Source: an uncultured Clostridium sp.
Lineage (GTDB): Bacteria > Bacillota > Clostridia > Lachnospirales > Lachnospiraceae
Length of the DNA stretch: 51,582 bases
Direction: 5' to 3'
Assembly (NCBI GenBank): GCA_945917985.1
Contig: CAMEIH010000017.1
Coordinates: 1 to 51,582, forward strand
The translations under genes were made by a program, and so were the position numbers. Below are positions 1 through 51,582 of the stretch, in pieces. Position 1 is the first letter of the stretch, and each line of letters starts with the position of its first letter. Below the pieces are notes generated by a model. That model searched no databases. It saw nothing but the letters and a program-made list of their open reading frames with translations, and was not told the origin of the DNA.

Positions 1-7
1 TTCAATA

Positions 8-40
8 TGGAATTTACTTTTACAAGTGGAATTTACTTTT
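8..40. repeat. Short direct repeat at window edge, possible insertion-sequence end
   Basis: The 14-mer TGGAATTTACTTTT occurs at 8-21 and again at 27-40, a 19-bp period, just downstream of the last gene of the fla/che operon. Short tandem terminal repeats are typical of IS21-family ends. The element itself would lie outside the window, so this is only a suggestion. Confidence 0.4.
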
Positions 41-67
41 TCACTCAACCATTTTGTATTATGTTCC

Positions 68-673
68 TCATTCCATACCACATAAAATTTTTGCGATTTC
101 CTCCGGCTTAGCATCCGCCGGTATTTCATGACTTCCTGCCCTTAATTTTCTGTCATAACCGTTGCTGTAAAGGTAGGTGTCAAAATCGGAGGCTGAAGTA
201 ACCAGTCCTTTCTGTTCCAGCTTCTGGCACACCGTATAGGAACCGTCTCCCGATTTAATTTCAATGATCACTGTGTCTGCAGCTTCCACAGGTTCCTTTG
301 TAGCTGTGGCTTTCGGTGTCTCCTCCGGCTCTTCTGCAGCTGTGATCTTCGGTGTCTGTGTCGCATCCGGTTCTTCTGCAACTGTTTCTTCCGGTGTCTG
401 TGTCGCAGTCGGTTCTTCGGAAGTTTCCGGTGATTCCGATGGAACCTCTGTAGGTACTTCTGTTTCTTCAGTCTCTTCCGGTATTTCTACATTCTCCTCC
501 TGTGCCATCTCTGCAAGGGAACCGCTCTGCTCCACCATGCCAAGCTCTGCAGCGCGCTCCCGAATTTCCCTGTCACTCAAGGTCTCCTTCCTGCTTCCGG
601 ATGATGCACCCATAATCACTGCGGTGACTATGATACCGATTCCAAGCCCCCTCAGATAATATTTTAACTTCAT
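68..673 (-). CDS. Membrane-anchored protein with C-terminal MltG/YceG-like domain
   Basis: This is a 201-residue protein and the last gene of the fla/che operon. An N-terminal membrane segment (about residues 9-25) is followed by a low-complexity linker rich in Thr, Glu and Pro (about 55-135) with repeated ATQTP/EEP motifs. The C-terminal 65 residues (VIIEIKSGDGSY, then GYDRKLRAGSHEIP and PEEIAKIL) resemble the LysM-like N-terminal module of the endolytic transglycosylase MltG, but no catalytic transglycosylase domain follows. The start is an ATG with GGAGTAAGACA upstream. A role in anchoring at or sensing peptidoglycan near the flagellum is inference; no function is established. Confidence 0.75.
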   Translation of the reverse strand: MKLKYYLRGLGIGIIVTAVIMGASSGSRKETLSDREIRERAAELGMVEQSGSLAEMAQEENVEIPEETEETEVPTEVPSESPETSEEPTATQTPEETVAEEPDATQTPKITAAEEPEETPKATATKEPVEAADTVIIEIKSGDGSYTVCQKLEQKGLVTSASDFDTYLYSNGYDRKLRAGSHEIPADAKPEEIAKILCGME

Positions 674-696
674 TGTCTTACTCCGTGTTCTCTTCT

Positions 697-1596
697 CTAG
701 ATTCCCTCAAACAGGTCAATTACCAGCTTCACTTCACCGATTCCAAGGCCCAGCTCCTTGGCAATTGCCATATTGGATTTTCCTGCCTTGTGCAGTTCCA
801 GAATTCTCTCGTTGCTGTTTCTGCCACCTGTCTTTCCGGGAGCTGCCATACTCAAGTCAATCTTCGATGCTTTTTCCGTCTTCTCAGAATCAACAGCTTC
901 CGCTTTTAAAGCCGGATCTTCTGCTTTCACTTTTCTGGCAGTTTTCTTCTTGGGCTTTTCCGGTTCTTTTTCCGGCTCCGACTCCGCCTCTATAGATGTA
1001 CCATTCACTTCCACTCTGGGCGCCTGCATGGGAATAAATTCCTTTTCCGGTGCAGGCATCTGTTCCTGTACTGTTTCCTGTACTGTTTCTTGTACCTGTA
1101 TTCTTTCCTGTTCTCTTCCGGCACTGATCTGCTCTTTGATCTCCACTGCCTGCTCTTTTGCTTCCCTTGCCGTCACTTCCGCATCTTTCACTGTCTGCTT
1201 CACTTCGCTGGCAGTCTTAACAGCTTCACTGACAGTACTTTTCAGGTTTTCATGTTTATCGTTCAGCATATCATACAGGAAAACCGCTTCTTTATGATTC
1301 TTATTGATCTGCTCAAGCACGGTATCGGAATACTCATTAACCGCCATGATCTTCTCATTGGTCAGTCGCTCCATAGACCTCTCTGTTTTTTCCATGGAAT
1401 AAGTAATCGTTTCATCCACTATATCGCTGATCTGAGTTTTGGCTTCCTCCACCTCTCTGCCAATGATTTCCTTAATTTCTTCTTCATCTGCCTTGCTGAT
1501 TCCATCTTTTTCCTTCTTATCTCCCGAGGGAAGAAAGAAGCTGACAGTAAACACGATACCGCCAAAAATCAGCAGGATTAATTCCGTTATGTTCAT
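697..1596 (-). CDS. DUF6115-like membrane coiled-coil protein
   Basis: This 299-residue protein has one N-terminal membrane helix (about residues 4-22). A long charged region with heptad-like spacing (about 35-175) probably forms a coiled coil, followed by a Lys/Glu/Pro linker. The last 40 residues contain RILELHKAGKSN and MAIAKELGLGIGEVK, which resemble a helix-turn-helix. This architecture matches proteins annotated as DUF6115 that occur at the end of fla/che operons in Lachnospiraceae; the name is from memory. It lies 26 nt downstream of a small hydrophilic gene. Function is unknown. Confidence 0.75.
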   Translation of the reverse strand: MNITELILLIFGGIVFTVSFFLPSGDKKEKDGISKADEEEIKEIIGREVEEAKTQISDIVDETITYSMEKTERSMERLTNEKIMAVNEYSDTVLEQINKNHKEAVFLYDMLNDKHENLKSTVSEAVKTASEVKQTVKDAEVTAREAKEQAVEIKEQISAGREQERIQVQETVQETVQEQMPAPEKEFIPMQAPRVEVNGTSIEAESEPEKEPEKPKKKTARKVKAEDPALKAEAVDSEKTEKASKIDLSMAAPGKTGGRNSNERILELHKAGKSNMAIAKELGLGIGEVKLVIDLFEGI

Positions 1597-1622
1597 CTTT
1601 CTTTTTAACCTTTGCCTGTCAT

Positions 1623-1940
1623 CTATATTTTAATGTCAAAACCGCCATATCCTTTAAGGGTAACCTTGCCATCGTCCTTTTTCTCATCCTTCTTACGTCT
1701 TCTCCCGCCGTCTCCCTGGTAGGTTCCGTTGCCCTGTTCCTTGGCGTCAAAGCGCTTCCCCTCATTTTCAGCACGGTCACCCTGCTGTACCTGATGCGCT
1801 CTTACCTCCGTCTTCTGATTCACCTGTCTCTGATAATTGGACTGATCTACCATGCCCTTATTATCTTCCTGATGTTTGATTGTGGTAAAATCCTGAGCTC
1901 TCGATATCTGTCCCTGAAGCTCTACGCGGCTTATTGTCAT
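1623..1940 (-). CDS. Small hydrophilic, probably disordered flagellar-operon protein
   Basis: This 105-residue protein starts at ATG after GGAGTAAACT. It is rich in Gln, Lys, Glu and Asp, has no membrane segment, and carries a very basic/acidic stretch near residues 78-92 (GRRRKKDEKKDDGK) before the ending GGFDIKI. The N-terminus (MTISRVELQGQIS) looks ordered and amphipathic. It sits between fapA and the DUF6115-like gene, both co-directional, so it is very likely part of the operon. I do not recognise a family with confidence. The conserved-looking ends around a disordered middle suggest a short adaptor, which is inference. Confidence 0.7.
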   Translation of the reverse strand: MTISRVELQGQISRAQDFTTIKHQEDNKGMVDQSNYQRQVNQKTEVRAHQVQQGDRAENEGKRFDAKEQGNGTYQGDGGRRRKKDEKKDDGKVTLKGYGGFDIKI

Positions 1941-1959
1941 AGTTTACTCCTTTTTGGCT

Positions 1960-3561
1960 CTATAAAGCAGTCATTCTTACATCTCCACGCTCTTTTGTGA
2001 ATTTACAGTAGTTCATGCTTGTTTTCACTACCATGGAAACATCCGAAATACAGATTTTGGTTCCCGCATAAACCTCACCGGTAACCTCCACCCTTGCCGC
2101 ATTACTTTCCGCCATCAGCTGCTGAAGATTATTATATTCCTCAGTATCTTTTTCAATGGCTTCCTTCAGCTGATTTTCCTTCTGCAGCATTTCCTGAAGA
2201 CTCTTTATCTGTTCGGGTTTCAATTTCACTCCCTGTGCAAGCTTCTGGGTCAGTGCTGAAAGAACCGGGTGGATCTGCGCCACCATTTTACTGTTATCCA
2301 CAATCTGTTTCTGCAGCTGTGAAGCCCTAAGCTTAAGTCCGGGATCGATTCCCACCTCGACTATGGTATCCGCACCCATGGAAGAACCAAGGGTTCTCAC
2401 TTCAATCAGATTAGCAGCTGAAACTTTTCCGCCTGTGATAAATCCTTTTTTACCAGTTACACTGATACTTGTTCCTGCAGCCACATCACTGTGAAGAATA
2501 GCTTCCGCAGATACATATCCCCCTGCTGTTACCTTTGCATTCTCAATAAATTTGGAGATAATGTTTCCTCCCGCTTTCAGAACACCGCGGGCCATTCCGT
2601 TCATACCTCTTTCAATGATAATATTACCGTCAGCCTCAAGGTAGGCGCCTTCCACCACGCCACTGACTTCTATATTTCCTTTTGCCTTAACGGAAAAATT
2701 GGTACAGACGTTTCCGTTTACCTTTACGCTTCCTTCATATTCAATATTGCCCGTGGAGATGTCTACGTTTTCCAATTCCAAAACATTTGAGACAAACACT
2801 TTTCCTTCCACCAGCATTACATGACCGTCTACATCCGCTGTCAGTGTTTTTCTGTCTTCGGAAAGTATAATGTTACGGCCGAATCTCAAAGTGGTACGTT
2901 TCACATCCCGCGGCCTGATTTTTTCTCCGTAAACCGACAGTCCCATTTCTCCCGGATCTTCCGGAAAAAGTCTTGCGAGAACATCTCCCTTACTGCAGTG
3001 ACAGATTGTATTTAAATGGAAGAAATCCACACTTCCATCCTCATTTAAGGTCGGTCTCGCTTTCAAGTCTGTCTGAAAATAATATTCTATTCTAGCATCC
3101 GTCCCCTGTCTGGGAGGCTGTCCCTTTGCCACTATCATATCGGTACAATACTGGGGATCTTCAAAAAATTTCTGAATCTGTTCCGTCTGAATTCCATAAA
3201 CAATTTTTCTAAAGGCCAGATCCTTTAAAAATTCCTGAGCGCTCATTTTTTCTCCATTTAAGGAAGGCGGATAGAATCTTGCCGCTACCAGCATTCTGTC
3301 CTGAGCGATCATCAATTTGTAAGTCTCCCTTACTTCAGGAGCCGCATCCCTGTTCAAAGGGACAACATACTCATCCTTTCCCGAAGATACAGCCTCTATC
3401 ATTCCTTTGTTCAGGACAGCTGTATCAAACATAATTCCGCAGGAATTCAGATATTCCATCACTTCTTTTATGGTAACCTGTGCTCCTCCGTCCTTCGGTG
3501 CCACAAATTTCAATGCTGTTCCTGACGGACTGCAAATTAACTGAAAAAAACCATTTTTCAT
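1960..3561 (-). CDS. fapA: FapA-family (DUF342) flagellar assembly protein A
   Basis: This 533-residue protein has the DUF342/FapA layout. An alpha/beta N-terminal part of about 220 residues is followed by a right-handed beta-helix of short repeats (VKVNGNV, AKGNIEV, EADGNIII, KAGGNII, TAGGYVS) and a C-terminal coiled coil (about 415-490). FapA homologues are found near motility genes; proposed roles include polar or membrane assembly of flagella and spore coat in other clades, so the exact role here is open. The ATG follows GGGGGAGAACTT. It lies 22 nt after sigD in the operon. Confidence 0.88.
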   Translation of the reverse strand: MKNGFFQLICSPSGTALKFVAPKDGGAQVTIKEVMEYLNSCGIMFDTAVLNKGMIEAVSSGKDEYVVPLNRDAAPEVRETYKLMIAQDRMLVAARFYPPSLNGEKMSAQEFLKDLAFRKIVYGIQTEQIQKFFEDPQYCTDMIVAKGQPPRQGTDARIEYYFQTDLKARPTLNEDGSVDFFHLNTICHCSKGDVLARLFPEDPGEMGLSVYGEKIRPRDVKRTTLRFGRNIILSEDRKTLTADVDGHVMLVEGKVFVSNVLELENVDISTGNIEYEGSVKVNGNVCTNFSVKAKGNIEVSGVVEGAYLEADGNIIIERGMNGMARGVLKAGGNIISKFIENAKVTAGGYVSAEAILHSDVAAGTSISVTGKKGFITGGKVSAANLIEVRTLGSSMGADTIVEVGIDPGLKLRASQLQKQIVDNSKMVAQIHPVLSALTQKLAQGVKLKPEQIKSLQEMLQKENQLKEAIEKDTEEYNNLQQLMAESNAARVEVTGEVYAGTKICISDVSMVVKTSMNYCKFTKERGDVRMTAL

Positions 3562-3583
3562 AAGTTCTCCCCCGCTGCGGAAA

Positions 3584-4348
3584 TTATGCAGAAAAGATCC
3601 CCATATAATTTCCCATCTTAGATTTCATTTTTTGTAACGCACGTGTATGTAATTGAGAAACCCTGGATTCGGAAACCTCAAGCACATTGCTGATTTCTTT
3701 TAATGTCAGATCCTCATAATAATAAAGAAGAATCACTTTCTTTTCCTTTTCTGTCAAAAGCTCAAGAGCCTGTCCCAACGCTTCCTTGAGCTCTCTCTTT
3801 TCAATCACTTCCTCCGGTCCGTCAAACCGATGCTGTGAGTTTTGAACAGACGGTACCTCGCTTCCGGTCTCCATAAACTCATCTAAAGATACCACGCCGG
3901 TAATCTTCATCTGAGATTGCCATGAGAGATACTCATCATCAGTGATGCCAAGGCTCTTTGCGATTTCTTCATCTGTTGCAGCCCTTCCCTTTGAGGCCTC
4001 AATTTCCTTCATGGCTGCATCAATTTTTTTCTGTTTCTGTCTTATCGTTCTCGGGATCCAGTCCATTTTTCTGATCTGGTCAAGGATTGCTCCTCTGATT
4101 CTGAGACTGGCATAAGTTTCGAACTTGACTGATTTCATATTATCATATTTATCTATGGCATCGATCAGACCGAATACTCCATATCCCACCAGATCATCAT
4201 ATTCAACATTGTATCCCAAATACATACTGAGTCTGCCCGCCACCAGTTTTACAAGGGGTGCATACTCAAGTATGATTTTTTCTCTGATTTCGGGCGATTT
4301 ATTTTTTGCGTAATCGTCCCATAGCCTTGTTCTGCCCGCTTCGTCCAT
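3584..4348 (-). CDS. sigD: Flagellar sigma factor sigma-D / sigma-28 (FliA, WhiG family)
   Basis: This 254-residue group-3 sigma factor directs RNA polymerase to late flagellar and chemotaxis promoters. Region 2 is visible as YDDLVGYGVFGLIDAIDKYD and the following RIRGAILDQIRKMDW. Region 3 follows, then region 4 with the helix-turn-helix TLKEISNVLEVSESRVSQL. Length matches FliA/SigD. The ATG is preceded by GGAGGGTATGA. Its place near the 3-prime end of the fla/che operon, just after the chemotaxis genes, matches Bacillus subtilis sigD, where distance from the promoter influences the fraction of motile cells. The anti-sigma factor FlgM is not in this window. Confidence 0.95.
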   Translation of the reverse strand: MDEAGRTRLWDDYAKNKSPEIREKIILEYAPLVKLVAGRLSMYLGYNVEYDDLVGYGVFGLIDAIDKYDNMKSVKFETYASLRIRGAILDQIRKMDWIPRTIRQKQKKIDAAMKEIEASKGRAATDEEIAKSLGITDDEYLSWQSQMKITGVVSLDEFMETGSEVPSVQNSQHRFDGPEEVIEKRELKEALGQALELLTEKEKKVILLYYYEDLTLKEISNVLEVSESRVSQLHTRALQKMKSKMGNYMGIFSA

Positions 4349-4397
4349 TCATACCCTCCAATATGACTGCCATACCGCCATATCATGAATTACTCTT

Positions 4398-4685
4398 TCA
4401 TGAGTTTTCTTCTTTTGCCGGACTTTCCTCTTCCGGATTTACTCCTGTTTTTTCTATGACTTCTCCCTCATTTTCCGCTTCCATTCTCTCTTTTTCTATA
4501 ATCTGATCCATAAAAGAAAGTACTTTCTTCTGAATCAATGACCCCAATAAATAAAAAAAGAGCATAACACAGAGCAGGATGGCAAGAAGCTCTGTGGTAT
4601 CATAATTTCCCCTGAACATCACAATTGCTGCAACAGCTGCAGCTAAAAGCATCAAAAAGGGCGCAAATAATTTACTTTTTTTCAT
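4398..4685 (-). CDS. Small two-helix membrane protein between cheD and sigD
   Basis: This is a 95-residue protein with two predicted membrane helices (about residues 9-25 and 30-52), separated by a short turn that would place both ends on the same side. The C-terminal 40 residues are strongly acidic (EAENEGEVIEKTG, SPAKEENS). Its ATG overlaps the cheD stop as ATGA, which implies translational coupling. I do not recognise the family. Its invariant-looking position between cheD and sigD suggests a motility role, which is inference. Confidence 0.75.
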   Translation of the reverse strand: MKKSKLFAPFLMLLAAAVAAIVMFRGNYDTTELLAILLCVMLFFYLLGSLIQKKVLSFMDQIIEKERMEAENEGEVIEKTGVNPEEESPAKEENS

Positions 4686-5167
4686 ATTACCTTCTCCGGC
4701 TGTCCTATGGAACGGATCACATAATCACCCGTCTTCGGATAAAAAATCACCGTTCTTCCATATGTTTTGCCTGTATCTTCGGCGAGCAAAGGAATATGCA
4801 TTTCACTCAGCTTCTCTTTGCTTGCCATCGCATTTCTTTCTCCCACACGAATGGTATCGCTTTTACTGCTCGAGGCAAACATCTGAGCTCCGCCCGCTAT
4901 TTTTGCCTCAAGCCGATTCCTGTTTCCGCCTTTTTTAATGATTGCATCCACCAGATCTTCTATTCCTGTATCAGCGAATTTTGGCCGGTTTGAATTATTT
5001 CTGATTTCTGTGCTGCTTGGCAGCATAATATGTACAAGACCCCCGATCCCAGTGCCGGGATCTCTGATTGCGATACCGATGCAGGAGCCAAGTCCAAGCG
5101 TAGTCACTGCATCATCACCGCTGCAAACTGCCAGATCAGCCATTCCTACTTTAATAACTTCACTCAT
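4682..5167 (-). CDS. cheD: Chemoreceptor glutamine deamidase CheD
   Basis: CheD deamidates glutamines in methyl-accepting chemotaxis proteins and, in Bacillus-type systems, binds CheC. This 161-residue protein contains the family active site: Thr23, Cys29 in LGLGSCIGIAI and His46 in GLVHIMLP. The downstream core with GGAQMF and IGERN-like VGERNAMA is also present. Length is normal. The ATG follows GGAGATTCTGGGGGT. It lies 21 nt after cheC and overlaps the next gene by 4 nt. With CheC it forms the methylation-independent adaptation loop. Confidence 0.95.
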   Translation of the reverse strand: MSEVIKVGMADLAVCSGDDAVTTLGLGSCIGIAIRDPGTGIGGLVHIMLPSSTEIRNNSNRPKFADTGIEDLVDAIIKKGGNRNRLEAKIAGGAQMFASSSKSDTIRVGERNAMASKEKLSEMHIPLLAEDTGKTYGRTVIFYPKTGDYVIRSIGQPEKVI

Positions 5168-5188
5168 ACCCCCAGAATCTCCTTCATT

Positions 5189-5824
5189 TCACATAACTCC
5201 CAATGATGTCAGAATTTTTTCATAAGATTCCATATCAGGTATCAAAATAAAGTAGCCATCCAGGTCAATATCGTCTGAAAACTTTGTCTGCACCAATAGA
5301 ATTTTATCTGCAAATAATCCGAACTCCACAGCAGGTACACTTAAGAGTGCCCCTGCCATGTCAATGCCAAGCTGCGGTACAGAAGGATATATCTTAAGTC
5401 CCGTCAAAGAAGATAATGCATTCAGATATGCACCGGTAATAATGTTACCTACTTCTTTAATGGCTGAGCACTCCATCTCACCGAATTCATGATTGACAAT
5501 TTCTTCTTCTGTCACTCCCAGCATTCCGCACATCAGTTTATTGACGAGATGCGCTGCCGAAGCCTTTTTCTGGATGAACATCATGCTGCCTTCCACATCG
5601 CCTTCTACCTGAAGATAAATCCCAACCATGATTTCATCTTCTCCGCCGACAATCTCACCCAGCTTTTTAAAATCCAGGAGCTGCACCTGCGGAACTGACA
5701 TATCTACCTTGCAGTCAATCATCTGTGCCAGCGCTGTGGTGGCATTTCCAGCGCCAATATTTCCAAGTTCCTTTAACACATCATAATATTGATTTGTTAA
5801 TTCTTCCATACCAAGGTTTTTCAT
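5189..5824 (-). CDS. cheC: CheY-P phosphatase CheC
   Basis: CheC dephosphorylates CheY-P and partners with CheD. The 211-residue protein has the two characteristic pseudo-repeated active-site helices: KELGNIGAGNATTAL near residues 18-32 and KEVGNIITGAYLNAL near 120. The acidic residue and first Asn are kept in both, while the second site has Tyr-Leu-Asn spacing. The ATG follows TTAGGAGATTTT. cheC and cheD are adjacent, as in Bacillus and Thermotoga. FliY in the same operon carries the related phosphatase modules. Confidence 0.94.
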   Translation of the reverse strand: MKNLGMEELTNQYYDVLKELGNIGAGNATTALAQMIDCKVDMSVPQVQLLDFKKLGEIVGGEDEIMVGIYLQVEGDVEGSMMFIQKKASAAHLVNKLMCGMLGVTEEEIVNHEFGEMECSAIKEVGNIITGAYLNALSSLTGLKIYPSVPQLGIDMAGALLSVPAVEFGLFADKILLVQTKFSDDIDLDGYFILIPDMESYEKILTSLGVM

Positions 5825-5848
5825 AAAATCTCCTAACTTAAAGCGCGT

Positions 5849-6313
5849 TTATTTTTCCATTGCCACCATATTCAGATCAAGCAGTGATATCAATTCCCCT
5901 TCGTGCTTACCGATTCCGAAAATAAAGTCACTTACACCTTCCTTGCTGTTGTAGGAAACCTTCTCAACAGAATCGGAAGACAGGGTAACAACTTCCCTGA
6001 CTTCATCCACCATAACACCGATGGTTCCATGCTGCTCCAACTTTAAAATGATGATTCTGGTAGTCTTGGTGATTTCATCCTCCGGAAGTCCCATTTTAAG
6101 GCGGATACTCATAACGGGAATGACCTCACCGCGAAGATTGATAACACCTTTCAGATAATTTGCAACTTTAGGTACTCTTGTAATATGCTGCATACGCACG
6201 ATGTTATCAATATATCTGATGTCGATACCGTACTGTTCTGCACCCAGTTTCGTTACGATATACTGTGCTGTTTCTGCTGTTTCAACTGTATCTGTCAATT
6301 TTAACTGCTCCAT
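5849..6313 (-). CDS. cheW: Chemotaxis coupling protein CheW
   Basis: CheW bridges chemoreceptors and the CheA P5 domain in signalling arrays. The 154-residue protein is a single CheW domain with typical segments: KLGAEQYGIDI near the start, ITRVPKVANYLKGVINLRGEVIPV in the centre, and DEVREVVTL and ISLLDL towards the end. The ATG has GGGGGATGAGAGT upstream. It lies 17 nt after cheA, and the two are surely co-translated. Confidence 0.95.
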   Translation of the reverse strand: MEQLKLTDTVETAETAQYIVTKLGAEQYGIDIRYIDNIVRMQHITRVPKVANYLKGVINLRGEVIPVMSIRLKMGLPEDEITKTTRIIILKLEQHGTIGVMVDEVREVVTLSSDSVEKVSYNSKEGVSDFIFGIGKHEGELISLLDLNMVAMEK

Positions 6314-6330
6314 ACTCTCATCCCCCTGTC

Positions 6331-8397
6331 CTAAATAAGTGCATTGGCATCCAGGATCAATGCTACTTCACCATCACCCAGAATCGTTGCACCGCTGATA
6401 ATCTTACATTTACTGATATACCTGCCAAGGGACTTGATAACGATTTCCTGCTGTCCCATCAGTTCATCTACCACAAGACCTGCCAGTTTCTCACCTTTTT
6501 TCACAATGACCACAATCAGATTGTCTTCCGGAGACTTTAGGCTCTCAATATCAAGCTCTTTGCTGAGCCTTATCAGAGGGATTACACTTCCGCGGAGACT
6601 GATCACTTCGCTGTTTCCTACCAGCTTGATCTCACTTGGGCTGATGTCCTCAATGGTCTGGATACTTCCCAGAGAAATTGCATATTTCTCTCCTCCGACA
6701 ATAACCATCAGAGCCTGGATGATTGCCAATGTCAGAGGCAGTCTGATAATCCAGGTACTTCCTTCTCCCAGCTTTGATTTTACTTCCACTTCACCGCTTA
6801 AGGATTCGATCTTGGATTTGACAACGTCAAGTCCCACACCCCTTCCTGACACGTCCGATATCTGTTTTGCAGTGGAGAAGCCGGCGTGGAACAAAAGTCC
6901 GATAATATCCTTCTCGGTCATACTCTCGCCCTGTTCCGGTGTAATGACTCCCCGTTCAATCGCTTTTGCCTTAACCGCCTCAGTATCAATTCCGTTACCG
7001 TCATCTCTGACTTCAATCACAACATTGTTACCATCCTGATAAGCATCCAGGAATATGGAACCGACTTCCGGCTTTCCTCTCTTCGCACGCACTTCTGCAG
7101 ATTCCAGTCCATGATCCGCAGAATTACGGAGCAGATGCATCAGAGGATCTCCGATCTCATCCACAACAGTTCTGTCCAGTTCTGTTTCTTCACCGGACAT
7201 ATACAATTCCATCTTTTTATCCAGCTTCTTGGACAACTCCCTGATCATTCTCGGGAACTTGCTCACTACGCTCTCAATGGGAACCATTCTTACCTTCATA
7301 ACGGATTCATGAAGATTGGTGGTAACACTTTCAAGATATTCGATCTGCTCATTAAAGCCGGCTCCTGTCATTCCTTCCGAACTGGAAGCGGATACCAGAG
7401 AGTTTTTGGCGATAATCAGCTCGCTGACAAGATTCATCAGTACATCCAGCTTTTCGATATCCACACGCACAGTTCTGTTGACTACGGGTTTTGCAGCCTT
7501 CTTTTCACTCTGCTTTGCAGGAGCATTCGACTGTGATACCGCTGCAGGCTTCGTCTCTTCTTTTTTAACCGGCACATTCTCCTGTCCCTGCTCCTTTACG
7601 GGAACGTCCTGTACTTCAAAGACATCACCTGTCACGGATTCTATCTCGGAAACATTTTGTGCCGCCTGAATAATCTGTTCAAGAGGATTGTCAGATACCA
7701 CGATCAGGCTGAATTCCAGATCAAACTTCTCATCCTCAATATCCTGTGCGGACGGATTACAAACAATAATTTCGGCTTTTTCCTCAACTGCCTTGTACAC
7801 AAGGAATGCCCTTGCTGCCTTTAAGATACAGCTTTCCTGAACTCTTACATCCAGTCCGTATACCTGTTTTCCCTGTTCTCTTGCCACCGCAAACACATGC
7901 TTTTCAGGATCTCCGATGGTAATATCCATCCAATGACGCCCTGCATCTTCAGAGGCTTCCGCTTTTTTCTCCTCCGGCTTTTCTTTCTCCGAAGCTTCTT
8001 CCTTCTGTCCTTTATTATCATTTAAGAAAGCATTCAGCTGATCGATCAGCGGCTTGTTGTCGTTTGTTCCTTCGTCACTGGTTTCCTGAATATTATTTGT
8101 GTATTCCTCGAGTGCATCCAGACACTGAAAAAGAATATCGATCAGATTGGAGTTGGCCTTGATACTGCCGTTCCTGATCTCTGAAAACACATTTTCCATA
8201 TCATGGGTCAGGGTCTGCATACGCTTATATCCCATGGTTCCCGCCATTCCTTTTAAAGAATGAGCGGCACGGAAAATTTCATTGATGGTGTCCGAATCTT
8301 CCGGCGACTGTTCCAGATTTAAAATCTGTGTATTCAGATTTTCCAAATGCTCCCTTGTTTCATCAAGGAAAATTCCAAGATACTGATTTACATCCAT
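6331..8397 (-). CDS. cheA: Chemotaxis histidine kinase CheA
   Basis: CheA autophosphorylates in response to receptors and passes phosphate to CheY. The 688-residue protein has all five domains. P1 carries the phospho-accepting His46 in RAAHSLKGMAG. A CheY-binding P2-like module lies at about 150-260. The P3 dimerisation hairpin contains VLMNLVSELIIAKNSL. The P4 ATPase has HLLRNSADHGLE, DDGNGID and GRGVGLDVV. The P5 CheW-like domain is C-terminal. A Lys/Glu/Ala-rich linker lies on each side of P2. cheB ends 1 nt upstream. CheB in this locus has no receiver, so CheY is the only receiver-domain phosphate acceptor encoded here. Confidence 0.96.
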   Translation of the reverse strand: MDVNQYLGIFLDETREHLENLNTQILNLEQSPEDSDTINEIFRAAHSLKGMAGTMGYKRMQTLTHDMENVFSEIRNGSIKANSNLIDILFQCLDALEEYTNNIQETSDEGTNDNKPLIDQLNAFLNDNKGQKEEASEKEKPEEKKAEASEDAGRHWMDITIGDPEKHVFAVAREQGKQVYGLDVRVQESCILKAARAFLVYKAVEEKAEIIVCNPSAQDIEDEKFDLEFSLIVVSDNPLEQIIQAAQNVSEIESVTGDVFEVQDVPVKEQGQENVPVKKEETKPAAVSQSNAPAKQSEKKAAKPVVNRTVRVDIEKLDVLMNLVSELIIAKNSLVSASSSEGMTGAGFNEQIEYLESVTTNLHESVMKVRMVPIESVVSKFPRMIRELSKKLDKKMELYMSGEETELDRTVVDEIGDPLMHLLRNSADHGLESAEVRAKRGKPEVGSIFLDAYQDGNNVVIEVRDDGNGIDTEAVKAKAIERGVITPEQGESMTEKDIIGLLFHAGFSTAKQISDVSGRGVGLDVVKSKIESLSGEVEVKSKLGEGSTWIIRLPLTLAIIQALMVIVGGEKYAISLGSIQTIEDISPSEIKLVGNSEVISLRGSVIPLIRLSKELDIESLKSPEDNLIVVIVKKGEKLAGLVVDELMGQQEIVIKSLGRYISKCKIISGATILGDGEVALILDANALI

Positions 8398-8398
8398 G

Positions 8399-9019
8399 CT
8401 AAATTACCCCCACGTTCTTAATAATTTCGTTTGCAATTTGTGTTAACGGTATTTCCTTATCGGCAAGTCCTGCCATGCTCACACTCCTCGGCATGCCATA
8501 TACAATACATGTCTCCTCGTCCTGAGCGATCACCGTCACTTTTTTCGCTTTCTTCAGATTACTGATGCCTTCTGTTCCATCCGCTCCCATACCGGTGAGA
8601 ACCACACATATGACCTCATCATAGATACTGTCCTTCAGAGATTCATACATATAATTGGCACAGGGTCTTACGCCTTCCCGCGGTGGTTCATCTGTGTAAT
8701 GAATCGTCTGTTTTCCTGACATTTTTCGAATGTTCATATGCCTTCCGCCTTTGGAAAGATAAACATGCCCTTTTAAAAGCACATCGCCTTCCGCCGCTTC
8801 TTTTACAGAAATCTCACTAAGTGAATCCAATCTTCCTGCCAGTGCTTCCGTAAAACCTGCAGGCATATGCTGCACAATGAGCACCGGTGCATTTAGATTG
8901 GCGGGAAGCTTTGGTATCAGATTCTGTAATGCCTTGGGTCCGCCGGTGGAACTGGCAATCGCCACAATCTTGTCGCCGGCAGAACCTTCTCCTGCTCTCA
9001 TGATTCTCATACTTTTCAC
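8399..9019 (-). CDS. cheB: CheB methylesterase catalytic domain without receiver domain
   Basis: CheB removes methyl groups from receptor glutamates and can deamidate them. This 206-residue protein contains only the methylesterase domain. The triad is intact: Ser24 in IASSTGGP, His51 in IVQHMPAGF and Asp147 in LTGMGADG. Canonical CheB is about 350 residues with an N-terminal receiver that CheA phosphorylates; that half is absent here, and the PilZ gene lies 77 nt upstream. The chosen start is GTG at 9019 after AGGAAAA; an ATG three codons later is possible. Regulation must differ from the E. coli scheme, or a separate receiver protein substitutes. Confidence 0.9.
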   Translation of the reverse strand: MKSMRIMRAGEGSAGDKIVAIASSTGGPKALQNLIPKLPANLNAPVLIVQHMPAGFTEALAGRLDSLSEISVKEAAEGDVLLKGHVYLSKGGRHMNIRKMSGKQTIHYTDEPPREGVRPCANYMYESLKDSIYDEVICVVLTGMGADGTEGISNLKKAKKVTVIAQDEETCIVYGMPRSVSMAGLADKEIPLTQIANEIIKNVGVI

Positions 9020-9096
9020 TTTTCCTGTTCATGGTTTACTTGAATCTACTTATTAGTATATCACAGCAACCGCTTCTCATGGGTGCAAAGTAATCA

Positions 9097-9822
9097 CTAT
9101 AACCCTTTTTCCCGCTTTCTGTTTCTTCTTTCTTCCTCAAAAATAAATTTGATAATCTCTTCTCTGTCCAATGTATCGATGTTAATATATTTTGCACGAT
9201 GTTCAAACAATCCCGGCTTCTCATCCAGTTCCCTGACAGATATAATCTGGGAGATCAATGTATATTCCTTATCCTTGCCTTCTATCACGAGATGATATTT
9301 ACAACAGATCAGGCTCTCCGGCTCGTATGCATAATCCCCCACAAATCGGATACCGCCTCCGCTGATATCCACTATGATACTTCTCTTCAGAGGAAGCCCC
9401 GGAACCAGATATTTTGATTTCTGCTCAAGTGCCTTTATCTCTTCTTTTTCCAGAACACGGGCATTCATTTCCAGCGCACAGCTCAAACGATAATACTCTC
9501 TTCTCTGAAATTTTCGCAGGTTGCTGGAAAGCTCAAACAGGAGAATGTACTTGTTATCTGTTTTGTATCTGTCCACCACTTTTGCAAAACACTGATAAAG
9601 ACCTGCGGGCGTATAAAAGTACAGATCATATTCCGCACCTACAGGAAGCAGAATCAATTTGGATTTCTCCATTGGCATATAAAGCTCCAGCTGTTCTTCA
9701 GAAACAATGTCATAAACCGTTGTCTGATATACCTTTTTCTGTTCCTCTTCATCAGCAAATTTCACTCTTCCCGCTGATTGTATCTCTACTTTATTTCCCG
9801 GTATCACATATTTTGACAGCAT
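9097..9822 (-). CDS. YcgR-like PilZ-domain protein, candidate c-di-GMP flagellar brake
   Basis: This 241-residue protein has an N-terminal YcgR-type beta domain (about 1-110) and a C-terminal PilZ domain. Both c-di-GMP binding motifs are visible: the arginine cluster FQRREYYRL (RxxxR) near residue 115 and VDISGGGIRF ([D/N]xSxxG) near 160. YcgR/MotI-type proteins bind c-di-GMP and slow the motor through the stator or C ring. The tail is basic (RRNRKREKG). The ATG follows AAGGAGGAAAAGACT. Its location between flhG and cheB suggests coupling of second-messenger control to motility. Confidence 0.9.
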   Translation of the reverse strand: MLSKYVIPGNKVEIQSAGRVKFADEEEQKKVYQTTVYDIVSEEQLELYMPMEKSKLILLPVGAEYDLYFYTPAGLYQCFAKVVDRYKTDNKYILLFELSSNLRKFQRREYYRLSCALEMNARVLEKEEIKALEQKSKYLVPGLPLKRSIIVDISGGGIRFVGDYAYEPESLICCKYHLVIEGKDKEYTLISQIISVRELDEKPGLFEHRAKYINIDTLDREEIIKFIFEEERRNRKREKGL

Positions 9823-9835
9823 AGTCTTTTCCTCC

Positions 9836-10720
9836 TTAGACGCTGTATTTCTTTCCGTTTACTATATGAGAGAAAAAAGCTGCCATTCCTCTCTTCACCA
9901 TATTTTTATTCAGTTCTCTGTTCATCAGTTTGGCTGCAATCGCCTCATAGGCAAGTGCCGATTTTGCCGTTGGTGCCTGAATGGATACCGGCATCTGCTG
10001 CATCACAGCCTTGCTGAGCTGACTATCCTGAGGGACTGCCCCAAGATAGGTGATGGGAAGCTTCAGATACCTTGCAACTACGGCATTCAGTTTGTTAAAC
10101 AAAGCCTGTCCTTCATTCTGACTGTCTACTTTATTGGCAATCACCTTGACCTGAGACGCCTTCTCGGAAAATCTCGGATGACGCTTCAGCGCTTTCAACA
10201 GAGAATAAGAGTCAGTAATGGAAGTGGGCTCCGGTGTGGTCACAACCAGGATTTCTCCGCTCGCCACAAGAAATTCCAGAACAGCATCCGAAATTCCGGC
10301 TCCCGTATCCACAATCACAATATCCGCAATGGCATCCAGCTCCGCCAGACTCTGAATGATATAGGTGAGATATTCCCTGCTCAAATTGGACAATCCCGCA
10401 ATTCCGGAACCACCCGATATAAAGCCTACCTCCATAGGTCCCCAGGTAATAATCTCCTTGATATTTTTACCCTGATAAATCAAATCACAGAAATTATGCT
10501 TTGGAACCGTTCCAAACATAATCTCAATATTGGCAAGACCGAAATCCGCATCCAGAATGATCACTCTCTGCCCCATTTTTCGAAACTGTATGGCCAGATT
10601 GATGGCGGTATTTGATTTTCCGACGCCGCCTTTTCCGCTGGTGACGGTGATCACTCTTGCCACCGGTCTCGGAATGCTGTTTGCCTTAATAATATTTCTT
10701 AACTGTTCTGCCTGATCCAT
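9836..10720 (-). CDS. flhG: MinD-like ATPase FlhG (YlxH)
   Basis: FlhG is a ParA/MinD-family ATPase that works with FlhF to set flagellar number and position and helps C-ring assembly. The 294-residue protein shows the deviant Walker A VTSGKGGVGKSNTAIN near residue 30, DADFGLANIE, and VDTGAGISD. The C-terminus has a short basic/amphipathic tail suited to membrane attachment. The N-terminal QAEQLRNIIK region may hold the FlhF-activating segment. It starts at ATG 33 nt after flhF. Confidence 0.94.
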   Translation of the reverse strand: MDQAEQLRNIIKANSIPRPVARVITVTSGKGGVGKSNTAINLAIQFRKMGQRVIILDADFGLANIEIMFGTVPKHNFCDLIYQGKNIKEIITWGPMEVGFISGGSGIAGLSNLSREYLTYIIQSLAELDAIADIVIVDTGAGISDAVLEFLVASGEILVVTTPEPTSITDSYSLLKALKRHPRFSEKASQVKVIANKVDSQNEGQALFNKLNAVVARYLKLPITYLGAVPQDSQLSKAVMQQMPVSIQAPTAKSALAYEAIAAKLMNRELNKNMVKRGMAAFFSHIVNGKKYSV

Positions 10721-10753
10721 ATTTTCCCTCGCTTATTTTTGCTCCGTCAAATA

Positions 10754-11947
10754 TTAGTTTTTTCTGCCACCCAAAAGCTGCTTTACGGTCTTTTGGGGAT
10801 TAAAGTTTTCAATATCATCAGGTACATTCTGTCCGCAGGTCACATAGGATAAATCTGCACCTGTGTACAGTTTAATATTCAAAAGATTTCCAAGAGTATC
10901 TGTTTCATCCAGCTTGGTAAAAATCAGCTTATAATCCGTCATTGCCGAATAGGCATCCACAATACTGATCAGATCACTGTATTTCGTAGTGGCACTGAGC
11001 ACAAGAAACACTTCCTTCTCAGCCAGCCCGTCCGCAGAATGTACAAAATCTTTCATGGTTTCCTTCTGTGCCTCATTGTGATGGGAATGACCTGCCGTAT
11101 CCACCAGCACGTAATCATAATCTTTGAAATCTACAAGGGCCTGTCCCACTTCCTCCGTGGTATAAATAACTCTGAATGGCACTTCCAGGATATTTGCGTA
11201 AGTACGCAGCTGTTCCGCCGCTGCAATCCGGTAAGTGTCAGCAGTAAGGAGCGCTACCTTTTTCCCCTCATCCACACTGAATTTGGAGGCGATCTTCGCT
11301 ATGGTAGTGGTTTTCCCCACACCTGTAGGCCCGACAAAAAAGAGGATCTTGGGTCCCTTCTGGGCAGGGGTGATCTCACTTGGCTTTCCGAATTTCAGGA
11401 TCATCTTCTGATAAACATTAGCCAGGGCATAATCAAAAGGCATGCCCGGTTTATTCATTTTTTCCATCTCATCAATGATCTGATTGGCATACTTTTCATT
11501 CACTTCATTTTCCAGCATCGTATTATAAAGAAGCTTCATGAACCGTTCCAGTTCTCCCTCTTCTTTATTCTCTGCGGGCTCTTTCTCTCTCTCCTTCTCC
11601 TCCTCAGGCTTTTGAAGCTGCTGTTCCAAGAGGATATGAAGATTGTCCAGCTTTTCTTCAATCGCACTGTTCTCGGCTCTGACCGCCTCCTCAGAAGCAA
11701 TGGCATCCACCAGGGAGCGTTTCACTTCCTGCTTCGGCTCCTCCTTTTTCACCGGAGCCGGAATGCGCTGCTCGCTCTCTTCCTCCAAAGCCACTGTGAC
11801 CTCTGTAAGCTGAGGCTTTAAAAAGCTGAAAAGACCTTTCCGCTTTACACTCCGCACATTCATGATCACCACATTATTGCCGAGTTCTTTTTTGGCAGTT
11901 TCCACTGCCTCGTTTTCCGATTTTCCCTGAAATTTCTTGATTATCAT
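10754..11947 (-). CDS. flhF: SRP-family GTPase FlhF
   Basis: FlhF is the third SRP-type GTPase and directs where flagella are built. The 397-residue protein has an N-terminal B domain of about 130 residues with a Glu/Lys-rich stretch, an N domain, and the G domain. Visible G motifs are GPTGVGKTTTIAKI, LLTADTYRIAAAEQL, VLVDTAGH and TKLDETDTLGN. The ATG overlaps the flhA stop as ATGA. The order flhA-flhF-flhG matches Bacillus. Confidence 0.95.
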   Translation of the reverse strand: MIIKKFQGKSENEAVETAKKELGNNVVIMNVRSVKRKGLFSFLKPQLTEVTVALEEESEQRIPAPVKKEEPKQEVKRSLVDAIASEEAVRAENSAIEEKLDNLHILLEQQLQKPEEEKEREKEPAENKEEGELERFMKLLYNTMLENEVNEKYANQIIDEMEKMNKPGMPFDYALANVYQKMILKFGKPSEITPAQKGPKILFFVGPTGVGKTTTIAKIASKFSVDEGKKVALLTADTYRIAAAEQLRTYANILEVPFRVIYTTEEVGQALVDFKDYDYVLVDTAGHSHHNEAQKETMKDFVHSADGLAEKEVFLVLSATTKYSDLISIVDAYSAMTDYKLIFTKLDETDTLGNLLNIKLYTGADLSYVTCGQNVPDDIENFNPQKTVKQLLGGRKN

Positions 11948-13977
11948 GCTGTCACCATTCCTACAGACTGTAATTCAACATTGTTTTCTATCTCATTGTA
12001 CGATACGACAATTAAGTCCTTAAAATAATCCTCTGTAAGCCGCTTAAAGTACATTCTCACAATCGGAGAAGTAATAATGATAGGGTTTTTACCCAGATTT
12101 TCCAGCTTCGCAATCTCTGTTTCCACTGATTTCATAATGGCCTTTGTCTTCTCCGGATCCAGTGTCAGATAAGCACCGTTCTCCGTCTGCTTTACACTGG
12201 CCATAATTTCCTGCTCAAGCTTCAGGTCCAGTGTCACCACACTTGTAGTCTCATTTGTCGGGAAAAATTTATTGGAAATGGCACGTTTTAAGCTCTGCCT
12301 TACATATTCCGTCAAAATATCCGTATCCCTTGTTGAGGAAGCGTAATCTGCCAGTGTTTCAAAAATCGTCAGAAGATCTCTGATGGAGATGCCCTCCTTA
12401 AGCAGATTTTGCAGTACCTTCTGTATCTCCCCGAGAGAAAGGAGCTTGGGAGTCAGCTCCTCCACCAGCGAAGGATTGGACTCTTTCAAGTTATTTACAA
12501 GGTTCTGTACATCCTGCCTTGTGAGCAGTTCGGCGATATGCTGTCTGATAATTTCCGTCAAATGGGTTGCAATGATGGAAGGAGGATCCACCACGGTATA
12601 TCCAAGACTCTCCGCTCTCTCCCTCTGTCCTTCCGTAATCCAGATGGCCGGCAGATGAAAGGATGGCTCAAATGTGGGAATACCCGTGATCTCCTCTTCC
12701 ACGTATCCGGGATTCATTGCCATATAGTGATCAAAAAGGATTTCTCCCTCACTGACCTGTATTCCTTTTATTTTAATGATATACTGGTTGGGATTCAGCT
12801 GTATATTGTCCCTGAGTCTGATGATCGGCACAACCGTACCGAGTTCCAGTGCAATCTGGCGCCTGATCATAACCACACGGTCAAGAAGGTCACCGCCCTG
12901 GTTCACATCGGCAAGAGGAATAATACCGTAACCGAATTCCAGCTCGATAGGATCCACCTGAAGCAGGCTGTTCACATTTTCCGGCTGCCTGATCTCCTCT
13001 GCGGCAGCCTCCTCCTCATCCACTTCACTCTCAATCTGTGCCGTCTCAATTTCCCCTGCAATCACTCTTCCACAGACGATCATTAAAAGCCCCAGTGTCA
13101 GAAAGATCAATGTCGGGAAAGGAGTCAGAATACCAAGTGACGCAATAATAATACCAACAATATAAAGAGCTTTTGGCACTCCAAAAATCTGCCTGATCAG
13201 CACAGCGCCAAAATCCGCATCCTTGGAACCCTTTGTCACAAGAATACCGGTAGACAACGAGATCAAAAGAGAGGGGATCTGGCTTACCAGACCATCACCT
13301 ATGGTTAATATCGCATAAGTATTCAATGCTGTGGAAAAATCAAGTCCACGCCTTAAGACTCCCATGGCGATACCGCCCACAATGTTTACGGCTGTAATGA
13401 TCAGACCGGCAGTAGCATCTCCCTTTACATACTTTACGGCACCATCCATGGAGCCGAAGAAGCTTGCCTCCTCCTGAATCTTATCTCTTCGTCTTTTGGC
13501 CTCTGCATCATTGATGGCTCCTGTATTCAAATCGGCATCGATGGCCATCTGCTTTCCGGGCATGGCATCCAGTGTAAATCTTGCCGTTACTTCTGCCACT
13601 CTCTCGGAACCTTTGTTGATGATCATAAACTGCACAAGAATCAGAATGATAAATACAATGGCACCTACGATCAGATCGCCTCCACCCACATAATTACCAA
13701 AGGTCTGCACCACATCACCCGGATCTCCCGTTGTCAGAATCAATCTGGTGGATGAGATGTTCAGGGCAATTCTGAAAATGGTAGTGAACAAAAGGATGGT
13801 GGGATAGAAGGACATATCCAGCACCTCTTTCGCAAACATGGAAGTAAAAAGAATCGTAAATCCAAGTGCGATATTACACGCCAGAAGAATGTCAAGAAGC
13901 CAGCTGGGGATGGGGATGATCATCATGGCAAATGCTGCCACCAGATATGCTGCGACTGCCATATCCTGTTTCTTCAT
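11944..13977 (-). CDS. flhA: Flagellar export gate protein FlhA
   Basis: FlhA forms the nonameric export ring that uses proton motive force and docks chaperone-substrate complexes. The 677-residue protein has eight membrane helices in the first 310 residues. The conserved cytoplasmic FHIPEP-like loop is visible in the region of DAMPGKQMAIDADLN. A large cytoplasmic C-terminal domain (about 330-677) includes LTEIIRQHIAELLTRQDVQNL. Length is typical. The ATG follows AAGGAGATGGATCG. It lies 27 nt after flhB and overlaps flhF by 4 nt. Confidence 0.96.
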   Translation of the reverse strand: MKKQDMAVAAYLVAAFAMMIIPIPSWLLDILLACNIALGFTILFTSMFAKEVLDMSFYPTILLFTTIFRIALNISSTRLILTTGDPGDVVQTFGNYVGGGDLIVGAIVFIILILVQFMIINKGSERVAEVTARFTLDAMPGKQMAIDADLNTGAINDAEAKRRRDKIQEEASFFGSMDGAVKYVKGDATAGLIITAVNIVGGIAMGVLRRGLDFSTALNTYAILTIGDGLVSQIPSLLISLSTGILVTKGSKDADFGAVLIRQIFGVPKALYIVGIIIASLGILTPFPTLIFLTLGLLMIVCGRVIAGEIETAQIESEVDEEEAAAEEIRQPENVNSLLQVDPIELEFGYGIIPLADVNQGGDLLDRVVMIRRQIALELGTVVPIIRLRDNIQLNPNQYIIKIKGIQVSEGEILFDHYMAMNPGYVEEEITGIPTFEPSFHLPAIWITEGQRERAESLGYTVVDPPSIIATHLTEIIRQHIAELLTRQDVQNLVNNLKESNPSLVEELTPKLLSLGEIQKVLQNLLKEGISIRDLLTIFETLADYASSTRDTDILTEYVRQSLKRAISNKFFPTNETTSVVTLDLKLEQEIMASVKQTENGAYLTLDPEKTKAIMKSVETEIAKLENLGKNPIIITSPIVRMYFKRLTEDYFKDLIVVSYNEIENNVELQSVGMVTA

Positions 13978-14004
13978 CGATCCATCTCCTTTCTGTCTTT
14001 ATCT

Positions 14005-15117
14005 TCAGACTCTGCCTTTTAAATGATAAACGAAAGCAAGGACTTCTGCTACCGCCTGATACAATTCCGGAGGCACCAGACCTCCGATATCCACATTGGC
14101 ATAAAGCATTCTCGCCAATGGTTTATTTTCAACGATTTCTACGTTATTTTCTCTTGCTATTTCCTTAATTTTCTGTGCCAGATAATCCTCGCCCTTGGCA
14201 AGAACATAAGGGGCATCATACTTGTCAGGATCATATTTAATGGCCACCGCATAATGAGTAGGGTTTGTGATGACTACGTCCGCTTCCGGAAGCTGCTGCA
14301 TCATTCGTCTTCTGGACGCCTCCTGCATACGCTGCCGTTGTTTTCCTTTGATCTGGGGATCTCCTTCCTGATTCTTGTACTCATCCTTCACTTCCTGCTT
14401 GGTCATTTTCATATCTTCCTTAAACTTATGCTTCTGATAAGCAAAATCAAGAAATGCTATGATCATATAAACCGCTGAAATACGGATTCCCAGATCTGTC
14501 ACAGTCTCTCCGATCAGACCGATAGCCTGATTTAAGCCGATATCATATAACAAAAATATTTCACCTATCCTGTCTTTCAAAAAAGAATAGGCCACATAAA
14601 CTACAATTCCAATCTTGGCAATGGATTTCAAAAGCTCCATCAGGGAATTGGCGGAAAAAATTCTTTTAAATCCCGAGATGGGATTCAGCTTATTGAATTT
14701 AGGCTGCAACGGTTTTCCGGTAGGCTTCCACTTCACCTGCACGACATCACACACAATTGCCACGATCACACCGACTACAAGGACAGGCGCGATTACAAGC
14801 AGCATCCGCAGCATCATGCTTTTGATCAGAGTGGTAATGGCCGCCACGGGAATTTTCCCACCGTACATCTGTATCACATCCGGAATCTGTGTGTAAACCC
14901 CTGAAAAGCACTGGGTCAGACTGATTCCCATGCTTCCCACATAAACCTTCATCAGAAGAAACAATGCGAGAAGACCGAATGCGTTGGCAATTTCCTTGCT
15001 TTTGGCAACCTGTCCTTCTTTTCTGGCATCCTCAAGCTTTTTGGCTGTAGGGTCCTCGGTCTTTTCACCCCCGGGACCTTCCTTTGCAAAAAACTGCAGA
15101 TTATACTCTAAAATCAT
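14005..15117 (-). CDS. flhB: Flagellar export switch protein FlhB
   Basis: FlhB controls the switch of export substrates from rod/hook to filament type. The 370-residue protein starts with FFAKEGPGGEKTEDPTAKK, has four membrane helices between about 35 and 215, and carries the autocleavage motif NPTH within VVITNPTHYAVAIKYD. The C-terminal domain continues LARMLYANVDIGG as in the family. The ATG follows GGAAGGAAACT. It sits between fliR and flhA. Confidence 0.96.
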   Translation of the reverse strand: MILEYNLQFFAKEGPGGEKTEDPTAKKLEDARKEGQVAKSKEIANAFGLLALFLLMKVYVGSMGISLTQCFSGVYTQIPDVIQMYGGKIPVAAITTLIKSMMLRMLLVIAPVLVVGVIVAIVCDVVQVKWKPTGKPLQPKFNKLNPISGFKRIFSANSLMELLKSIAKIGIVVYVAYSFLKDRIGEIFLLYDIGLNQAIGLIGETVTDLGIRISAVYMIIAFLDFAYQKHKFKEDMKMTKQEVKDEYKNQEGDPQIKGKQRQRMQEASRRRMMQQLPEADVVITNPTHYAVAIKYDPDKYDAPYVLAKGEDYLAQKIKEIARENNVEIVENKPLARMLYANVDIGGLVPPELYQAVAEVLAFVYHLKGRV

Positions 15118-15131
15118 AGTTTCCTTCCATT

Positions 15132-15917
15132 CTATGTACTGCTCATCACTTTTACAAAGCTGACCACCATGTGCTTCATCTGGTCATAGATAAAGCCTGC
15201 AGCATCCGGGAGCATGGCCGTTGTTACAAACAACACGCAAAGTCCCACCATCACCTTCATCTGGATACCCACCGCAAACATATTCAGCTGCGGAGAAACC
15301 TTGGCCAAAATACCAAGAACTGCATTCAGAATCAGCATCACTGCAAAAATAGGAAGACAGATTCGAAACCCTATGACGATATAATTCGACATAAATTCTA
15401 TCAGTGACTGAAGAAGTGATTCACTGTTTATGACAGCTCCGTTTACCGGAATCAGAATAAAGGTTTCGGAAAGTGCCTTGAGAAGATACCTGTGCATGCC
15501 CGAGATTGTAAGCAGCAAAAGTACCATATAATTATAATAAACTCCTGTAATGGTCGTCTGCTGTTTTGTGGCAGGATCAAAAAGGCTCACCATGGAAAGC
15601 CCCATTTCCATATCCGCAATCTGTCCTGCAAAAGCTACAATCGCCGTACACAAATTAGCACCAAAACCAATCAGCAGTCCCGTCACCGCTTCCTTCATCA
15701 CAATAACGGAATAACCGATCAGTGTATCATAAACAATTTCCGGTCTCGGTGCTGCCTGATACATCAAAAGGGAAATAAAAAAGCTAAGTCCTATTCTCAC
15801 GTTCCTGGGCGTATTGCTCATACTGAAGAAAGGCGCCACATAAACAAAACAGGTAATCCGCACAAAGATCAATAAAAAATATTCCAGATCCGCATAAGTA
15901 AATGTGTAATCTATCAT
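15132..15917 (-). CDS. fliR: Flagellar export protein FliR
   Basis: FliR joins FliP and FliQ in the export gate. The 261-residue protein has about six hydrophobic helices spread along its length, with LIGFGANLCTAIVAFAGQI and MEMGLSMVSLFDP marking the conserved centre. The start overlaps no gene; fliQ ends 5 nt upstream. The ribosome site is weak (AGGTAGCGGCT), so coupling to fliQ is likely. Confidence 0.93.
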   Translation of the reverse strand: MIDYTFTYADLEYFLLIFVRITCFVYVAPFFSMSNTPRNVRIGLSFFISLLMYQAAPRPEIVYDTLIGYSVIVMKEAVTGLLIGFGANLCTAIVAFAGQIADMEMGLSMVSLFDPATKQQTTITGVYYNYMVLLLLTISGMHRYLLKALSETFILIPVNGAVINSESLLQSLIEFMSNYIVIGFRICLPIFAVMLILNAVLGILAKVSPQLNMFAVGIQMKVMVGLCVLFVTTAMLPDAAGFIYDQMKHMVVSFVKVMSST

Positions 15918-15922
15918 AGCCG

Positions 15923-16192
15923 CTACCTGGTATACAGACTAAAGTTAGACCATAGTCTGTTCATAAACTCCGTTATCTGTGTCAGCACCCAGTTTCCCAG
16001 CAGGATCAGGGTAAGAAACACGGCAATGATCTTTGGCACAAAGGTAAGTGTCTGCTCCTGAATGGATGTCACTGTCTGAAAAATACTGACTATCAGACCA
16101 ACGATCAGAGACACCAGAAGAATCGGTGCCGATACCTTAATAATAAGAAACAATGCATCACTGGCAATGGCCGTCACGTCACTAACTGTCAT
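15923..16192 (-). CDS. fliQ: Flagellar export protein FliQ
   Basis: FliQ is the small export-gate subunit. The 89-residue protein has two membrane helices (about 14-38 and 50-72) with the conserved linker QTVTSIQEQTLTFVPKI. The length matches the family exactly. The ATG is preceded by GAGAAGGAAGGAATG. It is flanked by fliP and fliR. Confidence 0.95.
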   Translation of the reverse strand: MTVSDVTAIASDALFLIIKVSAPILLVSLIVGLIVSIFQTVTSIQEQTLTFVPKIIAVFLTLILLGNWVLTQITEFMNRLWSNFSLYTR

Positions 16193-16243
16193 TTGTTATT
16201 CATTCCTTCCTTCTCAAGAAAGTGCCTGCCCTCATACGAATTC

Positions 16244-17122
16244 TCAGTGAAACGTTCTGATCAGTTCCACAATGATCAGATTCCAGCCGTCTGCAAGTAC
16301 AAATAAAAGTATCTTGAAGGGCATGGAAATGGTTGTGGGCGGAAGCATCATCATACCCATGCTCATCAGGGCGGATGCCACCACCATATCTATCACAATA
16401 AATGGAATATAAATCAAAAAGCCTATAATAAATGCCTGCCTGAGCTCTCCCACCATAAAGCTGGGAATCAGGACAGTCAGGGGGATATCATCAAGGGCAC
16501 CGCTCTCCCACTCTTCACCGGCGATGTCCATAAAGACCATCACGTCCTCCTTCTGGGTCTGCTTGTACATAAACTCACGAAGGGGCTGGACGCCTCTCTC
16601 AAAAAACTCCTGCTGATCGATCTCTCCCTGTTCCATAGGAACAATGGCTTCCTCATAAATCTGCGTCATATAGGGGCGCATTACAAAAAAGGTCAAAAAC
16701 AAAGCTAACCCAATCAGCACCTGATTTGGCGGAGCTGTTTGGGTATTTAATGCTGCCCTTGTAAAATGCAGCACGATTATGATCCTGGTAAACGAGGTAA
16801 GCATGATTAGCAGCGTGGGTGCCAGCGCGATCAGTGTCAATGTGATCAGAATGCGCAGCGTACCGTTTATCTGCCCATTACCGTTATCATAGGTTACCGT
16901 AACCGTATTTGCTATATTCAATTCTGCAAGATCATCCGCATCCTGCGCAGACCCCGGCTCCGTAATATTGGTTCTCTCATCCGTGGTCCCTGTCAGATTC
17001 GAATCCACTTCTGTTGCCGATGCATTCATGCCGGGCATGATACACAATATGCCCGCCATGATCAGCAGGCATATTATCTTACTTATTCTCTTTACGGCAA
17101 ATTTCTTCTTTGTGCTGCCCAA
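16244..17122 (-). CDS. fliP: Flagellar export protein FliP
   Basis: FliP forms the core of the export gate. The 292-residue protein starts at TTG (MGSTKKK...) with GAGGATGACTG upstream and has a cleavable-type signal (about 1-38). Conserved parts include LTSFTRIIIVLHFTRAAL, TAPPNQVLIGLALFLTFF and, near the end, MGMMMLPPTTISMPFK. It starts 3 nt after the fliO stop. A spacer of about 50 residues rich in Asp, Thr and Glu follows the signal, longer than in enterics. Confidence 0.95.
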   Translation of the reverse strand: MGSTKKKFAVKRISKIICLLIMAGILCIMPGMNASATEVDSNLTGTTDERTNITEPGSAQDADDLAELNIANTVTVTYDNGNGQINGTLRILITLTLIALAPTLLIMLTSFTRIIIVLHFTRAALNTQTAPPNQVLIGLALFLTFFVMRPYMTQIYEEAIVPMEQGEIDQQEFFERGVQPLREFMYKQTQKEDVMVFMDIAGEEWESGALDDIPLTVLIPSFMVGELRQAFIIGFLIYIPFIVIDMVVASALMSMGMMMLPPTTISMPFKILLFVLADGWNLIIVELIRTFH

Positions 17123-17125
17123 TTT

Positions 17126-17494
17126 TCAGTCATCCTCTTTTGCATTCTGTTTCTTCAGTTTTTCAAGAATACTTTTAAAATCCGGATTTTGCGTATTATG
17201 TTCTTTCAGCGTCGTCACTTCATCCTCTGTCAGTTCCGTCAGCATATGTATTTCATCTTTTCCAACCGCAATGACAAGGTATTTTTTACCTGCCCGCACA
17301 ATCTGCAGGAATTTGTTCCCTGTAATACGCATGGTTTCCACAACCTCAAGATTGCCGGAAAGGGCTCTGCCCTTCTGATAATTGGCAATCCATCTGGTGG
17401 TGACCCAGGTAATTCCCAGAACAAATACAAACAGTATCAAAACGGTAAGAAACTGAAGGTAACTGTCAATTCGACCCGTACCCGTCAGCAGCAT
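17126..17494 (-). CDS. fliO: Flagellar biosynthesis protein FliO (FliZ-like)
   Basis: FliO helps assemble the FliP ring. This 122-residue protein has one N-terminal membrane helix (about 12-32), then the FliO core with ALSGNLEVVETMRI and GKKYLVIAVGKDEIHML, and a basic/acidic tail. It starts 1 nt after cheY. In Bacillus the equivalent gene, fliZ, has the same place between cheY and fliP. Confidence 0.88.
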   Translation of the reverse strand: MLLTGTGRIDSYLQFLTVLILFVFVLGITWVTTRWIANYQKGRALSGNLEVVETMRITGNKFLQIVRAGKKYLVIAVGKDEIHMLTELTEDEVTTLKEHNTQNPDFKSILEKLKKQNAKEDD

Positions 17495-17495
17495 A

Positions 17496-17858
17496 TCAGC
17501 CTACAACCTTCTTAACCGCTTCCAAAACACGATCGGGCTGGAAAGGTTTTACAATAAAATCCTTTGCACCTGCCTGAATGGATTCAATTACCATAGCCTG
17601 CTGGCCCATAGCTGAACACATGATAACTTTAGCATTAGGATCTGCTGCCTTAATGTTCTTCAGAGCCTGAATACCATCAACCTCAGGCATCGTGATATCC
17701 ATGAGTACCAGATCGGGTTTTACCTCATTGTACTTCTCCAATGCTTTTGCACCATTTTCTGCTTCTCCTGCAACATTATATCCGTTCTTGGTAAGAATGT
17801 CCTTGATCATCATACGCATAAATGCTGCATCATCCACAACTAAAATATTTTTTGCCAT
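17496..17858 (-). CDS. cheY: Chemotaxis response regulator CheY
   Basis: CheY is phosphorylated by CheA and binds FliM/FliY to change motor rotation. It is a single 120-residue receiver domain. The acidic pocket (Asp9, Asp10), the phospho-acceptor Asp54 in VLMDITMPEVDG, and Lys104 in DFIVKPFQ are all visible. The ATG follows TATAGGAGAAGAGAG. Its place between fliY and fliO matches the Bacillus order. Confidence 0.97.
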   Translation of the reverse strand: MAKNILVVDDAAFMRMMIKDILTKNGYNVAGEAENGAKALEKYNEVKPDLVLMDITMPEVDGIQALKNIKAADPNAKVIMCSAMGQQAMVIESIQAGAKDFIVKPFQPDRVLEAVKKVVG

Positions 17859-17876
17859 CTCTCTTCTCCTATACTT

Positions 17877-19148
17877 TTACTTTATGATTTCTGTTACACG
17901 AACGCCGAAACTTTCTTCAATCACAACTACTTCGCCCTTGGCAACAAACTTTCCGTTTACCAGAACATCTATCGGTTCACCGGCTATCTTATCCAGTTCA
18001 ATGATCGTACCCGGTGCGAAATCAAGAATTTCCGCAATGGATTTTTTGGTCCTGCCAAGCTCCACAGTAACCTCAAGAGGCACATCCATGATCAAACCGA
18101 TATTTTCCTGTCCGGCTACCACATTTCCTGTTCCTGAAAAACTCTGGAACTGTGCCGGCTGTATATTCATATTCTGCATATCCGGTTGCGGCATTCCATA
18201 GCCCGGCTGCATTCCCGGCTGTGGCATTCCGTAACCCGGCTGCATTCCCATCTGTGGCATTCCATAACCCGGCTGCATTCCCATCTGTGGCATTCCGTAT
18301 CCCGGCTGCATTCCCATCTGACTGTTCATCTGGGACATATCCGGCTGAGGTGCAGATTCCACAACAGGCGGAATATAGGGTTCCGGTTCTTTCTCCTGCA
18401 CCGGTTCCGGTTCGGGTTCAGGCGCTTGTGAGGAGATAAAAGTCTCATACAGGCTCTTTGCGAACTCGATCGGATATAGCTGCATGATTGTGCTGTCCAC
18501 CAGATCATCAATCTGCATTCGGAACGAAATCTTTACAAAAGTTCCTGAAAGGAAATCTGCGATATCGCTTCCCTGCCTGAACTCCTGCAGATCAACAAGA
18601 CTGGCTTCCGGAGGACTGATATCGATCATCTTTCCAAGCATGGTTGACATGGAGGTTGCTGCCGATCCCATCATCTGGTTCATAGCCTCGGAAATTGCAC
18701 TCAAATGCAGTTCTCCAAGCTCTCCCTCCGTGTTGCTTCCGTCGCCCCCCATCATCAGGTCAGTAATCACTTTAACGTCCTGCTCCTTGAGAACCATGAT
18801 ATTGGATCCGTCAAGTCCTGCCGTATATCTGATCTGAATAAAAACACATGGCTTCTGATAATCTTCAATTACCGTATCCCAGTTTGCCAATGTGACAACC
18901 GGAGTCGTAATATTCACTTTTCTGTTAACCAGAGAATACAAAGTCGTTGCCGAGGAGCCCATGCTGATATTGGCAATTTCACCTATGGCATCTTTCTCTG
19001 TGTCTGTCAGCAGGCTTTCATCTATCACGTCAGAGACACCTGATACAGGCTCCTGCGTATCTGTTGTACCTGCACTGCCTGAATCTCCGGAGAGATCCAT
19101 GCCGCTGAGTAGTGCATTTATTTCATCCTGCGATAATATTCCATCCAT
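17877..19148 (-). CDS. fliY: C-ring protein and CheY-P phosphatase FliY (FliN-type C-terminus)
   Basis: FliY is the Firmicute C-ring component that combines CheY-P binding, CheC-like phosphatase activity and a FliN domain. The 423-residue protein begins with a CheY-binding motif, LSQDEINALLSG. Two CheC-type modules follow (DAIGEIANISMGSSATTL and SAISEAMNQMMGSAATSM), then a proline/methionine/glutamine repeat linker (about 262-335) and the C-terminal SpoA/FliN domain (LGRTKKSIAEILDFAPGTII, IDVLVNGKFVAKGEVVVI). The linker is made of a 33-bp DNA repeat, described separately. It starts 6 nt after fliM. Confidence 0.95.
   Translation of the reverse strand: MDGILSQDEINALLSGMDLSGDSGSAGTTDTQEPVSGVSDVIDESLLTDTEKDAIGEIANISMGSSATTLYSLVNRKVNITTPVVTLANWDTVIEDYQKPCVFIQIRYTAGLDGSNIMVLKEQDVKVITDLMMGGDGSNTEGELGELHLSAISEAMNQMMGSAATSMSTMLGKMIDISPPEASLVDLQEFRQGSDIADFLSGTFVKISFRMQIDDLVDSTIMQLYPIEFAKSLYETFISSQAPEPEPEPVQEKEPEPYIPPVVESAPQPDMSQMNSQMGMQPGYGMPQMGMQPGYGMPQMGMQPGYGMPQPGMQPGYGMPQPDMQNMNIQPAQFQSFSGTGNVVAGQENIGLIMDVPLEVTVELGRTKKSIAEILDFAPGTIIELDKIAGEPIDVLVNGKFVAKGEVVVIEESFGVRVTEIIK
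18183..18318 (-). repeat. 33-bp in-frame tandem repeat in fliY linker
   Basis: The octamer GGCATTCC recurs at 18190, 18223, 18256 and 18289, an exact 33-bp period. Each unit encodes 11 residues of the form MGMQPGYGMPQ. The copies are nearly identical in DNA sequence, so copy number may vary between strains by slippage without breaking the frame. Confidence 0.9.
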
Positions 19149-19154
19149 TTCTCA

Positions 19155-20135
19155 CTACTCCCCCTCTCTGATCACACTGGTTATCCGAACCGCATATTTA
19201 TCCTGACTGGAACCCGGTAACGCAGTAAATTTTCTGATATTTCCAACATATACATCCATTTCCGAGGAAACTCCCGTTCCCAGCCGGATGATATCGCCCG
19301 GCTGCAGATTGATAAAATCATTGACCGATACCTGACTTTTGCCAAGCACAGCCTTCACAGGTATGTCAATTCTCCTGATCAATGTCTCAATATGTTCGCC
19401 ATAATTCTGGCTGTCATTCTTCTGCATGGTAGAAAACCAATACTTGGTATTCAGTTTATCCATCACATCTTCCAAAGTAAAGAAAGGAAGACAAATATTC
19501 ATGTGCCCTTCCACATCACCGATCTTCACATTCATGGTGACGATAGCGATCATGTCACTGGGCGCAATTACCTGAGCAAACTGTGCATTCGTTTCAATCC
19601 GCTCCATCACAGGATTGATATCCACCACATTCTTCCAGGGTTCCCGCATCAACTGCATACAAATGACCATCAGCTTTTCCAGAATCGTCATCTCTATTTC
19701 TGAAAAATCCCTGTTCTTTTCAAGCGGGACTCCCGGTCCGCCAAGCATTCTGTCTATCATGGCAAATCCCAGATTCGCCGCCATTTCTATAATAATATTA
19801 CCATTTAACGGAACAAAGTCCACAATTCCCAAAATCACGGGATTTGACAGAGCATTGGTAAATTCCGAAAAGGTCACTGTCTCAGAACTGCTGACAGTTA
19901 CCTGTATATTCTTTCTTAAATAGACCGGAAGATTTGTGGAAATCAATCTTCCATAGTGTTCATAGATAATCTCCAGTGTACGCAGATGTTCTTTGGAAAA
20001 CTTCGCAGGCCGTTTAAAATCATAATCCTTAACCTGCTTTTCTCCGGTTTCCTGCATCTGCTCCACATCCAGTTCACCGGTACTGAGGGCCGCAAGCAGA
20101 TTATCAATTTCGTTTTGGGACAGTACCTCACCCAC
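19155..20135 (-). CDS. fliM: Flagellar motor switch protein FliM
   Basis: FliM is the main CheY-P binding subunit of the C ring. The 326-residue protein has the N-terminal peptide LSQNEIDNLLAAL, a CheC-like middle domain (ETVTFSEFTNALSNP, GFAMIDRMLGGPG), and a C-terminal SpoA domain (VKAVLGKSQVSVNDFINLQPGDII). The start is GTG at 20133-20135 with a strong GGAGGTGAACTTCT upstream. It sits between fliL and fliY. Confidence 0.96.
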   Translation of the reverse strand: MGEVLSQNEIDNLLAALSTGELDVEQMQETGEKQVKDYDFKRPAKFSKEHLRTLEIIYEHYGRLISTNLPVYLRKNIQVTVSSSETVTFSEFTNALSNPVILGIVDFVPLNGNIIIEMAANLGFAMIDRMLGGPGVPLEKNRDFSEIEMTILEKLMVICMQLMREPWKNVVDINPVMERIETNAQFAQVIAPSDMIAIVTMNVKIGDVEGHMNICLPFFTLEDVMDKLNTKYWFSTMQKNDSQNYGEHIETLIRRIDIPVKAVLGKSQVSVNDFINLQPGDIIRLGTGVSSEMDVYVGNIRKFTALPGSSQDKYAVRITSVIREGE

Positions 20136-20176
20136 AGAAGTTCACCTCCTTCATTTATGTCTGATTCCAAAACCGT

Positions 20177-20692
20177 TTACTGTATAAGAATACTGCTGAA
20201 GGTTACGTCATAAATAAACTGGGAATCAAACATGGCCTGAACTCTCTGAAGGATTTCTTCCTCAATCGCATGTGAATTCTCACGTGCCTCATCTGCAGTA
20301 TGCAGAGATACCGCATCGTTGATCTCACCCTTGATCAGACTCTCTCTGGTAGACAAGTCCCCGTAGGTCTTGTAATCCTTATCTTTGGAATTCATGGAAA
20401 GAGTGACGGAAAGCATCGCATAATGCTCTTTCTCATCATTTTCCCCTTTCTTTAAAGGAACTGTCAGATCCGTAATATCATAAGTGACTACATCTGCCAT
20501 GGAAACGGTCACTTCCTGCTTTTCTTCCTCCGTTTGCCCGCCAAGATCAAGATTGATGGCTGCGGCAATATCTGTCACCAATGCTGCTGTCTTTCTGTTG
20601 GTTCCCGAAACACTGAGCAGCGTAATGGACGAAAGTACAATATTTACGACCAGCAGTGCAAGAATTACAATCGAAATCAAATTTTTTTTCAT
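20177..20692 (-). CDS. fliL: Basal-body-associated protein FliL
   Basis: FliL surrounds the stator and supports torque. The 171-residue protein has an N-terminal membrane helix (about 5-26), then a periplasmic/extracytoplasmic domain with YAMLSVTLSMNSKD and an amphipathic C-terminus (QAMFDSQFIYDVTFSSILIQ) typical of FliL. The ATG follows AGAAGGAAACAGAAA. It lies between motB and fliM. Confidence 0.9.
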   Translation of the reverse strand: MKKNLISIVILALLVVNIVLSSITLLSVSGTNRKTAALVTDIAAAINLDLGGQTEEEKQEVTVSMADVVTYDITDLTVPLKKGENDEKEHYAMLSVTLSMNSKDKDYKTYGDLSTRESLIKGEINDAVSLHTADEARENSHAIEEEILQRVQAMFDSQFIYDVTFSSILIQ

Positions 20693-20715
20693 TTTCTGTT
20701 TCCTTCTCTTAAATC

Positions 20716-21522
20716 TTAATATGAACTCAGCGAATTGTAAATCCGAATCTCAACTCTTCTGTTCTTTGCTCTTCCCTCAGCCGTGGAGTTATCTGCAATC
20801 GGTACATATTCACCCATTCCGGAATGCTTGATATTGACCGGATTCAGGGTCGTATTTTCAACCAGATAATAAAATACGGAAAGAGCACGTCCCGCACTCA
20901 GTTCGTCATTGTTGGAGTACTTTTCTCCCGACATGGGAACATTGTCCGTATGGCCTTCTATCTCGATCGTACCGTTGCTGTATTTCTGCAGAATAATTCC
21001 CACCTGATTTAAGATAGGGAGCGCCTCATCCTTCAGCTGAACGCTTCCTGAATCAAACAAAATGGCGCCGTTTAAGGTGAGCTGTACATACTGAGCCGTA
21101 AATTCGATATCAATCTCTTTGTCAAGATTTTTTTCTTCAAGCGCTTCTTCCACCTTCTCGGCAAGCTCCTCAGACTCCTTAAGCTTTGCCTCCTCAAGTA
21201 TTTCTTCTGCTGACTTAAGATCCTCCGGAATGGTCTCTCCTTCCGCATCACGCCCGGTGCTGTTTATGTAATCATCCAGTTCGTTTAACTGACTGACACC
21301 GTTGCTGATTAGAATGCCGTCCCCAATTGCCGTAGCTCCCGCTGAGAAAATACTGAACGTCTGATTAAAAGAAGCTGCCAGAAGTTCAAATTTCTGGGCA
21401 TCCATGGTCGACATGGAAAACAGCATAACAAAGAAGCAAAGCAAAAGATTCATCAGATCGGCGAAGGTAGCCTGCCAGGCCGGGGCCCCCTTGGGCGGTT
21501 CATCCGGCTTACGTTTAGCCAT
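20716..21522 (-). CDS. motB: Flagellar stator protein MotB
   Basis: MotB anchors the stator to peptidoglycan and carries the proton-accepting aspartate. The start is ATG at 21520-21522 (MAKRKPDEPP), since GGAGGTGAGGAGA precedes it; the motA stop is inside the first codons (ATGGCTAA overlap). The 268-residue protein has the membrane helix with the critical Asp in TFADLMNLLLCFFVML, a coiled-coil plug region, and an OmpA-like domain with IEIEGHTDNVPMSG and SAGRALSVFYYL. Confidence 0.95.
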   Translation of the reverse strand: MAKRKPDEPPKGAPAWQATFADLMNLLLCFFVMLFSMSTMDAQKFELLAASFNQTFSIFSAGATAIGDGILISNGVSQLNELDDYINSTGRDAEGETIPEDLKSAEEILEEAKLKESEELAEKVEEALEEKNLDKEIDIEFTAQYVQLTLNGAILFDSGSVQLKDEALPILNQVGIILQKYSNGTIEIEGHTDNVPMSGEKYSNNDELSAGRALSVFYYLVENTTLNPVNIKHSGMGEYVPIADNSTAEGRAKNRRVEIRIYNSLSSY

Positions 21523-22312
21523 TCTCCTCACCTCCATCACTATCACCCTGTGTAATTCTTTCACCGGGTGAAAGGAACGACTTCAGCTTCTCTTCTATTA
21601 CTCTCGGGTTTTCTCCTGCCTGGATAGACAAAAGACCCTCAATCATAATTTCCTTCATCATCATTTCAGCGGCATTGTTTGACTTTAATTTGCCCGCCAC
21701 GGGTGCGCAGATCCAGTTGGCGAGGAGGGAACCGTACAAGGTAGTGATCAGCGCAACTGCCATACTGGGACCCAGACTGGAAGGATCTGACATTTCATAC
21801 AACATGTTAACCAGACCAATCAGGGTACCGATCATACCCCAGGCAGGACCCATGGAACCAAGATCTTCCCAAAACGCAATTTTACTCTTGTGTCTGTCCT
21901 CCAGGCTGACCAGCTCTGTCTCCATAATTCCTCTGACAAGATCAGGATCCGTACCGTCAACGATCAGAAGGATTCCTTTTTTCATGAAATCATCGTCCAG
22001 ATCTCCCGCTGCCTCTTCCAAAGAAAGGAGGCCTTCCTTACGGGCTATATTTGACAGATCAATGATTTTCTGGATCATGGACCGTGCATCCCATACAGGT
22101 GCTTTAAAAACTAGGGTAAAGCTCTTAAGACCGCCAATGTAATCCTTCATGGTCTTAGAGGCCATAACCGAAAAGAAAGCACCGCCGAAGGTAATAATTG
22201 CCGATGCAAGATCGACATAACGACCTATATTTTCAATTCCGGCATTCGTAAGAATACCGTAAAAGCACATGGCAAAGCATAGTACCAAGCCAAGAATCGA
22301 CGCTAAATCCAC
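21515..22312 (-). CDS. motA: Flagellar stator protein MotA
   Basis: MotA forms the pentameric stator ring around MotB. The 265-residue protein has four membrane helices (about 2-22, 31-50, 148-170 and 182-205). The conserved WEDLGSMGPAWGMIGTLIG and MAVALITTLYGSLLAN segments mark helices 3 and 4. The start is GTG at 22310-22312 without a strong ribosome site, so translation may depend on flbD, which ends 20 nt upstream. It overlaps motB by 8 nt. Confidence 0.95.
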   Translation of the reverse strand: MDLASILGLVLCFAMCFYGILTNAGIENIGRYVDLASAIITFGGAFFSVMASKTMKDYIGGLKSFTLVFKAPVWDARSMIQKIIDLSNIARKEGLLSLEEAAGDLDDDFMKKGILLIVDGTDPDLVRGIMETELVSLEDRHKSKIAFWEDLGSMGPAWGMIGTLIGLVNMLYEMSDPSSLGPSMAVALITTLYGSLLANWICAPVAGKLKSNNAAEMMMKEIMIEGLLSIQAGENPRVIEEKLKSFLSPGERITQGDSDGGEENG

Positions 22313-22332
22313 AATTTACACCCATTTTTGCG

Positions 22333-22518
22333 TTAATTCGCAAAAATATCCTTTCTATACAATTTTACAAGATTTTTCACTTCTTGTCTACTTTCTTTTA
22401 CAATTATTTTTCTGCCCGTGGTAAAGGTGATAACTGTGTCCGGGGTTTCCTCCACAAGCTCCATCAAATCGGGATTTATTAGTACTTTTGACCCATTTAT
22501 CTTTGTCACTTCTATCAT
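22333..22518 (-). CDS. flbD: FlbD-family small flagellar protein
   Basis: This 61-residue protein has the FlbD (YlzI) family signature: MIEVTKINGSKVLINPDLME, then TPDTVITFTTGRKI and a Lys/Arg-rich end. The gene lies between flgE and motA, as commonly in Firmicutes. The biochemical role is unknown; it is not the Caulobacter FlbD regulator. The ATG follows a strong AAGGAGGGTATTTT. A perfect 12-bp hairpin lies 49 nt upstream. Confidence 0.9.
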   Translation of the reverse strand: MIEVTKINGSKVLINPDLMELVEETPDTVITFTTGRKIIVKESRQEVKNLVKLYRKDIFAN

Positions 22519-22566
22519 AAAATACCCTCCTTATCCAAAATCTGGCACAGCAGGAATAAAACACCT

Positions 22567-22595
22567 AAAGGGAACCGGATAAACCGGTTCCCTTT
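22567..22595 (-). terminator. 12-bp perfect hairpin between flgE and flbD, attenuator or mRNA stabiliser
   Basis: On the minus strand AAAGGGAACCGG pairs perfectly with CCGGTTCCCTTT around a 5-nt loop, 26 nt after the flgE stop. It is followed by AGGTGTTTTATT rather than a full T run, so it is more likely a partial terminator or a 3-prime stabiliser of hook mRNA than an operon end. Confidence 0.75.
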
Positions 22596-22620
22596 CCCCG
22601 CCTATTTATAAGCAATGTTA

Positions 22621-24021
22621 TTATCTCTTCAGATTCGTCAATTCCTCAAGAAGCGTATCGGAAACAGTGATGATACGGCTGTTTGCCTGGAAGCCTCTCT
22701 GGGTTGTGATCATTTCCGTAAACTCAGCGGAAAGATCCACATTACTCATTTCCAGAACGCCTGTATTCATATAACCGCCGCCTGCAGTGATATCGGTTCC
22801 GATCCCGTCAAAATCGCCGGAGTTCTGGGTTGCGGAATACAGATTATCACCTTCCTTGGCAAGTCCCGACGCATTGGCAAAGGTTGCCACCGCAATCTGT
22901 CCCATCAGTCTTGACTGTCCGTTATCGTAGGTTGCGTAGATCATACCATCCTTCTGGATATCGATACCGCTCATCTCGCCCACCTTACGTCCTGCCTTAT
23001 TTCCATCAGAATCTCCGCGGATAGGAGCGATGGTAGAAGAACCGTTGTTGTTGACGTTGGATGTAGCAGAGAAATCAATGGTGATATTGGAGAAATTGTC
23101 ACTAAGTCCTGAAAGATCCAAAACAATACTGGACTTTTCGGTATAACTGCCGTCCGCTGCAGGAGCCGCAGCACCAACATTGACAAAGGAACCGTTTTTT
23201 GTACTGAAATTCAAAAGTGCTGTTCTATCCGCTGTACCACCGGTAAATGCACCGTTTGCATCCACTACCAGTTTTGCCTTGTCTGCATTTAAAACTGATT
23301 TTCCGTTGGAATCAAGAATATCATCCAGCTGGACATAAAACTGTCCGTTATCCGCTGTAGAATCCGCATCATGAACACTGAGCTTCGCAGTATACTTATA
23401 TCCCAAATTATCATAAAATTCCAGATTCATGATCTTACCCGAGGAATTGTTTACATTGGTATCATTCTTGTCAAGAATACCTGTGATTCTCGCTGCGGTG
23501 GTAGCCTCCGGAGGGTAGGTCATATTCTCTTCTGTCATAATACGGAGAGCAGAAACCGTATCCTGCTTGATGGCACTTGGGTTGTTAGGGTCCACCTGCC
23601 AGCCCATCACATTGTATCCGGTGCTTGTCATGGCAAGGTTGCCGGCACCATCCACATAGAAAGAGCCGTCTCTTGTAAAGAATTTATCCATGCCGTTGCT
23701 GACAATGAAGAATGCATCTCCCGTGATCATGATATCAAAGGGATCGTTGGTTGTCTGGGATGCACCCTGGGTAGTGATGGCGGTCTTGATTGCGCTTGTC
23801 TTGGAGCCAAGACCGATCTGTCTCGCATTCACACCACCCACACCTGTGGTGGTGTTGGCTCCTGATGCAGACTGAGTTGTCTGATACATCAGATCACTGA
23901 ATGTCATAGACTGTGATTTATATGCTGTGGTGTTTACGTTTGCAATGTTGTTACCAATAACGTCCATTCTGGTCTGGTGTGTCTTTAAACCTGCTACACC
24001 AGAGTATAATGATCTCATCAT
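22621..24021 (-). CDS. flgE: Flagellar hook protein FlgE
   Basis: FlgE polymerises into the hook, the universal joint of the flagellum. The 466-residue protein has the conserved rod/hook N-terminus (SLYSGVAGLKTHQTRMDVIGNNIANVN, shown over residues 4-30 in parts) and C-terminus (EFTEMITTQRGFQANSRII). The middle is variable and rich in Asn, Thr and Ser. Two adjacent Met codons open the frame, with AGGAGG upstream. It is bracketed by hairpins. Distal rod genes flgF and flgG are not in this window. Confidence 0.95.
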   Translation of the reverse strand: MMRSLYSGVAGLKTHQTRMDVIGNNIANVNTTAYKSQSMTFSDLMYQTTQSASGANTTTGVGGVNARQIGLGSKTSAIKTAITTQGASQTTNDPFDIMITGDAFFIVSNGMDKFFTRDGSFYVDGAGNLAMTSTGYNVMGWQVDPNNPSAIKQDTVSALRIMTEENMTYPPEATTAARITGILDKNDTNVNNSSGKIMNLEFYDNLGYKYTAKLSVHDADSTADNGQFYVQLDDILDSNGKSVLNADKAKLVVDANGAFTGGTADRTALLNFSTKNGSFVNVGAAAPAADGSYTEKSSIVLDLSGLSDNFSNITIDFSATSNVNNNGSSTIAPIRGDSDGNKAGRKVGEMSGIDIQKDGMIYATYDNGQSRLMGQIAVATFANASGLAKEGDNLYSATQNSGDFDGIGTDITAGGGYMNTGVLEMSNVDLSAEFTEMITTQRGFQANSRIITVSDTLLEELTNLKR

Positions 24022-24078
24022 AATGAAATGACCTCCTTAATGTTCTTCGCCGCCTGTTCCTTCTGTCGTTCGGGAACA

Positions 24079-24102
24079 ATAGCCTCCGTAAGGTCCGGCT
24101 AT
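24079..24102 (-). promoter_or_regulatory. Small hairpin in the flgE leader
   Basis: ATAGCC and GGCTAT form a 6-bp inverted repeat overlapping the stop of the TIGR02530 gene. A second short pair (GTTCC/GGAAC) follows before the flgE ribosome site. Together with the hairpin after flgE this brackets the hook gene. Confidence 0.5.
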
Positions 24103-24491
24103 GCAATTACGGCTCCGTCAATATTTGTAAATACATTTTCTGCTGTGTCCTGCTGATTCATGGCTGTCACCACCGTGTGATTGGGAATATTCACAATGAA
24201 CGCCAATCCGTCAACAAGTACCAGCGATTCTCTGATTCCTTTCTGCTGTGCTCTCGCAGTTCCTTCATTCAGTCTGTCCATCTGGCCCTTCGTCAGTTCA
24301 ATATTCCGATCTTCCAGCCTTCCCTTCGCATGCTTGGAAAATTTCACTTCGCCGGCATCACTTTTCTGATTCAGGATTTCCTGAAAAGATAATCCTTCTT
24401 CCGTTCTGTTCTGTACCGGTGCTTTGTTTTGACCAAGGTACTGATCCTGAAGCTGTTCAATGGAAAGGAATCCTCCATTTTGCACTTTCAT
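24099..24491 (-). CDS. Flagellar operon protein of the TIGR02530 family
   Basis: This 130-residue protein has the family core: FSKHAKGRLEDRNIELTKGQ near residues 53-72, then RESLVLVDGLAFIVN and the ending TVVTAMNQQD. Members sit between flgD and flgE in many Firmicutes and Spirochaetes; the function is not established, though export of or assembly of the hook is a reasonable guess. The N-terminal 45 residues are Gln-rich. The ATG follows GGGAGGAGCAGCAT. Confidence 0.88.
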   Translation of the reverse strand: MKVQNGGFLSIEQLQDQYLGQNKAPVQNRTEEGLSFQEILNQKSDAGEVKFSKHAKGRLEDRNIELTKGQMDRLNEGTARAQQKGIRESLVLVDGLAFIVNIPNHTVVTAMNQQDTAENVFTNIDGAVIA

Positions 24492-24531
24492 ATGCTGCTC
24501 CTCCCTGAGTCTTTGCTTCTATGCATCCTGC

Positions 24532-25287
24532 TTAAGCTTCTGTCTCTGCACCTTCTTCTGCGGCTGCCTCTTCTGCGTCCTCTGTCTCTTCTACAGCTTC
24601 GCTTTTCTCTGCTTCTTCTGTGTTGTCTGTCTCTTCTGCCTTATTATTTTCCTCTGCCTCCGCTTCCAGCTGTGCGATCCTTGCTACATACTGCTGAAGC
24701 TTTTCCACATCTGCTTTAGAGATGAATGACTGCTGATAAGCTGTCATACTGTTATAACCCTGCTGAAGGATGGAAACAGCCTCCTTATCTGACAGCGTAA
24801 GTTCTTCAAAGAGGGGAAGTTCCTCCATTGCTCCCGCAAAGGTAATTGCCAGATCGTAAGCATCCTGATAGGTTTCATCCACCACTGCAGTCACATCATC
24901 TGCAGAATAAAGAGTTCCGTCGATGGAAACATAAGCTTTGTTGTTCTCATATGTAACATATTCCACCATACCCTGTATCTGCTTTGTTTCCCCGTTGCTG
25001 TTTGTGGTCTCCACATTCACCAGCTTTCCTACCATGGAAGAGGCTCTTGACAATTCCATACTGGCTGCCATATTCTGCATCTGCTCTACCTGGGAGAAAG
25101 TTGCATACTGTGAAATATATTCCGTATTTGAGGTGGGTTCCAAAGGATCCTGATATTTCATCTGGGCTACCAGAAGCTGTAAGAAAGCATCCTTATCCAT
25201 ACCATTGCTGCTCGAAGTCTTCTGAACAGACGACTGGGATGCCGTTTCCTGTATTTGTCCGTCTTTTACAACTGCTCCTACTGACAT
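24532..25287 (-). CDS. flgD: Hook cap protein FlgD with acidic C-terminal tail
   Basis: FlgD is the scaffold for hook assembly. The start is ATG at 25285-25287 (MSVGAVV) after AGAAAGGAGAAAAA. The 251-residue protein has the conserved N-terminal segment DAFLQLLVAQMKYQDPLEPT and ATFSQVEQM, then a short Tudor-like stretch (LVNVETTNSNG...). Instead of the usual FLG-Ig domain it continues with a helical region and a tail of about 45 residues dominated by Glu and Ala (AEEAEKSEAVEETED). It is 33 nt after fliK. Confidence 0.9.
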   Translation of the reverse strand: MSVGAVVKDGQIQETASQSSVQKTSSSNGMDKDAFLQLLVAQMKYQDPLEPTSNTEYISQYATFSQVEQMQNMAASMELSRASSMVGKLVNVETTNSNGETKQIQGMVEYVTYENNKAYVSIDGTLYSADDVTAVVDETYQDAYDLAITFAGAMEELPLFEELTLSDKEAVSILQQGYNSMTAYQQSFISKADVEKLQQYVARIAQLEAEAEENNKAEETDNTEEAEKSEAVEETEDAEEAAAEEGAETEA

Positions 25288-25320
25288 TTTTTCTCCTTTC
25301 TGCACATTGTGCCTTTCATC

Positions 25321-26742
25321 TTATGCGGTAAAATCTACCGTTCCTCCGTTTGCTTTCATCATCTGTGCCGATAAAAGTTCTTCGTCACTGGCTTCCTCTT
25401 CAAAGCCTTCCTCAAGAGCGTTCAAATTGATTCTCCTTGGGGACTTCTTGTTTCCCTGATAGGAACTTCCGTTTTCTCTTTCCTGTCCCTGCCAGAGATT
25501 GCTTTCAAATGCGTGGCTCTCCACTGTCACTTCAACCGCTTCCACCTTAATTCCCTGTTCCTTCATAGAATCCTTGAGAAGAGCGATCTGGCTTTCCACG
25601 GCTGCCTTTACCGTTTCATTCTGTACCTGGAACTGTGCCGTTACCTCTCCTCCCTTAGAAACAAGATGAATTTTCAATGTTCCAAGGCTGGCGGGATGTA
25701 GCTGCATTTCCAACTGATCCATCTCCGGTTTTAACTGAATCTTCATGTAATCAAGAATCTGATCCATAATCTCCCGACTGCTTCTGAAATCAGATGAAGT
25801 TGCTTGTTCAAAAGTGACCTCCGTATTCTGTGGCTGATCCTTTTGTAAGGATGTAAGCAGAGGGTTTTCACTTTCCGGATTCTGTCCGTCCTTTCCCGGC
25901 TGTGCATGTTCTTCTTTTCCGGATGAAGAATCTCCTTCCTCCGTCTTCTTTTGATACACTGTTTCTGCCTGGATCGTATTGCCCTTTTCGTCTGTGGTCA
26001 ATTTTACTGACCGGTTGTCATCTGTGACGGTAATGCTGATTTTTTCCGTTTTCCCATTTTCGGCAGGCATTTCCTCCGGCCGGGCTTCCTTATTCACAGC
26101 AGAGACTTCTTCATCGGGTTCTTCTGCCAGTTTAGCAAGCATCTCATCAAGCTTTTCCGGCTCTATGGACAATTCTTCCGAAAGATCCTGTCTGATACCC
26201 TCAAGGCTCTGAAGGAGATTTTGCACTTTCCCATACAGACCCTCGTCAGTCAGAAGGGAAAGGTTATCCGTCTCCCCTGAAAGACTCACCACAAGCTTTG
26301 TCAGCTGATCAGGGTCAAGAATCGCGCTGATACTAAGTCCAAGTTCCTCCATGGCGTCCAGTATTTCCTCTTCACTGATGTCAAGTGCCTGTGCCACTTC
26401 GGAAATGACTTCATTACCCGCATCCGTCACTTCCTGCTGCCTTTGCGTATCCAGTCCGGGTTCCTCAGGCTTTACTTCAGAGTTTTTTTCTTCCCGTTTC
26501 AAAGCATCCTTCCGGGGATGTGACTGATTTACCTTTTCCTTTTGAAAGTCATTGCTTTCTCCGGTTTTGACCTTTTCTCCGGACACTCTGCTTTCAGAAA
26601 AGGAATCTTTGTCACCGTAAGATGCTTTGCTCATGGCATTTTCAAACTCTCCTGTGCCTGCAGACCTGACTGAAGCTCCCGCCTTCTGGCTTCCGGCAAA
26701 ATTCAGCAGTGAACCTACATCTTTTACAGGTGCTCCTGTCAT
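25321..26742 (-). CDS. fliK: Hook-length control protein FliK
   Basis: FliK measures hook length and triggers the FlhB substrate switch. The start is taken at the second ATG (26742), because GGAGG lies 7 nt before it but only 1 nt before the first. The 473-residue protein has a long, polar, poorly structured N-terminal part and the C-terminal Flg_hook domain with MDQLEMQLHPASLGTLKIHL in parts and VKAAVESQIALLKDSMKEQG. A Lys/Glu/Gln-rich middle is expected for the molecular ruler. It precedes flgD. Confidence 0.9.
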   Translation of the reverse strand: MTGAPVKDVGSLLNFAGSQKAGASVRSAGTGEFENAMSKASYGDKDSFSESRVSGEKVKTGESNDFQKEKVNQSHPRKDALKREEKNSEVKPEEPGLDTQRQQEVTDAGNEVISEVAQALDISEEEILDAMEELGLSISAILDPDQLTKLVVSLSGETDNLSLLTDEGLYGKVQNLLQSLEGIRQDLSEELSIEPEKLDEMLAKLAEEPDEEVSAVNKEARPEEMPAENGKTEKISITVTDDNRSVKLTTDEKGNTIQAETVYQKKTEEGDSSSGKEEHAQPGKDGQNPESENPLLTSLQKDQPQNTEVTFEQATSSDFRSSREIMDQILDYMKIQLKPEMDQLEMQLHPASLGTLKIHLVSKGGEVTAQFQVQNETVKAAVESQIALLKDSMKEQGIKVEAVEVTVESHAFESNLWQGQERENGSSYQGNKKSPRRINLNALEEGFEEEASDEELLSAQMMKANGGTVDFTA

Positions 26743-26819
26743 TTGCATTCCTCCATTCTATAAGTCACGCGGACTATTTTTCAAGGTACACTTATATATC
26801 GTCAAAAAAATGAGATATC

Positions 26820-27701
26820 TTAAGATTCCGGATCCATAATTTTGGTCAATCTGGAAGCAATTTCAGGATCCATCACTCCCAGTATTTTTCCTCTGTCTTC
26901 GGCTTCCATCACGTTAAGGATTCTCGCGGCAAGATCAAGATTATCTGTCATTGCCTCAAAGATTGCTGCAGCTTCCTTTGGTTTCATGGCGGAATATGCC
27001 TTGGCATAATCCTTGATTTCATCCGATTCCTCTATCTGCTGAATCACCTGCTTATAAAGATACTCCGCAGTGGCCGGGTCCATTTCCTCGTAATATTTTT
27101 TATATTCCTCGATACCGGGTCCTTTTTCGGAGTAAACCACCTCTTCATAAAATTCCGTTTTGATCCTCTGGAATTCCACCTGACTGTCCTCAAAGGTCTT
27201 AAGTCTCTCCACTTCCGCCTTCAGCTGCGCCACTTCATCCGTGCTGGTGCTTTCTGCTGACTGGGCGCGCTCCAGTTCAAGCTCCAGCTCCTTTATATAG
27301 GCAACGGCATCCTTTAAATTGTCATATCCCCCATAGGATTCACTCGTCTCCTCATCCACGGCTACATCCGTGTTTGCCGGCAGAATCAGATTCAGCACAG
27401 GAACATCCTTCAAAATAGGCGTCAACACATTGCTGCCGAAGCCCCCGAAATCGAGCTTAACGATCAGGCAGAGAATGGCCACCCAGATCAGAACAATCAC
27501 AAACGTGACAGCAAAAACAGAGCCGGAGCTTTGCTCCTCATCCTCCTCAAGTTCAGCTTCCTTGCTCGCGATTTCTTTTGCCCGCTGTTTTGCCAGTTTC
27601 TTCTGTTCTTTCTGCTCATTTTTCAGTTTCTTTTTTTCTTCCTTCAGACGTTTCTTTTCAAGCTTGGCGTCTTCCGGGCTTAATTCTTCATCAAGTGGCA
27701 T
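26820..27701 (-). CDS. MotE/YlxF-like protein with C-terminal MgtE N-terminal-type domain
   Basis: This 293-residue protein has a strongly charged cytoplasmic N-terminus (about 1-60), one membrane helix (about 67-88), a coiled coil (about 135-175), and a C-terminal MgtE_N-like repeat domain (KAYSAMKPKEAAAIFEAM, ILNVMEAEDRGKILGVM, RLTKIMDP). This layout matches MotE, the chaperone of MotC in alphaproteobacteria, and the Bacillus fla/che gene ylxF. In Firmicutes the role is not settled. The basic/acidic N-terminal extension of about 60 residues is longer than I expect for the family. Confidence 0.82.
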   Translation of the reverse strand: MPLDEELSPEDAKLEKKRLKEEKKKLKNEQKEQKKLAKQRAKEIASKEAELEEDEEQSSGSVFAVTFVIVLIWVAILCLIVKLDFGGFGSNVLTPILKDVPVLNLILPANTDVAVDEETSESYGGYDNLKDAVAYIKELELELERAQSAESTSTDEVAQLKAEVERLKTFEDSQVEFQRIKTEFYEEVVYSEKGPGIEEYKKYYEEMDPATAEYLYKQVIQQIEESDEIKDYAKAYSAMKPKEAAAIFEAMTDNLDLAARILNVMEAEDRGKILGVMDPEIASRLTKIMDPES

Positions 27702-27724
27702 AATGTTTTCTCCGTTTTAAAAAA

Positions 27725-28174
27725 TCAGGTCTGGTTTTTCTGACCGTAAGTATAACTTACCAGTTCATCGATTTCCTTTGATTCCTTGGCATTTTCTTCC
27801 TTAACAAATTCCTCAAAGGCCTTTTCTTTCAGTTTCTCCTGGGTCTTCTTTTCCTGCATGGCGTTCTGAAGCTTCTGCCTTGCATCCTCAAGCTGGGCCT
27901 GTGCCGTGATAACCGCCTTTTTCTGGACCGCGATATATTCCTTCATTCTCTCAATGGCATTTCGATTATCCAGAATATCCCGCACATTCAGGCTGCTCTC
28001 CTGCAGCTCTCTTCCCTGCTGCTCGTAAAAAGCTTTTCTTTCCGTAAGGCCTTTCAGTTTTTCTTCCTCTTCATTCAGATGCTGACGTGACCTGGCAAAT
28101 TCATTTCTTGCCTGAGATTCCATCTTTTCCTTGATATTCAGGATACTCTGCATCCGATATACAAATTTAGCCAT
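27725..28174 (-). CDS. fliJ: Flagellar export chaperone FliJ
   Basis: FliJ is a coiled-coil protein that links the FliI ATPase to FlhA. The 149-residue protein starts FVYRMQSILNIKEKMESQ, as in the family, and is almost entirely helical with heptads of Glu, Lys and Leu. The ATG has AGGATAGCAT upstream. It is 11 nt after fliI. Confidence 0.9.
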   Translation of the reverse strand: MAKFVYRMQSILNIKEKMESQARNEFARSRQHLNEEEEKLKGLTERKAFYEQQGRELQESSLNVRDILDNRNAIERMKEYIAVQKKAVITAQAQLEDARQKLQNAMQEKKTQEKLKEKAFEEFVKEENAKESKEIDELVSYTYGQKNQT

Positions 28175-28185
28175 ATGCTATCCTG

Positions 28186-29454
28186 CTATTCTTCAAAAAT
28201 ATCCTTCATCATTTCCACAGTTTCATCAAAGGTAAATTTATCATTCACATCCTGTAAAAGGAACTGATTGACTGCCTGTATCTTGCTGATGGCATAATCA
28301 ATCTCGGGATTGCTGCCCGCCTTATAAGCGCCGATATTGATCAGATCCTCCGCCTCATTGTAGGTTGCCATCACATTTTTCATTTTACCCGCCAGCTGCT
28401 TGTGCTCTCTTGTCGCAATCTGGCTCATACATCTTGAAATACTCTGCAGAATATCGATTGCCGGATAATGATTTTTATGTGCAAGCTTTCTTGACAACAT
28501 AATATGTCCATCCAGAAGCACCGTATAAAGTCCTGTGATAGAACCCTTGTCAGAACACCCTGCCCTCTCTAAAAGCTTTGGCATTTCAGAATACACGCTG
28601 GGGGGATATCCTCTCGAAACGGGAGGCTCACCGCTGGCAAGACCGATTTCCCTCTGAGCCATGGAAAAACGGGTCATGGAATCCATCATAAGAAGCACAT
28701 CTTTTCCCTGATCTCTGAAATATTCCGCAATTGCGGTAGCTGTCTGTGCCGCTTTCTTACGTTCCAACGCCGGTCTGTCGGAGGTTGCCACCACCACCAC
28801 GGAACGTTTCATACCTTCCGGTCCCAAATCTCTTTCAATAAATTCTCTTACCTCTCTGCCACGCTCTCCGATCAGCGCGATCACGTTGATATCTGCTTTT
28901 GTGTTGCGGGCAAACATACCCATAAGAGTAGATTTTCCCACACCGGATCCGGCAAAAATACCTATTCTCTGCCCTTTTCCTACCGTGATCAGTCCATCTA
29001 CCGCTTTGACTCCAAGGGGAAGGACCTCACTGATGATCTTTCTGCTCATGGGGTCAGGAGGGCTGGCCTCCACATCATACTCTCTGCCGGTAAGCAGCTC
29101 CCCTGTATCCGGTCTGCCGAGACCGTTTAGTGTCTTTCCGAGGAGACTGTCATCCACTTTTACCTTAAGCGGAGCACCTGTATTTTCCACACTGCTTCCG
29201 GGGCCGATCCCTTCCACCTTTTCATAGGGCATTAAAAGAACCTTTCCCTCCTTAAAGCCAACCACCTCTGAAAGTACCTGTTTACCACTTTCATCTCTGA
29301 TGCCGGAAGTGATCACGCAGATATCTCCCAGTCTCGCCTGCGGTCCCTTGGACTCAATGGTAAGACCTACCACGTTAACCACTTTCCCTTTCACTTTAAA
29401 GAAGCTGTCCGAAAGCACTCTGTTGTATTTTTCAAAATTAACGGTTGTTCCCAA
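28186..29454 (-). CDS. fliI: Flagellum-specific export ATPase FliI
   Basis: FliI is the hexameric ATPase of the export apparatus, related to F1-beta. The 422-residue protein has Walker A in GIFAGSGVGKSTLMG near residue 170, a Walker B region in DVLLMMDSMTRFSMAQREI, and the family segment GEPPVSRGYPPSV. The start is TTG at 29452-29454 (MGTTVNF), 18 nt after the fliH stop, with AAGGACGGTAGG upstream. Confidence 0.96.
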   Translation of the reverse strand: MGTTVNFEKYNRVLSDSFFKVKGKVVNVVGLTIESKGPQARLGDICVITSGIRDESGKQVLSEVVGFKEGKVLLMPYEKVEGIGPGSSVENTGAPLKVKVDDSLLGKTLNGLGRPDTGELLTGREYDVEASPPDPMSRKIISEVLPLGVKAVDGLITVGKGQRIGIFAGSGVGKSTLMGMFARNTKADINVIALIGERGREVREFIERDLGPEGMKRSVVVVATSDRPALERKKAAQTATAIAEYFRDQGKDVLLMMDSMTRFSMAQREIGLASGEPPVSRGYPPSVYSEMPKLLERAGCSDKGSITGLYTVLLDGHIMLSRKLAHKNHYPAIDILQSISRCMSQIATREHKQLAGKMKNVMATYNEAEDLINIGAYKAGSNPEIDYAISKIQAVNQFLLQDVNDKFTFDETVEMMKDIFEE

Positions 29455-29472
29455 ATTACCTACCGTCCTTTA

Positions 29473-30327
29473 TCAGTCTCTCTCATAAGAGAGAAGTTTT
29501 AACTTTCTTGAAAGTTCAGAAAGCTGAGTATCAAGGCTGCAGTCATAAATACCGTTCTCCGTCTCTATCAGGCACTGGGATCTGGATAATGTGGCATCCT
29601 CCACAAATTCCACAGACACACTGCTGCCGCCTGCTTCCGCCCGGATCCTGTCCTTGCTGGTCATAACACCTTCATAATCCTCTTTGGAAACATGCACCAG
29701 AAAGTTTCTCGTATTCTCAATATTCTGCATGGCATTCACGAGAAGATTGGCAACCAGATCGCGGTATCTTGCCAGATCCACTTTAAAAATATGTTCATAG
29801 ATTCCCGTCAGGGTCTCTATGAACTCAGGTTCCAGTTCCTCTATCTTTTTCTCATATTCATCTTCCAGCTGTTTTTTCTTAGCAAGATACTCATTGATCT
29901 GTGCATCGGCTTCCTGTCTGCCGAGTCTTTCGCCCTCCTGATAGCCCTGACTTTTGGCTTCCTCATAGCCTTTCATCTGCATGACACCGATCTGAGATTT
30001 GGCATCCTCTATCATGCCGTCCGCCTGCTCTTTCACAGCTGCAAGCTCTGCCCTGGCATTTTCGATTTCCTCAAGCAGTGCATCCCTTTCCGCCTGCAGA
30101 CTGCCTTTGATCACACCTTCGTCCGAACTGAAAAGTGCATCCACCTTTTCCGCATCCAGTCCATCCTCAAAGCCGTCATCGCCCGTCAGAATTTCCTCCG
30201 TATCAGGAATGCTGGCAGCATGGAGTACCGCACTCAGCTTCTGCTCCAAAAGTGCATTGTTATCTATGACCCTCGTATCTTTTTCCTGTACAGTGACCCA
30301 GCCGCATTTATACAAATTACTAGACAA
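29473..30327 (-). CDS. fliH: Flagellar export regulator FliH
   Basis: FliH binds FliI and the C ring. The best start is TTG at 30325-30327 (MSSNLYKCG), because GGAGGTGA lies 8 nt upstream and the codon overlaps the fliG stop (TTGTCTAG). This gives 284 residues. A long coiled coil with Gly/Ala-Glu heptads (about 90-190, EKKIEELEPEF near the middle) leads to the FliI-binding C-terminus (RYRDLVANLLVNAMQNIE, CLIETENGIYDCSLDTQL). A longer reading frame upstream is inside fliG. Confidence 0.9.
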   Translation of the reverse strand: MSSNLYKCGWVTVQEKDTRVIDNNALLEQKLSAVLHAASIPDTEEILTGDDGFEDGLDAEKVDALFSSDEGVIKGSLQAERDALLEEIENARAELAAVKEQADGMIEDAKSQIGVMQMKGYEEAKSQGYQEGERLGRQEADAQINEYLAKKKQLEDEYEKKIEELEPEFIETLTGIYEHIFKVDLARYRDLVANLLVNAMQNIENTRNFLVHVSKEDYEGVMTSKDRIRAEAGGSSVSVEFVEDATLSRSQCLIETENGIYDCSLDTQLSELSRKLKLLSYERD

Positions 30328-31336
30328 TGATCTCGTCACCTCCGCCTCTGGAGATAACGATCTCTGCGGAATCTTCCAGTTTTCTGATAATATTGACAAT
30401 CTTCTGCTGTGCTTCCTCCACATCCTTCATACGGACAGGTCCCATAAATTCCATGTCTTCCTTGATCATGACGGCGAGACGCTTGGACAGATTGTTGAAG
30501 ATTGCATTCTGTACCTGTTCGTTGGCACCCTTAAGTGCAAGTGCCAGATCATTATTATCCACATCACGAAGGACTCTCTGGATCGCACGGTCATCAAGCA
30601 GCAAAATATCCTCGAATACAAACATTTTCTTCCTGATCTCGTCCGCCAGTTCCGGCTCTTCGATCTCCAAAGTTTCCATAATATGCTTTTCTGTTCCGCG
30701 GTCTACCGTGTTTAAGATATCTACAACAGCATCCACACCGCCGATAATGGTATAGTCCTGATTTACCAGGGAAGCCAGCTTCGATTCCAGCACCTTCTCC
30801 ACTTCCTTGATCACGTCCGGGCTTGTCCTGTCCATCAGGGCGATACGCTTTGCCACATCCGATTGTCTCTCCGGCGGCAATGCCGAAATAATAAGTGCAG
30901 ACTGACTTGGCGGCAGATAAGATAAGATCAGTGCGATGGTCTGCGGATGTTCATCCTGAATAAAGTTAAGAAGCTGGGTGGCATCCGTCTTACGCACGAA
31001 TTCAAAAGGCTTAACCTGCAAAGATGCAGTAAGCTTTCCAATCACATCCATTGCCTTTTCCGCACCCAGAGACTTTTCCAAAAGCTCCTTGGCATAACCG
31101 ATACCGCCTTCCGCAATATACTGCTGTGCAAGACAGATTTCATAAAACTCATCGATTACCTCTTCCTTGATCTGAGGTGTTACACTTCTGGTGTTGGCAA
31201 TTTCCAGCGTTAACTCTTCAATTTCTTCTTCTTTTAAGTGTTTAAAGATATTCGAAGATCTTTCAGGGCCAAGAGCGATCAGCAAAATAGCCGCCTTCTG
31301 AATACCTGACATTTTCTCTTCCGCATATCTGGCCAT
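30320..31336 (-). CDS. fliG: Flagellar motor switch protein FliG
   Basis: FliG joins the C ring to the MS ring and generates torque with MotA. The 338-residue protein has the N domain (GIQKAAILLIALGPE), the middle EHPQTIALILSYL (EHPQ motif) and the C-terminal charged helix with LLDDRAIQRVLRDVDNNDLA, which carries torque residues. Length is typical. The ATG follows AAGGAAGTATTGAGGT. It overlaps fliH by 8 nt. Confidence 0.97.
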   Translation of the reverse strand: MARYAEEKMSGIQKAAILLIALGPERSSNIFKHLKEEEIEELTLEIANTRSVTPQIKEEVIDEFYEICLAQQYIAEGGIGYAKELLEKSLGAEKAMDVIGKLTASLQVKPFEFVRKTDATQLLNFIQDEHPQTIALILSYLPPSQSALIISALPPERQSDVAKRIALMDRTSPDVIKEVEKVLESKLASLVNQDYTIIGGVDAVVDILNTVDRGTEKHIMETLEIEEPELADEIRKKMFVFEDILLLDDRAIQRVLRDVDNNDLALALKGANEQVQNAIFNNLSKRLAVMIKEDMEFMGPVRMKDVEEAQQKIVNIIRKLEDSAEIVISRGGGDEIIV

Positions 31337-31384
31337 ACCTCAATACTTCCTTCCGGTAAATTCTTGTCTAATGCCTTCCCCTTA

Positions 31385-32986
31385 TCAGCCCCAGTCCTCA
31401 CTGAGCCAGTTGCGCAGGAGGTTTGCTACCGCTTCAGGGTTTTCATCCACAAATTTCTCGATCAGCTTTCTTGTCTCTGATGACTGCTCTGTGCTGATAT
31501 CTTCAAGCTCTATCTCAGGCTGAGACTGAAGAAGTGTTTCCACCGGCAGTTCTTCCGGCTGCTCCGGGCTCTTCTCCGAACGCATGCTGCGAAGCACCAC
31601 AAAAGCAAGGAGTGCAAGAATAATGATGATGAGAATGATCTGAATCACATCAGAGGCATCTACATTCAATCCCTCTTTATCAAAAAACACATTTTCCGTG
31701 CGGGCCACAAAAGCAATATTTTCCACAGGGAAGCCGGTGGCCTTCGACACCACCTGATACATATCATCATCTACTTCCACTCTGGAACCTTCCGCATTTG
31801 CAAGCTTATACTCTTCCCATGTAATCCCGTCAAGAAGTCCCTGTGCCTTGACATCTTCCTCCCGGATCACATTGTACCTGATACCGGTAATGGCAATGGA
31901 GGAGTTGCTGTAATCAATTGCCCCCGGAAGATTGCTGGTCTTGGTGATCCGTTCACTTGGCAGATAATTGTTTTCCGTCTCCTCGGTAGAGGTGCTGCTC
32001 AACCCGGAGGTATCATACTCGTACTCAATATCCTCTCCGTTGGAATCCGTACCGGGAATACCACCACCTGTATTCGTGGATTCGGAGGTATAGGTTCTGT
32101 CAGAGCTCTTGTAGCCCTGCGTATTGCCATCCTCCACATAATACTGGTGGTCAGTCACCTCACTGCTTGAAAAGCTGAGGTCAAGGTTACTTGCCACTTC
32201 TATCTTGTCAAATTCATTGGTGCCCAGAAGCACCTGTCTTACCTCGTTCTTAACTGCTGTTTCCCACTGTGTTTTCACACTGAGCTGGGAGCTGGCATTA
32301 CCGGTGGCGCTGTAGCTGTCACTGCCGGAAAAAAGCATGTTTCCGTCTGTATCCAGAATGACTACATTTTCCTCCGTCTCATTTCCCACAGCCGTAGCCA
32401 CAGCCTTGGCAAGATAAGCCGCACTCTCCGTGGAAAACTCACCGTCAAGTTCCAAAAGAACCCAGGCTGAGGTATCCTCCTTCGATGCGATCAGCGTCCC
32501 GTCGTCTGCCGGAATACTCAGTTCCACCTTGGCCCACTTGATAGCACTGAAGGCGGCAATAAAGTCATCCGCCAATCTTGTTTCCTGATACAGTTCATAG
32601 CGCTTCTGTTTGTCTGCCTCTGTTGTGCTGAATCCTCCGCTTGTCACATTGTCGATGGTATAGGCTGCCGACTGAATGTCGTTGGCACCGAGCAAAAGGT
32701 TTGCCTCCGACTGCTGTTTCTTATTGATCTCGATACGGTATCCGTCATCGGAAACCCTGTATTGAAGTCCCTGTCCGTCCAAAAGCTCCGTCACCTGCGA
32801 AGCTTCCTTGGTAGACTCACACTCAAGCAATAGTATGTACTGCGGTCTTGTGAGCACGGTGGCCAGGATTGCAATGGCAATGACCACTCCTGCTGCTGAC
32901 GCAATGATAAAGGTCTTCTGTCTGGCAGAGAACTTATTCCACCACTCAAGTATTTTATTTAAAAGTTCTTTTATTCTCTCAGGCAT
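31385..32986 (-). CDS. fliF: MS-ring protein FliF
   Basis: FliF forms the MS ring on which the basal body is built. The 533-residue protein has two membrane helices (about 25-46 and 450-470). Between them are the ring-building motifs, with RLADDFIAAFSAIKWAKVEL and the beta-collar region (acidic and Ser/Thr-rich, about 290-350). The cytoplasmic C-terminus that binds FliG ends ANLLRNWLSEDW. The ATG follows GGGAGTAAGTT. Confidence 0.96.
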   Translation of the reverse strand: MPERIKELLNKILEWWNKFSARQKTFIIASAAGVVIAIAILATVLTRPQYILLLECESTKEASQVTELLDGQGLQYRVSDDGYRIEINKKQQSEANLLLGANDIQSAAYTIDNVTSGGFSTTEADKQKRYELYQETRLADDFIAAFSAIKWAKVELSIPADDGTLIASKEDTSAWVLLELDGEFSTESAAYLAKAVATAVGNETEENVVILDTDGNMLFSGSDSYSATGNASSQLSVKTQWETAVKNEVRQVLLGTNEFDKIEVASNLDLSFSSSEVTDHQYYVEDGNTQGYKSSDRTYTSESTNTGGGIPGTDSNGEDIEYEYDTSGLSSTSTEETENNYLPSERITKTSNLPGAIDYSNSSIAITGIRYNVIREEDVKAQGLLDGITWEEYKLANAEGSRVEVDDDMYQVVSKATGFPVENIAFVARTENVFFDKEGLNVDASDVIQIILIIIILALLAFVVLRSMRSEKSPEQPEELPVETLLQSQPEIELEDISTEQSSETRKLIEKFVDENPEAVANLLRNWLSEDWG

Positions 32987-33022
32987 AACTTACTCCCGTT
33001 TCTCAGATACGTTATTTTTACC

Positions 33023-33340
33023 TTAAATCTGAATCTGCATGATTTCCTTGTATGCTTCCAGGAATTTGTCACGCACCGCCACTGTATACTGCAACGCCGT
33101 AGACGCTTTCTGCAACGCAATGGTAAGATCATGTGTATTTTCCGACTCGCCCAGAGCCCATTTCAGTTCTTCGTTCTCCGCATCGGACAAATATGCATTG
33201 GTTGTATTCAAATTGTCAACAGCCTTGGCAAAAAGGCTCCCGAAATCACCGTTCTCCTGAACTGCAGTGCCGGAGGAGTAGGTTTCAGCTGCGTTTTTGA
33301 TCACACCCGATGAAATATTGCGCAAAGATGAAATATCCAT
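33023..33340 (-). CDS. fliE: Flagellar rod-base protein FliE
   Basis: FliE connects the MS ring to the rod. The 105-residue protein shows FGSLFAKAVDNLNTTN and the conserved C-terminus LTIALQKASTALQYTVAVRDK. Length is typical. The ATG follows AAAGGAAGTAACAA. It lies between flgC and fliF. Confidence 0.94.
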   Translation of the reverse strand: MDISSLRNISSGVIKNAAETYSSGTAVQENGDFGSLFAKAVDNLNTTNAYLSDAENEELKWALGESENTHDLTIALQKASTALQYTVAVRDKFLEAYKEIMQIQI

Positions 33341-33369
33341 TTGTTACTTCCTTTCTGATCTCTCTGGGG

Positions 33370-33816
33370 TTACTGTCCCATCTCAAGTCCCTTTAAAGCA
33401 ATGGACTTACCTGCATTAAAGGCTGTGGCGTTGGCTTCATAGGAACGACTGGCGTCAATTAAGTTTGTCATTTCCGTCACAATATTGACATTGGGATAGG
33501 TAACATAACCATTCTCGTCCGCATCGGGATGGGAAGGATCATAGGCTTTCACCATATCAGTCCAGGTATCCTCGGAGACCTTGCTCACTCTCACGCCCTG
33601 TCCCTTGTAGGAATCACTTGCCCTGCTGAATACATGGCTGAAGCTTCCCACCTGTTCTCCTCTCTGTTCGAAAGTAACCACTTTACGTCTGTAGGGTGTT
33701 CCGTCTTCCGTTCTCGTAGTATTTGCATTTGCCACGTTCTCTGAAATAATATCCATACGATAGCGCTGGGCTGTCATACCGGATGCGTTAATATCAAAGG
33801 ATGAAAAAATTCCCAT
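33370..33816 (-). CDS. flgC: Proximal rod protein FlgC
   Basis: FlgC is a proximal rod subunit. The 148-residue protein starts GIFSSFDINASGMTAQRYRM with the hook/rod motif ISENVANANTT, and ends with NLIDASRSYEANATAFNAGK, both typical. The ATG follows GGGAGGTAAAAGAAT. It lies 14 nt after flgB. Confidence 0.95.
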   Translation of the reverse strand: MGIFSSFDINASGMTAQRYRMDIISENVANANTTRTEDGTPYRRKVVTFEQRGEQVGSFSHVFSRASDSYKGQGVRVSKVSEDTWTDMVKAYDPSHPDADENGYVTYPNVNIVTEMTNLIDASRSYEANATAFNAGKSIALKGLEMGQ

Positions 33817-33830
33817 ATTCTTTTACCTCC

Positions 33831-34220
33831 CTATTTCATCACCAGCTTCAGGTTGCTGAATTCCTGATTGACACCGGCCATAATGCCATTATATTTAATC
33901 TGATTTTCTGCAAGTTTTGCGGTTTCCGTATCAATGTCAACATTGTTTCCGTCAAGCCGGTAGGAAAATCCCGGGGAGTCCGTGTACACACTGGGATTTA
34001 ATTCTGTCGTATTGATATCTCCCACTCTGGCATCGATGGATTTATACTTCATGTTTCCAAGTGCCCTTCTTAACTGGGTCTCAAAATCCACATCCTGTCT
34101 CTTATAGCCGGGTGTGTCAATATTGGCAATATTATTGGAAAGAACTTCATTTCGCAGTGCTGATGCATCTGCCGCCTTCTGAAGCACATTTACATAATCA
34201 AACACATTACTGTTAATCAT
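33831..34220 (-). CDS. flgB: Proximal rod protein FlgB, first gene of the fla/che operon
   Basis: FlgB is a proximal rod subunit exported early. The start is ATG at 34218-34220 (MINSNVFDYV) with GGGAAGGAGCTGTCT upstream; a longer frame has no such site. The 129-residue protein has SNNIANIDTPGYKRQDVDF, the rod signature, near residue 30. It is the first gene after the codY terminator and a sigma-A-like promoter, and so opens the operon. Confidence 0.95.
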   Translation of the reverse strand: MINSNVFDYVNVLQKAADASALRNEVLSNNIANIDTPGYKRQDVDFETQLRRALGNMKYKSIDARVGDINTTELNPSVYTDSPGFSYRLDGNNVDIDTETAKLAENQIKYNGIMAGVNQEFSNLKLVMK

Positions 34221-34262
34221 AGACAGCTCCTTCCCGTGGGCATACTCCACGTATCTTATTTT

Positions 34263-34290
34263 ATTATAGATTATTTATAAAAAAACACAA
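34263..34290 (-). promoter_or_regulatory. Sigma-A-like promoter of the fla/che operon
   Basis: On the minus strand a perfect TATAAT lies at 34263-34268, with TTGTGT at 34285-34290 and a 16-nt spacer. The -35 is weak (3 of 6). Transcription would start about 35 nt before flgB. No sigma-28 consensus is seen here. Confidence 0.6.
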
Positions 34291-34324
34291 GTTAAAATAA
34301 GTAATTTTATTAAAAAAACCACTT

Positions 34325-34364
34325 GATATTGTATCTGCAACCAATATCTATACGCAATATATTG
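34325..34364. promoter_or_regulatory. Palindromes upstream of the fla/che promoter, candidate operator
   Basis: GATATTG at 34325-34331 and CAATATC at 34342-34348 form an inverted repeat with a 10-nt spacer. The palindrome CAATATATTG follows at 34355-34364. They lie about 35-75 nt upstream of the -35. The regulator is unknown. Confidence 0.4.
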
Positions 34365-34380
34365 ATTTTTTGATTTAAAA

Positions 34381-34421
34381 AAAGGATTTATGAGGCTCTC
34401 CCGCCTTTCATAAATCCTTTT
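34381..34421 (-). terminator. Intrinsic terminator after codY
   Basis: On the minus strand AAAGGATTTATGA pairs with TCATAAATCCTTT, with an inner AGGC/GCCT helix, followed by a T run. It separates codY from the fla/che promoter. Confidence 0.92.
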
Positions 34422-34475
34422 ATCCACCGCATAATCCGTTATGCTCTGTTTATGTAATGATTATTATTTTCCGAT

Positions 34476-35261
34476 CTATCTCATATTTTCTTTCTTCAGC
34501 TTCTCGATCTCGTCAAACACCATATCATTGAGAACCTTGATGTAGGTTCCCTTCATACCCGAGGATCTCGACTCGATCACGCCGGCACTTTCAAATTTGC
34601 GAAGCGCATTCACGATCACTGAACGGGTAATTCCAACCCTGTCCGCAATCTTGCTTGCAACCAGAATTCCTTCCATACCGTCCAGTTCCTCAAAAATATG
34701 GATAATTGCTTCCATCTCCGAATAGGAAAGTGTTCCGATCGCCGATTTGATCACATTCAGCTTGCGGGTCTCCTCAGCATTCTCTTCATTGACGGCACGA
34801 AGCATTTCAAGTCCCACTACCGTTGTTCCGTATTCACAGAGAATGATATCATCAATATCATACTGTTTATCACACTTATAGATAAATAAGGTGCCCAGCC
34901 TCTCGCCGGCAATTTCTATGGGAGTAATGATTGCCTGAAACTTCTTCACCAGATCGGCATCAAAACCCAATGTTTCCAGATTTACATTTTCTTTGGTGGA
35001 AAGCACTGCCAACAGCCTTTCATTTAACATACTGTCGATAAAGCCACCCACCTGATCCACAATCAGTTCCGTGATGGAATCCACTCCCTTGGCATCACCT
35101 ACACCGAGTACTTTTCCTTTCTTACTGATCACAAGCACATTGGAGTTTAAAATATCACACAGGACTTTACAAATGTCGTTAAACACTACTTTGCTTGAAT
35201 TATTGTTGTGAAGTAGTTTTCCTATCTTCCTGGTCTTATCCAGCAACTGCACACTGCTCAT
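34476..35261 (-). CDS. codY: GTP/branched-chain amino acid sensing repressor CodY
   Basis: CodY represses nutrient-limitation genes, including fla/che in Bacillus, when isoleucine/leucine/valine and GTP are plentiful. The start is ATG at 35259-35261 (MSSVQLLDKTRK) after AGGAGGTACCGGGAC. The 261-residue protein has an N-terminal GAF domain, the central GERLGTLFIYK and LCEYGTTVVGLEMLR, and the C-terminal winged helix with SKIADRVGITRSVIVNALRK in parts and MKGTYIKVLND. It lies just upstream of flgB, as in Bacillus. Confidence 0.97.
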   Translation of the reverse strand: MSSVQLLDKTRKIGKLLHNNNSSKVVFNDICKVLCDILNSNVLVISKKGKVLGVGDAKGVDSITELIVDQVGGFIDSMLNERLLAVLSTKENVNLETLGFDADLVKKFQAIITPIEIAGERLGTLFIYKCDKQYDIDDIILCEYGTTVVGLEMLRAVNEENAEETRKLNVIKSAIGTLSYSEMEAIIHIFEELDGMEGILVASKIADRVGITRSVIVNALRKFESAGVIESRSSGMKGTYIKVLNDMVFDEIEKLKKENMR

Positions 35262-35290
35262 GTCCCGGTACCTCCTGCAAAACAGTATAA

Positions 35291-35367
35291 AAATTCCCTG
35301 CAAAAGAAATTACTGAATTTATTTTAGCATATGCTTTTCATAATTTCAATCATTCTGCAGGGAATTT
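35291..35367. promoter_or_regulatory. 12-bp inverted repeat flanking the codY promoter
   Basis: AAATTCCCTGCA at 35291-35302 and its exact complement TGCAGGGAATTT at 35356-35367 enclose the codY promoter, one arm upstream of the -35 and one in the 5-prime leader. This could be a looping operator. A degenerate CodY-box-like sequence (10 of 15 to the consensus) lies next to the -10. Confidence 0.5.
35321..35349 (-). promoter_or_regulatory. Sigma-A-like promoter of codY
   Basis: On the minus strand TTGAAA (35344-35349) is followed by a 17-nt spacer and TAAAAT (35321-35326). The leader is about 50 nt. Confidence 0.7.
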
Positions 35368-35444
35368 GAGCATAATTTCATATATTTTTTTAATATTTTT
35401 ATATTATTTTCTCAGACATTTGCTGTTTTCAGACTATTGTTTTT

Positions 35445-37547
35445 CTATACTGTTTCCTGATTCGCAACAGGCTCATCGCTCTTTTTGGGAACATTGGTAA
35501 CAAATCCGCAATTTTCATTGGAACATACCAGTTTATTTCCCTTGTAGAGCATCAGGGAACCGCAGCGCTCGCATTTCATGGAAGAAGGTCTCTGCCATAC
35601 CATAAAATCGCAATCGGGATTGTCAATACAGCCATAGTACTTTCTTCCTTTTTTCGTTTTCTTTAACACAATATCCTTGCCGCACTTGGGACATGCCACC
35701 CCAATCTTTTCAAAATAAGGTTTTGTGTTGCGGCATTCCGGGAAGCCGGGACATGCAAGGAACCGTCCGTGAGGTCCGTATTTGATGACCATTTTCCGTC
35801 CGCAAACCTCACAGGTCTCATCAGAAACCTCATCCTGGATCTCCACTTCCTGCAGTTCCTTCTCCGCATTCTTTACCGCTTCATCAAGGTCAGGATAGAA
35901 ATTGGACACTACTGTCTTCCAATTCACGCTTCCCTCTTCCACTCCATCCAGAAGAGCCTCCATATTAGCGGTAAAATTCACATCCACAATGCTGGGGAAA
36001 GCATCCTTCATCATATTATTGACCACTTCCCCGAGCTCCGTCACATACAGATTCCTGTTTTCCTTGACCACATATCTCCTTGCGAGAATGGTGGTAATGG
36101 TAGGTGCATAGGTACTGGGCCGTCCGATGCCAAGCTCTTCCAGGGCACGAACCAAAGATGCCTCGGTATAATGAGGGGCAGGCTGTGTAAAGTGCTGCTT
36201 CGGGTCAAACTTTTCAAGAGTAAGCTTTGCGGAAGCATCAATTCCCTTTACGAGGGTATTGTTTTCTTCCTTCTCCTCCTCATCCGTATAAACGCTCATA
36301 AAGCCTTCAAACACCACTCTTGAGGCCGCTACGGTAAAGCGATGGTTTCCGCCGTCAATCTTAACCGATGTCGTTTCATATTTAGCAGGCGCCATACGGC
36401 TTGCCGTAAAGCGCTTCCAAATCAGCTGATACAGTCTGAACTGATCTCTGGAAAGGGAATCCTTGAGAAGTGCCGGTGTATTGTTTAAATCAGTCGGTCG
36501 GATTGCCTCATGGGCATCCTGGATCTTCTGATTGTTCTTTTTACTCTCTGTATTTTCTGCGGCGAATTCATTGCCGTAATTCTTTTTGATGTATTCCTCC
36601 GCCATGGCTTCCGCTTCTTTGGAAACTCTGGTGGAATCCGTACGAAGATAAGTGATCACACCGACAGTGCCGCTTCCCTTAATATCAATTCCTTCATAGA
36701 GCTGCTGTGCCAGGCGCATGGTCTTCTGTGTGGAAAAATTAAGTACTTTACTTGCCTCCTGCTGGAGAGTGGAAGTGGTAAACGGCAGGGGTGCTTTCTT
36801 GACTCTCTCCCCTTTCTTCACTTCACTCACATGATACTGCGCATGGTCAAGTTCTTTCACTATTCTATTCAGTTCTTCCTGTGAAGAAATTGTCACCTTG
36901 CCATCCTTTGTTCCGTAGTATTTAGCGGTCAAGGCTTTCTTTTCCCCCGGGATTTTGAAAGAAGCATCCAGGGTCCAGTATTCTTCCGGAATAAAGTTAT
37001 TGATCTCATCCTCTCTGTCACAGATAATGCGAAGTGCCACAGACTGCACACGTCCCGCACTCAGGCCTCTCTTAACCTTAGCCCAAAGAAGCGGTGAAAT
37101 GCGGTATCCAACCATACGATCAAGGACACGTCTTGCCTGCTGGGCATCCACCAGATCCATATTGATCTCTCTGGCGTTCTTTAAGGATTCCTTTACCGCA
37201 TTCTTGGTGATCTCATTAAATGTGATACGATATACCTTCTTATCTTCCAGCTTAAGCGCCTTATAAAGATGCCAGGATATCGCTTCTCCCTCACGGTCAG
37301 GGTCGGTTGCCAGATAAATTTTCTCTGCTTTCTTTACTTCTTTTCTCAAATTTGCGAGGATATCGCCCTTGCCTCTGATGGTGATGTATTTGGGCTCATA
37401 ATCATGCTCTACATCAATTCCAAGCTGGCTCTTAGGCAGATCACGGACATGCCCGTTGCTTGCCGTAACCTCATAATTCGGACCTAAGAACTTCTTAATC
37501 GTTTTTACTTTGGCAGGTGACTCCACAATTACCAGATACTTTGCCAT
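35445..37547 (-). CDS. topA: DNA topoisomerase I
   Basis: Type IA topoisomerase that relaxes negative supercoils. The start is ATG at 37545-37547 (MAKYLVIVES), with AAAGGGGTATGAAAA upstream. The 700-residue protein has the TOPRIM domain (IVESPAKVKTI, TDPDREGEA), the catalytic Tyr300 in ITYLRTDSTR, and three C-terminal four-cysteine zinc ribbons (CEVCGRKM..., CPKCGKDI..., CERCGSLM...). It is 183 nt upstream of the codY start. In Bacillus the two are separated by trmFO, codV, clpQ and clpY. Confidence 0.97.
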   Translation of the reverse strand: MAKYLVIVESPAKVKTIKKFLGPNYEVTASNGHVRDLPKSQLGIDVEHDYEPKYITIRGKGDILANLRKEVKKAEKIYLATDPDREGEAISWHLYKALKLEDKKVYRITFNEITKNAVKESLKNAREINMDLVDAQQARRVLDRMVGYRISPLLWAKVKRGLSAGRVQSVALRIICDREDEINNFIPEEYWTLDASFKIPGEKKALTAKYYGTKDGKVTISSQEELNRIVKELDHAQYHVSEVKKGERVKKAPLPFTTSTLQQEASKVLNFSTQKTMRLAQQLYEGIDIKGSGTVGVITYLRTDSTRVSKEAEAMAEEYIKKNYGNEFAAENTESKKNNQKIQDAHEAIRPTDLNNTPALLKDSLSRDQFRLYQLIWKRFTASRMAPAKYETTSVKIDGGNHRFTVAASRVVFEGFMSVYTDEEEKEENNTLVKGIDASAKLTLEKFDPKQHFTQPAPHYTEASLVRALEELGIGRPSTYAPTITTILARRYVVKENRNLYVTELGEVVNNMMKDAFPSIVDVNFTANMEALLDGVEEGSVNWKTVVSNFYPDLDEAVKNAEKELQEVEIQDEVSDETCEVCGRKMVIKYGPHGRFLACPGFPECRNTKPYFEKIGVACPKCGKDIVLKKTKKGRKYYGCIDNPDCDFMVWQRPSSMKCERCGSLMLYKGNKLVCSNENCGFVTNVPKKSDEPVANQETV

Positions 37548-37588
37548 TTTTTCATACCCCTTTATCACGAAAACTAGTAACGTGCTAA

Positions 37589-37617
37589 ACTATACACCTA
37601 TTTTTATGGGGTTGCAA
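37589..37617 (-). promoter_or_regulatory. Sigma-A-like promoter of topA
   Basis: On the minus strand TTGCAA (37612-37617) and TATAGT (37589-37594) are separated by 17 nt, about 40 nt before the topA start. It falls between topA and the structured repeat A, in a 383-bp gap without a gene. Confidence 0.65.
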
Positions 37618-37670
37618 GTAAAAAATTATTAAGTTACTATAAATTTTTATTTTTAGGGGGGAAATTTAGT

Positions 37671-37829
37671 GTCATGGTCTTCAAAAATCAACTCAAGGCT
37701 CATGTGCACGATGCGCTCCAATGAGCCTCAAAGCTTAAAAGCGTGTTCAGCAAAGGCTTCCACGGTTTTATGAGTCTCATTTACGCCGTGCCCAAAATCG
37801 CCGCAAGTTGATTTTTTGAAGAGCATGAC
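37671..37829 (+). repeat. Structured intergenic repeat, copy A
   Basis: This non-coding element is closed by a near-perfect inverted repeat of 23-24 bp (37671-37693 with 37806-37829). Inside are hairpin 1 (AGGCTCAT 37696-37703 with ATGAGCCT 37721-37728), hairpin 2 (37737-37745 with 37761-37769, one internal mismatch) with loop TTCAGCAAAGGCTTC, and a candidate pseudoknot GCACG 37706-37710 with CGTGC 37787-37791. The trailing CCAAAATCG is shared with the other copies. Confidence 0.85.
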
Positions 37830-37856
37830 AGGGCAGGTTTCCGAAAAATACAAGAA

Positions 37857-37896
37857 AAACAGGAAGAGGCATCTCTAAGATGATTTCTTCCTGTTT
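37857..37896 (-). terminator. Terminator after the pilus operon
   Basis: On the minus strand AAACAGGAAGA pairs with TCTTCCTGTTT, with an inner CATCT/AGATG helix, followed by a T-rich stretch. It lies 34 nt after the last pilus-locus gene. Confidence 0.75.
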
Positions 37897-37930
37897 CTTC
37901 TTATTATATATGTTATTATTTTAGTACAAG

Positions 37931-40900
37931 TTAGTTGAGCATGAAAGAGTCACGGAAGATAACAAACACTGATACGGTATCACTCTTTCCCTTTTCATCT
38001 GTTGCAGTGATCAGATACTGCATCATCCTCGTGCCATTCCATCCGCCTTCCGCATCAACAAAATCTCCTCTCACATCACAGGTATATTCGGTATCATAAG
38101 CGGGACTGTTTTGTGACTGAATCACATCCCCCGAAGCCGCTCTCTTAACCACCAGACTCGACAATGCATTGGGATCCGTCACCTCTTCGGGTGTCCACGA
38201 TACTTTATAATTTACATAAAAAGCATCTGCATCAATCATCATATACTCATCCAAATAAAAATAATATGAGACAGCTGTATTCTGCATATCAGGAATCTTA
38301 GTATAATCTGCATTTGTTACAAGTACCTTTGGAGTACTGGTTTTTTTGCTCGTTCTGTTATGCATAATTCTAAAGATATTAAGCATTTGACCGGGATTTT
38401 CAAAAATATAGCCATAGGTATATGGTGCATACCAGGTTCTGCCACTGTTTTCTTCAACATCCTTACCATATATGGAATTGTCATTCATGAAGCTTTCTAA
38501 GGCACCATTCAGCACACCGGAATCGTTCCAATCTGCATTCATATATCCGGAACCATTATCTATAAGTTTTCGAACTTGAAAGTATTTAACTTCCCACTGA
38601 TCATCAAAGGTCTGCTCTAAATCAGTTTTATTATTTATATGAATAATTCCCTGATTATATAAGCCATGATCATTCATATACAAAGACACCTTGCAACCAT
38701 CTGTCGGCAGAATGGTAGAATAACCATCATTGTTTTCCCAATGCTCTGTATTTTCCATATAGCCATTGATAAAGTTTGCAAACTCTGCCGGATCATCAAA
38801 TAAATCCACAAAATAATATAATTTGCCAAAATTATCAACTGTTCTTGTACCGGACATATGTCCATATCCCGATTCCCGCAATGCAGGCGCATCCAACATA
38901 AGAGCCGTAGTTGGCGTCTTTCCATCTTCATGATAAAGACAATTCTTATAAATTGCCATCAGCACTTCATCCGAAATCACATCTCCATCTGCAAATCTCA
39001 ATGGATTAGGCATAGGCGGTAAATCCGCTGCAATATGATCATCAATTTTTTCCCAATCACTACTGCTTTGTAATACATAAATACCAACACTCTGTGCGAT
39101 ATAGATCAAATCAGCATTTTCAACTTCCTCAACTGTAAGCGCGGAGGGAGTTCTCTGGATAATTTCTATCCGATATTTTTGGTCAAAAGCGGCAATATTT
39201 TCCTTGTATCGTTCCAAAATTTCCTTACCGGATTTTCCCGCAGCATAATCTGCAGCCGCTAATCCCTGGGTGTCATCCTCATTTGCCATATAAATCAGAA
39301 GCTTAAACCATTCGTTACTCACAAAACCATGCTGTGCATAATATCGATTTTTTCTGTTTTGATTATATACATAAATCCGTTTTGGTATTTTTCCATCTTC
39401 AAGCTCTTCCAGTTTTGTGATTCCATTGGTTTCATCGCTGGAAACAGTGTGGAATACCCAATCACCTTTCTCGCCCAAATAGCCCAAACTAGTATCCGGA
39501 TTGCTGTTGATTTGTCCCACACATAAGCCTACAGGCTGCTCACCATCTCCATACCACCCTTGGGAACTTGTATTATAATCAATTCCAAGGCAGTCTATGT
39601 TAGTGACAACCTTAGAATAGTCTCCTTTCTCACCTGATACTTTAACATATAAATTATCCTCTGAGGGTTCTTTACTTGTTAACGCATACGTACCTTCTCC
39701 ATCTGTGATTCTGACAATTTCAGCAGTATATAATGTTACCCCTGGCAACAGATTAGAATAAATAAAATTAACTTCACAGGTTCCTTTCCCTTCACCTGCA
39801 TACTCAAAAACAAATGTTTCAATATTTGTTGTTGTACTAACAGCCGCAGGAGATAAGACATATTTTCCATTGCCGGGAGCTACGGATTGAAAAGCCAATT
39901 CATAATAGGTATCACCGGCTACTATTTTACTCTTGTCACTCTCCTCGCTGTACAATCTGAAATATCCAGCCGGCATATCGGCAACACCATCTGTTTTTTT
40001 CTCATTCTCAACTCTAATATATTTGCCTACTAAATTATTCAACCCGCTTGTTATATCCGCATCTGTTACATTATGGGCTACAACACTTGAAGTATCAACA
40101 GCATAATTTCCTTTATCCCAATAAGTATAGCCGGCGCTCCAGGAAAATTCATCTTTCAATCTGGCCTGATAGTCATATTGTCTGCCATCTTCGACACTCT
40201 CGCTGAGTTTTACTGTAAATTTTTCTGCACGATAGGTAAAATCCGTACCCGACCCTGAAGATGCTTCCAAAAATTTCAAATCATAATTATACTCTGTTTT
40301 TTGCTTGATATCACTTGTCGGATAAGATCCGCTTGAGTTCTTTGACCAGTAATAAGCCGGATCCTTTACCTGCCATTCACCTTTTGGTGCTTCATTTTCC
40401 TTTCTCTCCATGGCTCTTACTCTATAACGAATACCATGATCGGTTGTATTTTCAGCTTTAATAATATTGTCAGGATTTAAATTAATGCTATAAAGGCCCT
40501 TATTATTTCCAACATATTCAAAGTACCCGCTTGCTGTAATGTTGGAGTCAATCTCGACTTCACGCCACCACAAATCGCTACCGTTTGAACTGTTCTTTGT
40601 TGTTAAATTTACACTATAATCTGTCAACGTCGGGCTGGTAACTCCACCATCCAAATAACTATAAATACCATTATAGGAATTAAATTGTGTATTGCCTGTC
40701 ATACTGGAGGCCATATACCTTATTCCGTCATATCCCAAAGGTGTATTTTTATCATATTCCTCCTTTGATCCCCACTCTATCAAATACGGAAAAATAGAAC
40801 ATGCCTCATGCGGAATCACTTCCACAATCCTGATTACTTCTCTCCTGTCTCCTTCTGCCGCTGCGGGTGCGGGCTGATTCAGGAAAATACGGGTTGCATT

Positions 40901-41095
40901 CTCTTTCGCTGATACGGCTCCTGCTTCCTTTTCAAGTGCTGTCACCTCAGCACTCTCCAAATCATCTGCCGCATCCTTTTTATTGGAAAAATGCAGAAAA
41001 ACACCTGCAAATATGCATAAACATGCCACAAATAAGACGCAGCCAAGTGCAACATATAATATTTTGTTTTCCTGTTTTTGTCCTTTTCGCTTCAT
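37931..41095 (-). CDS. Large membrane-anchored surface protein, candidate pilus tip protein
   Basis: This 1,054-residue protein is the last gene of the pilus locus. The start is ATG at 41093-41095 (MKRKGQKQ) because GAAGGAAAAGAAC precedes it; a GTG 12 codons earlier is possible. One membrane helix (about 13-36) is followed by a large extracellular part. Near its start is RIVEVIPHEACSIF, and the C-terminus looks like an Ig-type beta domain (YLITATDEKGKSDTVSVFV). There is no prepilin motif. The central region may fall in DUF5057, a memory-based guess. Position after the minor pilins recalls PilY1 and other tip adhesins. Confidence 0.75.
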   Translation of the reverse strand: MKRKGQKQENKILYVALGCVLFVACLCIFAGVFLHFSNKKDAADDLESAEVTALEKEAGAVSAKENATRIFLNQPAPAAAEGDRREVIRIVEVIPHEACSIFPYLIEWGSKEEYDKNTPLGYDGIRYMASSMTGNTQFNSYNGIYSYLDGGVTSPTLTDYSVNLTTKNSSNGSDLWWREVEIDSNITASGYFEYVGNNKGLYSINLNPDNIIKAENTTDHGIRYRVRAMERKENEAPKGEWQVKDPAYYWSKNSSGSYPTSDIKQKTEYNYDLKFLEASSGSGTDFTYRAEKFTVKLSESVEDGRQYDYQARLKDEFSWSAGYTYWDKGNYAVDTSSVVAHNVTDADITSGLNNLVGKYIRVENEKKTDGVADMPAGYFRLYSEESDKSKIVAGDTYYELAFQSVAPGNGKYVLSPAAVSTTTNIETFVFEYAGEGKGTCEVNFIYSNLLPGVTLYTAEIVRITDGEGTYALTSKEPSEDNLYVKVSGEKGDYSKVVTNIDCLGIDYNTSSQGWYGDGEQPVGLCVGQINSNPDTSLGYLGEKGDWVFHTVSSDETNGITKLEELEDGKIPKRIYVYNQNRKNRYYAQHGFVSNEWFKLLIYMANEDDTQGLAAADYAAGKSGKEILERYKENIAAFDQKYRIEIIQRTPSALTVEEVENADLIYIAQSVGIYVLQSSSDWEKIDDHIAADLPPMPNPLRFADGDVISDEVLMAIYKNCLYHEDGKTPTTALMLDAPALRESGYGHMSGTRTVDNFGKLYYFVDLFDDPAEFANFINGYMENTEHWENNDGYSTILPTDGCKVSLYMNDHGLYNQGIIHINNKTDLEQTFDDQWEVKYFQVRKLIDNGSGYMNADWNDSGVLNGALESFMNDNSIYGKDVEENSGRTWYAPYTYGYIFENPGQMLNIFRIMHNRTSKKTSTPKVLVTNADYTKIPDMQNTAVSYYFYLDEYMMIDADAFYVNYKVSWTPEEVTDPNALSSLVVKRAASGDVIQSQNSPAYDTEYTCDVRGDFVDAEGGWNGTRMMQYLITATDEKGKSDTVSVFVIFRDSFMLN

Positions 41096-41139
41096 GTTCT
41101 TTTCCTTCATTTCTATCCTTGTATCTGCCACTCCAAATG

Positions 41140-41937
41140 TTATAAGCCCGGATCACGAAGATACTTTATCATTCCTTTACCGTCATTTCTCTGAATATAC
41201 ACAGAATCAAGACGATTTCTCACGGAGACATTATCATCCATCTGTCTTGTGGTTGACTTACCGTTCTGGTATTCATATTCAAATTCCATATTTACATGAA
41301 TTGTCAGCGGATTGGTAAAATAATTCTTACCAATTCTCTTTTTCTCAGTCTCTGTCATCTCATCTTCAGATTTAGTACTCGGCTTAACAATACAACTGTC
41401 CAGTGTTTCCAGTTCAAAAGCCGTAACATACTGTGCCATCAAGTAGGGAAGCCGTGCATCTCCGTAAGCGGGAAGCTGTCCCTTCATTGCTGCGATTGCC
41501 TCAAGAGGAGCCTGGGCTTCATCGGTATAAGTACCAAGATCATAATTGCCTGTCATCAGATACATTTCACGGTACTTTGGCTGCCAGTAAATGGCCGTGC
41601 CTATAAAGGTCATGTTTTTTACATTTTTATCAAATTTTAATTCCCCAAAAAGGGCGCAGGTCATATCATCTGTAGCCGGATCAAGAGTCGACGCATCCTG
41701 TTCTATATAGCAGGCTCCCTTTGCAGATAGAATTGTGTCTATCACAAGATTTAAGGATGTCTGGGATTCATTCTGGATCTCCACGTTTGCATTGGCTCTT
41801 CCATAAAACTGCAGTACAGAAAAAATAATATAGCTGAGTCCCGCAAGTATGATTGCACTGACCGCAAAAGCCACCAGAAGTTCCACCAGCGTCATACCTT
41901 TATTATTTCTTTTTCCTTTCTCACTTGTACTCCACAT
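41140..41937 (-). CDS. Minor pilin-like protein (PilW/ComGF-like)
   Basis: This 265-residue protein has a prepilin leader: cleavage is expected after NNKG, before MTLVELLVAFAVSAII with the conserved Glu5. A single hydrophobic helix is followed by polar sequence and a globular part that ends RYLRDPGL. It overlaps the upstream minor pilin by 17 nt. Minor pilins prime pilus assembly as a tip complex. The PilW-type label rests on its order and size. Confidence 0.82.
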   Translation of the reverse strand: MWSTSEKGKRNNKGMTLVELLVAFAVSAIILAGLSYIIFSVLQFYGRANANVEIQNESQTSLNLVIDTILSAKGACYIEQDASTLDPATDDMTCALFGELKFDKNVKNMTFIGTAIYWQPKYREMYLMTGNYDLGTYTDEAQAPLEAIAAMKGQLPAYGDARLPYLMAQYVTAFELETLDSCIVKPSTKSEDEMTETEKKRIGKNYFTNPLTIHVNMEFEYEYQNGKSTTRQMDDNVSVRNRLDSVYIQRNDGKGMIKYLRDPGL

Positions 41938-42406
41938 AATGTTTTCCGGTTCCTTTAACTAAAACAACAGTTGCTTTCTTCCCATTATTGTTCTCCGATG
42001 TTATGCGTAAAATCCCGTCACTTGATTCCGGTGACATGGACAGCACTTTTCCGGTGGATTTATCAAACTGTACCGTTACTGTAGTTGCCCCGGGATCCGT
42101 AGGAGATGAAATGGTAACCCTTCTCTGCAGATCTTCCGTAACAACAGGCTCCGATTCCTCCGAGTTTTTGATATACAGCATATTGTTGGTCATATCGAGT
42201 TCCATGGTAAAATTACCTTTTTCAGACATGGACATCATTCTGGTATTTTCCAGTGCAGAATTAATTGTCTTTGCACACTTTTCCGCATCTCTGCTGTATG
42301 CCAGAGAGATGCTGATGGATGCCCCTCCAACTGCTATGCTCATAATAGCCACCACTACCAGAATCTCAATCAATGTAATGCCTTTGTTATTCCAAAGTTT
42401 TTTCAT
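41921..42406 (-). CDS. Minor pilin-like protein (GspH/FimT-like)
   Basis: The start is ATG at 42404-42406 (MKKLWNNKG) after GAGAGGAAAGC. The 161-residue protein has a prepilin site before ITLIEILVVVAIMSIAV with Glu5. The C-terminal domain of beta strands (VTISSPTDPG, VTVQFDKSTGKVL, VVLVKGTGKHYV) fits the GspH/FimT fold. It is 10 nt after the large PilX-like gene. Confidence 0.86.
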   Translation of the reverse strand: MKKLWNNKGITLIEILVVVAIMSIAVGGASISISLAYSRDAEKCAKTINSALENTRMMSMSEKGNFTMELDMTNNMLYIKNSEESEPVVTEDLQRRVTISSPTDPGATTVTVQFDKSTGKVLSMSPESSDGILRITSENNNGKKATVVLVKGTGKHYVEYK

Positions 42407-42416
42407 GCTTTCCTCT

Positions 42417-44831
42417 CTACGTGGAAGCCGATGCTTCTCCTTTTCGCCAGTTATTGTAATAAATATAGTCGGTATATTCCGTACCTGTAACTCTCTTTTC
42501 CATATCAATCAGCTTATTTTTATCCAAATCAATCAGAACTGTATTCTTAAAATAGTATGCAGCATAATCTTCTACTTTGATTTCGTCGATCTTGTCCTCT
42601 TCCGTTTCAAGAACACTTCTCTGCTCTGCTTCCAGAACGGACTGTACAAGTCCTCTGTTTGCCTTGACACTGAGATTTCCCTCCAAGGTAATCTTTCCCG
42701 TCGCAATAATAAGCCCCTCAAAGCTACCGCCATTTCCCTTCACAAGAAGATTACCGTCGCAAAGAACGATTCCCTTCTTCTTCTCTGCTGAAAGGTCAAG
42801 CACGGAATTTGTTCCCGAAAGAATCCATACGCGGGCATTCTTGACGCCCTCCACTTCACGCCCCTCAAACTTATTGGGCAATGTACCTCCGGTCAGCTTA
42901 TCCAGATTCATGAAATTAGCAAGAGGATAATCCGTACTGATCTTTTTGCCGTCTTCCACAGCATCCAGCTTGTTGGGCTCCAGATTCACATAAAGCTGTG
43001 CATAGTGCTTTTGCATATTGTTACTGCGATTTGCCATATCATCCAAAGCAATTCCATTCTTCTTGAAGGTTTTATCAGCCTCGTCTGTATCTGTTAACAG
43101 TCCTGTGGTGTAAACCTTGGTACTGCCTGCACCTCCTGCCTTTATGGTAATATGAGATGCTATGCTGGAGTTATCTGCTCTTTTCAATATCTCCTGCTTT
43201 AATTCCCACTTCTGTTTCGCTGCAGCTTCGCCCTCTTCTCCGGGATCTGTTGCCGTCATAATATCATTTACATAATTAATTTCCTGTCCATTCAGAATAT
43301 TAAGATAATAATAGGTGTAGCTTTTTCCATTATCATTGTAAACCACCGGAATTACAGGTTTGTTCTTATCCAGATATTTATTTCCAAACCATTCTGCCAA
43401 TTTCAGATTATCCTCAGAGGGGCAGATCTCACTCACATCGGTGCTTCCCCCTAACTGGGGATTGGATACCCCTTTCAAAATATCAGTGGGAGCCAGATAA
43501 AGAAACTGGTTATATCGCATAGCAATGGATTCTCCTGTGCGGAGTTCCTGTGCCTCTCCCGTCGCCAGGTCTTTATATGCCTTTTCTCCATCCTTGATAT
43601 CCACATACGCCACACCCGCTACCATCAGTGTGTTAAGACCGGTCAGATCAAGCGTAGAATTCATGCCGTTTATCACAATCGCACTGCTGGTTGTATGCGC
43701 AGCCTGCATTTTTTCGCCTGCCGCATACTTATCCTTTATGTTGCTGTTTTCAAAAGTCGTATAAACTGTACTTCCGCTGTTATTAAAGTTATAACCGTAA
43801 TAATTTCCGGAAAGTGTAACACTGCTGTTTCTGGCATTCAATTCCAGATCATCAGCCGTATAAATATTCGCTCTTGCATTTAACGTTGACGGTGTAACAG
43901 TCTGCTTTAACACAGGAGAAGCCGGTTTTCCATCTTCTACCGTTCTGATGTTTTCCACCCAGAGATTAGTCTGTGCTTCCTTGGTAGGATCCGGCGATTC
44001 AATAGTAACTCCTGATTCACAGATATTAAAATCTCCCTTGGAAATAATATAACTGGAATCTGTAAATTTCACAGTGGACTTATAGAAATTCATACCATCA
44101 TACAGTTCCGACCCGTAAAGATATCCATTGTACGATGCATTTGCACCGGCACTGTCAATTCCCGCATAAACATTTCCCTCCACAAAAGCGCTAGCGGAAC
44201 TGAATGTAATCCCCTTATTTCCAATCAGAGAATAATCAAGGAACTGACTGAAATCCTGATAAAAATTAATATAAGGCACTTCTATCACAATATCTGTCGT
44301 GATCACAGACTCATATTTGTCATCTTTTACATACTTAACTTTTACATCCTCCAGCACATACTGCCAAAGCTCTGCGCCAGTCTCCGGATCGGGTACAATA
44401 CTAGCTCCATTATAAGAAGTAACCTGCAATTGTTCATTCGTTTCACTTCTTGAAATATAAGAATTTAATTTCACCAGGGTTTCATCTTTGGCCACATTAT
44501 CCCCTTCACCGTACAGTGCAGTCAGTTCATTCTTAAACATTCCTGCAAAAGCAACATACGCCGCATTCTGCGTAGGATATTGTCCCGTAGTATTGGCTTC
44601 AATCAGTGTTTTAGAATAAGATCTCTGAAGTGCTGCCGAAACATCTCTTCCGATACCATTGTAAATATCGTCAAGACCGATTTCATCCACATAGAAATTC
44701 TGCTTCATGGCATACTCAATCTGCTTCATCCTCAAATTGGCCGAGCTCACCGAAATAATGATTGATGCAAGAATAACAAGAAAGCTGACAGCTACCAATA
44801 CAATGATCAAAGTAGAGCCGCTATTATTCAA
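42417..44831 (-). CDS. Giant PilX-like minor pilin, 804 residues
   Basis: The best start is TTG at 44829-44831, giving a 5-residue leader (MNNSG) directly before STLIIVLVAVSFLVILAS. GAGGAG lies 7 nt upstream, and the codon comes 13 nt after the stop of the preceding gene. Longer frames overlap that gene. A pilin-type helix is present but Glu5 is replaced by Ile, as in PilX/GspK-type subunits. The rest (about 100-804) is a very long extracellular region that includes repeated beta-type segments such as SVTLSGNYYGY, LDLSAEKKKGIVLCDGN, NGGSFEGLIIATGKI. The size is far above the usual 150-300 residues. Confidence 0.82.
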   Translation of the reverse strand: MNNSGSTLIIVLVAVSFLVILASIIISVSSANLRMKQIEYAMKQNFYVDEIGLDDIYNGIGRDVSAALQRSYSKTLIEANTTGQYPTQNAAYVAFAGMFKNELTALYGEGDNVAKDETLVKLNSYISRSETNEQLQVTSYNGASIVPDPETGAELWQYVLEDVKVKYVKDDKYESVITTDIVIEVPYINFYQDFSQFLDYSLIGNKGITFSSASAFVEGNVYAGIDSAGANASYNGYLYGSELYDGMNFYKSTVKFTDSSYIISKGDFNICESGVTIESPDPTKEAQTNLWVENIRTVEDGKPASPVLKQTVTPSTLNARANIYTADDLELNARNSSVTLSGNYYGYNFNNSGSTVYTTFENSNIKDKYAAGEKMQAAHTTSSAIVINGMNSTLDLTGLNTLMVAGVAYVDIKDGEKAYKDLATGEAQELRTGESIAMRYNQFLYLAPTDILKGVSNPQLGGSTDVSEICPSEDNLKLAEWFGNKYLDKNKPVIPVVYNDNGKSYTYYYLNILNGQEINYVNDIMTATDPGEEGEAAAKQKWELKQEILKRADNSSIASHITIKAGGAGSTKVYTTGLLTDTDEADKTFKKNGIALDDMANRSNNMQKHYAQLYVNLEPNKLDAVEDGKKISTDYPLANFMNLDKLTGGTLPNKFEGREVEGVKNARVWILSGTNSVLDLSAEKKKGIVLCDGNLLVKGNGGSFEGLIIATGKITLEGNLSVKANRGLVQSVLEAEQRSVLETEEDKIDEIKVEDYAAYYFKNTVLIDLDKNKLIDMEKRVTGTEYTDYIYYNNWRKGEASAST

Positions 44832-44844
44832 TTGTCTTCTCCTC

Positions 44845-46149
44845 TTATTTGTCAATTTTCGTAGCCTCCACATGTGCAACCCGCTTATTAGAATCACTCT
44901 GATCAAACATTTCTATCTCCACTGCATAACCCACCGTCTTATATTTTGATCTGCCGATTGTCTCACTCTCTTTATCTGCATCCAATTCAAAACTCTGCCC
45001 GTTTACCTTTACATTGGTCAAAAATTTTCCATTTGTTCCGGCTATTGTCCTCTCTCCCGGCGTAATTCCTGACTTGACGAAAAAATTTTCACTGTAAACT
45101 TCATCATTTACAGTAATCTTGTTAAAATTATAGAACTTATCGCTGCCGCTCTTTTTCCCTAAAATAAAATAAATGTTGGTATCACCTGTACTCTTGATCT
45201 CCAATTCATTGACACATTGGTTTAGTCCGGTTGCATCCATAAATGCTCTTGCAAAAATGAAAGCATTACCCCCCGACTCACTTCCCTTTTCCGTGCCGGA
45301 TGCCGGATACAATTCATAATCTGCTTTATAAACACAATAGCTTAACTCTGCCTCTGCTGTACCAGTTTTCGGATAACTGTAAGTGACATCACAGCGCGCA
45401 CTCATCTGTGCAGAAGTCTCTCCTCCTGACGAAGGTGATTTTACAGAAACAAGTACAGTCTTTTTCATGTTTGCCAAAATATCTGCATCCGTAAGGGTTG
45501 TTTTCCCCTCCGCTGCCAATTTTGTCAAAAGCTCGGAAACACAGATATCATCGTACATATTAATCTCATCCGAAATCACCGGAAACCTCACGGCATCAGC
45601 CTGGGCAACATCATAGAAGCCTGATACATTCACATTTGCCGCCGTAGTCTGATCAAACTGGCTATATTCAGCAGGCATAAATTTTGCATGCATGGTGTAT
45701 TTTCTGCCGCCGATGTCGATATCCTTTTTCTCACAGATAAAGGGGGTAAACATGGCATCGATTGCAGCCGATTCCTCCGCCGTAATATCTACCGGCTTAC
45801 TAAAACTGCTTTCTATCTCATTTGCTCTCGTTATCGCTGCATCAAGTTCTGTACCTGAAGTGATATAGGAATAGGACACACCATCCGAAATAACGCCGCC
45901 TTTGAAGTCTTTGACATAATCCTCCACAGAGATGCTTTTGATGGTCTCCAGTTCCTCCTGCGCATAAGCCGTCACCTTTTGGGTATTATGGGCTTTGTTG
46001 TTCAGGGTGGCAGAAAGACGAATTCCGGCAAATAAAGGCACACAGGTCAGTGCAATCAGCGCAATACAAACAAGGACTTCCACCAAACTAAAGCCCTTGT
46101 CTGTAAATGTTCTGTTTTTATCATTTTTTTCACTGACCACGTGCTGCAT
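44845..46149 (-). CDS. Minor pilin-like protein (PilV/GspI-like), 434 residues
   Basis: A 19-residue leader ending TFTDKG precedes FSLVEVLVCIALIALTCVP with Glu5. The 434-residue protein then has a long extracellular part without cysteine pairs typical of disulfide-stabilised pilins. It is larger than usual PilV. The start is ATG at 46147-46149 with a weak ribosome site. It lies 38 nt after the PilO-like gene and leads the minor pilin set. Confidence 0.83.
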   Translation of the reverse strand: MQHVVSEKNDKNRTFTDKGFSLVEVLVCIALIALTCVPLFAGIRLSATLNNKAHNTQKVTAYAQEELETIKSISVEDYVKDFKGGVISDGVSYSYITSGTELDAAITRANEIESSFSKPVDITAEESAAIDAMFTPFICEKKDIDIGGRKYTMHAKFMPAEYSQFDQTTAANVNVSGFYDVAQADAVRFPVISDEINMYDDICVSELLTKLAAEGKTTLTDADILANMKKTVLVSVKSPSSGGETSAQMSARCDVTYSYPKTGTAEAELSYCVYKADYELYPASGTEKGSESGGNAFIFARAFMDATGLNQCVNELEIKSTGDTNIYFILGKKSGSDKFYNFNKITVNDEVYSENFFVKSGITPGERTIAGTNGKFLTNVKVNGQSFELDADKESETIGRSKYKTVGYAVEIEMFDQSDSNKRVAHVEATKIDK

Positions 46150-46187
46150 CTTCTGTTAAATCCCTGCTTTTCTTTCCATGTTCAGAA

Positions 46188-47342
46188 CTAATTGATGATA
46201 ATATTTCCTTCAGTTCCCTTGATCGTCACTCTTGGCTTCTCTGCGTCATCATTCAAGGTAGTTACCTTGACGATTGCGTCTGAGGTATTATAGATATTCA
46301 GACTGATCTCCACCTTGTCCGAATCGTCCAGACGGGAAGAGCTGATGATCTGCAGTTCAATATTACCATCCTTGTCAAAATCCACACCGGCATCGTCATA
46401 TTTTGTTTTGCCGATCTCATAATAAGCATTATACTTTCCGGTCTCACCTTCAAAGTAAATGTTTACTTCCTGCTTTGCATTCTTCGTAGAAGACAGATAA
46501 GTAGATTCCGTCACATCATTGCTCTGTCCCACAATAATGGCATCCACATCAGCTCCGGGCTGGTTTAACAGGATAAAGAAATCAGGAGATGCGGCTACTT
46601 CTGTCGTATCAAAATTTCCGCTTGCCTGTTTAAACACGTTGGTGGTTCCCTGAATCATGTTTGGCTCTAAGAACTGCACTGCATTCCTTCCCTCACCCTT
46701 AAGTGCATACTGGCTTAATGTCAGGTTGCCGCTCACGAGATTCATCTCTCCCGAATAGCTTGCTTCCAGCTCTGTGATCACCATGCGGTCATGATAATCT
46801 GCGATATACTTCAAAAAGTCCTTAAACTCTTCATATCCTGCGTCATAGGCAAACCTTGTCTGGGTCTGTATTCCTGTCAAGCCAAGTCCCAGGCTGGTTG
46901 TCTGTGTGTTATCCTCAATTACCTCTGTCTGGGTTGTATCTCCGGTCTCTGCCTCAACATCCTCAATAGCCTGCTCTTCTGCGGCGGAAGTAACCTGTGC
47001 CGCTACATCATCCCCAAAGGCTACCTGATACAGAGAAATGGGTATCATTTGCTCAGTGTTGTGGATAAATAAGATACTTGCCTCCTGAGGCAGATCAGAC
47101 GGGAATTTTGAGAGCAGCTCCGTTTCCATCGCTGCCATCTGCTCCGCTGCTTTTCCGTACTCTTCCTCCATGAGGGCCAGTTCTTCCCTGTATTTTACCT
47201 GCGCATTCAGATCCGAGATTTCCTTTCCCAGATTGTCCACCTTATCCATTAAAGGCTGGATGATAAAGAAGTAAGGAACGCAGACAATAATCACAATCAC
47301 AAGAATCAGCAATAATTTTTTGTCTCTCTCGCTTAATTTCAT
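46188..47342 (-). CDS. PilO-like alignment protein
   Basis: PilO forms the periplasmic part of the alignment complex with PilN. This 384-residue protein has an N-terminal membrane helix (about 9-30), a coiled coil (about 33-75, DKVDNLGKEISDLNAQVKY in parts), then a globular domain (about 90-230) with YEEFKDFLKYIADYHDRMVI, the ferredoxin-like signature part, and an extra C-terminal beta domain of about 130 residues. Its ATG overlaps the stop of the upstream gene as TAATG. The assignment is by topology and context. Confidence 0.85.
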   Translation of the reverse strand: MKLSERDKKLLLILVIVIIVCVPYFFIIQPLMDKVDNLGKEISDLNAQVKYREELALMEEEYGKAAEQMAAMETELLSKFPSDLPQEASILFIHNTEQMIPISLYQVAFGDDVAAQVTSAAEEQAIEDVEAETGDTTQTEVIEDNTQTTSLGLGLTGIQTQTRFAYDAGYEEFKDFLKYIADYHDRMVITELEASYSGEMNLVSGNLTLSQYALKGEGRNAVQFLEPNMIQGTTNVFKQASGNFDTTEVAASPDFFILLNQPGADVDAIIVGQSNDVTESTYLSSTKNAKQEVNIYFEGETGKYNAYYEIGKTKYDDAGVDFDKDGNIELQIISSSRLDDSDKVEISLNIYNTSDAIVKVTTLNDDAEKPRVTIKGTEGNIIIN

Positions 47343-48940
47343 TACTGTGCTCCTCCTTCCTCACCGGTAGTCTGTGTTTCGCCTTCTGTTTCCTCCGCCG
47401 GGAAGATCAGCTGCCACTTCATATTGAAGTTTGATGTTTTGCCGCCGAGTTCTGCGTTTGTATCCAGAATATCCTCCACTCTCACATCGGTAACATAAGG
47501 AAGCTTTTTCAGTTCAATCACAAATTTTGCCAAGGCATCCTTTCCGTCAGAAATACCCGTCATCTCCACACTGCCGTTTTTGATGGAAATATCTATGATT
47601 CCGACACTCTCCGGCATTACCTGTTCCAGATCAAGAATCATCTGATAGGTCATTTCGGAAGGATTCTTTGTGCTGTTATAGTAATTATTGATCACATCAT
47701 AATTCTGCTTGGCCGTAAGATATTCATTGTAAGTTGCTTCCGCAGTTCCAAAACTGTTAAGTCTGGCCTGCAGATTCTTTTTTTCATTCTCAAGAGTACT
47801 TGCGGACCAGATCAAAAATCCGATACTTCCTCCCACCGAGAGAGTTGCAAGAACAATAAGAATAATAAAGATGGTATAGCTTCCCGTTCCTTTCTTTTCT
47901 TCCTCCACTTTAAGATCCAGCGGTTGAATCAAAGCACCAATACAGGGAAGATAATCCACAATCTTCTCATAATTAAGACCTGCAGGATTATTTTTTGCGA
48001 TCTTAACCCCTGCCAGTTCCTTGATCAGCGTAACTTCAATACCAAGTTCCCTTCCGAGGACCTGAGGGAATCCGATCAGATCAATACCTGTTCCCATCAG
48101 CTTCACCAGTTCTATGGTAGTGCCCGGATTCCGGCTGGTATGGAACTCTGCCACTCTGGTAACAGAGGAGGAAAAATCTTTAATGATCTCACTGTACTCA
48201 TCCGGTGTCAGTTCCATATCCACCTTACGTGGATCGAGCAGCGTATCCTCTGCCTCTTCCTCTGTGAGTCCTTTAAACTCTGCCAGATTACGAATGATGG
48301 TATCCCGTCCATAGGGAATGGAACGCTTGAACAGCTGTGTTTTACCTCTCATGATACTGATGTTACTTACATTTCTGTCCATCTGGATTGCCAGCACGGT
48401 TCCCTGATTCAACTGCTTTTTCAAGAGCTGATAAAGAGAGTTATTGTAATAATCAACTGTGATTACCGGCATCTTCATCATATCTGCCAGCTGATAATAC
48501 CCTTCCACCATCTGCTTCTGGAATGCCATCACAAGAACGGAGATATGTTTTCCTTCCGCATTCTCAAAGGTATCCAGAATCGTATATCTGAAAATATAGT
48601 CTTCCAGATTATTCATCGGAAAATAGTCTTCCACATTGGCATTGATGATCTCTTCTATCTTTTTTTGATTTTTCATATAAGGAAGCACGATTTCCTTATT
48701 TGCAATTCTCTTGGAAGAAATTACAAAAGCAATCTTGCCTCTTTTAATTCTGTTGTTCTTCAGTGCGGCATATAGCGCTTTGGCAGCTCCTTCCACATCC
48801 TGAATCATACCGTCCTCAACGGTTCCTGTAGTAAGGGGAACTTCAAACGCATTCTTTACAGTAACTGCGTTGCTGCTTTTATTTAATTCGCAGACACGCA
48901 TTCCTTCGTTTTCCACGTAAACGGAGAGTATTCTTCCCAT
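47342..48940 (-). CDS. PilM-PilN fusion protein of the type IV pilus alignment complex
   Basis: This 532-residue protein joins two usually separate parts. Residues 1-345 are an actin-like PilM domain (RILSVYVENEGMRV at the start; LAIQMDRNVSNISI and LMGTGIDLIGFPQ further in). A membrane helix follows at about 355-379. Residues 380-520 look like PilN, with a coiled coil, then VGIIDISIKNGSVEMTGISD. The usual INLL peptide by which PilN binds PilM is not needed here. The tail is Glu/Gly/Thr-rich. The ATG lies 11 nt after AGGAGG. Overlap with the PilO-like gene implies coupling. Confidence 0.88.
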   Translation of the reverse strand: MGRILSVYVENEGMRVCELNKSSNAVTVKNAFEVPLTTGTVEDGMIQDVEGAAKALYAALKNNRIKRGKIAFVISSKRIANKEIVLPYMKNQKKIEEIINANVEDYFPMNNLEDYIFRYTILDTFENAEGKHISVLVMAFQKQMVEGYYQLADMMKMPVITVDYYNNSLYQLLKKQLNQGTVLAIQMDRNVSNISIMRGKTQLFKRSIPYGRDTIIRNLAEFKGLTEEEAEDTLLDPRKVDMELTPDEYSEIIKDFSSSVTRVAEFHTSRNPGTTIELVKLMGTGIDLIGFPQVLGRELGIEVTLIKELAGVKIAKNNPAGLNYEKIVDYLPCIGALIQPLDLKVEEEKKGTGSYTIFIILIVLATLSVGGSIGFLIWSASTLENEKKNLQARLNSFGTAEATYNEYLTAKQNYDVINNYYNSTKNPSEMTYQMILDLEQVMPESVGIIDISIKNGSVEMTGISDGKDALAKFVIELKKLPYVTDVRVEDILDTNAELGGKTSNFNMKWQLIFPAEETEGETQTTGEEGGAQ

Positions 48941-48988
48941 CGGCTACTCTTCCTCCTTTATCTGTTTGCATCTAAGTTGTTTAATAGA

Positions 48989-49216
48989 TGCTGATATCAA
49001 AAAGTCTGTATGACTATTCATTATACGTCATCAGTAATCAAAATGTTTATGACTCATGTGTGCTAAACATTTCAATGAGCCTTTGAACATACAAACGTGT
49101 TCAGCATAGGCTTCCACGTTTGTATAAAGTCTCATTTCCATAGCACCAAAATCGTCATAAATCATTTTGATTATTGATGACGAAAAAATATATTATGAGA
49201 GTCTTTGATATCAGCA
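48989..49216 (+). repeat. Structured intergenic repeat, copy B
   Basis: The outer arms are the longest of the three copies: 48989-49053 is complementary to 49154-49216 with small gaps. Hairpin 1 is GACTCAT 49051-49057 with ATGAGCC 49075-49081 (one mismatch). Hairpin 2 is an 11-bp perfect stem, ATACAAACGTG 49089-49099 with CACGTTTGTAT 49115-49125, and loop TTCAGCATAGGCTTC. The candidate pseudoknot is GTGCTA 49060-49065 with TAGCAC 49141-49146. The element fills most of the 281-bp gap between the peptidase gene and the PilM-PilN gene. Confidence 0.87.
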
Positions 49217-49221
49217 CCTTA

Positions 49222-49977
49222 CTATAAATTAAACATGCCCAAATACCATGTTATAAGATTATTTCCGTAGAGCATTGAAATAAAAATACCAAACGCCAAA
49301 TAAGGACCGAATGCTAAAACTCTGTCCTTTCCCTGCACCTTCATCAAGGTAAGATGTATGACAGAACCGGCGATAGAGCCTATCATCAGTGCAAGCAGTA
49401 TATTCTGCCATCCGAGCAGAAGCCCTGCCGCTGCCATCAGCTTAATGTCTCCGCCGCCAATACCTCTTCCTTTGGTTATCCAATATATAATTAAAAACAG
49501 TCCACTTACAGCAAAAAAACCTATCACATAGTCATACCAATGTGCCAGGTCTAAAATCACCCGGACAATACCTAAAATTCCGATGACGATATTACATCCA
49601 AAGGGAATCTCATATGTCCTCCAGTCTATTACACTTATCACAATCAATACAGAAGCACATATGCAAAACAGTATGCTCTCCGGCTGAAATCCCTTCGCCA
49701 TAAATATCCACACATAGATCAGACCGTTTAACAGTTCAATCAGTGGATACTGCACAGAAAGCTTTGTCTTACAGTTTCTGCACTTTCCACCCTGTACAAG
49801 AAAGCTGAACAGGGGAATGAGTTCATACCATTTCAAAACGTTCCCACAGCTCATGCAGTGGGAACGTTCGAAAACTATATCTTCTTTTTTAGGTATCCGG
49901 TAAATACATACATTCAAAAAACTTCCAATGGATATTCCAATCAGGAATATCATGATGTATAGGATTATGTATTCCAT
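49222..49977 (-). CDS. Type IV prepilin peptidase (A24 family)
   Basis: This membrane aspartic peptidase cleaves prepilin leaders and methylates the new N-terminus. The 251-residue protein has an N-terminal cytoplasmic zinc module with Cys41-Cys44 and Cys66-Cys69, then six or more helices. Both catalytic aspartates are visible: Asp118 in VIDWRTYEIP and Asp177 in GIGGGDIKLM. It directly follows the major pilin gene, which matches its substrate. PilD/ComC symbols are both in use. Confidence 0.95.
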   Translation of the reverse strand: MEYIILYIMIFLIGISIGSFLNVCIYRIPKKEDIVFERSHCMSCGNVLKWYELIPLFSFLVQGGKCRNCKTKLSVQYPLIELLNGLIYVWIFMAKGFQPESILFCICASVLIVISVIDWRTYEIPFGCNIVIGILGIVRVILDLAHWYDYVIGFFAVSGLFLIIYWITKGRGIGGGDIKLMAAAGLLLGWQNILLALMIGSIAGSVIHLTLMKVQGKDRVLAFGPYLAFGIFISMLYGNNLITWYLGMFNL

Positions 49978-50005
49978 TAGGGAACCTCATTTAAAAACTG
50001 CTTCA

Positions 50006-50527
50006 TTATGAATCTCCGCCAGCAGGTGTAGTAGGAGCGTCACCACCAACGGTAATCTGATGTCCATTTCCATCATTGCTTCCAGTAATAGTTACTGTTA
50101 CTCTGTTACCAGTTGCATCAATGGTCGCTGTAATCCCTAAAGTGCCATCAGCTGCTCCATCTGATTGTAATTCAGAAACAATTCCGTTAGCACCCACCAT
50201 TTCATCAACAGATGCATATCCTAAAGTTGCTGCAACAGAAGTACCAAAAGCGCCAGTAAATCCCGCATTGCTAGAGAAATTCAATACTGTATCGGGAGCT
50301 GGAACTCCAGGAGTAGGTGCACTAATAACAGCCGGATCAAGCATAGCTGTTGTAACTGCTGTTCGAACTGAATCTGCAATTTGCGTATCAGCAGAAACTC
50401 TCGTTCTTTCAACATATCTCAGTAACTGAGGTGCCATAACACCAACTAAGATTGCCATGATGGCAATAACGATAATAAGTTCAACGAGGGAAAAACCCTT
50501 GTTACCGATTGATTTTTGCTTTTTCAT
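50006..50527 (-). CDS. Major pilin-like prepilin (type IV, GspG/PilA-like)
   Basis: This 173-residue prepilin has an 11-residue leader ending GNKG, then FSLVELIIVIAIMAILVGVM with Glu5. The hydrophobic helix is typical of pilins. The globular domain is small, rich in Ala, Gly, Thr and Asp and lacks cysteine, with the end TTPAGGDS. The ATG follows AAAGGAGAGATAAGAA. A promoter and a leader hairpin precede it, which fits high expression. It opens the pilus operon. Confidence 0.92.
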   Translation of the reverse strand: MKKQKSIGNKGFSLVELIIVIAIMAILVGVMAPQLLRYVERTRVSADTQIADSVRTAVTTAMLDPAVISAPTPGVPAPDTVLNFSSNAGFTGAFGTSVAATLGYASVDEMVGANGIVSELQSDGAADGTLGITATIDATGNRVTVTITGSNDGNGHQITVGGDAPTTPAGGDS

Positions 50528-50555
50528 TTCTTATCTCTCCTTTAAACCTCTTTGT

Positions 50556-50584
50556 CAGGAGTATCGGTCCTTAAATCACTCCTG
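50556..50584 (-). promoter_or_regulatory. Leader hairpin of the pilin mRNA
   Basis: CAGGAGT and ACTCCTG form a 7-bp stem (50556-50562 with 50578-50584) in the pilin leader, between the promoter and ribosome site. It could stabilise the mRNA 5-prime end. Confidence 0.5.
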
Positions 50585-50597
50585 CGTTTATAGTGCT

Positions 50598-50626
50598 ATT
50601 TTACTACTTTATCGTCATTTTGTACA
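50598..50626 (-). promoter_or_regulatory. Sigma-A-like promoter of the pilin operon
   Basis: On the minus strand TGTACA (50621-50626) and TAAAAT (50598-50603) are spaced by 17 nt, about 70 nt before the pilin start. The -35 matches 4 of 6 bases. Confidence 0.55.
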
Positions 50627-50688
50627 GAATATTTTACATTTTTCTTCAAAATTCTTTCATAAATTACAATAATTTTCCAACATACAAA

Positions 50689-50952
50689 TTAGTAGTCATT
50701 TTGCCTTATTCTGTCATCCATCAGAATCGCGTACACATAGGAAGGTGCAGACAGGTCCTGAATCGGAACAGTATTGGAAAGTGGCATCAGCTGCAGTGCT
50801 TTCTCAAAGGTTCCTTTTCCCACATTGTAATTTGTTGTCGATAAGCGGACAGCGTTTCCAATGATCGTATAGGTAAACTCTTTTCCTCTTATCTGACGGA
50901 ACGTTTTCCCTTCCTGGTCACAAATTCTTTTCCAAATCACATCGATATTCAT
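50689..50952 (-). CDS. Small conserved hypothetical protein
   Basis: The start is ATG at 50950-50952 (MNIDVIWKRI), since GGAGG lies 8 nt upstream; a longer frame exists without such a site. The 87-residue protein contains EGKTFRQIRGKEFTYTI, NYNVGKGTFEKALQL and APSYVYAILMDDRIR. I recall this layout from a family of small proteins of unknown function in Firmicute mobile and defence regions. It is followed by the pilin promoter. No function is assigned. Confidence 0.7.
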   Translation of the reverse strand: MNIDVIWKRICDQEGKTFRQIRGKEFTYTIIGNAVRLSTTNYNVGKGTFEKALQLMPLSNTVPIQDLSAPSYVYAILMDDRIRQNDY

Positions 50953-51109
50953 TCTCATTTCCTCCCATAATGCTATATCGCTTTTATACTTCACCTTCCA
51001 GACGAGAAGCACAGTCTCCTCCGATGCATTCTCCCTCCGAAGAAATGCACGGAGCACGCTTGAAACAATCTTGTTATTCTTAACGCTTAATCATTCGAAT
51101 AGCAATCTG

Positions 51110-51304
51110 CTATACCGCATTGTCTCAAATCATTATCTGACGATTTTTGGCACTGCTGAAATACCAAACGCCGATACGTTTTGCGTATCGTCTTATTGGG
51201 CTCATAAAAACGTGGAAGCCTTTGCTGAACACGTTTTTAGTCTCTGAGGCTCATGGAAACGTTCAGTGCACATGAGCCATGATTTGATTTGAGACATTGT
51301 ATAG
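51110..51304 (-). repeat. Structured intergenic repeat, copy C (inverted)
   Basis: This copy lies in opposite orientation in the 370-bp gap between the last two genes. The outer arms are 51110-51132 and 51285-51304. Hairpin 2 is a 10-bp perfect stem, 51205-51214 with 51230-51239, and loop GAAGCCTTTGCTGAA, the complement of copy A. Hairpin 1 is GGCTCAT 51248-51254 with ATGAGCC 51272-51278. The candidate pseudoknot is CAGTGC 51264-51269 with GCACTG 51150-51155. An extra hairpin, CGATACG 51172-51178 with CGTATCG 51184-51190, is inserted between. Confidence 0.85.
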
Positions 51305-51322
51305 ATACTTAATATTTCACAC

Positions 51323-51580
51323 TTAATTCTCCCAGTGTAAATCAACTAGTTCCTTTGCTTCTTTCTCATCAAAACCATACTTATCGCAGAGGCGCCTCAT
51401 AACAAACTCCTTTGTTCCTCCACAGTCTCTCCCCATTTTAATAATTTCCATAACTGCTTTCTTCTCTGCTTTTTTCTCTGCTTCCTCTGCTTTTTTCTCC
51501 GCTTCCTCTGCTTTCTTTACAGCCTCCGCCGTCTTCCTCCGCTCTGCCTGTATATCCATCTTGTCCATGTTTGCAAACAA
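51323..51580 (-). CDS. C-terminal part of a probable Rpn-family protein (partial)
   Basis: The frame reaches the window edge, so the true start is probably outside. The visible 85 residues have a low-complexity repeat of KKAEEAE units (about 22-42), then a helical end with CDKYGFDEKEAKELVDL. Rpn-family (recombination-promoting nuclease, PD-(D/E)XK) proteins of Lachnospiraceae commonly end in this way. The nuclease core is not in view, so the identity is tentative. Confidence 0.45.
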   Translation of the reverse strand: MFANMDKMDIQAERRKTAEAVKKAEEAEKKAEEAEKKAEKKAVMEIIKMGRDCGGTKEFVMRRLCDKYGFDEKEAKELVDLHWEN

Positions 51581-51582
51581 TT

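Follow-up and report, generated by a model that had tools for sequence, protein, structure and literature searches.

Covariation between paired strands is normally taken as proof of selection on RNA, and the three structured intergenic copies (A, B and C) in the window analysed here, the whole 51,582-nt stretch of DNA, raise the question of whether their changing but persistently paired stems have this origin. All three copies were found where the original prediction had placed them. Copy A (37670..37830, + in the orientation of the core model) has decayed outermost terminal inverted repeats (TIRs) and ends that cannot be fixed, and is flanked by a 1066-aa ORF (37931-41131, –) and a 707-aa ORF (35445-37568, –), the latter presumably resembling topoisomerase I; its conserved core (37698..37797, +) scores 111.9 bits with covariance model R1. 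Copy B (48987..49218, +) is 232 bp long between TIR-like ends, GATGCTGATATCAAAAAG and ..TTTGATATCAGCACC, that were set by eye, and its core (49052..49152, +) scores 100 bits; both A and B belong to the training set of R1. The core of copy C (51110..51304, –, again by the core model), which lies outside that set, scores 73.5 bits (51179..51277, –). The hairpin 2 stems are present (ATACAAACGTG/CACGTTTGTAT in B and TAAAAACGTG/CACGTTTTTA in C), as are the loop TTCAGCAWAGGCTTC and a third helix that changes as GCACG/CGTGC, GTGCTA/TAGCAC and CAGTGC/GCACTG; hairpin 2 of copy A has one G.G mismatch, where its G003 orthologue has a G-C pair. Relative to dinucleotide shuffles, single-strand RNA folding gave z values of –11.1 (+) and –12.2 (–) for B, –7.8 (+) for A and –6.8 (–) for C, with 0/200 shuffles as good as the native fold in each of the four cases. 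The outer arms pair within each copy. Their description as unrelated between copies applies to A, B, C and many other copies, but not to those in genome G052 or in a subfamily of G010, which have their arms in common.

The element occurs in several kinds of gut bacteria, most of them from a single family. A BLAST search with copy A finds 22 places in its own genome, A included, and R1, built from 42 copies, has 23 matches there. Across the genus the model matches 15 of the 37 genomes, counting the window's own, with up to 27 matches per genome. A second model, from 72 copies, was run with stricter filters at E ≤ 1e-6 on 150 genomes sampled from the whole family and matches 11, again counting the own genome. 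Alignments A1 and A2 hold 42 of 46 copies, the four with an inserted hairpin being left out, and alignment A4 holds 72 (68 of 79 dereplicated copies plus four earlier ones), the 11 left out having some part missing, very different or truncated. Among the matches listed from a scan of named genomes, using a pattern that fixes part of the core and from which the conservation of those letters was not counted, are Roseburia, Coprococcus comes, Blautia, Hespellia, Mediterraneibacter, Acetatifactor muris and Lachnospiraceae 28-4, as well as MAGs labelled Gastranaerophilales and Alistipes; L224, L257, L261 and L268 were excluded by eye as chance matches. The MAG labelled Gastranaerophilales carries at least eight loci (L218, L228, L233, L237, L239, L244, L280 and L284) with the same core helix, other arms and another apical hairpin, reflecting either horizontal transfer or a binning error. 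Viral contigs gave no match to the exact core pattern. Rfam searches at gathering scores gave no match in the window, those of seven loci gave two (a tRNA and TwoAYGGAY), both lying outside the element, and five weak matches to copy A at E up to 10 all fell below gathering scores. No Rfam family covers the element, in line with the original prediction, which did not recognise it as a named RNA class, and no description of the family was found in the open-licence literature.

The family that includes copies A, B and C is MITE-like and mobile, with multiple copies, no transposase gene and presence/absence differences between relatives. G000 carries copy L007, whereas the orthologous site in the sister species G003 has no element and, by eye, no palindrome; the site of L012 is likewise without the element in G003, where a deletion is possible. 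Two types of TIR surround the core, one GATTCGGGTGTCAAAAG-like (GAT-type) and the other TAGGTAATTGCGAAAC (TAGG type). Where both GAT-type TIRs are recognisable within 4 mismatches (45 copies), an exact 7-bp target duplication is found in 13 (0.45 in shuffled pairings) and a 7-bp repeat with at most one mismatch in 19 (1.15 in shuffled pairings), exact direct repeats of 5, 6, 8 or 9 bp occur in none, and 39 copies measure 232-238 bp (range 180-304). TAGG-type copies, found in G052, G015 and G016, measure 213-216 bp, and 16 of the 25 with both TAGG TIRs have a 9-13 bp target duplication (two of these with one mismatch; shuffle mean 0.71, maximum 4), divided by genome as 16/19 in G052 and 0/6 in G015/G016. 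The TAGG-type TIR occurs 125 times in G052 (L097-L116) at up to one mismatch, 62 times forward and 63 times reverse, with many pairs among those listed 215 bp apart; the element looks to have been recently amplified in this genome. The copies in the window are old, with TIR-like ends left only in B and no target duplication recognisable at any of the three. The original prediction had set a MITE aside on the ground that it would share its terminal repeats instead, and had named identical terminal repeats with target duplications in further copies as one observation that would count against its view. Such copies exist: elsewhere the family shares TIRs and has exact target duplications, and stretches matching the TIRs adjoin transposase ORFs, so this part of the prediction has to be abandoned.

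The ORFs in question encode candidate DUF772 transposases, one adjoining each TIR type in congeneric genomes with one end seen in each case (L163 and L357, the latter in two pieces; L159 is similar by eye). Both the L163 and L357 ORFs are above the Pfam cut-off for DUF772, DDE domains are just below theirs in L163, and scores with NCBIfam NF033551 (IS1182 family transposase) are 64.7 and 22.9 bits, respectively, below the cut-off of 270. The TAGG end is present in 13/37 genomes of the genus and the GATK end in 6/37. These searches turned up neither an autonomous copy with the core nor an IS with both ends; by eye, MITE and IS have only about their first 17-19 bp in common.

Covariation in this family is strong. 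In A4, 97.5% of 1725 cells are paired and 194 are changed on both sides, compared with 41.6 in shuffles (0/500 reach the native count), while 13 are changed on one side; template switching would yield just such a signal. The core pairs of 99 distinct copies comprise 2394 Watson–Crick, 22 GT (0.9%), 37 AC and 42 other pairs, in comparison to 12 GU and 0 AC among 155 pairs in a small control of seven tRNAs from the same loci. Mismatches in the arms (55 of 89 copies, arm score ≥ 60) amount to 91 GT and 72 AC distally and 37 GT and 61 AC proximally. In the TIR subfamily of G010, using 55 hand-chosen columns in eight of nine copies (L046, whose right arm is cut, was left out), derived arm states are two-sided in 19 cases and one-sided in 16 (shuffle mean 4.6, 0/20000 reach 19), and the two-sided coupling extends into the TIRs. 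The left-arm stretch CATCAGTAATC of copy B (49029..49039, +) and its right-arm partner GATTATTGATG (49169..49179, +) read CATAAGGAATC and GATTCCTTATG in the G003 orthologue, a difference in which both members of two pairs are replaced and one G.T becomes G-C, all within four bases. Twelve G000/G003 pairs were aligned and, among the alignments listed, paired changes form a clear cluster in copy B only; L014 differs by two arm changes, each of them one-sided. In nine of the 72 A4 copies the apical hairpin has been made symmetric from the 3′ side (GAAGC..GCTTC), and in one (L126) from the 5′ side (GTCAGC..GCTGAC), the direction being read from the majority form. Arms of up to 92 bp are 100% identical within a copy and differ from copy to copy. 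Template switching between the arms of a quasipalindrome is reported to give two-sided, clustered changes (PMC8794818). The near-pure Watson–Crick pairing, the coupling into the TIRs and the clustered paired changes in copy B therefore suggest template-switch correction of a quasipalindrome rather than RNA selection alone, and some of the two-sided changes may be ordinary compensatory selection.

Within the core there are mismatches that do not follow this pattern. Between GATGAG and CTC lies one position that is C.T in 93, T.T in four and C.C in two of the 99 distinct copies and never paired, whereas the pairs adjoining this Py.Py mismatch do vary two-sidedly. Both C.C copies have a 3′ strand interrupted by the 36-nt hairpin described below, and two G052 copies among the 99 have a different helix and apical hairpin and keep the C.T. 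The flanking 3x3 loop, TNC/TNC, has its 5′ T in 99 and C in 96 copies and its 3′ T in 90 and C in 88, again out of 99; these counts are from genus model matches, with the model trained on 42 copies. The apical hairpin is missing from a few copies (L133-L136 and L337). Because arm copying would otherwise erase mismatches, the unpaired core positions are probably kept by selection on the folded form. The proposal of selection on structure thus survives for the kept core mismatches, which call for it, but not for much of the two-sided change, which fits arm-to-arm copying.

Taken together, we consider it probable that A, B and C are old copies of a MITE of ∼235 bp that was moved in trans by DUF772 transposases, with arms corrected by template switching and a core under selection. 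In such a model DUF772 (IS1182/IS5-like) transposases, whose IS ends match the TIRs, would move the MITE in trans, and the whole element is a long imperfect palindrome on which the nascent strand could switch template to the opposite arm at replication. As a switch of this kind would copy a change in one arm to the other, the arms could drift and even turn unique to each copy and yet stay complementary, which would account for much of the compensatory change. On top of this, selection would keep the folded core, that is the helices around the unpaired C.T, the TNC/TNC internal loop and mostly the apical hairpin. The core most likely acts in its folded form, putatively either as RNA within the leader of a neighbour gene or in contact with the transposase or a host factor, which would encounter it as a cruciform or single strand. 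Directly observed in this picture are the family, its TIRs and target duplications, one empty site, the coupling of the arms and the kept mismatches; the copying process, the transposition in trans and the function of the core are deduced.

More tentatively, it is possible that the mobile element is read by its structure, a transposase or host factor recognising the folded single strand or cruciform via the fixed core mismatches. The arms would then be free to drift to any sequence since inter-arm copying keeps them paired. Integron attC sites are imperfect palindromes of variable sequence and conserved structure with fixed unpaired bases; the present element resembles them in each of these respects and differs from them in that its TIRs and target duplications are those of a DDE-type element. 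If this is true, a DDE-mobilised element has reached an attC-like principle.

It is rather unlikely that the element is instead a structured RNA with a function of its own, as a riboregulator or a processing site, that transposition happens to spread, with RNA selection behind all of the covariation, long arms included. Such an RNA would explain the 194 two-sided cells that 0/500 shuffles reach, and the mismatch that is Py.Py in 99/99 copies would read on the minus strand as A.G and, with its flanking loop, GNA/GNA, a common RNA motif. However, GU pairs are nearly absent, the distal arms are without clear strand bias, two-sided coupling reaches into the TIRs and Rfam gives no match. For either reading the indications of strand conflict. 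AC is in slight excess over GT (37 vs 22 in the core, 61 vs 37 in the proximal arms), which, like the purine (G.A) loops, motifs that are common in RNA, favours the minus strand, whereas in some lineages the orientation of insertion points to the plus strand. With 42 copies there was no GU and the broken cells were mostly AC, but the strand assignment drawn from this weakened when 99 copies gave 22 GT and 37 AC and is not maintained.

The position relative to neighbouring genes is consistent with a structured RNA in part of the family. Of the TAGG-type copies, 13/20 stand in the + orientation no more than 120 nt 5′ of a start, compared to 2/20 reversed, and in G015/G016 starts are downstream in the + orientation in seven and reversed in none of seven copies, one of which is common to the TAGG-type count. 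The corresponding numbers are 5 vs 0 of 7 for G007/G017, 10 vs 5 of 16 for G000, 8 vs 8 of 20 for G010 and 17 vs 16 of 53 for the named loci. Starts within 160 nt are found to the right in 55 and to the left in 35 of 125 copies, but outside G015/G016 (and with G052 not covered) the preference is weaker, at 48 vs 35 of 118, which speaks against the RNA reading. Strands of the neighbours, from naive ORFs at 85 copies with a few counted twice, are ++ in 34, –– in 15, –+ in 12 and +– in 10, with one side unknown in four and the element inside an ORF in 10.

If, on the other hand, the arms were host DNA, the core having inserted into the loop of pre-existing palindromes or flipped the flanking DNA, then differences between arms would derive from differences between targets. 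Arms unrelated between copies and nearly perfect within them would fit this, and there is a parallel in IS1272, of the IS1182 family, which is reported to direct its transposition to stem-loops (PMC5678879). This reading is nevertheless disfavoured and very improbable, as the target duplications stand outside the arms, the empty site of L007 is without a palindrome by eye, a search of the L131 and L258 genomes with the arms of these two elements gave no further significant match and 39/45 copies with two TIRs measure 232-238 bp. That the arms are guides, each variable arm having a matching target at another place in the manner of guide-RNA mobile systems, would agree with variable segments within an otherwise conserved element but is scarcely credible, the L131 and L258 arms having no significant second match in a comparison of these two elements with their own genomes only.

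Arms that are unique to each copy yet internally matched are, to our knowledge, unusual among bacterial MITEs. Our MITE is like such elements (QMITE2 of Coxiella, Chunjie-1; PMC10969869) in being short, with TIRs and a short target duplication, mostly intergenic and a stable stem-loop, with an IS as the likely transposase source, and unlike them in its often copy-specific matched arms, its conserved core with kept unpaired positions and its two TIR types around one core. It also resembles the IS1182-family ISs including IS1272, in that a DUF772 transposase ORF adjoins the same TIRs and structure-related transposition is reported there, but carries no transposase and has clear target duplications, whereas new IS1272 insertions are reported to have none (PMC5678879). 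The score of 64.7 bits against the NCBIfam IS1182 cut-off of 270 is a further difference. Two-sided clustered changes and perfect stems are shared with hairpins maintained by template switching, which in that work are in rRNA and microRNA genes and not, as here, in a bacterial mobile palindrome with arms of up to 92 bp (PMC8794818). The family is a sizeable natural one in which two-sided changes probably come from arm-to-arm copying and kept mismatches mark the selected part, making it a test bed for telling arm copying from selection. It also counsels caution when RNA motifs are sought in repeats.

Copy C contains an extra 36-nt hairpin, CCAATAAGACG(N)CGGCGTTTGG (51164..51199, –), that is missing from its G003 orthologue. 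The exact pattern occurs at six places in the own genome (window 51164-51199 (–), L016, L017, L019, L382 and L387), four of them inside element copies at nearly the same place and the remaining two with no element copy around them by eye. For three hairpin-bearing element copies a G003 orthologue was compared, and all three orthologues are hairpin-free. The hairpin looks like a second, nested mini-element.

At the contig end, an 85-aa ORF (window 51323-51580, –) with a KKAEEAEKKAEE run has no match in a Pfam search. A type IV pilus-like cluster, with genes for PilM/PilN, prepilin peptidase and N-methylation pilins, occupies window positions 47342-50527; copy B lies within this cluster and copy C past its last recognised gene.
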